DNA from: an uncultured Monoglobus sp.
GTDB taxonomy: Bacteria > Bacillota > Clostridia > Monoglobales > Monoglobaceae
Direction: 5' to 3'
NCBI GenBank assembly: GCA_947585115.1
Contig: CANPWW010000016.1
Span: 1-40,573, forward strand
DNA: 40,573 bases
The notes below the pieces were generated by a model, which saw nothing but the letters and a program-made list of their open reading frames with translations, ran no database searches and was not told the origin of the DNA. Below, one piece after another: positions 1 through 40,573 of this stretch. A program made the position numbers and the translations under genes. How positions within the stretch are numbered: position 1 is the first letter of the stretch; each line of letters starts with the position of its first letter.

Positions 1-3000
1 AATACGGTATTGGTCGCGATCTCGCTCTGAGTTCCGGTCGAACCACTCCATGTAACCGGCGAATCTCCATTGGTTCTCGTGAGATTACCGCCGTTGGCGT
101 TATATGTCAGCGTCTTGTTCGTATTGGTCGCCCATACCGCGTAGAGAATATCGGTATAGCCGCTCTTGGGGAAGTTCTGGCCCGGCTGATACAGAGGTCT
201 GCCGTCGTCGTCATGCTGATTATTGAGGCTCCAGCCCGAGAATATGTAGCTCTCGAGCGTGGGAATATTTTTCGTATCATTGGGAATTGTCACGTTTGCG
301 CCGATAGTCTCCACTTTCTGATCGAGAGGCATATCGGCCGCGTCGTGAACAGCCTCGCCGGAATGCTCCTCGTCATCTTTGGGATAGAAGCCCATGTCGT
401 ACCATACTTCATAGGCATCCGCGCCGACATTAACGTCCGAACCGCCGTCTGAGTTGGTGTCCTTCGCCCATACCGCATAGACCGTGGTGCCTTCCGCCGC
501 AACGGTTACTTGTTTCGTTAACTCTACCGAGCCGAGCGGATGCTCGACGGTTCCGAACTCCCCAACGCCGTCCGCGGCCTTGTCCTCGGTCCAGCCGATC
601 AAAACATAGCCGTCCTTTTCAACGCCGTCAACTTCATTATCGGAATTAAGAGTATAGTCCTCGGAATTTGGGAAAATCTTGGTTATATTATCCTCGCTTC
701 CATCCTTTTTGCCGCCGTTTAAGTCATAGGCAGTGAGGATCAATCCGGTCTTGGGTATATCAGCCTCATTAACCTTTACATCGACGCCGGCACTGTATTT
801 ATAGGTTTCAGGCACCGTCTCGTTGCTCAGCCAGCCTGTGAATGTGTGACCTTCCCATTTGGGTTCTTCGCTTATTATAGCGTGGTCTCCGCTTTCGTAG
901 GGTATAGCCGTTGGCAGTGTCATACCGGTCACGCTATCGGCGTCGCCCTGCTCGTAGACAACCTGCTCATAGTCGGGAGTTCCGTCTCCGCCGTCGGCGC
1001 TTCCGTGAGCGTCCGCCGCCCATACAGCGTATAAGATCATAACGCCGGTGCGGGGATCCGGTTTCATTTGGATCGTATCTCCCGGATTGATCAGCTTTTC
1101 ATTCTCATCACCGTTTTGAATCTTATTATAATTTTCGCTGTCTTTTGAATCTATCGCGGTAAATCTCGTCTTGTTCCAGCCGAGGAAGGTGTAGCCGTAG
1201 CGCTCGTATTTACCTACGCTGTTTCTGTTCGGACCAATATTGCCTAATACCTCGACATTAGCGCCTTCGGTATATGTTCGGCTGTCTATCGGAGCGTTGC
1301 CGATATCGGCGCCGTTTCCGTAATACAGCACATGGAACTCGGTGGGATTGCCTTCCCAGATTGCGTACAGGGTGTCGCAGCCTGCCGTTTTGGTAAATTG
1401 GGTCGGGGCTGTCTCGTAGTCATATGTGCTGCCTTCGGGCGTTTCTCTCGATGGATAATAGAGCTTTGCGCCCCCTTCAACGGTGGGGGTGTTGAGGCTC
1501 CAGCCCATAAATTTGAAGCCCGCGCGCGTGGGTATGCCGCCATTTGATTCGTTCTTTATAGTAACACTCGCGCCTTTGTCATATACTGCAGTGTCGGTTG
1601 GTACATCCGATACCGCACCGGCGGTGGCGTTGCCGTCGTATATAACCTGATAATAGTCGGGTACTCCGTCGCCTTTGCCTTCGCCTGTACCGCCGGCGAC
1701 TTTCGAATCCTTTGCGTCGACCGCCCAAGCCGCGTAGAGGTTCATCACGTTCTGACCGTCGTCCGTCTTGAAGGGCACGGTATTGTCTTTAGTGGGTGTT
1801 GCTATAGTGTCAACAGTGTTTCTGATATACAGCTCTTTATTATCGCCTTGCGTGAGCCTTGTCACTTCGTCAATACTCGTTATTCTGGCGTGCGAGCTGT
1901 TGCGCGTCCAGCCGAGGAATACCGCGTAATCGAGGGTCGGCCAATATGTCGGCTCGACTTCCTCGCTACCGGGCAGTCCGGCAATATCGTCGCTTATGAA
2001 AGGCACACTCGCGCCCTCTGCGTACATTGTGGTATCAACGGGCTTTGTTTTGCCGTCCCACGAGCCGCCGTTTTCGTGATAGAGCACGCCGTTTCTCGCC
2101 GGCTCCCAAACCGCGTACAGGGTTATCATTCCGCTGTTTTCGGCCTTTGTTAATTTGGTGTCGTCCGCTGTCACGGTGAAACCGGTATAATCACTGTAAG
2201 GAGCCGAGCCTTCATACTGCTTCGGCTGATATGGCGTGTCAGTATCATGCGCGTCAAACAGCGAATTTAAATTGCCGGCGTAATCTGCGCCGTAGCTTAC
2301 ATTATTATGATAACCATCATTCGTCGAATACCAGCCGCGGAACTCGTAGCCCTCAAGGCGCGGTATTCTCTGCAGCGCGTCGGAGGGCAGCACGGTGATA
2401 TCCGCGCCGTCCGCGTAGCTGTTGGTGTCGATCGGCAGATACTGAGCGGTGGGTTTGGGATCGGAAATATCACTATATTTAGGAGCCTTATCCTCTCCGC
2501 CAACATAGATCACCTGCGTGTAGTCGGGTATGCCGTCGGGATTTTCCTCGCCGTTTTTGCCGTAAGTGTCCTCAGCCCATACAGCGTATACGTTGTATTC
2601 TTCTTCGCCGCCATTAGTATTAATGCTGTCTGTCAAGCTAAAGCCGTCGATATCCTCTTTAAGCGCTCCGCTTGATGTGATATAGTTTGAATCGCTATAC
2701 GTATTATTCGTTGTCCAGCCCGCGAAAGCGACGTTTTTACCTTCTATTGCCCCATGTGTGGGCTTGACATCGGCATTAAGAGTATAGGAATCGCTGCGCT
2801 CAACAGTCTCGGCGAACGGCTTTTCGTTATTATATGTTTCTCCCGATGTCCACTCTCCGCCGCGCATATTGTATTTAACCGTGGGCATATTATCCCATTG
2901 AGCGGTCAGCACATCGAGCTTTCCGCTCTTTTGGAATGTGTCGTTGCCCTTATAGTTATTTCCGTATTTCGGATCCGGCACTCCTTCTTTTCCTGCGCCG

Positions 3001-6000
3001 TTCAGCTTCCAACCTATGAAGTGCGCGCCGAATGTTGTCGGCTCCATCGCTCTTACATAGACGGTTTGACCTATAGTGTACTCGTCTCTGTCATTGGGCA
3101 GATTGCTGACCTCGCCCGCGGTACCGCCGTCGTATCTTACCTGGAACGCGTCGGCGATATTGTCTTGGCCTTCTTTGTCGGTCACGGTGCTGTAACTATC
3201 CTGCGCCCAAACCGCGTAAACGTCCTTATCGGCGCCGTCAAGCGTAACCGACGGGATCATGCTCGGCAGCGGCTCTGTGTTTTGATATGTACTCTTGACA
3301 TTTACATCATCGGTCCAGCCGGCGAACAGATATCCGGGCTCGGGCGAGTATGACGGCATCGGGGCGCCTTCCGAATCAACGGAATCGCCTATCTTTGCGT
3401 CGAGTGTTACATCGCTTTTGTTTTCATAAGCTTCGGATTTGTATTTCGGACCTTTGTCATCCGCGATGTTAATGTTATAGTTCACATAATACGCCTGTTC
3501 CCAGATAGCGTAGAGGGTGTCGAGGTGTCCGCTCTTTTCAAAGGTTCCGCCAAGTCTGAGCAAACCGGAACTATCAGCCGCCGCGTCTTTATTGTTCAGG
3601 CTCCAGCCCTTGAACACATAGCCCTCTCTGGTGGGCTCCCACGGGGTATCGGGATGCTGATCATCGGTCACGCCTTTGATCGTCACGGTCTGACCCACCT
3701 CGTAGCGGTCCGTATCCTCGGGTATATGCGATGCCGGTGCGTCCGGTTTATCACTGTCATTCGCGTCGTACCTGATCTGGTACACGTCGGGAACAGTGTC
3801 GGGCGCAGGCGTGGTTTCCGGCTCGGGCGTTCCTCCTGCCTCGGGAGTGGGGATCGGACCCTGAGTGTCGGTCGACCATATGGCGTATACGTCTATGGTG
3901 TGATCAACATTTTCGCCTACAGCCGTTATTCTCTGAACGATCGCAGGTATAGATTTCAAATTGTCACTGTCGTCTTTGCCGTAAACCTGATTTGCCGGCA
4001 AAGTGTCCGCTGTACCCGGCTCAACCAAGGTCCAGCCGACAAACACAGCGTTGTCATGCGTGAAGGTGTTGGTGTAGGCTCCGTTATCTCCGGGCTGCTC
4101 AAGTGAAACTATCGAGCCCGCGGAAATATTTGAAATCGTTACTTGACCTTTCTGATCATCCCAGTTTTCTCTTGCCGGTCCGTCGGGATCGGTTTTGGAG
4201 TTCAGCGTTCCGCCGTTGGCATGATAAATCAAGGTGTAGCTTGTGTCTTGAACCCATACCGCGTAGAGCGTGTCAAGATAACCGTTCTTTGTGAAGCTCT
4301 GACCGGGGTTCTTCAAAACTCTTGTATCGTCGCCCGCGTCAAAACTATCATTATTCAAAGCCCAGCCAACAAATTTGTAGCCCTCACACTCGGGGTTCAG
4401 CGGCTGTCCCGAATCAGGATCGTCAACCGTGGTAATATGAACATTCTGACCGACATTATATTTGGTATTGTCTTTGGGTATATTCTTCGCGCCTGTCGCA
4501 GGATTGCCGTCCGGCAGTTTGCCCGCGTCGTACTTGACCTGATAAGCGTCGGCGATACCGTCGCTTACGTTGGTGTCGTCCTCGGCTTTATAGCTGTCAA
4601 CAGCCCATACTGCGCTGACTATATTATCCTTGCCGGGCTCCATTTTGTGAACATCAACAAGAGTCACGTCCTTGAGTTCGCTGTCTTTGTCATTGCCGTA
4701 AGAGTCCTTAACGCCGTCAGCCTCGGTCCAACCAACAAACACATAACCCTCTTTGCTGATCTCGGAATTTTGCACATCATTGCCAAGCACAACCACATCG
4801 CCGTAGTTATGCTCAACCGTGATTTTGTGTTGACCATCATCATAATTCTCCAGATGAGTGCTGCCGCTGTAAGTTCCGCCCTTTAAGTCGTAAGTCAGCG
4901 TTGCCGCGCTTGACCACTGAGCTTCGAGTATAAGACCTTTGGTGAGGTCAGCATCGGCAAGAGAGTCGCTCGGTTCATATGTTTTCGTATCGCCCTGAAC
5001 CTTCCAGTTTACAAACTTGTGAGACGCGTCCCAAGTGGGCGAATCACTGCTGACATTATTACTCTCCGGATTTATCGTCTGCGCCTCGGGCATGCTTTCC
5101 GCGCTATCGCCCGCGTCGCCGGGGAGGTAGATTATCTGCTTATAATCCTCGGTGCCGTCCTCGTTTGTATCGACCGCCCATACAGCGTTCAGTATGATAA
5201 CGCCGCTGTTTGACTCGGATTCGATCGTATTTTCGCTGCCAGCCTTGATCAGTTTATCGCCCAGAGCGTCAGCCTCAGTTTTTGTTGTGATCGGCGGTTC
5301 TTCGGTAAGGCTCCAGCCGAGGAACACATGACCGCTTCGCGCCATATATGTGTCTTCAGACTCGCCGTCCTCTGTCGCTTTTACATTTTTCGCGGTATAT
5401 CTGTCGCCTTTCACATAGGTGTTTTTATCTTCCGGCGCGGCGCCTTTGTCGCTGCCGTTGCCCTGATATACAACGCCGAACTGACCTTCCCATACCGCGT
5501 AGAGAATGTCAACCGTGTCGTTCTTTGTAAATGATGTTTTATATTCTATTTCGTCTGTGTCGGTCATTTCATAAGGATAATAAAGTGTCTGTTTACCACC
5601 CGCGCCTATATGATCATTGTTAAGGCTCCAGCCCAGGAACTTGTAGCCCTCTCTCTGAGGGATCATCGCTTTTTGATCGGGACTTGACGCTTCGCTTCCT
5701 TTCATGGCGCTTGTTCCTTTTCCGATATATATCGGAACATCGACGCCCGCTCTCTCATAGCCGGTCAGGTAATTTCCGTCCGCCGGCACATTCTCAACAT
5801 TATCGTTTCCGGCGTTGGGGTGATAGATGACCTGCTTGTAGTCGGGAACATCATCCTCGTCGGGCGCGCCGCCGATGTTTCCGCCGGGCGTTGTCGCGTC
5901 ATAAATATCCTGCGCGTATACCTGATAAACATTCATGACCGTGCTGTTGGGCGAAAGAGCCATCTGGACATTGTCCTGCTTAGCCGCGCCCAAGTTTTTG

Positions 6001-7500
6001 ACATTGGTTTCTTCCGAATACTTTGTAACTGTCGAAATAGGATTGTCCAATGTCCAGCCGAATGAGATATATCCCTCTCCGTCTTTCGTTTTAAAATATT
6101 TATCAGAGAGCGCCACATTATCTCCCGGCGCGTACAACGTCTTGTCGTTATACGAAACGTTTCCGGGATTCAGCGGCAGATCAGCTTCATACTCCCAAGT
6201 ATCCAGCACATCGGCGCCCATATTCGCGTGGTAAACAACGCCGAATGTCTCCTTCTCCCATACCGCGTAGAGGGTCTTCATGCCGTAGCTGGTGATGTGG
6301 TATATTGTATCTTCTACCGCGATTGTATCCGTGTCGCTTCCGTGCTTATACTGACCTATCATCTGCGCCGGATAGTAAAGCTTGTAGCCTTCCTGCGGAC
6401 TGCTTAAATTATAATCTTTCATATCGCTCCAGCCCACAAACTTGTAGCCTTTGAGCTCGGGCAGCCTGCGGTCTCTATCCGAGGGCAGGACCGTGGCGGG
6501 CATGTTTATCGTGCCCTCGATAAGGTCGTTTTTGTACGCTTTGTGGTCCTCGGGAATATAGTCCGCCGTGTCTTCCGATCCATATTGTTCTTCATTGCCC
6601 TTGTATACCAGCTGCATGCAGTCGGGCACGCCGTCGCCGTCAACTCCGGGCTCGCTGTCCTCGCCCCAAACCGCGTAGCAGTCGAACTCGCTTCCGGTCG
6701 TGGTGTCTATATGCGCCTGTATGGAAATGTGTTTATCTTGAAGCGCGGCGGTCGCGTCCGGTGAATCCGAATGTGAGGTATCCTCAACATACTCGCCATT
6801 CTGATCGATATAGCCGTGGTACTGATATCTGCTCCAGCCCACAAACGCGACCTTATGTCCGTCGATCACAGTCTCATGCTGCGGCTTGTTGTCCGCGCCG
6901 TCCGGGTCTATCAGAGGATATTCCTCCGCCTTTTCCTTTATAGTCTCGGAGTAAACATTATCGGAGCTATCCGTACCGTCCTCGTCGCTGTAATTAACGC
7001 CGTTATAATTCCATGATCCGCCGTTCATATGATAGCGCAGCACACCCGCGTCATAATCCGGAATACCGTCCTTATTTTTGTCTTCTGCCCAGATGGCGTA
7101 GAGCGTGCGGTTTGTTTCTCCCATCGGGAGAGAGGTCTTTTCAATTTCTCTGTAATCTATAAATGTATAGCTATCGCCGCCTAACTCGCTCGATTCAATG
7201 GGTCGGTGATCAAATATTATTCCCGCGCCCGACGGAGGATCGGCTTTCTCACCGTCCACCCACGGCACAACAAGCCAGCCCGCAAACGCCGCCTGCGAGT
7301 CGCTGCCTCTTTTCAGATAGAACTTTTGTTCGTCAACATCGTCGATCTTAACATTGTATCCCTCGACAAATTCCTCTTTATCTCCCGGAGTGCCGGTCGC
7401 CTCGGGACCATAGCCATTATTGTTCTCAGGATGGGTATCGTCCGCAATGGGAAGGTATGTCTTAAGACCCTCGTTATCACTATTATAGCTCTCATATGAG
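1..7500 (-). repeat. Array of about 20 InlB/Listeria-Bacteroides-type protein repeats with DGxPD linkers
   Basis: Within the giant gene, the codons for LYAVW or a close variant (YAIW, YAAW, TAQW, NAVW) recur roughly every 250-450 bp, near 140, 470, 1020, 1355, 1720, 2107, 2575, 2890, 3207, 3500, 3873, 4250, 4600, 4910, 5175, 5485, 5910, 6258, 6665 and 7088. Each is paired with a GYxFxGW-type strand that precedes it in the protein. Roughly every second unit continues into an acidic DxNxDGxPDYxQVIY-type linker, for example DKNKDGIPDYD near 7060 and DTNEDGTEDYKQIIY near 5150. The DNA copies are diverged, so this is an old protein-level array, not a recent tandem duplication. Confidence 0.85.
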
Positions 7501-10500
7501 CCCACATTCGCGTCATAAAGATGCTTGTGGAAAATATCGACCTTGACATTGCCGTAATCTGTTTTGGAGTCGCCGCTTACCGTATTATATCCAACTTTAA
7601 ATGTCACGGTGCCGTTTCCGTGGATATCTTTTAAATCAACTTTATAAGCATTTGCATACGAAGACGAATCCTGTTTTTGCTCATTGGTAAGTTCCGCCTG
7701 AGGCGCCCACCAGTCGGTGTTTATGTTTTCCGCGTGATCATCCGTCGCTTTCGGCTCATATTCCACAGAATTGATCGCCGCGTCCTTATCGGGCATAATA
7801 ACACCCAGATTGATGATCGCCTTATTCTCGGTTCCGCCGTTTGTGTCGGGCTTTGCCTTGACGGTGTGCGACGGTCTCTCGGGAGTAGTCGGGTCAAGAA
7901 TGTAATCCGAATATCTGGGCAGAGCGTCGTCCATATAATACGCCGGAGGATCGGAATAGCCGGCCGTTTTAATTTCATCGGTAGCAGTCAGTCCGAAAGG
8001 CGCGTTGTCCGACACGGTTGACGGAGCATGGAAATACATCTGATTATCGGAATCGTATCTGCTGTCACTTTCGTTATACAGATATTCTTCGATCACAACC
8101 GCGCTTATTCCGGTTGCGCCTTGGAACGCCGTTGAGTCAACATATGTAACATTTCCCGGGATCGTTATAGAGGAAACGTCTTTTTTGCCTCCCGAACCGC
8201 TGTTGTCTTTTATGCTAAGTTTAGACTGTGTCGAGAAATTTCGTCCGCTGAATGCCGCCTGACCGATCGATTCAAGAGAATCCGGGAATTTTATTTCTTC
8301 GGTAAATTCAAATTTCACCGTGTTGCAGCCGAACGCGCGGTAGTCTATCATTTTGAGGTTTGAATTTTTAATGTCGCCTTCATATTCAATAGCTCCTACT
8401 CTTGTGTTGTAAAAAGCCGAACCCCAGATATTTTCGACCGTGCTCGGAATAACAAGCTTGTCAATACCGTTATACTTGCCGTCTTTTAGATTATCGTTCT
8501 GATCCGCCTTAAAATCCGAAGAATCCTCAAGCAGCACCTTATTCTCACCGGGCTGACCAATGCCTGTGATAGTAATATCTTTTGATTCTTCTACATTAGT
8601 AGGATAATCGGTATAATATTTCAATTTATCCGGAATTGTAAGCGTTGAATCCGCAAGATCGGCTATTTTACCCAAATACGCCACAACATCGCCAGTAACG
8701 CGGTTAAACTTCCACTTTCCGGTTGTATCCTTAACGGTATAAGGATCCTCTGTTACATTATCTTTGTAATGGGTATACGCGTCATACGCTCCGAAAGGAT
8801 CAGAGGGCGTTTTGCGCTCGTCCGTTACCGTGTCGCCCTGAGTTATAACTCCGTAAACATTGCCCTTGTGAACGCCGGTAAGAAATATATTCTGTTTGCG
8901 TTCTTCAACTTTGTTGCATCGCGAGAAAGCGCCCGAATCAATGATAAGCTGCTGATCGGGCTGACCCGTCTGCGAATAGTCAGTTCCGTCATCTGTCTTA
9001 GGCGTAAACGTCACCGTAGCGAGAGCTGTGCACTGACGGAAAGCCCAGTAGTCAACCGTGCCAAGCGACGCCGGGAGCGTGATGCTCGTGAGCTTGGTGT
9101 TCTGACGGAAAGCGTATACGCCTATTCGATTGATCCCGCAGTTCGGCAGCTTAACATCTGCGAGCTGGTCGCATTTCCAGAACGCGCCGTCCGGTATCTC
9201 GTCCATATTTTTAAGATTACTCAAATCTATTTTGCCGAGAGTGTTATTAAAAGGCTTGCAGCCGAAAGCTCCGGGCGCTAAGCCCTTTATGGTTATTCTT
9301 TCGCCTTTATGACCGGAGCGCGTGTCGGGAACGCTTGCGGGTATGGTCAGATCGATCGAGCCCGCGTCGCCTATCTTTGTGCTTCCAACCAATTTTATGT
9401 AATCATAAGTCTCCGGCTCCGGAGTAGCCTCCGCCGGCTCGGGAGTTTCGGTAGGAGACGGCGCGTCGGAAGGCTCGGCAACGGGATCATTATATTGAGC
9501 AAGTGCATAACAAAGTTGTTGCTCGTTTGGACTGTCTGCCGTTATATTTTTTATCGTATATTTTTTTCCGGCTTCAAACTCAAATTCTATAACAGCAGCA
9601 TTGCCATTTCCTGTAATGTCTTCCGGAATTTGAGGCAGCGGCTTTGACTGCTTTACCTCATCAACGCCATCTTCATATAAACCTATAGTCTGCTGCTTGG
9701 CAAGCTCTGTACCTGTCTTAGCATAATAACACGAAAAATCAGCAGCGAAGACCAAAGTTAATTTGCCGTCTTTTTCAGGAGCAAATTTGAACGATGAAGC
9801 ATCAGAAAATTTCAAACTATGAATGATAGTATGACCGTTATATGTAACGGTGTTTATCTTATTACTTGAAAAAGCGTTTCCGGTTGAAGTTGTTTTATTC
9901 GGCACCGTGAAAATCAAATCAGCCGTTATATCACCGGTGATGCTATTTCCGCCAATATTCGTGCGCTCCACGGTCGCATCAAATTCATATCCCTGTTTTA
10001 CTTCTATGTAAAACAAATGCGTCTGTTTTGAACCTTGTTTAATCTCATATTTTGTGCCGGCTTCAACCGGAAATTGAATTTTTGTAATATCTGACTTGCT
10101 GTAATTAACCTCGTAATCTGTTCCATTTACAGATATTTTGCAAGTATCCGATGAGGTGCCACTACCACACATTAACATTGTGCATATTCCTGATTTTGCG
10201 GGCGTAAATATAATTTTTGCTTTGCTGTCAAACTTCAAAGCTTTTGTATAACTTTTGTTATTGTATGTTACAGATATACTTTGCGAAGCTCCTGTATATG
10301 TAAATCCATTGTATGAATAATCTGTTGTTCCATTATTATCAAAACTACTAACATCCTTAAAATCAATAGAGATATTGAATTCTTCCGGATTTAAAGTCGC
10401 TCCGGGATCTGCCGGCGCGGAGGTAGCCGAACTGCCTCCGGAGCCCGCGTTTGTGCTCTTATACAAATAATATCTGTAATCGTTGGGGTCGCTCTTATAT

Positions 10501-11879
10501 TCCGACTCCGAAGTATTCTCGTCAAGAGTTCCGTCGGCGGGTTTTGACGATCCCGTAGAGTATGAGATGTTTGACTTAAGACCGTAGATCAAGCCGGTAT
10601 CGGGATCTATTACAAAAGGAGAGTCGTTTTTATAATAGTCGCGGTCTGTGCCCCAGTTTACATATCCGTCAAAAACAGCGGTCATTCCCTTTATGACTGC
10701 GGGATCAACAGCGGAACAGTCAAGGAAGAATTTCTTGCCTGTTTCTACGGTTGTTTCATCAATATTACTGAAAGCCTGAGTTCCGACTTCCTTAAGACCT
10801 GCGGGAAGCTTTATATATGTCAGGTTATCGCAGTCATAAAACGCTCTCGCTCCGATCGATGTGACGCTCTCCGGAATGGTAATATATCTGAGCATCGGGC
10901 AGGTGTGAAAACAGTTCTCGGGGATCGCCTCAAGATTAGAGGGCAGTTTAACTGTTTTAAGACCGGTCTTTCCGGTCTTGTTGCCGTTTGACGCGAAGCA
11001 GCCGAAACCCATTTTTGTTACCGAATCCGGAATTGTTATCTCAGTCAAATTGTTCGAGTTTGACGCAAAGGCATTGGAGCCGAACTCCGTGATTTTTGGC
11101 GCGTCCTCGCCGCTGCCGTCAAACTGGATCTGCTCAAGAGCGCAAGCCGAAAAAGCTCCGTCGCCTATTTTGGTAACGTAGTATTTTTTGCCTTCGGCGT
11201 CCTGAAAATATGACGGGATCTTTATCTTTGTGGGAGAGGTTCCCGCGGCATATCTGTAGCGCACGATAACAACTCCCTCGCCGGTTTCGTCAAGGGTCGT
11301 TTCAAACAGGTCATGAAAATTTCCGGAATAAGAACCGGTAATATCTCCTCCGTTTGAACCTGTGAAAACAACAGACGTGTCAGCCTGCGGCACGGGATTT
11401 GCGATCGGCGCAGCCGCGCCCATGATTCGCGCTGTTCCGGGCGCGCCGTTTCCTATTGCGGACTCCGCGCCGGGTTCATCGTCTAAGTCCGCGTCGAGGT
11501 CGGGTCCCCCCTCAGTCAGGCTTTCGCCTGCCAGCTCCCCCGAGGGGGCGCCTTCCGAATTTGCCTCCTCCCCGGAGGAGGTGGCGGACGTCAGTCCGTC
11601 GGAGGTGGGGCCTTGCGGGACGTCGAGGGCGCCGTCCCCTACGGCAGTCTCTCCCGAGGGGGCGCCTTCCGAATTTGCCTCCTCCCCGGAGGAGGTGGCG
11701 GACGTCAGTCCGTCGGAGGTAGGACCTTGCGGGACGTCGAGGGCGCCGTCCCCTACGACAGTCTCCCCCGAGGGGGCGCCTGAATCTGAGGCGGCGAAAA
11801 CCGCGATGCCCGGCAATGTGCCAAGCACCATAACAACAGCCAGCATTAACGCTAAGCCACGGTTTAACTTTTTCAACAT
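1..11879 (-). CDS. Giant secreted/surface adhesin-like protein: leucine-rich repeats plus InlB-type repeat array (3' end off window)
   Basis: The minus-strand frame starting at the ATG at 11879-11877 stays open to the left edge, giving at least 3,959 codons; the stop lies outside. GGAG sits 9 nt upstream of this ATG. Residues 1-29 form a signal peptide (MLKKLNRG, hydrophobic core, AVFA cleavage region). Then come a Gly/Pro/Ser/Glu linker (about 34-140) made of a 38-residue repeat, BspA-like LRR_5 repeats (about 225-380, for example ITIPDSVTKMGFGCFASN), two beta-sandwich-like modules (about 490-800) joined by a Pro/Glu/Thr linker, a second LRR block (about 825-1285), a mixed domain (about 1300-1445), and about 20 InlB/Flg_new-type repeats to the window edge (signature xLYAVW, GYxFxGW). 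Role inferred: cell-surface adhesion or matrix binding; any cell-wall anchor must be at the missing C terminus. The plus-strand open frames over this stretch are its shadows. Confidence 0.93.
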   Translation of the reverse strand, partial: MLKKLNRGLALMLAVVMVLGTLPGIAVFAASDSGAPSGETVVGDGALDVPQGPTSDGLTSATSSGEEANSEGAPSGETAVGDGALDVPQGPTSDGLTSATSSGEEANSEGAPSGELAGESLTEGGPDLDADLDDEPGAESAIGNGAPGTARIMGAAAPIANPVPQADTSVVFTGSNGGDITGSYSGNFHDLFETTLDETGEGVVIVRYRYAAGTSPTKIKIPSYFQDAEGKKYYVTKIGDGAFSACALEQIQFDGSGEDAPKITEFGSNAFASNSNNLTEITIPDSVTKMGFGCFASNGNKTGKTGLKTVKLPSNLEAIPENCFHTCPMLRYITIPESVTSIGARAFYDCDNLTYIKLPAGLKEVGTQAFSNIDETTVETGKKFFLDCSAVDPAVIKGMTAVFDGYVNWGTDRDYYKNDSPFVIDPDTGLIYGLKSNISYSTGSSKPADGTLDENTSESEYKSDPNDYRYYLYKSTNAGSGGSSATSAPADPGATLNPEEFNISIDFKDVSSFDNNGTTDYSYNGFTYTGASQSISVTYNNKSYTKALKFDSKAKIIFTPAKSGICTMLMCGSGTSSDTCKISVNGTDYEVNYSKSDITKIQFPVEAGTKYEIKQGSKQTHLFYIEVKQGYEFDATVERTNIGGNSITGDITADLIFTVPNKTTSTGNAFSSNKINTVTYNGHTIIHSLKFSDASSFKFAPEKDGKLTLVFAADFSCYYAKTGTELAKQQTIGLYEDGVDEVKQSKPLPQIPEDITGNGNAAVIEFEFEAGKKYTIKNITADSPNEQQLCYALAQYNDPVAEPSDAPSPTETPEPAEATPEPETYDYIKLVGSTKIGDAGSIDLTIPASVPDTRSGHKGERITIKGLAPGAFGCKPFNNTLGKIDLSNLKNMDEIPDGAFWKCDQLADVKLPNCGINRIGVYAFRQNTKLTSITLPASLGTVDYWAFRQCTALATVTFTPKTDDGTDYSQTGQPDQQLIIDSGAFSRCNKVEERKQNIFLTGVHKGNVYGVITQGDTVTDERKTPSDPFGAYDAYTHYKDNVTEDPYTVKDTTGKWKFNRVTGDVVAYLGKIADLADSTLTIPDKLKYYTDYPTNVEESKDITITGIGQPGENKVLLEDSSDFKADQNDNLKDGKYNGIDKLVIPSTVENIWGSAFYNTRVGAIEYEGDIKNSNLKMIDYRAFGCNTVKFEFTEEIKFPDSLESIGQAAFSGRNFSTQSKLSIKDNSGSGGKKDVSSITIPGNVTYVDSTAFQGATGISAVVIEEYLYNESDSRYDSDNQMYFHAPSTVSDNAPFGLTATDEIKTAGYSDPPAYYMDDALPRYSDYILDPTTPERPSHTVKAKPDTNGGTENKAIINLGVIMPDKDAAINSVEYEPKATDDHAENINTDWWAPQAELTNEQKQDSSSYANAYKVDLKDIHGNGTVTFKVGYNTVSGDSKTDYGNVKVDIFHKHLYDANVGSYESYNSDNEGLKTYLPIADDTHPENNNGYGPEATGTPGDKEEFVEGYNVKIDDVDEQKFYLKRGSDSQAAFAGWLVVPWVDGEKADPPSGAGIIFDHRPIESSELGGDSYTFIDYREIEKTSLPMGETNRTLYAIWAEDKNKDGIPDYDAGVLRYHMNGGSWNYNGVNYSDEDGTDSSDNVYSETIKEKAEEYPLIDPDGADNKPQHETVIDGHKVAFVGWSRYQYHGYIDQNGEYVEDTSHSDSPDATAALQDKHISIQAHIDTTTGSEFDCYAVWGEDSEPGVDGDGVPDCMQLVYKGNEEQYGSEDTADYIPEDHKAYKNDLIEGTINMPATVLPSDRDRRLPELKGYKFVGWSDMKDYNLSSPQEGYKLYYPAQMIGQYKHGSDTDTIAVEDTIYHITSYGMKTLYAVWEKETFGVVYHANMGADVLDTWEYEADLPLNPGNVSYNDKTLYAPGDNVALSDKYFKTKDGEGYISFGWTLDNPISTVTKYSEETNVKNLGAAKQDNVQMALSPNSTVMNVYQVYAQDIYDATTPGGNIGGAPDEDDVPDYKQVIYHPNAGNDNVENVPADGNYLTGYERAGVDVPIYIGKGTSAMKGSEASSPDQKAMIPQREGYKFLGWSLNNDHIGAGGKQTLYYPYEMTDTDEIEYKTSFTKNDTVDILYAVWEGQFGVVYQGNGSDKGAAPEDKNTYVKGDRYTAKNVKATEDGESEDTYMARSGHVFLGWSLTEEPPITTKTEADALGDKLIKAGSENTIESESNSGVIILNAVWAVDTNEDGTEDYKQIIYLPGDAGDSAESMPEAQTINPESNNVSSDSPTWDASHKFVNWKVQGDTKTYEPSDSLADADLTKGLILEAQWSSAATLTYDLKGGTYSGSTHLENYDDGQHKITVEHNYGDVVVLGNDVQNSEISKEGYVFVGWTEADGVKDSYGNDKDSELKDVTLVDVHKMEPGKDNIVSAVWAVDSYKAEDDTNVSDGIADAYQVKYDAGKLPDGNPATGAKNIPKDNTKYNVGQNVHITTVDDPDSGQPLNPECEGYKFVGWALNNDSFDAGDDTRVLKNPGQSFTKNGYLDTLYAVWVQDTSYTLIYHANGGTLNSKTDPDGPARENWDDQKGQVTISNISAGSIVSLEQPGDNGAYTNTFTHDNAVFVGWTLVEPGTADTLPANQVYGKDDSDNLKSIPAIVQRITAVGENVDHTIDVYAIWSTDTQGPIPTPEAGGTPEPETTPAPDTVPDVYQIRYDANDSDKPDAPASHIPEDTDRYEVGQTVTIKGVTDDQHPDTPWEPTREGYVFKGWSLNNKDAAADSSGLLRLGGTFEKSGHLDTLYAIWEQAYYVNYNINIADDKGPKYKSEAYENKSDVTLDAKIGDSVDSEGAPMPSYSPEPGYLFAGWTDDVNVKSTYQNTEPLPSMIPSVTLDGADKDVYAVWAQDSYSTVTDKEGQDNIADAFQVRYDGGTAGEVSNLPNDRDEYTIGQTVYVRAMEPTTFGAHFIGWKLNGAGKEGVPDPKYGNNYKGNDTFQKSGKLDVLTAQWDNMPTVKYNMRGGEWTSGETYNNEKPFAETVERSDSYTLNADVKPTHGAIEGKNVAFAGWTTNNTYSDSNYITSSGALKEDIDGFSLTDSINTNGGEEEYNVYAVWAEDTYGKNGEENPDGIPDYTQVIYVGGEDKAPKYSDISDPKPTAQYLPIDTNSYADGADITVLPSDALQRIPRLEGYEFRGWYSTNDGYHNNVSYGADYAGNLNSLFDAHDTDTPYQPKQYEGSAPYSDYTGFTVTADDTKLTKAENSGMITLYAVWEPARNGVLYHENGGSWDGKTKPVDTTMYAEGASVPFISDDIAGLPGSEEVEPTYWPTLDYAVFLGWTRNSSHARITSIDEVTRLTQGDNKELYIRNTVDTIATPTKDNTVPFKTDDGQNVMNLYAAWAVDAKDSKVAGGTGEGKGDGVPDYYQVIYDGNATAGAVSDVPTDTAVYDKGASVTIKNESNGGIPTRAGFKFMGWSLNTPTVEGGAKLYYPSRETPEGSTYDYETAPTQFTKTAGCDTLYAIWEGNPTEFHVLYYGNGADIGNAPIDSRTYTEGANVEVLGNIGPNRNSVGKYERYGYTFLGWNKTRFTAIDSKDSENYNKIQNGDENEKLINPGDTIQMKPDPRTGVMILYAVWAADAHGSADGGDGTPDYEQVVYEQGDADSVTGMTLPTAIPYESGDHAIISEEPKWEGHTFTGWLSNETVPETYKYSAGVDVKVNEADIPKTGLILTAYDLNGGKKDGSEDNITKIFPNSEDYTLNSDNEVDGVEKDGYVLIGWTEDKAADGVGEFGTVEHPLGSVELTKQVTVAAEGTTVYAVWAKDTNSDGGSDVNVGADAYEVWYDMGFYPKDDEEHSGEAVHDAADMPLDQKVETIGANVTIPNDTKNIPTLESYIFSGWSLNNQHDDDGRPLYQPGQNFPKSGYTDILYAVWATNTNKTLTYNANGGNLTRTNGDSPVTWSGSTGTQSEIATNTV
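11536..11785 (-). repeat. 114-bp in-frame DNA repeat (two full copies and a partial) in the giant gene's N-terminal linker
   Basis: Two nearly identical 114-bp units are seen, with equivalent GCGCCTTCC words at 11548 and 11662. A partial third unit matches at the equivalent GCGCC at 11776. The period is exactly 38 codons, so the repeat is read in frame as a GAPSGET...GDGALDVPQGPTSDG...-type linker. Each unit holds strong palindromes, for example CCTCCTCCCCGGAGGAGG and CGGACGTCAGTCCG. The flank at 11506-11546 (a CCCCCTCAGTC word, a loop, then CTCCCCCGAGGGGG) is another palindromic piece read as GELAGESLTEGG. A further copy is non-coding at 12041-12145. Confidence 0.9.
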
Positions 11880-11935
11880 AAGTCATCGCTCCTTTATATG
11901 TTTGGTGATTTTAATTAACATTGTAATTGGGGAAT

Positions 11936-12033
11936 CCCCCCTCAGTCCGCTCCGCAGACAGCATCAAGGAAGCTCTTGGTCAAAATTGCAAGCAATTTTG
12001 AAAGATAGCTTTGAACCCGCAAGCAAGCTTGCT
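11936..12033. repeat. Palindrome-rich segment upstream of the giant gene
   Basis: It begins with a CCCCCCTCAGTC word like the one at 11506 inside the gene. It then holds a 10-bp inverted repeat (TCAAAATTGC, 2-nt gap, GCAATTTTGA; 11980-12001) and a perfect 12-bp palindrome (AGCAAGCTTGCT, 12022-12033). There is no credible ORF. It would lie in the 5' leader of the giant transcript. Confidence 0.6.
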
Positions 12034-12040
12034 GATTATC

Positions 12041-12145
12041 CCCAAGGGGGCGCCTTCCACATTTGCCTCCTCCCGGGAGGAGGTGGCGGACGTCAGTCCG
12101 TCGGAGGTGGGTCCTTTCGGGACGTCGAGGGCGCCGTCCCCTACG
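12041..12145. repeat. Intergenic copy of the 114-bp palindromic repeat
   Basis: This stretch closely matches the repeat inside the giant gene. It shares the CAAGGGGGCGCCTTCC-type start, the GCCTCCTCCCGGGAGGAGG palindrome, the GGCGGACGTCAGTCCGTCGG palindrome, and the GGGACGTCGAGGGCGCCGTC end followed by CCCTACG. Here it is outside any gene, between the giant gene and its likely promoter. The close match between a coding and a non-coding copy suggests a dispersed REP/MITE-like element that has entered both places. Confidence 0.85.
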
Positions 12146-12163
12146 AATTTCATCACGCTGTAG

Positions 12164-12182
12164 GGGCGGATATTATCCGCCC
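12164..12182. repeat. Perfect 9-bp inverted repeat (GGGCGGATA/TATCCGCCC)
   Basis: GGGCGGATA and TATCCGCCC are separated by a single base. It follows a GTAG word directly after the 114-bp repeat copy. This style of GTAGGGGC...GCCC palindrome resembles dispersed elements of gut Clostridia. No T-run follows, so it is not an obvious terminator. Confidence 0.65.
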
Positions 12183-12230
12183 GCTTTGCCTTCCACTCAA
12201 AGGGGCGCCAAAATTTGCCCTAGACATGCA

Positions 12231-12268
12231 TTTCACCCCCCCCCGATTGTTATTCGGGAGGGGTGAAA
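12231..12268. repeat. Long hairpin-forming inverted repeat in the giant-gene leader
   Basis: TTTCACCCC-type and GGGGTGAAA-type arms flank a CCCG...CGGG inner stem with an ATTGTTATT loop. The stem has one mismatch and one bulge. It lies about 30 nt downstream of the predicted minus-strand start site, so it would form at the 5' end of the giant transcript. No U-tract is present on either strand. Confidence 0.6.
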
Positions 12269-12535
12269 ATGGGCTCAAAATGCCCAGAATATTAATTATA
12301 GTACATTATACCAAAATAGTATGCGTTTTTCAACAATAGTTTGTACAAAAATGTCAACTATTTTTTGTGAAAAATCACCATTTATCTTTACAATATGAAA
12401 CGTTTGTATATTAATATATAACACGGCACAAAAACCGCCAAAACCTGCCGAAAAATTTTTAAGGCAATATATTATCAAATCAAATAACGGATATATAATA
12501 ATATTTTATGAATTAAAACAGATTAATTAACACAC
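12269..12535. other. AT-rich divergent intergenic segment
   Basis: Apart from the minus-strand promoter at 12305-12333, nothing convincing is seen. A 60-codon open frame on the minus strand starts with TTG, has no ribosome site and resembles nothing known. Confidence 0.5.
12305..12333 (-). promoter_or_regulatory. Sigma-A-type promoter for the giant gene
   Basis: On the minus strand, TTGAAA (12333-12328), a 17-nt spacer and TATAAT (12310-12305) form a near-consensus promoter. It is the best one seen between the giant gene and hicA in this orientation. Transcription from about 12298 would give a leader of about 420 nt containing all the palindromic elements described here. Confidence 0.65.
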
Positions 12536-12564
12536 TTGACACACGTGTCAATACGTGTTATAAT
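12536..12564 (+). promoter_or_regulatory. Consensus promoter of hicAB with operator-like palindromes
   Basis: TTGACA (12536-12541), a 17-nt spacer and TATAAT (12559-12564) match the sigma-A consensus perfectly. The -35 box and spacer hold TTGACA-CACG-TGTCAA (6-bp arms), an embedded ACACGTGT palindrome, and a second ACGTGT copy before the -10. HicB antitoxins usually repress their own promoter, so this is the likely HicB operator (inference). Confidence 0.85.
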
Positions 12565-12588
12565 ATATATCGAAAGTAGGGGAAAGAT

Positions 12589-12774
12589 ATGAAATACAGT
12601 GAGTTGAAAAAACTGCTCAAAAAGAACGGCTGCAGATTTGAGGTTGACGGCAAGCGGCATGAAATATGGTACAGCCCAATAACCGGAAATTATTTTCCGG
12701 TAGGCAGACACAATTCACAGGATGTCGCTCCCGGAACTTATAAAGCGATTATGAAACAAGCGGGAATTGAATAG
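12589..12774 (+). CDS. hicA: HicA-type mRNA interferase toxin
   Basis: This 61-residue protein matches the HicA toxin family, small dsRBD-like ribonucleases that cut mRNA. An N-terminal helix (YSELKKLLKKNGC) is followed by the RHEIWYSP strand with the conserved histidine, a FPVGRH segment, and the C-terminal PGTYKAIMKQAGIE helix, all typical of the family. AGGGGA lies 5 nt before the ATG. It is the first gene of a two-gene operon under a consensus promoter; the hicB start follows 52 bp after its stop. The toxin-first order is usual for HicAB. No truncation is visible. Confidence 0.9.
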   Translation: MKYSELKKLLKKNGCRFEVDGKRHEIWYSPITGNYFPVGRHNSQDVAPGTYKAIMKQAGIE

Positions 12775-12826
12775 TTTTCTAACATGTTTCAGGTCTGCAA
12801 ATAAAAAGTCAATAGGAGGTTATTAT

Positions 12827-13225
12827 ATGGCTAAATATGTATATCCGGCTATTTTTGCAAAAGAAGGCGAGCAATATTCGGTGCGGTTCCCGGATATTCC
12901 GAATTGCATGACACAGGGCGAAAATATGCGTGACGCAATTGAGAACGCCGAGGACGCGCTTTGTCTGGTATTATATCATATGGAACAGCGCGGCGAGACC
13001 GCTCCCAAGGTTTCCGATCCCATCGGCTTGGCTCTTTCGAAAAATGAATTTGTTTCTCTGGTGGACTGTGACACGATCGAGTATGAAAAATTCTACAAAA
13101 GCCGCTCGATCAAAAAAACGCTTACTATACCGGAATGGCTGAATGATATGGCTATACGCGAAAATGTTAACTTTTCCAATGTTCTTCAAAAGGCGCTTAT
13201 GGAACAACTGAGCGTTAACAAATAA
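12827..13225 (+). CDS. hicB: HicB-type antitoxin
   Basis: The 132-residue product has an N-terminal HicB fold (VYPAIFAKEGEQYSVRFPDI, then CMTQGENMRDAIENAEDAL), a degenerate RNase H-like domain that masks HicA. Its C-terminal SIKKTLTIPEWLNDMA... segment (about residues 95-130) reads as a ribbon-helix-helix DNA-binding domain. The start is set by AGGAGG 7 nt before ATG 12827; an in-frame upstream ATG at 12767 lacks a site and overlaps hicA. It should neutralise HicA and repress the promoter at 12536. Confidence 0.9.
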   Translation: MAKYVYPAIFAKEGEQYSVRFPDIPNCMTQGENMRDAIENAEDALCLVLYHMEQRGETAPKVSDPIGLALSKNEFVSLVDCDTIEYEKFYKSRSIKKTLTIPEWLNDMAIRENVNFSNVLQKALMEQLSVNK

Positions 13226-13259
13226 TTTTATAAATGCGAACACAGACGTTTGGAGCATC

Positions 13260-13289
13260 AAAAAAGAGCGGCGGGCCGCTCTTTTTTTT
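13260..13289. terminator. Bidirectional intrinsic terminator between hicB and the GT2 gene
   Basis: A stem of AAAAAGAGCGG and its complement CCGCTCTTTTT is followed by a T-run on the plus strand and is A-rich before the stem, so T-rich on the minus strand. It sits between the convergent stops of hicB and the glycosyltransferase and can serve both. Confidence 0.9.
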
Positions 13290-13293
13290 ATTT

Positions 13294-14544
13294 TTACGCT
13301 TTGTTTACTTCCTCTAAGGTCTTTACCACGCTGTGCTTGATGGGCTTCCACTCAACCTTCTTGAACAGCGCCACGATCGCGATGGGCACGTAGGTGAACT
13401 GGAATATCGGGAACAGGAAAAGATAGAATATCTTTTTGTACCAGACGCAGTTTACGTTGTGCCACTCGGTTATCATCGTCATGGCGCCGAGGATAAAGAA
13501 CAGTCCGTAGAAGTTCACAAGGGTCTGGACAAGCGCTTGTATCAGCGCTCCGGTCTCGGGCGCGTTGGCCGCGAGAGCCACAGGTATGGCCGCCGCGTTT
13601 ATGATAACGCTCAGCAGCGTCATCAGCATGGCGGGCATGACCGTCATCAAAAGGTCGAAGCATGAAAAGCTTCCCTTGAATATGCCGCGCAGGAGCTTTC
13701 CGCCGTAGTGGGCGAACACCTGATAAAAGCCTTTCGCCCAGCGCAGTCTCTGGGTGTACGACTGCTTGAATGTGGTGGGCTGCTCGTCGTAGAGCATGGC
13801 CTTTGCCGCGTATCCTATCTTGATGCCCTTTGAGACCGAGTCGCATGTGAACTCGATATCCTCGGTGAGCAGGTGGTGTATCCATCCGCCGTTTTGCTCG
13901 ATTATCTTGGAGCTTACCAGAAATCCGGTTCCGGACACGGCGCAGCTGGTTCCCAGCTGCATTCTGGAATTGTTGAGGTACCTGGCCTCGCGCAGGAACC
14001 AGATCGAGTATCCGGCGGAGATCCAGTTGTCGTCAAAGTTCTTGGAATTCCTGTAGCTCGTCAGGCAGTCGTAGCCGTTGTCGAACACCTTGTTCATCTC
14101 TTTGACGTAGTTTTTGTCAAGCACGTTGTCGGCGTCGAAGATCATATATCCCTCGTAGCCGTCGTCGGCGTGTTCTTTCTTGATTATATCAAACAGCCAG
14201 TCGAGAGCGTAGCCCTTGCCGACCTGAGCTTTGTTGAAGCGCTCGTACACGATCGCGCCCGCCTGTCTCGCGACCTCGGCGGTGTCGTCGGTGCAGTTGT
14301 CCGCGATAACGAACACGTCGAGCTTATCTTTCGGATAGTTCTGGTTCTTTATGCTGGAAATCAGATTGCCTATAACGTCTCTTTCGTTTCTGGCGGATAT
14401 GACCGCCGCGAACTTGTGCTGCGTCTTTGCCTTGAATTTCTGCTCGCCCTTGAAAAGACCGACAAACAAATAAAAGAACTGGTAGGCGTAACACATGGTG
14501 AACAAAATCGAAATCACCGCGTTAAATACAATAATCGCTTCCAT
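13294..14544 (-). CDS. Processive membrane glycosyltransferase, family 2
   Basis: The 416-residue protein resembles PgaC/NodC/cellulose-synthase-type GT2 enzymes, which make beta-linked polysaccharide from nucleotide sugars at the membrane. It has an N-terminal membrane segment (IIVFNAVISILFTMCYAY), a catalytic domain with AAVISARNE, DNCTDDT and the MIFDADN metal-binding DxD, TEDIEF as the likely catalytic acid region, and QRLRWAKG as the Q/RxxRW motif. Two or more C-terminal membrane segments follow. AGGAG lies 6 nt before ATG 14544; the longer in-frame start near 14628 has no such support. It appears to be a single-gene unit. The polymer made cannot be told from sequence. Confidence 0.88.
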   Translation of the reverse strand: MEAIIVFNAVISILFTMCYAYQFFYLFVGLFKGEQKFKAKTQHKFAAVISARNERDVIGNLISSIKNQNYPKDKLDVFVIADNCTDDTAEVARQAGAIVYERFNKAQVGKGYALDWLFDIIKKEHADDGYEGYMIFDADNVLDKNYVKEMNKVFDNGYDCLTSYRNSKNFDDNWISAGYSIWFLREARYLNNSRMQLGTSCAVSGTGFLVSSKIIEQNGGWIHHLLTEDIEFTCDSVSKGIKIGYAAKAMLYDEQPTTFKQSYTQRLRWAKGFYQVFAHYGGKLLRGIFKGSFSCFDLLMTVMPAMLMTLLSVIINAAAIPVALAANAPETGALIQALVQTLVNFYGLFFILGAMTMITEWHNVNCVWYKKIFYLFLFPIFQFTYVPIAIVALFKKVEWKPIKHSVVKTLEEVNKA

Positions 14545-14558
14545 AAGATCTCCTTTTT

Positions 14559-14579
14559 CCCAAAACGCGCCGTTTTGGG
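14559..14579 (-). promoter_or_regulatory. Perfect 9-bp hairpin directly upstream of the GT2 ribosome site
   Basis: CCCAAAACG and CGTTTTGGG flank a 3-nt loop. In the minus-strand transcript the hairpin ends only a few bases before the AAGGAG ribosome site. It has no U-tract in that direction, so it fits a translational control or mRNA-stability element better than a terminator (inference). Confidence 0.5.
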
Positions 14580-14679
14580 GTTCCTTTCCGTCAAAGCCCA
14601 ATAATTTTTTAAATCCGCCGAATGTCAAATCGGTCGGTAATTTTTTCTAAATACTGTTATAGACCCAAATTATTAAAAA

Positions 14680-14709
14680 TTTATAAACAAAATATGAACA
14701 TTTTGTAAA
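14680..14709 (-). promoter_or_regulatory. Candidate promoter for the GT2 gene
   Basis: TTTACA (14709-14704), an 18-nt spacer and TATAAA (14685-14680) on the minus strand are the best match in this AT-rich gap. The gap also holds a 9-bp inverted repeat, AATCGGTCG at 14628-14636 and CGACCGATT at 14731-14739, which flanks the promoter and could be an operator. The match is only moderate. Confidence 0.35.
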
Positions 14710-14765
14710 CAAGATGTTATTTTATTATTACGACCGATTCGGTATGTTTTTAATAAATTTTTTGT

Positions 14766-15638
14766 CTAAATTGTATAATCTCCGCTTGTGAGCTTCGCGT
14801 ACAATCCGCCGATGTCCAGCTGTTTTTCGAGGTATATCTCGTCCGCCAGTATCGCCTGACCGATCAACATTCCGCGGCCGTTTATTATTTTATGTCCGCG
14901 CGCCTCGGCGTATGACAAAAACTTGGTTTTGGGCGGGCTGTATATCAGGTCGAACACCGCCGCGAAGGGGTTCAGGCCGTCTATGAAAGACAAATCCTCA
15001 TAGTCCGCGCCGACGCCGCTCATGCCGAGAGGGGTGGCGTTTATCAAAATGTCGCAGTCGGGCAGATATTTCGCCGCCTCGTCGGTGCCGCCCGAGATAA
15101 GCCCGCAGCCGCTCCGCGCCCTGCCGTCTTTCTGGTAGCCTCGGATCTTTTCGCAGACCGCCTCGGCCTTTTGAACCGTGCGGTTCACGACCGCGATGCT
15201 GCCCGCGCCCATATCGGTCAGCTTGAGCGCCAGAGTTGACACAACTCCGCCCGCGCCGAGAATGACAATGCTTTTGCCTTCGGCGTCGACTCCGTTTTGC
15301 TCAAGCGACAGCACAAAGCCGCGGGCGTCGGTGTTGTAGCCGTAAAGCTCGCCGTCCTTTATCTTGACCGTGTTGACCGCGCCGAACAGCTCGGCGTCGC
15401 CGTCGATCTCCTTTAGATACGGGATTATGTCAACCTTGTGCGGCATGGTGAGATTAAAGCCCCTGACGCCGCTCTCGATTGCGGATTTGATGTATTCCGA
15501 AAGGCCGCCCTTTTTGACCAGCACCCGGGTATAGTCGCACTCAAGACCCAGCGCGTCAAACACCAGACCGTGCACTATCGGCGACTTGCTGTGCTCGATG
15601 GGGTCGCCGATAACGTTAAGCTTTATTTTATCACTCAT
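14766..15638 (-). CDS. aroE: Shikimate dehydrogenase
   Basis: The 290-residue protein reduces 3-dehydroshikimate to shikimate with NADPH. The shikimate-binding SKSPIVHG (near residue 18), the LTMPHKV lysine motif, NTDARGF, the Rossmann GAGGVVSTLAL and the C-terminal GRGMLIGQA segment are present in the usual order. It is the last gene of the nine-gene aromatic operon. Its ATG overlaps the end of aroQ by 8 bp and uses GAGGTGA inside aroQ as ribosome site, pointing to translational coupling. No strong terminator was seen after its stop. Confidence 0.96.
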   Translation of the reverse strand: MSDKIKLNVIGDPIEHSKSPIVHGLVFDALGLECDYTRVLVKKGGLSEYIKSAIESGVRGFNLTMPHKVDIIPYLKEIDGDAELFGAVNTVKIKDGELYGYNTDARGFVLSLEQNGVDAEGKSIVILGAGGVVSTLALKLTDMGAGSIAVVNRTVQKAEAVCEKIRGYQKDGRARSGCGLISGGTDEAAKYLPDCDILINATPLGMSGVGADYEDLSFIDGLNPFAAVFDLIYSPPKTKFLSYAEARGHKIINGRGMLIGQAILADEIYLEKQLDIGGLYAKLTSGDYTI

Positions 15639-16071
15639 CGGTTTTCACCTCGCCGAGAAGATAGTCGATCGCCAGCAGATAGCCCCGAAGGCCCAGGCCG
15701 CAGATCTGGCCGACGCAGCCCGCCGCGGTCACCGACTTATGCCGAAATTCCTCGCGCTTGTGGATGTTGCTGATGTGGACCTCCACCGCCGGCAGGTTTA
15801 CCGCCTTTAGCGCGTCCAGTATCGCGTAGCTGTAGTGGGTGTAGGCGCCGGGATTTATCACTATGCCGTCGAAATTCGCAAGGGCGTGGTGTATAAAGTC
15901 GATGATCTCGCCCTCGCCGTTGCTCTGCAGCACGACCGCCTCGCAGCCGCGCTCCGCAGCGTGGTCCTCGATCATTTTTTCAAGCTGCCGGTAGCCGGTG
16001 TTGCCGTACACGTCCGGCTCGCGGATGCCCAGCATATTAATATTCGGCCCGTTTATTACCATGATCTTCAT
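15631..16071 (-). CDS. aroQ: Type II 3-dehydroquinate dehydratase
   Basis: This 146-residue enzyme dehydrates 3-dehydroquinate to 3-dehydroshikimate and forms a dodecamer in known members. NGPNINMLGIREPDVYG carries the catalytic Tyr and flexible loop. QSNGEGEIIDFIHHA, NPGAYTHYSYAI (with the conserved Asn and Tyr) and EVHISNIHKREEFRH (catalytic His) follow. Length is typical. The start overlaps the aroK stop in an ATGA arrangement, with AAGGAG inside aroK; its 3' end overlaps aroE. Confidence 0.96.
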   Translation of the reverse strand: MKIMVINGPNINMLGIREPDVYGNTGYRQLEKMIEDHAAERGCEAVVLQSNGEGEIIDFIHHALANFDGIVINPGAYTHYSYAILDALKAVNLPAVEVHISNIHKREEFRHKSVTAAGCVGQICGLGLRGYLLAIDYLLGEVKTDE

Positions 16072-16583
16072 AATATTTCTCCTTTCCTGACGGTGTTTCT
16101 GATTAGGCGGAGGATCTCTCCGAGGGCGGAGGCGAAGGTCCCGTCGTTTATGACAAGGGCGGTCGCCGCCTCTCTGTATTTGTCGTATCGCTCGTTATAC
16201 AGAATTTTGAGCCGCTCCGCGTTGTCTTTGAGCAGCGGTCTGCCCGAAGTGTCTATATCCCCGGCGATAAGCTCAAGCGGACGGTCGATAAATATGACGG
16301 CCGCGCCCGATTCTTTCATTATTTTGATGTTCTCATCGCGGGTGACTATGCCGCCGCCGGTCGAAATTATCCGATCGTCGCCGCGTAGGCAGCCGCGCAG
16401 CGCCTCGGTCTCGATCTTTCGGAATTCCTCCTCGCCGCGCTCGGCAAAGATGTCTGGTATCGGGCCCTCGCGGTGCTCGATCTCCGCGTCGGTGTCCATG
16501 AACTCAAGGTTCAGGCTGTCCGCCGCGGCCTTGCCGAAAGCCGACTTGCCGCAGCCCGGCATTCCGATAAGCAAAACGTTCAT
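16068..16583 (-). CDS. aroK: Shikimate kinase
   Basis: The 171-residue kinase makes shikimate 3-phosphate from shikimate and ATP. It has the P-loop GMPGCGKS at residues 7-14, the MDTDAEIEHREG magnesium and shikimate-binding region, FRKIETEAL, STGGGIV, and the GRPLLKD lid arginine segment. The ATG has AGAGGT 7 nt upstream and follows pheA by 12 bp. It overlaps aroQ by 4 bp. Confidence 0.95.
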   Translation of the reverse strand: MNVLLIGMPGCGKSAFGKAAADSLNLEFMDTDAEIEHREGPIPDIFAERGEEEFRKIETEALRGCLRGDDRIISTGGGIVTRDENIKIMKESGAAVIFIDRPLELIAGDIDTSGRPLLKDNAERLKILYNERYDKYREAATALVINDGTFASALGEILRLIRNTVRKGEIL

Positions 16584-16595
16584 ATATAATACCTC

Positions 16596-17777
16596 TTATT
16601 CTTTCAGCTTGTAGTTTCCCAGAAGCTTGAACTCGCCCGTGCCCTCGATAACGTTGTTGGTGACGCGGCGCACGTGCCCGTCAAGCAGGTTCCCGCAGTA
16701 ATCCACAAAAAACATGTACTCGAAGTTCCTGTCATACAGCGGGCGCGACTCCAGCTTTACCAGATTCAGGTCGCCCCGCGCGAAGCATGCCAATATTCTG
16801 TGCAGCTCGCCGCTCTGGTGGGGCAGAGTGAACGCGGCGCTGATCTTGTCGCAGCTCTCGTCGATCTCCAGATTTTTTGAAACGATTATAAAGCGCGTGG
16901 TGTTCTTGGCGCTGTTGTTTATGTCCTCAGCCAGAACCTTGAGCCCGTAAAGCTCGGCGTTCTGCCGTCCCGCGATGGCGGCCTTGCTCTTGTCGCCCTC
17001 GGACGCCACCTTTTGTGCGCTCTGCGACGTGCTGTAATACTCCTTGAGCTCAACTTCGCCCAAGGTCTTTAAAAACTCGCGGCTCTGCATTATGCCCTGC
17101 TCGTGGGAATACACGGTCCTGATGTCCGAAAGCTCCGCTCCGGGAACGCCCAGCAGGCAATGGCGTATCGGCACGTCTACCTCGCCGGTGATGAAATATC
17201 CGTATTTGGCGAGAAGATCGATCACGTCGGCTATCGTGCCGGTATATGAGTTCTCGATGGGAAGCACCGCGTAGTCGGCGTTTCCGCTCTCAAGCTCCGA
17301 AAACGCGCTGTCGAAGGTGGGCACGCTGCGGCGCTTTGAGTCCGCGCCGAAATATTTTATCGCCGCCTGCTCGGTGTACGAGCCGCCGGCGCCGTAGAAC
17401 ACGATCTTTGGATCTTCGATCGGGGACTTGGGGTCGAGCAGATCCTCGACCATAGTGCGGTTGCATCCCACAAGCTCTCTGGTCTGGCGCTCGCGGCTGA
17501 TCGACATTATCGCAGCGTAGAACTCGTATACCTCGTTCTTTTGGCGCTTGCCCTCCACAAGGTCCATCTTGCTCATCAGCACCTGTTTCTCGCGCTCCGA
17601 GTCAAGAACAGCCTTGCCCACGCTCCGCTTGTAGTCCGCCACGCCGCTGCTCAGCTCCATGCGCCGCAGAAACAGCGGCAGGAGCTCTGAGTCGATCTTG
17701 TCGATCTCCGCGCGGAGCTCGTCGAGCTTTGTGTCGTATTCTTTTTCATTGATTTTATTTATTTGCTCTTTGTCCAT
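16596..17777 (-). CDS. pheA: Bifunctional chorismate mutase / prephenate dehydratase (P-protein)
   Basis: The 393-residue protein converts chorismate to prephenate and then to phenylpyruvate, the Phe branch. Residues about 15-100 form an AroQ-type mutase helix bundle (LRAEIDKIDSELLPLFLRRM, VADYKRSVGKAVLDSERE). About 122-305 is the dehydratase (FYGAGGSYTEQAA, PIENSYTGTI, the KNTTRFIIV catalytic TRF motif). About 315-390 is an ACT domain with ESRP, which in relatives binds Phe for feedback inhibition. The start at 17777 follows an AGGATG-type site; longer in-frame starts would overlap aroC and lack a site. Confidence 0.95.
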   Translation of the reverse strand: MDKEQINKINEKEYDTKLDELRAEIDKIDSELLPLFLRRMELSSGVADYKRSVGKAVLDSEREKQVLMSKMDLVEGKRQKNEVYEFYAAIMSISRERQTRELVGCNRTMVEDLLDPKSPIEDPKIVFYGAGGSYTEQAAIKYFGADSKRRSVPTFDSAFSELESGNADYAVLPIENSYTGTIADVIDLLAKYGYFITGEVDVPIRHCLLGVPGAELSDIRTVYSHEQGIMQSREFLKTLGEVELKEYYSTSQSAQKVASEGDKSKAAIAGRQNAELYGLKVLAEDINNSAKNTTRFIIVSKNLEIDESCDKISAAFTLPHQSGELHRILACFARGDLNLVKLESRPLYDRNFEYMFFVDYCGNLLDGHVRRVTNNVIEGTGEFKLLGNYKLKE

Positions 17778-17788
17778 TTTTTCACATC

Positions 17789-18862
17789 CTAAAATCTGTC
17801 GTATAACAAATCCAGCAGCGCGGCCGCCGCCGCGTTCTCGATCACCACCGCTCCGCGGTGAACGACGCACGGGTCGTGTCTGCCGTGTATCTCGATCTCG
17901 GCGTTCTCCATTTTTTCGATATTGACCGTCCTCTGCTTTTGGGCGATCGACGGAGTCGGCTTGAGAACTGCACGGAACACGATCGGCATTCCGTTGGTTA
18001 TGCCGCCGTTTATGCCGCCGTTGTTGTTGGTGTAGGTTTTAACAACTCCGTTTTCAACATAAAACTCGTCGTTGGCCTCTTTTCCTGTCATTCCAGCGAA
18101 GTCCGCTCCGGCGCCGAACATGACAGCCTTTACCGCCGGAACCGAATACAGCATAGCCGACAGACGGCTCTCGACTGAGCCGAAAAACGGCTCGCCCTTT
18201 CCGGCGGGCATGCCGACCGCCGCGCACTCCACAATGCCGCCCACCGAGTTCAGGTCATTCTTCGCGGCCAGTATGCGCTCGCGCATCTGCTCTCCCTTTT
18301 TGTCGTCAATAACGGGAAAATCTTTTTTTGATACCGCCGCCAGATCGGCTGCCGAAACATTCGCGAGATCAAAGGGCTCATCCCACACGTCGGCTATGCG
18401 CAGAATATGAGCGCCCACGCTCACGCCCTCGGCCTCAAGCGCCTGCTTCGCAACGGCTCCGGCGAACACCAGCGGCGCTGTTATCCTTGCCGAAAAGTGG
18501 CCGCCGCCGCGGTAGTCGCGGTTCTCGCCATACTTAACATAGGCGGTGTAGTCCGCGTGGCCGGGGCGCATCAGGTCTTTCTCATAGTGCTTTGATATCG
18601 TGTTGGTGTTTCTGATAACTCCGGCAATCGGCGTGCCCGTCGTCATGCCGTTCACAAAGCCCGACATGATCTCAACCTTGTCGGCCTCTCGGCGCGAGGT
18701 CGAAATGCCGCTCCGCCCCGGAGAGCGCCGCTCCATCTCGGCCTCTATCCTGCCAAGGTCCAGCTTTATACCGCCCGGCAGGCCGTCTATCACAATGCCT
18801 ATGCCGAGCCCGTGGGACTCGCCGAAAATGCTGAGCCTTATATTTCTTCCGAATATGTTCAT
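17789..18862 (-). CDS. aroC: Chorismate synthase
   Basis: This 357-residue FMN-dependent enzyme turns EPSP into chorismate, the branch point. [18 protein letters not shown] at the N terminus, the [17 protein letters not shown] loop, the [12 protein letters not shown] flavin-binding motif and the C-terminal [18 protein letters not shown] signature are all present. GGAGG stands 5 nt before the ATG. It lies 29 bp after aroA and 11 bp before pheA in the operon. Length is normal. Confidence 0.96.
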
Positions 18863-18891
18863 ACCGTCCTCCGAATATGTTTTATACTAAA

Positions 18892-20160
18892 TCAAACCAG
18901 TCTGTCGTATACCTTAAAGAAGTCGGGATACGATTTTCTGACTGCCTGCTCCGCTCCGGTAATGCTGACCTCGCCCTCCGAGCGGCACGCGGCGATCGCG
19001 ATCGCCATCGCTATGCGGTGATCGTTCCACGACGAGCAGACGTTGCTCTCCAGCAGGTCGCGGCCGTTTATGATAAGGCCGTCCGCGGTCTCGCGGATAT
19101 CAACGCCCAGCCGCGAAAGCTCGGTGGATACCGCCTTGAGCCTGTCGCTCTCCTTGAGCCGCAGCCGTCCCGCATTTATTATCCGGCTCTCGCCGACGAG
19201 GAACGAGCAGAGCACCGCGGAGATAGGCACCAGATCGGGTATATCGCGTGCGTCTATCGTGATGCCGTGCATAACAGCCGTCTTTTTCGCCATAAGCCCG
19301 CCGTTGGGGCCCTTGACGATCCTGCCGCCCGCGCTCTTGATTATGTCGATTATCGCGCGGTCGCCCTGAAGGCTGTCGGGGTTCAAATTCATGCACTCCA
19401 CGTTGCAGCCGATGGCGTCCGCCACCAGGAAAAACGCGGCCTGCGAGTAATCCGCCTCGACCTTGAGCTCGCCGCAGCCTTTGTATTTCTGTCCGCCTTT
19501 TACACGGAACAGCTTGTATTTATAGTTTTCGATCTCGATCCCGAATTTTTTGAGAATGTCGATCGTCAGGTCGATATAACCCTTGCTCTCGCACTCGCCC
19601 GACACGACTATCTCGCTGTCGCCCTCAAGCAGCGGCAGCGCGAACAGCAGGCCGGTTATAAACTGTGAGCTGACGTTGCCCGCCAGGCCGTAGCTGCCGC
19701 TCTCGAGTTTTCCGTCCAGGATTATATAATCATCGCCCGTTTTGAGCTTGATCCCTTTCTCGCGGAAAATATTGAAGTAAGGCGTCTGGGGGCGTTTCAT
19801 CAGCCGTCCGCGGCCGACAAACTTGACCGGCACGCCTCTGCCCAGCGCCAACGGCATAAGGAACCGCAGCGTCGAGCCGCTCTCGAAGCAGTCGAGAGTT
19901 ATCATGTTTTTTACTTTATATGTCTTTTTGCCCGAAATGCTCACCGTCATGCTCTTGGTGTTGACGCGGCACTTGGCGCCCAAAGCGCGCATGCAGCCCA
20001 CGGTGGCGGTTATGTCGTCCGACATAACCACGTTTTCGATCACGCAGTCATCGCCGCTCAGAGCCGCAGCAATAATCGCCCGATGAGCCACGCTTTTGGA
20101 CGGCGGCACCGACACGGTGCCCCGAAGCATGCTCGGACGTATTACTTTAATATCTTCCAT
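18892..20160 (-). CDS. aroA: EPSP synthase (3-phosphoshikimate 1-carboxyvinyltransferase)
   Basis: The 422-residue enzyme joins shikimate 3-phosphate and phosphoenolpyruvate. Visible motifs are VPPSKSVAHRAIIAAAL, ESGSTLRFLMPLA, the VSSQFITGLLFALPLL loop, EADYSQAAFFLVADA, ESDRLKAVSTEL and NDHRIAMAIAIAA. The start is the ATG at 20160 with GGAGG 5 nt upstream; a TTG four codons earlier overlaps that site and is unlikely. It sits between aroB and aroC. The class (glyphosate sensitivity) was not decided from the sequence. Confidence 0.95.
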   Translation of the reverse strand: MEDIKVIRPSMLRGTVSVPPSKSVAHRAIIAAALSGDDCVIENVVMSDDITATVGCMRALGAKCRVNTKSMTVSISGKKTYKVKNMITLDCFESGSTLRFLMPLALGRGVPVKFVGRGRLMKRPQTPYFNIFREKGIKLKTGDDYIILDGKLESGSYGLAGNVSSQFITGLLFALPLLEGDSEIVVSGECESKGYIDLTIDILKKFGIEIENYKYKLFRVKGGQKYKGCGELKVEADYSQAAFFLVADAIGCNVECMNLNPDSLQGDRAIIDIIKSAGGRIVKGPNGGLMAKKTAVMHGITIDARDIPDLVPISAVLCSFLVGESRIINAGRLRLKESDRLKAVSTELSRLGVDIRETADGLIINGRDLLESNVCSSWNDHRIAMAIAIAACRSEGEVSITGAEQAVRKSYPDFFKVYDRLV

Positions 20161-20190
20161 AACATCCTCCAAAAAAGTTAAATAGTATAA

Positions 20191-21246
20191 TTAAATGTTC
20201 AAAAACTCGTCTTTCCTGAATTTTTTTATAAGCACGTCGCCTATGCCGCTCAGCAGTATCAGATTGATATAGGCGCCCTCGCCCTTTTTGTCGACGGCGG
20301 CCGCGTCGCCAAGCTGCCGCTTGCTTATCTCAACATGGGTCGGCAGACTGTAGTTTTCAAGTATTTTCGTCATTCTCTCGGCGGTGCCCTTTGGGGTCAG
20401 TCCCAGACGCTCGCCGTACTCGCAAGCCATCCGCATGCCGACGCCCACAGCCTCGCCGTGAGTGTATGTCTCGTAGTTGTACTGCTTTTCGATGGCGTGG
20501 CCGAAGGTGTGGCCGAAGTTTAGTATCATGCGTCCGCCCTTGTCGAACTCGTCCTCCTCTACCACCTGTCTTTTTATATCACAACAATTATATACTATTT
20601 TATCTATTTTTGCAAACAATTCTTTTGTGTTTTTTATATTTTCCAAAAGCTCAAACAATTCCTTGTCTTTTATTGCGCCGTATTTGATGACCTCGGCCAT
20701 TCCGTCGCTGAGAACTCGGGGCGAAAGCGTCTTTAAGCACTCGGTGTCGATTATGACCATTTTGGGCTGGTTGAACGCGCCCACAAGATTTTTGCCTCTC
20801 GGCAGATCTATCGCCACCTTGCCGCCCACGCTGGAATCAACCTGCGCCAGCAGGGTGGTCGGTATCTGAACGTAAGGCACACCGCGCAGCAGGCTCGCCG
20901 CCGCGTAGCCTGTCAGGTCGCCCACAACGCCGCCGCCCAGAGCGATTATCAGGTCGGAGCGGGTCAGGCCGAACGAGAGCATCCTGTCATAGAGCTCAAA
21001 CAGATATTTTTCGCTCTTGCTCTTTTCGCCCGCGGGGATCGTGATGAGCTCGGTCTCAAAGCCGCCGCTTTCAAGGCTGTTTATCACGGTGCCGCCGTAC
21101 AGCGGGCCTACGTTGGAGTCGGTCACAACGGCGATCTTTCCGCCTCCGAACACCTCTTTGATGTAGTCCGCGGTGTTCTTTAATATGTCCTTGTCGATAA
21201 TTATATCGTACTCTCTTTTGGGAATGTTTACTCTCAGTTTTTCCAT
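20191..21246 (-). CDS. aroB: 3-Dehydroquinate synthase
   Basis: The 351-residue NAD- and metal-dependent enzyme cyclises DAHP to 3-dehydroquinate. TDSNVGPLYG, PAGEKSKSEKYLFELYD, the GGGVVGDLTGYAAASLLRG nucleotide motif, PTTLLAQVDSSVGGKVAID, and the metal-binding NFGHTFGHAIE plus THGEAVGVGM segments are present. ATG 21246 has GGAG about 10 nt upstream and follows the tyrA stop by one base. A longer in-frame extension to 21357 runs through tyrA and is rejected. Confidence 0.96.
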   Translation of the reverse strand: MEKLRVNIPKREYDIIIDKDILKNTADYIKEVFGGGKIAVVTDSNVGPLYGGTVINSLESGGFETELITIPAGEKSKSEKYLFELYDRMLSFGLTRSDLIIALGGGVVGDLTGYAAASLLRGVPYVQIPTTLLAQVDSSVGGKVAIDLPRGKNLVGAFNQPKMVIIDTECLKTLSPRVLSDGMAEVIKYGAIKDKELFELLENIKNTKELFAKIDKIVYNCCDIKRQVVEEDEFDKGGRMILNFGHTFGHAIEKQYNYETYTHGEAVGVGMRMACEYGERLGLTPKGTAERMTKILENYSLPTHVEISKRQLGDAAAVDKKGEGAYINLILLSGIGDVLIKKFRKDEFLNI

Positions 21247-21247
21247 A

Positions 21248-22108
21248 TTATTCAGGCTCCTTTTCCTGCATGGTGATCTTGTTTTCGCAAACCGTGTTAA
21301 GCAGCTTTTCGAGATTGCCGCGGTCGGCTTTGTCCACAAGGCCGCGGATTTTTTCAAGGCTGCCTATCAGACGGTCGATCTCGCTTACCACGTTTTTCTT
21401 GTTTGAAATAAACAGCGAGCTCCACAGTTCGCCGTTTATCCGCGCCACTCTGGTGCAGTCACGGAAGGCGCCCGCAGTGTAGGCGCGGTTCATTTCGGGC
21501 GGATAGTCGAGGCATAGCGCCGACGCCGCCACGTGCATAAGGTCGCTGGTATAGGCGATCACGCGATCATGCTCGTCGGGATCGGCCATCGCTATGCGGG
21601 TGGCGCCTATGTATTTCGCCATCTCCCGCAGAAGGTCTATGCTGCTTTTTTTTGAATCTTTGTCGGGCGTTATTATAAATCCGCTCATCCAGAACAGCTC
21701 GGACGAGGCGTTCTCAAAACCGTCGACCTCTTTGCCGGCCATTGGGTGGCCTCCGACGTAATCGACGCCCTCGGGCAGAGCCGCGCGGATACGCTTCGCC
21801 ACACCGCTCTTTACGCCGCACACTTCCGAAACCACGGCGCCTTTTTTGAACCTGCCGCGGTTTAAGTCGATCAAACCGCCTATGCTGTCGGGATAGGTGC
21901 AGAACACCACCAGATCGGCTCCCTCGATCGCGTCGCCCGCGTTATCGTAAATCTCGCTCACCGCTTTGTTTTTAAGAGCGGCGGCGCGGGTCTTGGGGTT
22001 TATGTCGCAGCCCGTGATCAGGGCGCGCCTGAATCCTCTCAGCGCATACGCCAGCGAGCCGCCGATCAGGCCCAGACCGATAACCGCGACTTTAAAATCA
22101 CTTTCCAT
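21248..22108 (-). CDS. tyrA: Prephenate dehydrogenase
   Basis: The 286-residue enzyme oxidatively decarboxylates prephenate to 4-hydroxyphenylpyruvate, the Tyr branch. Its N terminus is a Rossmann fold (VAVIGLGLIGGSLA, near residues 6-19). VVFCTYPDS, the VGGHPMAGKEVDGFENA catalytic region and YTSDLMHVAASALCL follow. There is no ACT domain after the core, so feedback inhibition by an added domain is not evident. The ATG at 22108 has a GGGTGA-type site; a GTG start at 22126 overlapping the aroF stop is the alternative. Confidence 0.94.
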   Translation of the reverse strand: MESDFKVAVIGLGLIGGSLAYALRGFRRALITGCDINPKTRAAALKNKAVSEIYDNAGDAIEGADLVVFCTYPDSIGGLIDLNRGRFKKGAVVSEVCGVKSGVAKRIRAALPEGVDYVGGHPMAGKEVDGFENASSELFWMSGFIITPDKDSKKSSIDLLREMAKYIGATRIAMADPDEHDRVIAYTSDLMHVAASALCLDYPPEMNRAYTAGAFRDCTRVARINGELWSSLFISNKKNVVSEIDRLIGSLEKIRGLVDKADRGNLEKLLNTVCENKITMQEKEPE

Positions 22109-22122
22109 TTCTATCACCCGTA

Positions 22123-23142
22123 TCACACGATTTCTTTGTCAACATGCTTGCCTATGGCGCGCATTTTTTTCATAAGATTGTCAAACTGCGTCTCGTTCAG
22201 CGACTGAGCGCCGTCGCACCACGCCTTGGCCGGGTTGTTGTGAACTTCTATTATAAGTCCGTCGGCTCCCACCGCCATCGCCGCCAGCGACAGAGGCTCC
22301 ACCATCCAGCTCATACCCGCCGAATGCGACGGATCGACGATCACGGGAAGGTGGCTGAGACGCTTTACCGCGGGGATCGCGCTCAGATCAAGAGTGTTTC
22401 GTGTATATGTCTCAAAGGTCCTGATACCGCGCTCGCACAGAATAACATTGGGATTGCCCTCGGCCAGAATGTACTCGGCGGACATCAGCCACTCCTCGAT
22501 CGTGGCCGAGAGACCGCGCTTTAAGAGAATGGGCTTTGACGTTTTGCCCAGTTCCTTGAGCAGATCAAAGTTCTGCATGTTTCTGGCGCCCACCTGTATC
22601 ACGTCAACGTCTTTTTCGAAAACCTCTACCATTTTCGGAGACATGATCTCGGTCACTATCGGCAGACCTGTTTTGTCCCTCGCCTCTTTGAGCAGGCGCA
22701 GGCCCTCGAGTTCAAGGCCCTGGAACGAGTAGGGCGAGGTCCTGGGCTTGAACGCTCCGCCTCTCAGCAGAGCCGCTCCGCTCTTTTTGACGCTTTCGGC
22801 GACATGTACGATCTGCTCCTCGGTCTCGACGCTGCACGGGCCCGCTATGACCGTGAATGTGCCCTCTTTTCCTATCTCCGCGTTTCCGACCTTTATTTCG
22901 GTCGGCTCGGGATGGAACTTGCGGCTGGCCTTTTTGAACGGCTCCGCTATGCGCATAACGCGGTCAACGTGCACGTTGAGCATCAGCGTGTCCGGGTCGA
23001 TGCGGCTGGTGTCGCCCAAGAGACCCAACACGGTGCAGTCAACGCCCTTGTTTATCATAACGTCAAGGCCCATGTCCTCGATGTATGATATGATTTTTGT
23101 TACGTCATCCTCGCTTGTTTTCGGTTTTAAGATTACTACCAT
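22123..23142 (-). CDS. aroF: DAHP synthase, type I-beta with N-terminal ferredoxin-like domain
   Basis: The 339-residue first enzyme of the shikimate pathway condenses PEP and erythrose 4-phosphate. Residues 1-85 form the ferredoxin-like regulatory domain (VVILKPKTSEDDVTKII), which in Thermotoga-type enzymes mediates Tyr feedback. The barrel carries GPCSVETEEQI, RGGAFKPRTSPYSFQG, GARNMQNFDLL, LLKRG and DPSHSAG. AGGAGG lies 7 nt before ATG 23142; upstream in-frame codons run through the attenuator and are rejected. It is the first gene of the operon and is directly controlled by the leader at 23166-23429. Confidence 0.96.
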   Translation of the reverse strand: MVVILKPKTSEDDVTKIISYIEDMGLDVMINKGVDCTVLGLLGDTSRIDPDTLMLNVHVDRVMRIAEPFKKASRKFHPEPTEIKVGNAEIGKEGTFTVIAGPCSVETEEQIVHVAESVKKSGAALLRGGAFKPRTSPYSFQGLELEGLRLLKEARDKTGLPIVTEIMSPKMVEVFEKDVDVIQVGARNMQNFDLLKELGKTSKPILLKRGLSATIEEWLMSAEYILAEGNPNVILCERGIRTFETYTRNTLDLSAIPAVKRLSHLPVIVDPSHSAGMSWMVEPLSLAAMAVGADGLIIEVHNNPAKAWCDGAQSLNETQFDNLMKKMRAIGKHVDKEIV

Positions 23143-23165
23143 TTTATTTCCTCCTGAATATGTGT

Positions 23166-23203
23166 TTATAAAAATAAAAAGGACGAGCGCAAAGCCCATC
23201 CTT
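23166..23203 (-). terminator. Intrinsic terminator (attenuator) ahead of aroF
   Basis: In the minus-strand RNA, AAGGAUGGGC pairs with GCUCGUCCUU (10 bp with two G-U pairs, 5-nt loop; 23179-23203). A UUUUUAUUUUU tract follows directly. It lies between the leader peptide stop and the aroF ribosome site, so it would stop transcription before the operon. Confidence 0.88.
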
Positions 23204-23256
23204 GAATAATTTTCAAAGTTTTATGCTTTTATATTAGGAGCATAAACGGGCTTTAC
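23189..23256 (-). promoter_or_regulatory. Antiterminator pairing that competes with the aroF attenuator
   Basis: GUAAAGCCCGUU in the last codons of the leader ORF (plus-strand 23245-23256) can form 12 consecutive pairs, three of them wobble, with GAUGGGCUUUGC, the 5' arm of the terminator (23189-23200). A small TTATGCT/AGCATAA hairpin lies between the arms. Forming this helix would prevent the terminator. Confidence 0.8.
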
Positions 23257-23359
23257 CTGAATTGTCACACGGAAAATAGCCAAAGCTAAAGTAAAAGCTG
23301 TGGCTAAAATAGAAATATTCTGCTGTGTTATCAAGTTTTCCCTGCGGCAGATTACTCAT
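23234..23359 (-). CDS. Phe/Tyr-rich attenuator leader peptide of the aromatic operon
   Basis: This 41-residue ORF starts at ATG 23359, with AAGGAG 6 nt upstream, and ends with TAA. Residues 15-29 (YFYFSHSFYFSFGYF; 23273-23317) contain six Phe and four Tyr, ten aromatic residues of fifteen, and there is no Trp. The Phe/Tyr codons overlap an internal hairpin (23277-23306). The last codons cover the antiterminator arm. Known logic of such leaders: plentiful Phe/Tyr lets the ribosome reach the stop, cover the arm and allow termination; scarcity stalls it on the aromatic codons and frees the arm. The regulated genes make exactly Phe and Tyr. Confidence 0.87.
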   Translation of the reverse strand: MSNLPQGKLDNTAEYFYFSHSFYFSFGYFPCDNSGKARLCS

Positions 23360-23400
23360 TTTTAACTCCTTTAGTAAGCGTTGATTAAACACTGCCTGAT

Positions 23401-23429
23401 ATTATATAACATATCCGAGCAAATTGCAA
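23401..23429 (-). promoter_or_regulatory. Promoter of the aromatic operon
   Basis: TTGCAA (23429-23424), a 17-nt spacer and TATAAT (23406-23401) on the minus strand form a good sigma-A promoter. It starts about 20 bp after the fumarase alpha stop and would begin transcription about 35 nt before the leader peptide ATG. Confidence 0.8.
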
Positions 23430-23448
23430 GTGTTTTTTTGAAAAAATA

Positions 23449-24291
23449 TCAAATTATTTTTGTCAGGTGACGGGTCACGTGGCAGCTTATGTTTACCGCG
23501 CAGGGCATTCCGGCTATGTGGGTGGGGAATGTCTCGACATTGACGCCCAGAGCGGTCGTCGCTCCGCCGTAGCCCTGAGGGCCGATGCCCGTCTCGTTTA
23601 TCTTTTTGAGCAAAGTTTTTTCAAGCTCCGCGTAGTACGGGTCGGGATTATTTGAGTCAACGCTCCGAAGCAGCGCCTGTTTCGCCATAAGCGCCGCCTT
23701 TTCAAACGAGCCGCCTATTCCCACGCCGACAACGATGGGCGGGCACGGATTGCTTCCCGCGGTCTTTACCGTGTCTACAACAAAATCTATCACGCCGCTC
23801 AGACCCTCGGAGGGCTTGAGCATTTTTACCGCGCTCATGTTCTCGCTGCCGAAGCCTTTGGGAGCGATAGTTATCTCAATACTGTCGCCCGCGGCGAGCT
23901 CGGTGTGAATTATCGCCGGCGTGTTGTCGCCGGTGTTGCCGCGCCTTATCGGGTCGGCCACGACCGACTTGCGCAGATAACCGCTCTCATAGCCGCGGCG
24001 AACGCCCTCGTTCACGGCGTCGGTCAAAAGTCCGCCCGTGATATGGACATCCTGCCCGATTTTTATAAAGAATACCGCCATGCCGGTGTCCTGACAGATC
24101 GGCAGTTCCTCTTCCGCCGCGATGTCCGCGTTTTTGAGTATGTTTTTAAGCACATCCCTCGCGGCGGAGTTTGTCTCGGCGCCAAGACCGCGCTCAAGCG
24201 CCGACTTGATGTCGGCGTTTAAATTGCAGTTGGCGTCGATGCACATTTGCGCCACTGTGTCCGTAATAATTTTCGTGTCAATTTCTCTCAT
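23449..24291 (-). CDS. fumA: Class I (Fe-S) fumarate hydratase, alpha subunit
   Basis: The 280-residue protein matches the alpha subunit of two-subunit fumarase / L-tartrate dehydratase, which interconverts fumarate and malate using a [4Fe-4S] cluster. Three likely cluster cysteines stand in PICQDTG (C66), GSNPCPP (C183) and NISCHVTRH (C270). VADPIRRGNTGDNTP and GIGGSFEKAALMAKQALLR are family segments. It starts 15 bp after the PMT-type gene, on the same strand. The beta subunit, normally next to it, is absent here: downstream lies the aromatic operon promoter. Tartrate dehydratase alpha is an alternative. Confidence 0.88.
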   Translation of the reverse strand: MREIDTKIITDTVAQMCIDANCNLNADIKSALERGLGAETNSAARDVLKNILKNADIAAEEELPICQDTGMAVFFIKIGQDVHITGGLLTDAVNEGVRRGYESGYLRKSVVADPIRRGNTGDNTPAIIHTELAAGDSIEITIAPKGFGSENMSAVKMLKPSEGLSGVIDFVVDTVKTAGSNPCPPIVVGVGIGGSFEKAALMAKQALLRSVDSNNPDPYYAELEKTLLKKINETGIGPQGYGGATTALGVNVETFPTHIAGMPCAVNISCHVTRHLTKII

Positions 24292-24306
24292 AATTTATCC
24301 CCGCTT

Positions 24307-27300
24307 TTAGTTTCCTCTGTTATGGAACACCCAGCTGCTTAGCCATCTGAGCCATATATTCGAATAGTTCTTTGTTATGGTCATGCCGGACAGCACCGGA
24401 TAGAACAGCACAAACAGCGCTCCGCACAGGGCGACATAAGCGTTTGAAACATGCTTGAACCAGTCGAAACGCTCCTCCAGATCGCGCAGCGTGTACACGA
24501 TCATGATGATGAGGAACGGCGTGCTGGCGAAGAAGTGATAAATAAACACACATCTTGTTACCAGCACCCAAGGCAGGAATTGAGCCGCGAGGGCCACAAC
24601 CAGGAACAGGACCTTTTTGTCCCTCTTGATGATTCCCACAACCGAGGTGTATACAAACGCCGCGATGCTCGACCAGAATATGAGCGGATTGCCGAATATG
24701 GAAATACATCCGATTTTATCGTTTCCGACGGTCTCGACCGGAGCCGAATAAGCCCACAGAGGTCTGTAGTCGATCGCCCACTGGTACCATTTTGACGAGT
24801 ACGGATGGGTCGCGTCAAGGTTCTTGTGATAGTTGAACATATAGGTCTGGTTATTGAGCATCGCGTGCCATACGTCGGGATAACCGTCCACCATTGAGAT
24901 AGGCAGATACGAGAGCACATAGATCGCGCCGGGGATCGCCACGAACAGTACCAGACACGCGAGGCATGTTTTGATAAAAAATCCCCAGAAAATGTTCTTT
25001 TTCTTTTTGGACAGCGCCATATACGTTCCGATAAATATCAGCAGCAGTTCAACCGCCAGACCGCCGCCGGCGTAAATACAGATCCACTTTGACGCGGCGC
25101 CGAATCCGAACATAAGTCCCGAAAGACCCAAAATACCCAAAAGACGCAGATAGGTCTTTCCGTTTCTCAGCTTTTCGGGCGAGTTTTTGGCGTAGTCCAA
25201 AGCCCTCTTGCCGAACAGGAACATAAACAGATACATGGCGATTATAAACGTCACCGGGTACGAGTCGATAGTTCCCATGCGGGTCAGCGAGAAGTGCATA
25301 AAGTCAAAGGCGAATATCAATGTGCCCAGCACAGAATATCTGGTGCGCTCAAACAGCTTTTTGAGCAGTATATACATCAGCGGCAGCATAATAACGCCGA
25401 ACAGCGTTCCCATACATCTCCAGCCGAAGGGGCACATGCCGAATATCGCGATTCCGATCGACATAATGAGCTTGCCGAGAGGCGGATGCGTCGTCTCGTA
25501 ATAAGGCATCATGTGCAAATGCTCATACGCGGTGCGCGGATGATATATCTCGTCAAAATACGTGCTGTTTTTAAACGATGATCTGTACTGCGCGGTATCG
25601 GGCTCATCCGCTATATTGGCGCAGTCGCCGGGGCCCGTGACGTTCTGCACATCGATCCGCGTGCCGTCAGGGGTCCAGAAAGCCACCTCAAACAAACGGT
25701 AGTCCGCCGATTCCGCGACTCCGCGGATATATCTCGCCTGAGTGGGGGTCGAGAGCTTCACGACCTCCCATTTAAACACCGAAAGGAGTTTGGTCGTCAC
25801 GTTTATGTCGGTCCAGTTTTTGCCGTCGGTCGAGGCCGAAAGCTTTAATCCCGGATCGTTGGACACATCGCCTATGCCGTCGTAATACGTGACGGTATCG
25901 ACGGTCCGGGTCGAGCCGAAATCTATGGTAACCTGCTCGTTTGCCGCCGACGGCTTGTAAAACGTCTGAGGGTTATTGAAGCCGCCGAGGTTTATATAAG
26001 CCACAACGCTGTAGATCACCACGATAACAGCCATTATGATCAAATCAGCTCTGACGATCTTTTCGGTTTTTTGCGGGGTTTTGGGGTCAATGCGCAAAAG
26101 GCCGCTTGTCTTGTTGTATATCTTTGAGACCGCGCCGAGATACGCCGTCTTGATCTTTAAGCTTAATCTGTCAAGAGGGCTATCTTTGCCGTCCGCGCCT
26201 TCGACCGGATTCAAAATATAATCCTGCAAAAAGATAAACATCGACACAATAAAGGTCACGACCTCAAGCAGCGAAGCGACGAACAATGCCGAATAGTGCG
26301 GGCCTGTGGTATTAAACATAAGCTTATAACGCAAAATACAGAACACGTTTATAAAGTTGACCGCGCTGAGCGCCGCGAAAACCCAAAGCGTCCGCTTGTT
26401 CTTTGACAGCATATACTCGAATATCAAAAAGATGATCGGTGTTATCAGATAGCGCTCGTGCATTTTAAGGCCGAACGTGAAAAGGAAGGCGATTATAAAG
26501 AACGAGGGAATGAATATCTTTCCGCTTTCGCTCTTTATCTTTATATAGAGCACCAAAGCGCCGCCGACCGCTATAATTATCATCAGATAATTAAGTATAT
26601 TGAGCAGCGTCTGCGCGGCTCCTCCCATCTCGAGAGATACCCAATTGAGCTTAAAAAGCGAATAAATATTAAACGCGTTGATCGTGAAATACGGATACGA
26701 AGCCAAAGTGCTTCCGTATTTTTTGATCAGCCACACAGGATTAAACGCGGCGCCGAAGCCCGCGCCCGAAGCCCACGCGTCGTAATTAAACGGCACGATG
26801 AACAAAAACGCGAGAACAATACCTATGCCTATCATCTTGAGTATCATCTTCCAGTCCTTGCTTGCCACAAACGCGAACAGGAAAACGGGGCCCACCATCA
26901 ATGCCTGAGGCTTTATCAGAACCGCCAGAACATACAGTATGCCCGACAGGTACCAATTCTTTTTGTAAAGATTATACATCGAGAGCACGAGGAAGAGAGC
27001 CAAAAGCGACTCGATCTGGCCCCACGCGGAAGAGTTGACAAGAAGCAGAGGATTGAGCATCAAAAGTATGCCGAGTATGAGGGCCTGCTTTTTGCCGAGC
27101 TCCTTTGAGCCGATTTTGAAAACGGCTATCATCAAACCGAGGTCTGCCAGTATTCCGGGCATCTTGAAACAAAGCTGCGTCGCCTTGTCGGAAAGGCCGA
27201 ATGTCTGGTTTATCCAAGCGAAAAATCCGAGTATCGTTATATATCCGGGGGGATAATCGCAGAAATAGTCGGGCGCGTAGAAATGGCCGGGGCCCTCTGA

Positions 27301-27636
27301 AATGAGCTTGTTTCCCCACGCGATCCAGCATGACATATCGGTGTCGTAGCCCTTCAAAAAGTATCCCATAAGCATTCTGACCGCAAGGGCGATAAGCGCC
27401 GCGATCACAAAAACGCGCGTCGGGATCTCGTTTTTCTTGAGTGCAAACTTGGGAACCTTGCCGGCCGCTTCCGCGTTATTTGCCGCCTTTTTCCCCTTTT
27501 TCTTTTTTCCGCTCTTATGCTCGGGCTCGGATTCGGGCTCCGGAAGCACCGGGGCAAGCCGGCTCGGGTTAACAAATTTCTGCATAACGGCAAAAAGCAA
27601 GATAAATAATACCGCTATCAAATACGCCAAATACAA
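24307..27636 (-). CDS. Double GT-C membrane glycosyltransferase with internal discoidin-like domain and C-terminal PMT domain
   Basis: This 1,109-residue protein has a TM anchor (1-22), a Lys-rich linker (about 40-60), and a first GT-C module (about 70-470) with GYDTDMSCW and CDYPPGY, as in lipid-phosphate-sugar mannosyltransferases. A TM segment (about 530-550) precedes a beta-rich F5/8-type C (discoidin-like) segment (about 555-660; STDGKNWTDI, ARYIRG). The last part (about 690-1109) is a PMT/GT39-type module with DEIYHPRTAYEHL and THPPLGK. PMT enzymes transfer mannose from polyprenyl phosphate to Ser/Thr of exported proteins; the substrate here is unknown. The start is TTG with GGAG 9 nt upstream. 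The first module may make the lipid-linked donor or act as a second transferase (inference). Confidence 0.85.
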   Translation of the reverse strand: MYLAYLIAVLFILLFAVMQKFVNPSRLAPVLPEPESEPEHKSGKKKKGKKAANNAEAAGKVPKFALKKNEIPTRVFVIAALIALAVRMLMGYFLKGYDTDMSCWIAWGNKLISEGPGHFYAPDYFCDYPPGYITILGFFAWINQTFGLSDKATQLCFKMPGILADLGLMIAVFKIGSKELGKKQALILGILLMLNPLLLVNSSAWGQIESLLALFLVLSMYNLYKKNWYLSGILYVLAVLIKPQALMVGPVFLFAFVASKDWKMILKMIGIGIVLAFLFIVPFNYDAWASGAGFGAAFNPVWLIKKYGSTLASYPYFTINAFNIYSLFKLNWVSLEMGGAAQTLLNILNYLMIIIAVGGALVLYIKIKSESGKIFIPSFFIIAFLFTFGLKMHERYLITPIIFLIFEYMLSKNKRTLWVFAALSAVNFINVFCILRYKLMFNTTGPHYSALFVASLLEVVTFIVSMFIFLQDYILNPVEGADGKDSPLDRLSLKIKTAYLGAVSKIYNKTSGLLRIDPKTPQKTEKIVRADLIIMAVIVVIYSVVAYINLGGFNNPQTFYKPSAANEQVTIDFGSTRTVDTVTYYDGIGDVSNDPGLKLSASTDGKNWTDINVTTKLLSVFKWEVVKLSTPTQARYIRGVAESADYRLFEVAFWTPDGTRIDVQNVTGPGDCANIADEPDTAQYRSSFKNSTYFDEIYHPRTAYEHLHMMPYYETTHPPLGKLIMSIGIAIFGMCPFGWRCMGTLFGVIMLPLMYILLKKLFERTRYSVLGTLIFAFDFMHFSLTRMGTIDSYPVTFIIAMYLFMFLFGKRALDYAKNSPEKLRNGKTYLRLLGILGLSGLMFGFGAASKWICIYAGGGLAVELLLIFIGTYMALSKKKKNIFWGFFIKTCLACLVLFVAIPGAIYVLSYLPISMVDGYPDVWHAMLNNQTYMFNYHKNLDATHPYSSKWYQWAIDYRPLWAYSAPVETVGNDKIGCISIFGNPLIFWSSIAAFVYTSVVGIIKRDKKVLFLVVALAAQFLPWVLVTRCVFIYHFFASTPFLIIMIVYTLRDLEERFDWFKHVSNAYVALCGALFVLFYPVLSGMTITKNYSNIWLRWLSSWVFHNRGN

Positions 27637-27712
27637 TGTACTCTACTCCTTTTACTGAAATAATTATAGGCTCCGCGCCAGCGCGCGGCGATTTAAAACT
27701 TTATGTATGTCT

Positions 27713-29269
27713 TTAAAAGATCAGTTCATCCGACTGAGGCTCGGGAACCAATGTGGGCAAAGGCTCATCCTCGGCTCCGCTCTCGGGTTCGGCTTCGCTC
27801 TCTCCGCCGCGCAACTCATCCGGAACATAATCGGTTACCCGCTCGGGATTCCTGTATCCCTCTCTCCACATCTCGCCCAGCATCTGACGCAGATCATCGG
27901 CCAAGATCGTGTAGGGATAACTGAGCACCAGCAGGTCGTCAAACGGATGCAGACTGTAAAAATCCTTGACCGTGAACATTTCATCCGTGTCGCCGTAGCC
28001 GTTAAACTGACGATAGTCGACGACGTATATATCTTCATAGCTGTTCACCAGCCACGTTGAAAACGCGTTTCCGTAAGACTCCTTGATAACGCATATCGAC
28101 CTTCCGTTGCCGTTATCGGTGTGAAAATGCTCGATCGGATAATCACCCTCCAGGAACACGTTGTAGTCGTTAAAATTCTCATTCAGCAGAACCATGTCTT
28201 TGATCGGCTTTTCAAACGCCATATCATGATACGACATGCCCGAATAATCCACAATGGGTTCATACAGGATCATACTGTCGGGCTTCAGACCGAGCAGATT
28301 GTGTCCGCGCGTGCCCTCGGTGGCCTTGCTCCATGAGCCCAGATACTCATCCTTGACCGTGACATCAAAGTCGTCAAGATTCGGAAACGGCGCGCCGGAC
28401 TTGTCGCAGAACTCAAGATACGCGCAGTAGGCGCCGAAGTGGGTCCAGTGGTGGTCGGTCCTGAAGTACAGATAGTTTCCCAGATTGGTGTTCATCGCGC
28501 CCTCCAGATTAAGGGGCGTGACCCTGTCGCTCAGGTTATTGTATATATGCGCTATCGACGACTTGTAATTCGTCTTGTATGTATCGGTGGCGTAGAACTC
28601 CGCCGCCGTGGGAGGCACTCCGCAGAACACCCGCACATCAGGCAGATCCTCGGCCATTCCGTTCACTATCTCCGCGTACTGTTCGCCGCGCCACGGCGTT
28701 ATCGCCAGAAGCTCCATTCCGAAAAAGTCGGTGCCGTAGTTATCGAAAATCGAAACTCCGTTATACTCTCCGTCATAACCCGTGTATCTGTAGTCGTTAT
28801 TGATTATAACGTCGTTCAGCACACCGTTTTCCTCAACGGGCGAAATGATCGAAACAACTCTCTCGTCCTCGTCCCACTCAACGCGGCTGCCGAACGCCTC
28901 GGATATTGCGCGCACAGGCACGAGCGTTCTGTCGTCCGCGATAAACGGCGCCGCGTCAAGCCGCACGCTCTCGCCGTTTACCAGCATTTCATCATCGCCG
29001 ATCTTTAAATATATCTCCACGCCGTTATACTTAGACGTGACCGATTTTTCGCTCTCGTCCCAATATATCACGGCTCCGTACGCCTCAAATATGGCTCTCA
29101 TCGGAACAAACGTGCGGTCATTCACAAGCTGCGGAGCGGTGTCAAAATCAATCTTGCCGCCGTCAAGGCGGACCGACACCGTATCATCGGCGAAAGCCGA
29201 GGCGCACGCCGCCATACAAATGATCAGAACCGCCGCTGCGCAAAGCGTTTTAAGTTTTTTTCTTAACAT
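27713..29269 (-). CDS. Secreted DHHW-family (AlgX/AlgJ-like) protein with copper-amine-oxidase-N stalk
   Basis: The 518-residue protein has a signal peptide (residues 1-27, ending ASAFA), then two copper amine oxidase N-terminal-like repeats (about 30-150; LVNDRTFVPMRAIFEAYGA and IADDRTLVPVRAISEAFGS), a common wall-facing stalk of Clostridia. The rest resembles DHHW/AlgX-AlgJ SGNH-like proteins, with the RTDHHWTHFGAY motif and a KESYGNAFSTWLV segment. Relatives acetylate or process extracellular polysaccharide. The C terminus is Glu/Pro-rich. It is the first gene of the minus-strand group with the PMT protein, 76 bp upstream of it. A surface-glycan modifying role is inferred. Confidence 0.82.
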   Translation of the reverse strand: MLRKKLKTLCAAAVLIICMAACASAFADDTVSVRLDGGKIDFDTAPQLVNDRTFVPMRAIFEAYGAVIYWDESEKSVTSKYNGVEIYLKIGDDEMLVNGESVRLDAAPFIADDRTLVPVRAISEAFGSRVEWDEDERVVSIISPVEENGVLNDVIINNDYRYTGYDGEYNGVSIFDNYGTDFFGMELLAITPWRGEQYAEIVNGMAEDLPDVRVFCGVPPTAAEFYATDTYKTNYKSSIAHIYNNLSDRVTPLNLEGAMNTNLGNYLYFRTDHHWTHFGAYCAYLEFCDKSGAPFPNLDDFDVTVKDEYLGSWSKATEGTRGHNLLGLKPDSMILYEPIVDYSGMSYHDMAFEKPIKDMVLLNENFNDYNVFLEGDYPIEHFHTDNGNGRSICVIKESYGNAFSTWLVNSYEDIYVVDYRQFNGYGDTDEMFTVKDFYSLHPFDDLLVLSYPYTILADDLRQMLGEMWREGYRNPERVTDYVPDELRGGESEAEPESGAEDEPLPTLVPEPQSDELIF

Positions 29270-29365
29270 TCATTCACCCTCTTAAAGCTGTTTTTAACTT
29301 TCATAAATTTACCGGCTCTTGAATTTCTTTTCTGACAAATGTCGTCTTTATTAACAAACGGAAAT

Positions 29366-29394
29366 ATTATAACATATTAATTTTATATTTGCAA
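29366..29394 (-). promoter_or_regulatory. Promoter of the DHHW-PMT-fumarase group
   Basis: TTGCAA (29394-29389), a 17-nt spacer and TATAAT (29371-29366) on the minus strand. Transcription would start about 90 nt before the DHHW gene start. Confidence 0.75.
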
Positions 29395-29435
29395 TAATTA
29401 AGACTGATTTTTTTACAAAAAAATTCACATAGGTA

Positions 29436-29464
29436 TTGCAATTTTACAAAAACTGATTTAAAAT
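29436..29464 (+). promoter_or_regulatory. Promoter of the GT4-CsaB operon
   Basis: TTGCAA (29436-29441), a 17-nt spacer and TAAAAT (29459-29464). It is divergent from the promoter at 29366-29394, with the two -35 boxes 41 bp apart. The ATG at 29505 has an AAAGG/AAGG-type ribosome site. Confidence 0.7.
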
Positions 29465-29504
29465 TAAATTAATTGTTTGAAAAAGAAAGGAAAAGGTATT
29501 TCAC

Positions 29505-31787
29505 ATGAAGGTTCTGATGGCGACAATGAAGCTGGATATAGGCGGCGCCGAGACCCATATCGTCGAGCTGTCAAAGGCTCTCAAGAGGCGCGGCGTTGAT
29601 GTCTGGGTGGCCTCGGCCGGCGGCGCGTATGAAAGCGAGCTCCGCGAGGCCGGCGTCAACCATATCTATGTGCCCATGTCGGGAAAAAATCCCTCCGACG
29701 TTATGACCTCATACAATATTCTGAAAAAACTGATAAAGCGGGAGAATTTCGATGTGGTCCACGGCCACGCCAGGATTCCCTGCTTTATACTGAACATGAT
29801 CAGAAGATCGGTCAATTTCAGATTTGTCACAACGGCGCACTGGGTTTTCAGCCTGAGATTTCCTTATAAATATATAAGCAAATGGGGCGACCGCTCTCTG
29901 GCGGTAAGCGACGATATTAAAAAATATCTGATCGACAACTACGGCATTAAGCCTCAAAATATACGGGTCACCATAAACGGCATCGACACGGCGAAATTTT
30001 CTAAAAACACCGATTATTCGGACGTTGCGCGTGAGTTCGGCCTAAAGCCCGAAAAGCGGCGCGTCGTGTATGTCAGCCGCATGGACGAGGATCGGAGCCT
30101 GGCCGCGCACAAGCTTATCGCGATTGCCGAAAAGCTTGACAAAGAGATAGATGATCTCGAGATACTGATCGTGGGCGGCGGCAATGACTTTAAGGCTGTG
30201 CGGAATGAAGCCGACGCGGTGAACGACCGCCTGAAAAAATCACTGATAAAATATACCGGCAGCCGCACCGACATAAACAAACTGGTGGCGAGCGGCGAGA
30301 TCTTCGTCGGCGTGAGCCGCGCGGCCCTTGAGGCGATGGCGGCGGAAAAGCCGTCGGTAATCGCGGGAAACGAGGGTTATATCGGCATCTTTTCGCGGGA
30401 CAAGCTCAAGACCTCGATCGACACCAATTTCTGCTGCCGCGGCTGCGGCGACACAACCGAGGAAAAGCTGCTGCGCGACATAACCGCGCTGATGAAAATG
30501 AGCGCCGATGAGCGAGCGGAGCTTGGCTCGTACGCCAAAGAGGTGGTCGAAAAATACTACTCGATCGAAACAATGGCGGACGACGCAATGAAGATGTATA
30601 TCAGCGTGATAAAAAATGAAGGCATAAACGACGTGTCGGTCTGCGATTTCGACTGCAAGTCCGAGTATCCGCAGCCGCCGCAAAAAAATCACGAATACGA
30701 CGTTATGATCTCGGGCTACTACGGATTCGACAACAGCGGCGACGACTCGATACTAAAGGCGATAATAAGCAACCTGCGGGAGCTTAGGCCCGACATAAAA
30801 ATTCTGGTTCTCTCAAACAATCCAAAGGAGACCTCGGCGCTGTTCGGAGTCGACTCGGAGCATCGGTTCAATATCGCCGCGCTCAGGCGCGATCTGAAAA
30901 AAACCAAGCTCTTGATCAGCGGCGGCGGCAGCCTGATCCAGGACATCACCAGCGACAAATCTCTGGCGTACTACCTGTTTATCATCGAGACCGCGGCGAG
31001 GCTCGGAACGCGCGTCATGCTCTACGCCAACGGCATAGGCCCGATACTGAACCGCCGCAATTACCCGAAGATACGCCATGCTCTCGGCAAGGCCGACCTG
31101 ATAACGCTCAGAGAAAAATCTTCACTGGATGAGCTAAAAAAAATCGGCGTCGACAACCCGAACATACGGGTCACGGCCGATCCCGCGTTCACGCTGAGCC
31201 CCTGCTCGGACGAGGCGGCCAACGAGATTCTTTCAAAATGCGGCATAAGCCGCGGCGAGGATTTCGTCTGCGTTTCGATCAGGCCGTGGAAAACGCTCGG
31301 CGAAAATTTTGAGAGCGAGAGCGCAAAGTCGGCAAAATATATTTACCAAAAATACGGGCTCAGAACTCTGTTTGTTCCCATGCAGTGCCCCAAGGACACG
31401 GAAATAACCAAAGAAGCGGCAAAGCTTTCGGGGCCCTGCGGACTGGCGGCTCCCGAGAACCTCAGCCCGGCCGAGATCCTTGGGATAGCGAAGCGCTCGC
31501 GCCTCGTCATCGGAATGAGGCTCCACATGCTGATATACGCCGCCTCGGTGGCGACTCCGATAATCGGCCTTATCTATGACCCGAAGGTCAGCGCGATCAT
31601 CGGATATATAGGCAGAAACGACAAGCTTTCGGTGGAGAATCTGAGCTCCGCGGAGCTTGACCGCATAATTGACAGAGTAATGCTCAGCCGCGATTCGATA
31701 AGCGCGGAACTGAAAAAATCGACGGCCGAGTTGGCTAAGCTGGCGAGACTGAACGCCGAAAAAGCGATAGAGATAATTTCTAAATAA
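29505..31787 (+). CDS. Fusion of GT4 glycosyltransferase and CsaB-type polysaccharide pyruvyl transferase
   Basis: The 760-residue protein joins two enzymes. Residues 1-365 are a GT-B fold glycosyltransferase of family 4 (KLDIGGAETHIVELSKAL, VVHGHARIPCF, TINGIDTAKFS, SRAALEAMAAEKPSVI). Residues about 398-740 are CsaB-like (MISGYYGFDNSGDDSILKAI, LISGGGSLIQDITS, ANGIGPILNRRN, SIRPWKT, VIGMRLHMLIYAA). CsaB adds pyruvate ketals to the secondary cell-wall polysaccharide to which SLH-domain proteins bind. The fusion suggests sugar addition and pyruvylation of the same glycan. It starts a plus-strand group and is followed 14 bp later by the DUF815 gene. Confidence 0.9.
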   Translation: MKVLMATMKLDIGGAETHIVELSKALKRRGVDVWVASAGGAYESELREAGVNHIYVPMSGKNPSDVMTSYNILKKLIKRENFDVVHGHARIPCFILNMIRRSVNFRFVTTAHWVFSLRFPYKYISKWGDRSLAVSDDIKKYLIDNYGIKPQNIRVTINGIDTAKFSKNTDYSDVAREFGLKPEKRRVVYVSRMDEDRSLAAHKLIAIAEKLDKEIDDLEILIVGGGNDFKAVRNEADAVNDRLKKSLIKYTGSRTDINKLVASGEIFVGVSRAALEAMAAEKPSVIAGNEGYIGIFSRDKLKTSIDTNFCCRGCGDTTEEKLLRDITALMKMSADERAELGSYAKEVVEKYYSIETMADDAMKMYISVIKNEGINDVSVCDFDCKSEYPQPPQKNHEYDVMISGYYGFDNSGDDSILKAIISNLRELRPDIKILVLSNNPKETSALFGVDSEHRFNIAALRRDLKKTKLLISGGGSLIQDITSDKSLAYYLFIIETAARLGTRVMLYANGIGPILNRRNYPKIRHALGKADLITLREKSSLDELKKIGVDNPNIRVTADPAFTLSPCSDEAANEILSKCGISRGEDFVCVSIRPWKTLGENFESESAKSAKYIYQKYGLRTLFVPMQCPKDTEITKEAAKLSGPCGLAAPENLSPAEILGIAKRSRLVIGMRLHMLIYAASVATPIIGLIYDPKVSAIIGYIGRNDKLSVENLSSAELDRIIDRVMLSRDSISAELKKSTAELAKLARLNAEKAIEIISK

Positions 31788-31801
31788 AAGAGGAAAGATA
31801 T

Positions 31802-32986
31802 ATGAACTTATTTATTTTCAGCAAATTAAACAACGACAAAACGGTGCGCGCCCTTCTCAAATTCAAAAAACGAGGAGACGAAGCCGCGTATTACAAGGCG
31901 GTTCGGCGCCTGATAAAATTCTCGGGCAAGCGCCTGACAGACGGCTCGATCGTCAAGGAGTACGTGCTGCGCGCCATGCTTGAGAGCGACGATCTGCCCG
32001 ATCCCGAGACTGTCCGCGCCTTTCTGCGGCGCGACACCGCGGCGGTTTTTGAGGAGCTGCTGACCCCCGATTGGGACGGTCTGTGCCGCGAGCGCGGACT
32101 GGTTCCGTTCTCGTCAATAAACACCGCTCCTATAGCGGCGGGTCCCGGCGGATACGCCCACTCGCTGCTCGGCATGATGAACGCCTCGTCAAAGGAGGCG
32201 CTTATGGGCGCGATGCTTGCCCACGCCGAAATATTCGGCACCGGCAGGACCTCGGCGTACGCCGCGCTCAAATGGGAAAACGGCAAGCTCCGCGGCATAC
32301 TGAACGTCGATCCGATCACCTTTGACGATCTGGTCGGGCTCGAGCATCAAAAGAAAGTTCTTATCGAAAACACCGAGAGCTTTGTGGACGGTCTGCCCGC
32401 CAACGATGTGCTGCTCACCGGCAGCAGCGGCACCGGCAAATCGTCCTGCGTTAAAGCCTGCCTAAATATGTTCAAGGACAGGGGCCTCAGGCTGGTCGAG
32501 CTGAAAAAATCCGATCTTAGCCGTCTGGGACGTGTCCTTGACAGCATAAACAACGATATGCTGAAATATATTGTTTTTATAGACGACTTATCTTTCGAGC
32601 CGGACGATCCGGGATACAAGGAGCTTAAAGTCGCGCTGGACGGCCAGACCGAGGCGAGAGGCAAAAACATCCTGATCTACGCCACTTCCAACAGGCGCAG
32701 GCTTATCAAAGAGACCTGGTCGGACCGCGAAGGCGGAGACGAGATACACAGGAGCGAGGCCATCAGCGAGCGCAAATCCCTCTCTGAGCGATTCGGAATT
32801 AATCTGAGCTTCCTGACCCCGACTCAAAAGGAGTATTTGCTCATTGTCCGCGACATGCTGGCGCGGCACAATATCGAAATGACCGACGAGATCAGGGCCC
32901 GCGCGCTGACGTGGCAGGTCCAGTATAACGGCTTTTCGGGCAGGACCGCCGCTCAGTTCGTGATAAGCCTTTTGAGCAGCCGATAA
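31802..32986 (+). CDS. DUF815 family AAA+ ATPase
   Basis: The 394-residue protein has an N-terminal helical region (1-170) and a C-terminal AAA+ module. The P-loop TGSSGTGKSS lies near residues 200-212, Walker B IVFIDDLSFE near 257-266, and an ATSNRRRLIKETWSD sensor region follows, typical of DUF815. VGLEHQKKVLIENTESF precedes the P-loop, as in the family. The function of DUF815 is not established. GAGGAAAG lies before the ATG. It is probably co-transcribed with the GT4-CsaB gene, but a link in function cannot be shown. Confidence 0.88.
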   Translation: MNLFIFSKLNNDKTVRALLKFKKRGDEAAYYKAVRRLIKFSGKRLTDGSIVKEYVLRAMLESDDLPDPETVRAFLRRDTAAVFEELLTPDWDGLCRERGLVPFSSINTAPIAAGPGGYAHSLLGMMNASSKEALMGAMLAHAEIFGTGRTSAYAALKWENGKLRGILNVDPITFDDLVGLEHQKKVLIENTESFVDGLPANDVLLTGSSGTGKSSCVKACLNMFKDRGLRLVELKKSDLSRLGRVLDSINNDMLKYIVFIDDLSFEPDDPGYKELKVALDGQTEARGKNILIYATSNRRRLIKETWSDREGGDEIHRSEAISERKSLSERFGINLSFLTPTQKEYLLIVRDMLARHNIEMTDEIRARALTWQVQYNGFSGRTAAQFVISLLSSR

Positions 32987-33131
32987 TTGAGCAAGCAGCG
33001 GGCAAATACAAAGAATTTGTCCAATATTAAATTTTTATAACAATTTGTTTAAATCCGAAATAAAGATTGATTTTTGTCGCATTTTGTGAGAGAATATAAA
33101 CCGAACGAATTTATAGGCGGGGTGAGAGTAA

Positions 33132-34841
33132 ATGTCAGACAATGAAAATACTGTTTCAAACGATATCGAGGATTATATCAAAGAAGAAACAAAAGAAGAA
33201 GCAAAGAGCGTCGAGGCGCCGAGCCGCGCGGAGAAGGCCGCGGAAGCCGCGACGAAAAACGAAAAAAAGGCTCCCGAAAAAACAAAATCGAACAAAAAAA
33301 GAAAAAAATCACATAAGCCCGCGATAATAGCGGGCTGCGCTGCGGGTATCATCGCGGTTGCCGCGATAGGTTACGGCGCGTATGTTAACGCGTACGACAA
33401 GATAATGCCGAATACCTATATCGACAACGTTGAGGTCAGCGGCATGACCCAGGCGGACGCCGCGGAAGCTTTAAACGCCGCGTTCAGTCCGGACAAAATA
33501 GCGGACAAAACCATCAACTTCCATTGTATGGACTCAAGCTCGACAATAAACATCGATAACCTTTCGATGGTATTTGAGCCCGATAAAATGGCGAGCGACG
33601 CGTATAACGCGGGACGCGAAAATCCCGGATTTATGAGCAAACTCAAAAATTTCACAGCCGGTCTTTTCTCAAAGAACACGCTGCCCCCCGCGGTTTCATA
33701 CGACGAGCAGGCGCTTACGGGTGCTATAAGCGATCTGTGCTCGCCATATGAGAAGGAACCTCTGGGCTATACCTACAGACTGGGCGACGGAGACAGCATC
33801 ATTATCGCGAAACCCCAGCAGGGCATAAAGGTCGATATGAACACTGCCGTAAGCAGCGTTCTTGATCAGATATATACCTTTAATTTCGGCGACGTTACAT
33901 TTGAGCCGCTGATAACGGACGCGGAACCGCTCGATTTGGACGCTTTTTATAATTACATCACGGCTCCGGCGGTGAACGCGTCATACGCCAAGGACGAGAA
34001 CAACAAAGTATACGTTGTGCCCTCAAAGCCTCAGATCGTTGTGAGCAAGGCCGATATCGAAAAGGCGGTCAACCAGCCCGAGACAGAGTACAGCGTTCCG
34101 GTTCAGCTGATCCAGCCCGCGGCGGACACCGCGTTTCTGCAAAGCATAATGTACGAGGACACGCTGGGATCCTATACCACTTCATACGGCGGCAGCAGCG
34201 CCTCAAGGTCAAACAATATCTCGGTAAGCTCAAACACGATAAGCGGACTTGAACTGCTTCCGGGCGAGAGGTTCGACTTCAACAAGGTAGTGGGCGAGAG
34301 AACGCCCGGCCGCGGATATCTGCCCGCGCCGGTTTATGTGGTAAAGGGCGGCGAGACCGTCAGCGAGACTGATTACGGCGGCGGAATATGCCAGGTTTCA
34401 TCCACGATATACTGCGCGGTAAGGAGAGCGGGACTTGACGTGATCGAGCGCACATCACATTCAAAGGGCGTTTCATACGTGCCGCAGGGCATGGACGCGA
34501 CCGTATCTTGGGGCGGACCCGAGTTTATATTCGAAAACAGCACCGAATACCCAATAAGGATATTCGTGTCGGCGGGCGGCGGCACGCTTACGGTAAGCAT
34601 AGTGGGCTCGAATGTGTCACTCCCCGACGAAAAAATAGACGTTGTGAACGACGGCAATAACGTTGTGGCGACAAAGACCGTTACCAACGATGACGGCAGC
34701 GTCAGCCAGGAGGTGTTCGACAGCGCCAATCCTCCGCTTCCACCTCCGACTGAGATCGCACAGGCAGCGGCGGACGCCGAAACCGATGCCGACGTCGGAA
34801 CCGAATCCGAGCCGGAATCGGAATCGGAACAAAGCGAATAA
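33132..34841 (+). CDS. VanW family membrane-anchored protein with putative peptidoglycan-binding domain
   Basis: The 569-residue protein begins with a highly charged Glu/Lys-rich cytoplasmic tail (1-60), then one TM helix (about 63-85). Residues about 90-330 read as two PG_binding_4-like copies (TYIDNVEVSGMTQADAAEAL). About 345-480 is the VanW domain (GGGICQVSSTIYCAVRRAGL and RTSHSKGVSYVPQGMDATV). The tail is Pro/Glu/Asp-rich. VanW-type proteins occur in vancomycin-resistance clusters and widely as wall proteins in Clostridia; the reaction is unknown. No van genes are nearby, so resistance should not be inferred. GGGGTGA lies 6 nt before the ATG. Confidence 0.88.
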   Translation: MSDNENTVSNDIEDYIKEETKEEAKSVEAPSRAEKAAEAATKNEKKAPEKTKSNKKRKKSHKPAIIAGCAAGIIAVAAIGYGAYVNAYDKIMPNTYIDNVEVSGMTQADAAEALNAAFSPDKIADKTINFHCMDSSSTINIDNLSMVFEPDKMASDAYNAGRENPGFMSKLKNFTAGLFSKNTLPPAVSYDEQALTGAISDLCSPYEKEPLGYTYRLGDGDSIIIAKPQQGIKVDMNTAVSSVLDQIYTFNFGDVTFEPLITDAEPLDLDAFYNYITAPAVNASYAKDENNKVYVVPSKPQIVVSKADIEKAVNQPETEYSVPVQLIQPAADTAFLQSIMYEDTLGSYTTSYGGSSASRSNNISVSSNTISGLELLPGERFDFNKVVGERTPGRGYLPAPVYVVKGGETVSETDYGGGICQVSSTIYCAVRRAGLDVIERTSHSKGVSYVPQGMDATVSWGGPEFIFENSTEYPIRIFVSAGGGTLTVSIVGSNVSLPDEKIDVVNDGNNVVATKTVTNDDGSVSQEVFDSANPPLPPPTEIAQAAADAETDADVGTESEPESESEQSE

Positions 34842-34845
34842 CCAC

Positions 34846-34875
34846 AAACCGCCCGCGAAAACTGCGGGCGGTTTT
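34846..34875 (+). terminator. Terminator-like hairpin between the VanW-family gene and ribU
   Basis: AAACCGCCCGC and GCGGGCGGTTT form an 11-bp stem with a 7-nt loop, but only a short T-run (TTTT) follows. The ribU ATG is 26 bp downstream, leaving no room for a separate promoter. It may be a leaky terminator that lowers expression of ribU. Confidence 0.75.
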
Positions 34876-34901
34876 AAACAAAATATTAAGGAGAACGCGC
34901 T

Positions 34902-35495
34902 ATGAAATCAAATAAAACAATCACCACAAGAATGATCGCCTCGGTGGCGGTATGCGGAGCGGTTTCGTTCGTGCTTATGATGCTGGACTTTCCGCTGCCC
35001 ATCGTGCCGAGCTTTGTTAAATTCGACTTTTCCGAGCTGCCGGCGCTGATTTGCGCCTTCGCGTTCGGCCCGATCGCGGGCGTTTTGGTCGAGCTTATCA
35101 AAAACCTGCTCCACCTTTTTATGACCTCAACCGCAGGAGTCGGCGAGCTCTCGAATTTTATTCTGGGCTGCTGCCTGACGCTGCCGGCCGGAATAATATA
35201 CAAGCGCAACAAAACGCGCCGCACCGCGCTTTTGGGAATGCTCGCCGGAACTCTGTGCTTCGGCGTAGTCAGCCTGTTTTCCAACTATTTCATAGTGTTT
35301 CCGTTTTACATCAACGCGATGGGTTTTCCGCTTGACGCCATAATCAAAATGGGCACCGATATCTCACCGATATTTGACAGCGAGTTCAAGCTTATCGCCC
35401 TCTCGATCGTGCCTTTTAATTTATTAAAGGGTCTCGTGATCTCACTGCTCACCTTCCTGCTCTACAAGCGGCTGAGACCGATTCTCAAAAAATAA
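34902..35495 (+). CDS. ribU: ECF transporter substrate-binding (S) protein, RibU-type
   Basis: The 197-residue membrane protein has about six hydrophobic segments and RibU-family features: VKFDFSELPALICAFAFGPIAGVLVELIKN is the conserved loop (residues about 43-72, read here in parts), followed by a GVGELSNFILG motif. Known RibU proteins bind riboflavin and need the shared EcfA/EcfA'/EcfT module, which is not in the window. AAGGAG lies before the ATG. No FMN riboswitch precedes it. A different vitamin substrate is possible. Its stop is 2 bp from the stop of the convergent DUF896 gene. Confidence 0.8.
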   Translation: MKSNKTITTRMIASVAVCGAVSFVLMMLDFPLPIVPSFVKFDFSELPALICAFAFGPIAGVLVELIKNLLHLFMTSTAGVGELSNFILGCCLTLPAGIIYKRNKTRRTALLGMLAGTLCFGVVSLFSNYFIVFPFYINAMGFPLDAIIKMGTDISPIFDSEFKLIALSIVPFNLLKGLVISLLTFLLYKRLRPILKK

Positions 35496-35497
35496 CC

Positions 35498-35668
35498 TCA
35501 GTCCACGATCTCGATATTGTCGAGCTGCGCCTTGAGGTTCCTGCGGACATCCGCCAGGTACTCGTTTCTCAGCGCGGCTCTTTCTTTTGTCTCAGCCTCG
35601 GTGAGCCCGCCGTGGCTCTTCGCTTTCTTAGCAAGCTCATTGATTCGCTTGATCTTTTCCTGCGTCAT
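35498..35668 (-). CDS. DUF896 (YnzC/UPF0291) small protein
   Basis: The 56-residue product (MTQEKIKRINELAKKAK, then GLTEAETKERAALRNEYL) matches the DUF896/YnzC family, short helical-hairpin proteins; the B. subtilis relative lies next to the SOS gene yneA. AGGAG lies about 10 nt before ATG 35668. The first 32 bp overlap the 3' end of the GTPase-NYN gene in another frame, so it is probably translationally coupled to it. The biochemical role of the family is unknown. Confidence 0.85.
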   Translation of the reverse strand: MTQEKIKRINELAKKAKSHGGLTEAETKERAALRNEYLADVRRNLKAQLDNIEIVD

Positions 35669-38312
35669 AAAAATTCAACTCCTTTTCCATGCGGTTTTCC
35701 AAGGTTCCGCTGAGGCCGAGCGATTTCATATAGTCTTTTATCTCACTTTCGGCCTCTTTGATCTCGGCTCTCAGGTCGGAGGCCGAGATCCGCAGGGCGC
35801 CTCCGCCCAGGATTATCAGCTGCTCCAATCCGTCGGACGTCGCCACGCGGACGCGGTTGTTTTTGCTCAGCCTGTGAGAGGTCTTTTCGATATACATATC
35901 GGCGGTCTCACGCTCCTTTGTGTACACAATGTCAATATTGTGGTAGCGCTCGACCTCGCCGGGGTTGTTTTTCACTTTATACGCGTCATATACAAGTATC
36001 ACCTCGCACTTTTTGAAGCCGCGGTAGTTGCACAAAATGTCCGCCAGCTTCATGCGCGCCGTCTCCATGCTGTCGTCCGCGTATTTTTCGAGCTCGTCCC
36101 ACGCGAAAATTATATTGTAGCCGTCGACCAGAAGATAATCGTCCCCGTTTTGCCTTCTTTTCGCGGCGGCGGACGCGCGGCTTACGCCCTTCGGCGGCGC
36201 GGAAGGCATAACAGCACTTGAGCGCCGCGCAGGCTCATCGCTCGCTGTCTCGCGTCTGATCGGACCGTATGTCCGCTCGAATATCCGCATAAGCTCCTTG
36301 TCGGCCGCGATGCTGTCCACAAACTCTCTCGCTCTCGCGCGGCCCTCTATCGCCCGAGGCTCCTCGGCCCGTTTGAGCTCGCTCTCAAGGTGCATATGCT
36401 CGGGCACCTCGTCCCAGCGAACCGGATAGCCCGCGCCGTGGGAACAGAAAACCGAGTCGGCCGTGTTTTCGGTATCGGCGTCGCAGTCGTAGCCTATTTC
36501 CTCAATAACGCTTTCCGCGTCGGCGCATGGGAAATATCCGCCGGGAATGCAGGAAAACCTGCCTCTTCCTCCGCTGTACGCCGCCAGCTCGGCCGCGTAG
36601 TCGACCATTCCTCTGACCGGCGCCGAGCCGGTTATTATCGAGTTTTCGCCGTCGGTCTCGGGCGGATTTATCCGTCCGCCCGCCGTGATAACGTCGTTCA
36701 TCGCCCTGCCCACGCAGTCGGTCGGCACCTCGATACGCAGCTCGTACCACGGCTCGAGCAGCACGCTCTCAGCCTGCCTGAGGCCTTGGCGCACCGCCCT
36801 GTAGGTCGCCTGTCTGAAGTCGCCGCCCTCGGTGTGCCTTTTGTGGGCGCGGCCCGACGCCAGCGTTATTTTCATATCGGTTATCGGCGAGCCCGTCAGC
36901 ACGCCCAGATGCGTCTTTTCTTTAAGGTGCGTCAATATCAGCCGCTGCCAGTTTCTGTCCAGGTTGTCCTCGCCGCACTTTGAGGCGAACCGCAGTCCGC
37001 TGCCCGGCTTGCCCGGCTCCAAAATCAAATGCACTTCGGCGTAATGTCTCAGCGGCTCATAGTGGCCCACGCCCTCGACGATGTTTTTGATCGTCTCTTT
37101 GTAGGCAATACTGCCGCGCACAAATTCCACGTCCATATTGAACCGCTCGCGTATAACGCGGCTCAACACCTCGGTCTGGATCTCGCCCATCAGGCGTATC
37201 TGTATCTCGCGCAGCTGCTCGTTCCATATTATGCCGAGCTGCGGCTCCTCTTCCTCAAGTATCCGAAAATTTCGGAGCGCCGCGTGAATATCGGTGCCCT
37301 CGGGCAGCCGCGCCGTGTACGCCAGCACGGGGCTGAGCAGCGCCGCTTTTGAGTTGTGCTCGGCCCCCAGACCCTGACCCGGATAAGATCGGGTCAGGCC
37401 CTGGACCGCGCAGACAGTCCCCGCCTCGGCGGTGTCGGCCGTCGTAAATTTCTCGCCCGAGTATATCCTGATCTGGTCGATCTTTTCGCTCCACTCGGTG
37501 CCGTCACGGTCCTCGCCGTCTATCATATCCTTGACCTTGAGCGCGCCTCCGGTTATTTTCATGTGGGTCAGGCGCGTTCCGCGCTCGTCCTCGGATATCT
37601 TGTACACCCTGGCGCCGAACTCTTTTTTGTATTCCGGCATGACCGAATATTCCGAGAGAGCGTCAAGCAGCTCCTCGACGCCCTCGCATCTCAGCGCGGA
37701 ACCGAAAAATGTCGGGAAGATCTCGCGCTTTTTTATAGCGCGGCGCAGCATATCCGCGTTTATTTCCCCGCCCTCGAGATAGGCGTTCAATATCTCCTCG
37801 TCGCACATCGCGGCGCTCTCCGAAAACTCGGGCGTGCCGATCTCGGAAAAATCGAGGCAGCCGTCGCTCAGACGCTTTTTGAGCTCACCGCTCAGCTTTT
37901 CGCGCCCCATGCCGTTTAAGTCCATTTTGTTCACAAAAATAAATGTCGGGATGTCGTATCGCTCAAGCAGCCGCCACAGCGTATCGGTGTGGCTCTGGAC
38001 CCCGTCGGTCCCGCTGATGACAAGCACCGCGCAGTCCAAAATCGACAGAGCGCGCTCGGTCTCCATTGAAAAATCCACGTGCCCCGGGGTGTCGACCAGA
38101 GTGAATCGGGTATCGCCGCGCATAAGCTGCGCCTGCTTTGAAAATATCGTGATGCCGCGGTCGCGCTCGATAGCGTTGGTGTCGAGAAAGGCGTCGCCGT
38201 GGTCGACCCTGCCGCGCCTACGTATCTCGCCGCTCAGGTACAGCAAAGCCTCGGACAATGTCGTCTTGCCCGAGTCCACGTGAGCCAATATTCCGAAAAC
38301 GATTTTTTTCAA
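35637..38312 (-). CDS. TetM-like ribosomal GTPase fused to a Rae1/YacP-type NYN endonuclease
   Basis: About 891 residues. The N-terminal 690 are an EF-G paralogue of the TetM/TetO class: AHVDSGKTT (G1), RGIT (G2), DTPGHVD (G3), NKMD (G4), a long beta/EF-G region, and a domain IV-V part (LLEPWYELRIEVP). TetM proteins bind the ribosome at the A site and eject tetracycline. A Ser/Pro/Ala linker leads to about 165 C-terminal residues matching YacP/Rae1: DYLLVDGYNIIFAWDEL, VILVYDAY, YTKERETADMYIEK, RVATSDGLEQ, GGGALRISASDL. B. subtilis Rae1 is a ribosome-associated NYN nuclease that cuts mRNA in the A site, and its acidic active-site positions appear kept. TTG 38312 has AGAGGTGA 5 nt upstream; GTG 38321, overlapping the phosphatase stop, is the alternative. 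Tetracycline resistance is unproven. Confidence 0.9.
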   Translation of the reverse strand: MKKIVFGILAHVDSGKTTLSEALLYLSGEIRRRGRVDHGDAFLDTNAIERDRGITIFSKQAQLMRGDTRFTLVDTPGHVDFSMETERALSILDCAVLVISGTDGVQSHTDTLWRLLERYDIPTFIFVNKMDLNGMGREKLSGELKKRLSDGCLDFSEIGTPEFSESAAMCDEEILNAYLEGGEINADMLRRAIKKREIFPTFFGSALRCEGVEELLDALSEYSVMPEYKKEFGARVYKISEDERGTRLTHMKITGGALKVKDMIDGEDRDGTEWSEKIDQIRIYSGEKFTTADTAEAGTVCAVQGLTRSYPGQGLGAEHNSKAALLSPVLAYTARLPEGTDIHAALRNFRILEEEEPQLGIIWNEQLREIQIRLMGEIQTEVLSRVIRERFNMDVEFVRGSIAYKETIKNIVEGVGHYEPLRHYAEVHLILEPGKPGSGLRFASKCGEDNLDRNWQRLILTHLKEKTHLGVLTGSPITDMKITLASGRAHKRHTEGGDFRQATYRAVRQGLRQAESVLLEPWYELRIEVPTDCVGRAMNDVITAGGRINPPETDGENSIITGSAPVRGMVDYAAELAAYSGGRGRFSCIPGGYFPCADAESVIEEIGYDCDADTENTADSVFCSHGAGYPVRWDEVPEHMHLESELKRAEEPRAIEGRARAREFVDSIAADKELMRIFERTYGPIRRETASDEPARRSSAVMPSAPPKGVSRASAAAKRRQNGDDYLLVDGYNIIFAWDELEKYADDSMETARMKLADILCNYRGFKKCEVILVYDAYKVKNNPGEVERYHNIDIVYTKERETADMYIEKTSHRLSKNNRVRVATSDGLEQLIILGGGALRISASDLRAEIKEAESEIKDYMKSLGLSGTLENRMEKELNFYDAGKDQANQ

Positions 38313-38317
38313 AACGA

Positions 38318-38794
38318 TCACCTCTGCCGCGCCCGATATTCTTTTCCCGTAAGCTCCTTAAAAAGGCCGCTCAGGCCCCTCATTATGTCGTCGTATGTGA
38401 CTTCGAAATTACCCGTGTACCACGGGTCCGCCACATCGTCATAACTCCCGGCGAACTCGAGCATCTTTTTGACCTTGCCCTCCGGGTCGCCGCCGAAGAT
38501 CCTGTTGATATTGCGTATGTTGGCGCTGTCCATGCCGATGAACAGATCGTATTTGTCATAGTCGGATTTGAGAAGCTTCCGCGCCCGCTTGCCCTTGGCG
38601 GAGATCCCCTGCTCGGCCAGCTTGCGCTTGGTGCCGGGGTGCACGGGGTTCCCGATTTCCTCATAGCTGGTGGCCGCCGACTCGATCAGAAAATCATTTT
38701 GGAGCCCCGCCTTTTTCACCATATCCTTGAACAAAAACTCAGCCATAGGCGATCTGCAAATATTGCCGTGGCAGATGAACATTATTTTAACCAT
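38318..38794 (-). CDS. Low-molecular-weight protein-tyrosine phosphatase
   Basis: The 158-residue enzyme has the N-terminal P-loop FICHGNICRSPMAE (C-x5-R-S) and the C-terminal general-acid DPWYTGNF segment. Both are diagnostic. In Gram-positive bacteria such enzymes counteract tyrosine kinases that regulate polysaccharide export, or dephosphorylate arginine in the McsB/YwlE system; which applies is not clear. The ATG at 38794 fits known N termini; the ribosome site is GGGAGG or the closer GAGGAG. Its stop overlaps or abuts the start of the GTPase-NYN gene, so they form one operon. Confidence 0.93.
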   Translation of the reverse strand: MVKIMFICHGNICRSPMAEFLFKDMVKKAGLQNDFLIESAATSYEEIGNPVHPGTKRKLAEQGISAKGKRARKLLKSDYDKYDLFIGMDSANIRNINRIFGGDPEGKVKKMLEFAGSYDDVADPWYTGNFEVTYDDIMRGLSGLFKELTGKEYRARQR

Positions 38795-38844
38795 TCTCCT
38801 CAAAACCTCCCAAATCAACGTATTTTCGGCGTTTACAGCGATTT

Positions 38845-38895
38845 TTAAATTTTCGGAGACTTAACTTTTTGTCTCGTTTTCTCACTTTTTACCAT
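38845..38895 (-). CDS. Possible 16-codon micro-ORF at the element/host boundary
   Basis: ATG 38895, with GAGGGTGA 6 nt upstream, opens a frame for MVKSEKTRQKVKSPKI that ends 50 bp before the phosphatase start. It is basic and has no known match. The good ribosome site is the only support; it may be a chance ORF or a leader peptide. Confidence 0.25.
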   Translation of the reverse strand: MVKSEKTRQKVKSPKI

Positions 38896-38910
38896 GTAGT
38901 TTCACCCTCA

Positions 38911-38961
38911 TTTTCTGTAAAAGTTCTGTAAATTCATAACGATTTTTTATAATTTACAGAA
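38911..38961. repeat. Candidate integrase arm-type sites / end of the integrative element
   Basis: TTCTGTAAA occurs at 38913-38921 and 38924-38932 (period 11 bp), and inverted as TTTACAGAA at 38953-38961. The last two extend to an 11-bp inverted repeat TTCTGTAAATT/AATTTACAGAA. It lies 20-70 bp past the int stop. Tn916-type integrases bind 11-bp direct repeats near the element ends, so this is a candidate terminus; a hairpin terminating int transcripts is an alternative. Confidence 0.5.
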
Positions 38962-38981
38962 AATTTTTGATTAAATATAGT

Positions 38982-40184
38982 TCAAATAACTACGTCATTT
39001 AGTTTCCTTATCTCGTCTTCAATGTTGTCAAATTCAACGTGCGTGTAGGTATTAAGGGTGACACTTATATCGGAATGCCCCATCAAATATTGCAAGTATT
39101 TCGGATTAATGCCGGTACTTGCCATATGACTGCAATACGTGTGTCTACACACATGAGGCGTTATTTTAGGTATCTCTTTTTTATAAATATCATTGTATTT
39201 TTTCACCATATGTTGAAAATAATGCTCCCAATGCATCGCAACCATAGGCATGTGATTTTTGTCCAAATATAAAAAACCGGCATGACCGTTTATTATAGGT
39301 TCATTTCTGTAATTTCGGTTTCTTAATATTTTGTCGAAACACTTGCAAACATCATCTGTTATCGGAATTACCCTTGTTCCGGCTTCCGTTTTGGGTTTTT
39401 CGATTATATATGTCATGTCACTGCCTCTCAAAAGCTGTTTATTGATAGTAACACGTTTATTTTTCAAATCAATGTCCTTAACCGTCAGTCCTGTAAACTC
39501 CGATATGCGCATTCCTGTATAAAACAAAATATAAATCGCTTCATAGTATCTGCTGAAATGCTCGTCGTTTTTCACAAAGTTAAGGAATAGTCGCTTTTGT
39601 TCGTGAGTGATAGCATCACGACGCACCGAGTCATTTACAATAACATTTACAAGCGGAAAATCAAACGGGTTTTTTCTAAGAACATCATCATCCACGGCCA
39701 TTTGAAAAGCAGGTCTGAGAACCCCTCTTATGGTATGTATGGTACTGTAGCTTTTTCCGTCCTTTTGCTGTAATTTAATCAGCCATATTTTTGCGTCCGA
39801 AATCTTTATTCGGTCGATCTTCACATGTCCGAAAGTTTCACGCTTTAATAAATTTAGTACCGTTTTGTACCCTGTACGAGTTGACGCACGAACACCGGTT
39901 TTTTGCATTACATATTTTTGAGCTAATTCAAGCACTGTTGTACTGTCGCCGTAAGTAACCATTCCGTCGGAAATATCATTTTCGATCTCTTTTTCTTTTT
40001 GTCTGAGAGATTTACAGTTTCGTTTTCCGTACGGCAAAGCATCGGTGTTTTCCAATTTCCAACTGTATACACATCTGTGAATTCCTATCGTGTCAATATA
40101 ATCATATTGATACCTTCCGTCCTCTCGCTGACATTCCCCGTTTCTTAAAACACGTCCTTTCTTATCTCTTCTCTTTTTACTCAT
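38982..40184 (-). CDS. int: Tn916-type tyrosine recombinase (integrase)
   Basis: The 400-residue protein follows the Tn916 Int plan: an N-terminal arm-binding domain (MSKKRRDKKGRVLRNGE, QREDGRYQYDYID, VYSWKL), a core-binding domain (about 90-190), and a catalytic domain with the Arg in TGMRISEFTGL (near 226), KPKTEAGTR, the HVCRH box (near 343), LMGHSDISVTLNTYTH with the second His and the nucleophilic Tyr (near 380). AGGAG lies 8 nt before ATG 40184, favoured over the upstream ATG because it matches the Tn916 N terminus. It integrates and excises the element; xis lies just upstream, as in Tn916. Confidence 0.93.
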   Translation of the reverse strand: MSKKRRDKKGRVLRNGECQREDGRYQYDYIDTIGIHRCVYSWKLENTDALPYGKRNCKSLRQKEKEIENDISDGMVTYGDSTTVLELAQKYVMQKTGVRASTRTGYKTVLNLLKRETFGHVKIDRIKISDAKIWLIKLQQKDGKSYSTIHTIRGVLRPAFQMAVDDDVLRKNPFDFPLVNVIVNDSVRRDAITHEQKRLFLNFVKNDEHFSRYYEAIYILFYTGMRISEFTGLTVKDIDLKNKRVTINKQLLRGSDMTYIIEKPKTEAGTRVIPITDDVCKCFDKILRNRNYRNEPIINGHAGFLYLDKNHMPMVAMHWEHYFQHMVKKYNDIYKKEIPKITPHVCRHTYCSHMASTGINPKYLQYLMGHSDISVTLNTYTHVEFDNIEDEIRKLNDVVI

Positions 40185-40279
40185 ATTTTTAGCTCCTTTC
40201 AATTAAGAAACCATAGCATATGATAAACATAATTGTATCATAACCATGGCATAAAATCTACTATTTTTTAAAAATATTT

Positions 40280-40486
40280 TCATATCGATGTCGTATTGTT
40301 TAAAAAGTCTTCAAATTTTTTTCGATTTATCATTGTTCGGCTGCCATTTTGAACTATGAATTTCTGATCCGAACGCACGCAATCGTTGACTATACGATAC
40401 ATCTTGTTTTCACCGATGTTAAAATATAATGAAGCTTCTTTTACCGTAAGCAGGTACTTTTCCCATATCGGCATACTATTCGACAT
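40280..40486 (-). CDS. xis: Tn916-type excisionase
   Basis: The 68-residue protein resembles Tn916 Xis: IPIWE-like start (MPIWEKYLLTVKEASLYFNIGENKMYRI), a winged-helix MerR-like DNA-binding fold, and a basic end (RTMINRKKFEDFL). Xis bends DNA at the element ends and favours excision. It is 95 bp before int on the same strand. An AGGAGG-like site (AAAGGAGGG in the transcript) precedes the ATG. The rest of the element lies to the right, outside the window. Confidence 0.9.
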   Translation of the reverse strand: MSNSMPIWEKYLLTVKEASLYFNIGENKMYRIVNDCVRSDQKFIVQNGSRTMINRKKFEDFLNNTTSI

Positions 40487-40514
40487 CGTCCGTAACCCTC
40501 CTTTCTCTAAAAAT

Positions 40515-40538
40515 AAAAGACCTTGTTACAGGTCTTTT
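40515..40538. terminator. Hairpin with T-runs upstream of xis
   Basis: AAAAGACCT and AGGTCTTTT form a 9-bp stem with a 6-nt loop. It can act as a terminator in either direction. Lying just before xis, it probably ends the transcript of the preceding element gene outside the window. Confidence 0.7.
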
Positions 40539-40573
40539 ACCGCGAAAAATTATTTTAATACTTTCATTTCTGC

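Follow-up and report, generated by a model that had tools for sequence, protein, structure and literature searches.

The locus described here raises the question of what a translational GTPase does when it is joined to a ribosome-associated nuclease. The window (the whole stretch of DNA analysed) is an entire contig of 40573 bases. It encodes, in a single unbroken frame, a protein with the Pfam domains GTP_EFTU (1.6e-50), EFG_IV (3.1e-19), EFG_C (7.4e-17) and NYN_YacP (residues 730-879, 2.1e-49), in that order (Table 1). The first half has the G1, G3 and G4 motifs and the domains IV and V of the EF2/EF-G family of translational GTPases, and the whole chain has the Tet-NYN composition, a Tet/EF-G-like GTPase plus a YacP-like NYN domain. 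A preliminary description of the locus had proposed two modules in one chain, a GTPase and a complete NYN nuclease; the intact frame and its domains bear this out. Two other EFG_IV proteins are encoded in the genome, with frames of 702 and 619 aa. The former is taken as EF-G, which makes the fusion the third such protein and a divergent one.

The architecture is not new. It has been in print since 2015, when Atkinson (BMC Genomics; PMC4342817) recorded Tet proteins with a YacP-like NYN domain in ten clostridial species and briefly suggested RNase-based resistance. These clostridiales fusions have the same architecture as the one in the window; the available text of that paper does not mention the linker motif, the missing Pro509 tip, the place outside TetM/TetW or the empty site behind rlmB. 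What is added here is how common the fusion is, its apparent single origin, its GTPase subfamily, the constraint on the nuclease, its place as the one YacP-domain gene found in its genome, and the linker motif. The preliminary description knew of no experimental account; none was found in the literature searched, which did not extend to the main Rae1 papers and is not proof of absence, but the fusion itself had already been published.

Table 1. Features of the fusion gene and its immediate neighbours (window positions; fusion residues are all counted from GTG 38321)
Feature	Position	Strand	Basis
Fusion gene, EF-G/TetM-like translational GTPase and YacP/Rae1-type NYN nuclease	35637..38321	-	ORF
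G domain, residues 7-225; HVDSGKTT, RGIT, DTPGH and NKMD all intact	37647..38303	-	Pfam, alignment
Domain IV, residues 403-518	36768..37115	-	Pfam; with a mean consensus frequency of 0.81, the best-conserved part among fused proteins
Tip loop of domain IV, residues 488-506; GRAHxKHTEGGDFRQAT is the pattern in the family	36804..36860	-	Alignment
Domain V (EFG_C), residues 520-600	36522..36764	-	Pfam
Conserved GTPase tail with DSVFCSHGAG, residues 601-648	36378..36521	-	Alignment
Fusion-specific motif DxELxxIFERTYGxI, residues 672-690	36252..36308	-	Alignment, predicted structure
Variable linker, probably disordered, residues 691-728	36138..36251	-	Conservation, predicted structure
YacP/Rae1-type NYN nuclease domain, residues 729-879	35685..36137	-	Pfam, structure-chain match, alignment
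Gene immediately upstream of the fusion, for a low-molecular-weight protein tyrosine phosphatase	38318..38818	-	Context
DUF896 gene, which shares 32 bases with the 3' end of the fusion	35498..35668	-	Context

Two start codons are available. The protein has 894 aa if read from GTG 38321 and 891 aa from TTG 38312, the start given in the preliminary description. TTG 38312 aligns with the ATG of three relatives from the same genus (L010, L012 and L013) and, read by eye, AGAGGTGA lies five bases upstream of it. It is therefore probably the true start, likelier than GTG 38321, and the coordinates first given for the gene, 35637..38312, are probably correct.

The GTPase half has the domain order of TetM, TetO and TetW but only about 30% identity to them. 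The best NCBIfam model is tet_protect, yet it gives no more than 402.6 bits where its cut-off is 775; tet_protect_M_W gives 267.3 bits, with a cut-off of 1100. A positive control, L183, of which 612 residues were scored, reaches 852.9 and 1249 respectively. The tip sequence YSPVSTPADFR, with the Pro509 that has a role in drug displacement by TetM (PMC8161019, PMC7456112), is absent from the aligned fusion family, which has the tip pattern in Table 1 instead. The TetM C-terminus QPRRPNSR is likewise absent; the tail found in its place (residues 601-648) is common to unfused relatives of the fusion. A tree of 54 GTPase rows puts all 32 of its fused rows (chosen from 115) in one clade (SH-aLRT 100), which adjoins two unfused proteins (support 94). 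This fused and unfused subfamily stands apart from the TetM/TetW-type group, in which L183 alone was scored as TetM/W and L184 and L185 have the tip of L183. EF-G has the same fold (Foldseek best match E 8.1e-53, on the first structure model) and a GSYHEVDSS tip; the fusion likewise has a His at the tip position. The 50 Foldseek matches listed for that model are all EF-G-like and are uninformative on the nuclease. The comparisons therefore place the GTPase half in an EF-G/TetM-like subfamily outside true TetM/TetW, and its identification as TetM proper is rejected. "TetM-like", as it was first called, holds for the domain order and is otherwise too loose a label.

The nuclease half aligns to B. 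subtilis YacP (5mq8/5mq9, chains of 181 residues) over its residues 2-139 (E 9.4e-24), including the VDGYN, DA, ETAD and ATSD motifs, and its NYN_YacP score is 168.1 bits against a Pfam cut-off of 24.6. The acidic residues D733, D779, D808, E812 and D830 are invariant in all 115 full-length fused rows (eight additional rows are partial and have no letters at these positions), and their equivalents are invariant in 45/45 stand-alone rows. Neighbouring motif positions vary slightly: E803 is kept in 111/115 fused rows, E805 in 107/115 and S829 in 112/115. In seven pairs of same-genus sequences, all of which include the gene in the window, dN/dS is 0.024-0.055 for the NYN domain (7/7 pairs; dS is saturated in the L012 pair) and 0.034-0.154 for the GTPase half. 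It is 0.084-0.378 for the second linker in the six pairs which give a value. The nuclease is thus evidently under strong purifying selection, and an inactive tail is rejected as an explanation. The motifs had been described as intact, which agrees with these counts; an ordinary TetM with an inactive tail, the case named as fatal to the original interpretation, goes against the sequence evidence on both points.

B. subtilis YacP/Rae1 is described as a ribosomal A-site endoribonuclease (PMC6613710). Its loss suppresses an efp defect, and its known or candidate targets include S1025 and bmrC/bmrD (PMC6613710, PMC11780869, PMC10632193). It differs from the fusion in being a stand-alone protein without a GTPase. 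Homology of the NYN domain to this protein supports the A-site nuclease logic of the preliminary description.

The two halves are joined by long linkers, which vary among the fused proteins except for one segment. Over 116 fused proteins, mean consensus frequency is 0.81 for domain IV and 0.68 for both the G domain and the NYN domain. In the linkers it falls to 0.23 and 0.19, compared with 0.64 for residues 672-690, which lie between them. This segment is in register over the 116 rows, with E676 and I680 each at 0.97 and G686 at 0.91. A rough pattern for it (ELxxIFERTYG) matches 87/123 fused sequences, 0/14 unfused GTPases and 0/45 stand-alone NYN genes; by this comparison the motif is common to fused proteins and not found in the unfused relatives examined. 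An AlphaFold model built with 84 sequences predicts both halves well (mean pLDDT 84.7, pTM 0.67); an earlier model with 17 sequences was poorer (pLDDT 76.2). Model residues 654-682 (model numbering is fusion numbering minus three) are helical at low confidence, and 685-720 have pLDDT below 50; the fusion-specific motif falls mostly inside the low-confidence helix. No fixed arrangement of the two halves can be read from the model at this pTM, which is compatible with coupling or with none.

The fusion is widespread. A full GTPase half and a NYN domain share one ORF in 131 loci (115 distinct sequences), and the fusion is therefore no accident of assembly. It is intact in 79 of the 80 named genome loci, a biased sample in that these are the best-scoring of 580 relatives; the exception, L121, begins at a contig end and is split into two frames. 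All 12 sampled genomes of the genus found in the window match the fusion, one of them (G010) as two frames. Split frames are thus seen in G010 (L144, L190), G375 (L162) and L121; these may be assembly errors or real disruptions. In a draw of 391 genomes from the class, a NYN_YacP match is present in 249, and 172 encode a protein related to the GTPase half (E <= 1e-70). Frame lengths are known for 148 of these 172: 125 have frames of at least 820 aa, 18 have frames of 630-705 aa, and five, including the split G010, have other lengths (554-789 aa). Every genome with a fused-length GTPase frame also has a NYN match (125/125). The fusion is common in the class, with fused-length frames in at least 125/391 genomes. 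A wider draw of 299 genomes from the phylum, counted by the GTPase half only, contains a relative in 22, of which 18 have frames of at least 857 aa.

The relation between the fusion and stand-alone yacP can be examined through gene location and phylogeny. The fusion is the sole PF05991 match in its own genome (the assembly is 90% complete), where rlmB is followed directly by a TIGR00282 gene, with no yacP. A location behind rlmB is usual for Rae1/YacP, though not strict: stand-alone yacP lies directly downstream of rlmB in 39 of 45 loci, which were mostly best-scoring or hand-picked. The fusion does not have this location; an rlmB-like gene does lie at some point within the flanks of two fused loci, L093 and L105. 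A stand-alone NYN gene, among the 63 such frames listed, is also present in just one of the 125 genomes with a fused frame (G364, which keeps both forms); this coexistence is a lower bound, since only the listed frames were counted. NYN matches occur in 11 of the 18 genomes whose GTPase frame has the unfused length, a set that includes G375 with its split fusion. The figures for comparison are 249 of 391 overall and, once genomes with a listed fused frame are set aside, 124 of 266. The domain is therefore not clearly commoner beside an unfused GTPase than elsewhere, and no tie before fusion is visible.

NYN trees have few columns and are weakly resolved. In one (54 fused of 122 rows), a clade with support 99 unites the fused domains with three that stand alone (L047, L207 and L212); in a second (36 fused of 122 rows), for which three long-branch stand-alone rows were left out and the bootstrap had not settled, the same clade has 100/99.7. 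No branch of the best tree separates the fused rows from all others, but the data do not reject a tree in which the fused NYN domains are strictly one clade (p-AU 0.233). L212 sits between an rlmB-like gene and sigH, and L207 is beside sigH. The GTPase and NYN trees together fit a single origin, and the simplest account would be that a Rae1 gene in the rlmB-sigH region was fused once. L047, a stand-alone NYN gene, branches among the fused ones. It lacks an upstream rlmB, and its genome (G282) encodes an unfused GTPase at another place; it is possibly a later release from the fusion. Fourteen unfused GTPases were fetched, with frames of 645-700 aa. G282 and G300 each have separate genes for an unfused GTPase and for NYN relatives, the latter at 58-60% identity.

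There is no conserved operon partner among the 79 loci placed (of 83). The commonest neighbour family occurs in 15/79 loci, in scattered places; this survey used ORFs of at least 70 aa, and flanks were often ended by contig ends. Of 20 loci viewed, eight (L005-L012, each from the genus found in the window) have the phosphatase gene immediately upstream. A DUF896 gene was seen, by a rough pattern, in 3/20 loci viewed (L005-L007, where L005 is the window's own gene). No RNA families were found at gathering score in 34800-40573. A Tn916-type integrase and Xis lie at 38982-40486, near the 5' end of the phosphatase gene, and the right end of the window is inside the Tn916-type element. G+C is about 61% in the fusion and 37% in this element. 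Two same-genus genomes match the window through the fusion up to 38776/38779 and show no match to the integrase in the 7-10 kb beyond; the element was therefore probably inserted there. On the same evidence, the fusion as a part of the element is rejected.

On paused ribosomes, Rae1 is believed to enter the A site. The likeliest reading, with about an even chance of being right, is that the fusion is a chromosomal translation factor, a GTPase-assisted A-site mRNA endonuclease in place of stand-alone Rae1. The GTPase half would bind the factor site of the ribosome as EF-G and TetM do, with the highly conserved domain IV tip entering the A site. GTP hydrolysis would then allow this half to withdraw, and the nuclease, on a tether of about 80 residues which we estimate would let it reach the A site, would enter and cut the mRNA. 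The cut message would decay and the usual rescue pathways would free the ribosome. Against this reading, the A site is expected to have room for only one of domain IV and the nuclease, so that either the steps are sequential or one half is idle. Ribosome binding, GTPase activity and A-site cleavage by the fusion are activities which we infer from the protein families; GTP-driven delivery to stalled ribosomes, as first proposed for the locus, is likewise putative. The order of the steps, the role of GTP, the ribosomes targeted and the function of the linker motif are conjectural. Computed support comes from the architecture, the intact motifs, the constraint on both halves, the frequency of the fusion, trees that fit one fusion event and the lack of yacP behind rlmB. 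A further point against it is that Rae1 of B. subtilis is a separate protein, which shows that a GTPase of this sort is no general requirement. A more elaborate form of the proposal is doubtful, if possible: a GTP-gated A-site mRNase in which the GTPase senses obstructed or paused ribosomes, the TYG linker segment licenses the tethered nuclease to act on the A-site codon, and free Rae1 has been replaced across a large part of Clostridia. To our knowledge, no case has been described of ribosomal mRNA cleavage controlled by a covalently joined translational GTPase. A natural fusion kept across many Clostridia would allow a direct test of such control.

The halves may also work without coupling, the nuclease doing ordinary Rae1 work and the GTPase a separate A-site job, with fusion simply fixing their ratio and bringing both to the ribosome. 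That the halves exist apart, as unfused GTPases and as NYN genes behind rlmB and/or before sigH (and as separate genes in G282 and G300), and that the linkers are long and variable, would suit this account; their union over a broad clade and the retained linker motif go beyond the need of a mere tether, and it is rather unlikely. Maturation of rRNA or tRNA, with the GTPase placing the nuclease on pre-ribosomal particles, was the older prediction for YacP-like NYN domains (PMC4342817) and would suit the position of stand-alone yacP next to the rRNA methylase gene rlmB. Later work described mRNA on the ribosome as the substrate of B. subtilis Rae1 (PMC6613710), and a maturation role is quite improbable here.

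Resistance to tetracycline or another A-site drug, with RNase activity adding to drug release, has the suggestion in print (PMC4342817), the best NCBIfam model and one public record, which names a fusion as TetM/TetW/TetO/TetS family, in its favour. Against it are the scores far under both cut-offs, the separate clade, the replaced tip, the core-gene-like presence in all 12 sampled genomes of the genus, the position outside the neighbouring Tn916-type element, and a same-genus genome (G008) which has a TetM/W-type gene besides the fusion; this role is unlikely. Nucleases that act on the ribosome are common in antiphage and stress-suicide systems, and an antiphage device was among the functions first considered for this locus. 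That idea is weakened by the lack of any PADLOC defence family matching the fusion (0 at E 0.001), of conserved neighbours in the loci placed, and by its presence in all 12 sampled genomes of the genus, and such a device is very improbable. The fusion is probably neither a tetracycline-resistance nor an antiphage protein.

Cargo of plasmids or phages was also considered. The NYN query matched 23 plasmid and 12 phage records, of which four were examined; two of these are fusions on large replicons of Clostridia. One record, an UNVERIFIED faecal "Bacteriophage sp." scaffold (L245, MT835563.1), has a full fusion frame of 878 aa at 56% identity together with bacterial-looking genes, and is probably a bacterial contig. 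A C. difficile "plasmid" record (L217, NZ_CP149721.1) has a chromosomal-looking order, gltX-cysS-thyX-rlmB-yacP-sigH-tuf-ribosomal proteins; 11 further C. difficile plasmid records were also matched. On the four records examined, plasmid or phage cargo is rejected. A 252-kb replicon of Agathobacter rectalis (L246, NZ_CP143948.1) carries a fusion annotated as a TetM/TetW/TetO/TetS family resistance protein. Counts of resistance genes may include such fusions, since this one is named for tetracycline resistance although its subfamily is without the drug-displacing tip. Genes close to this fusion carry the annotations CopG antitoxin and BrnT toxin.
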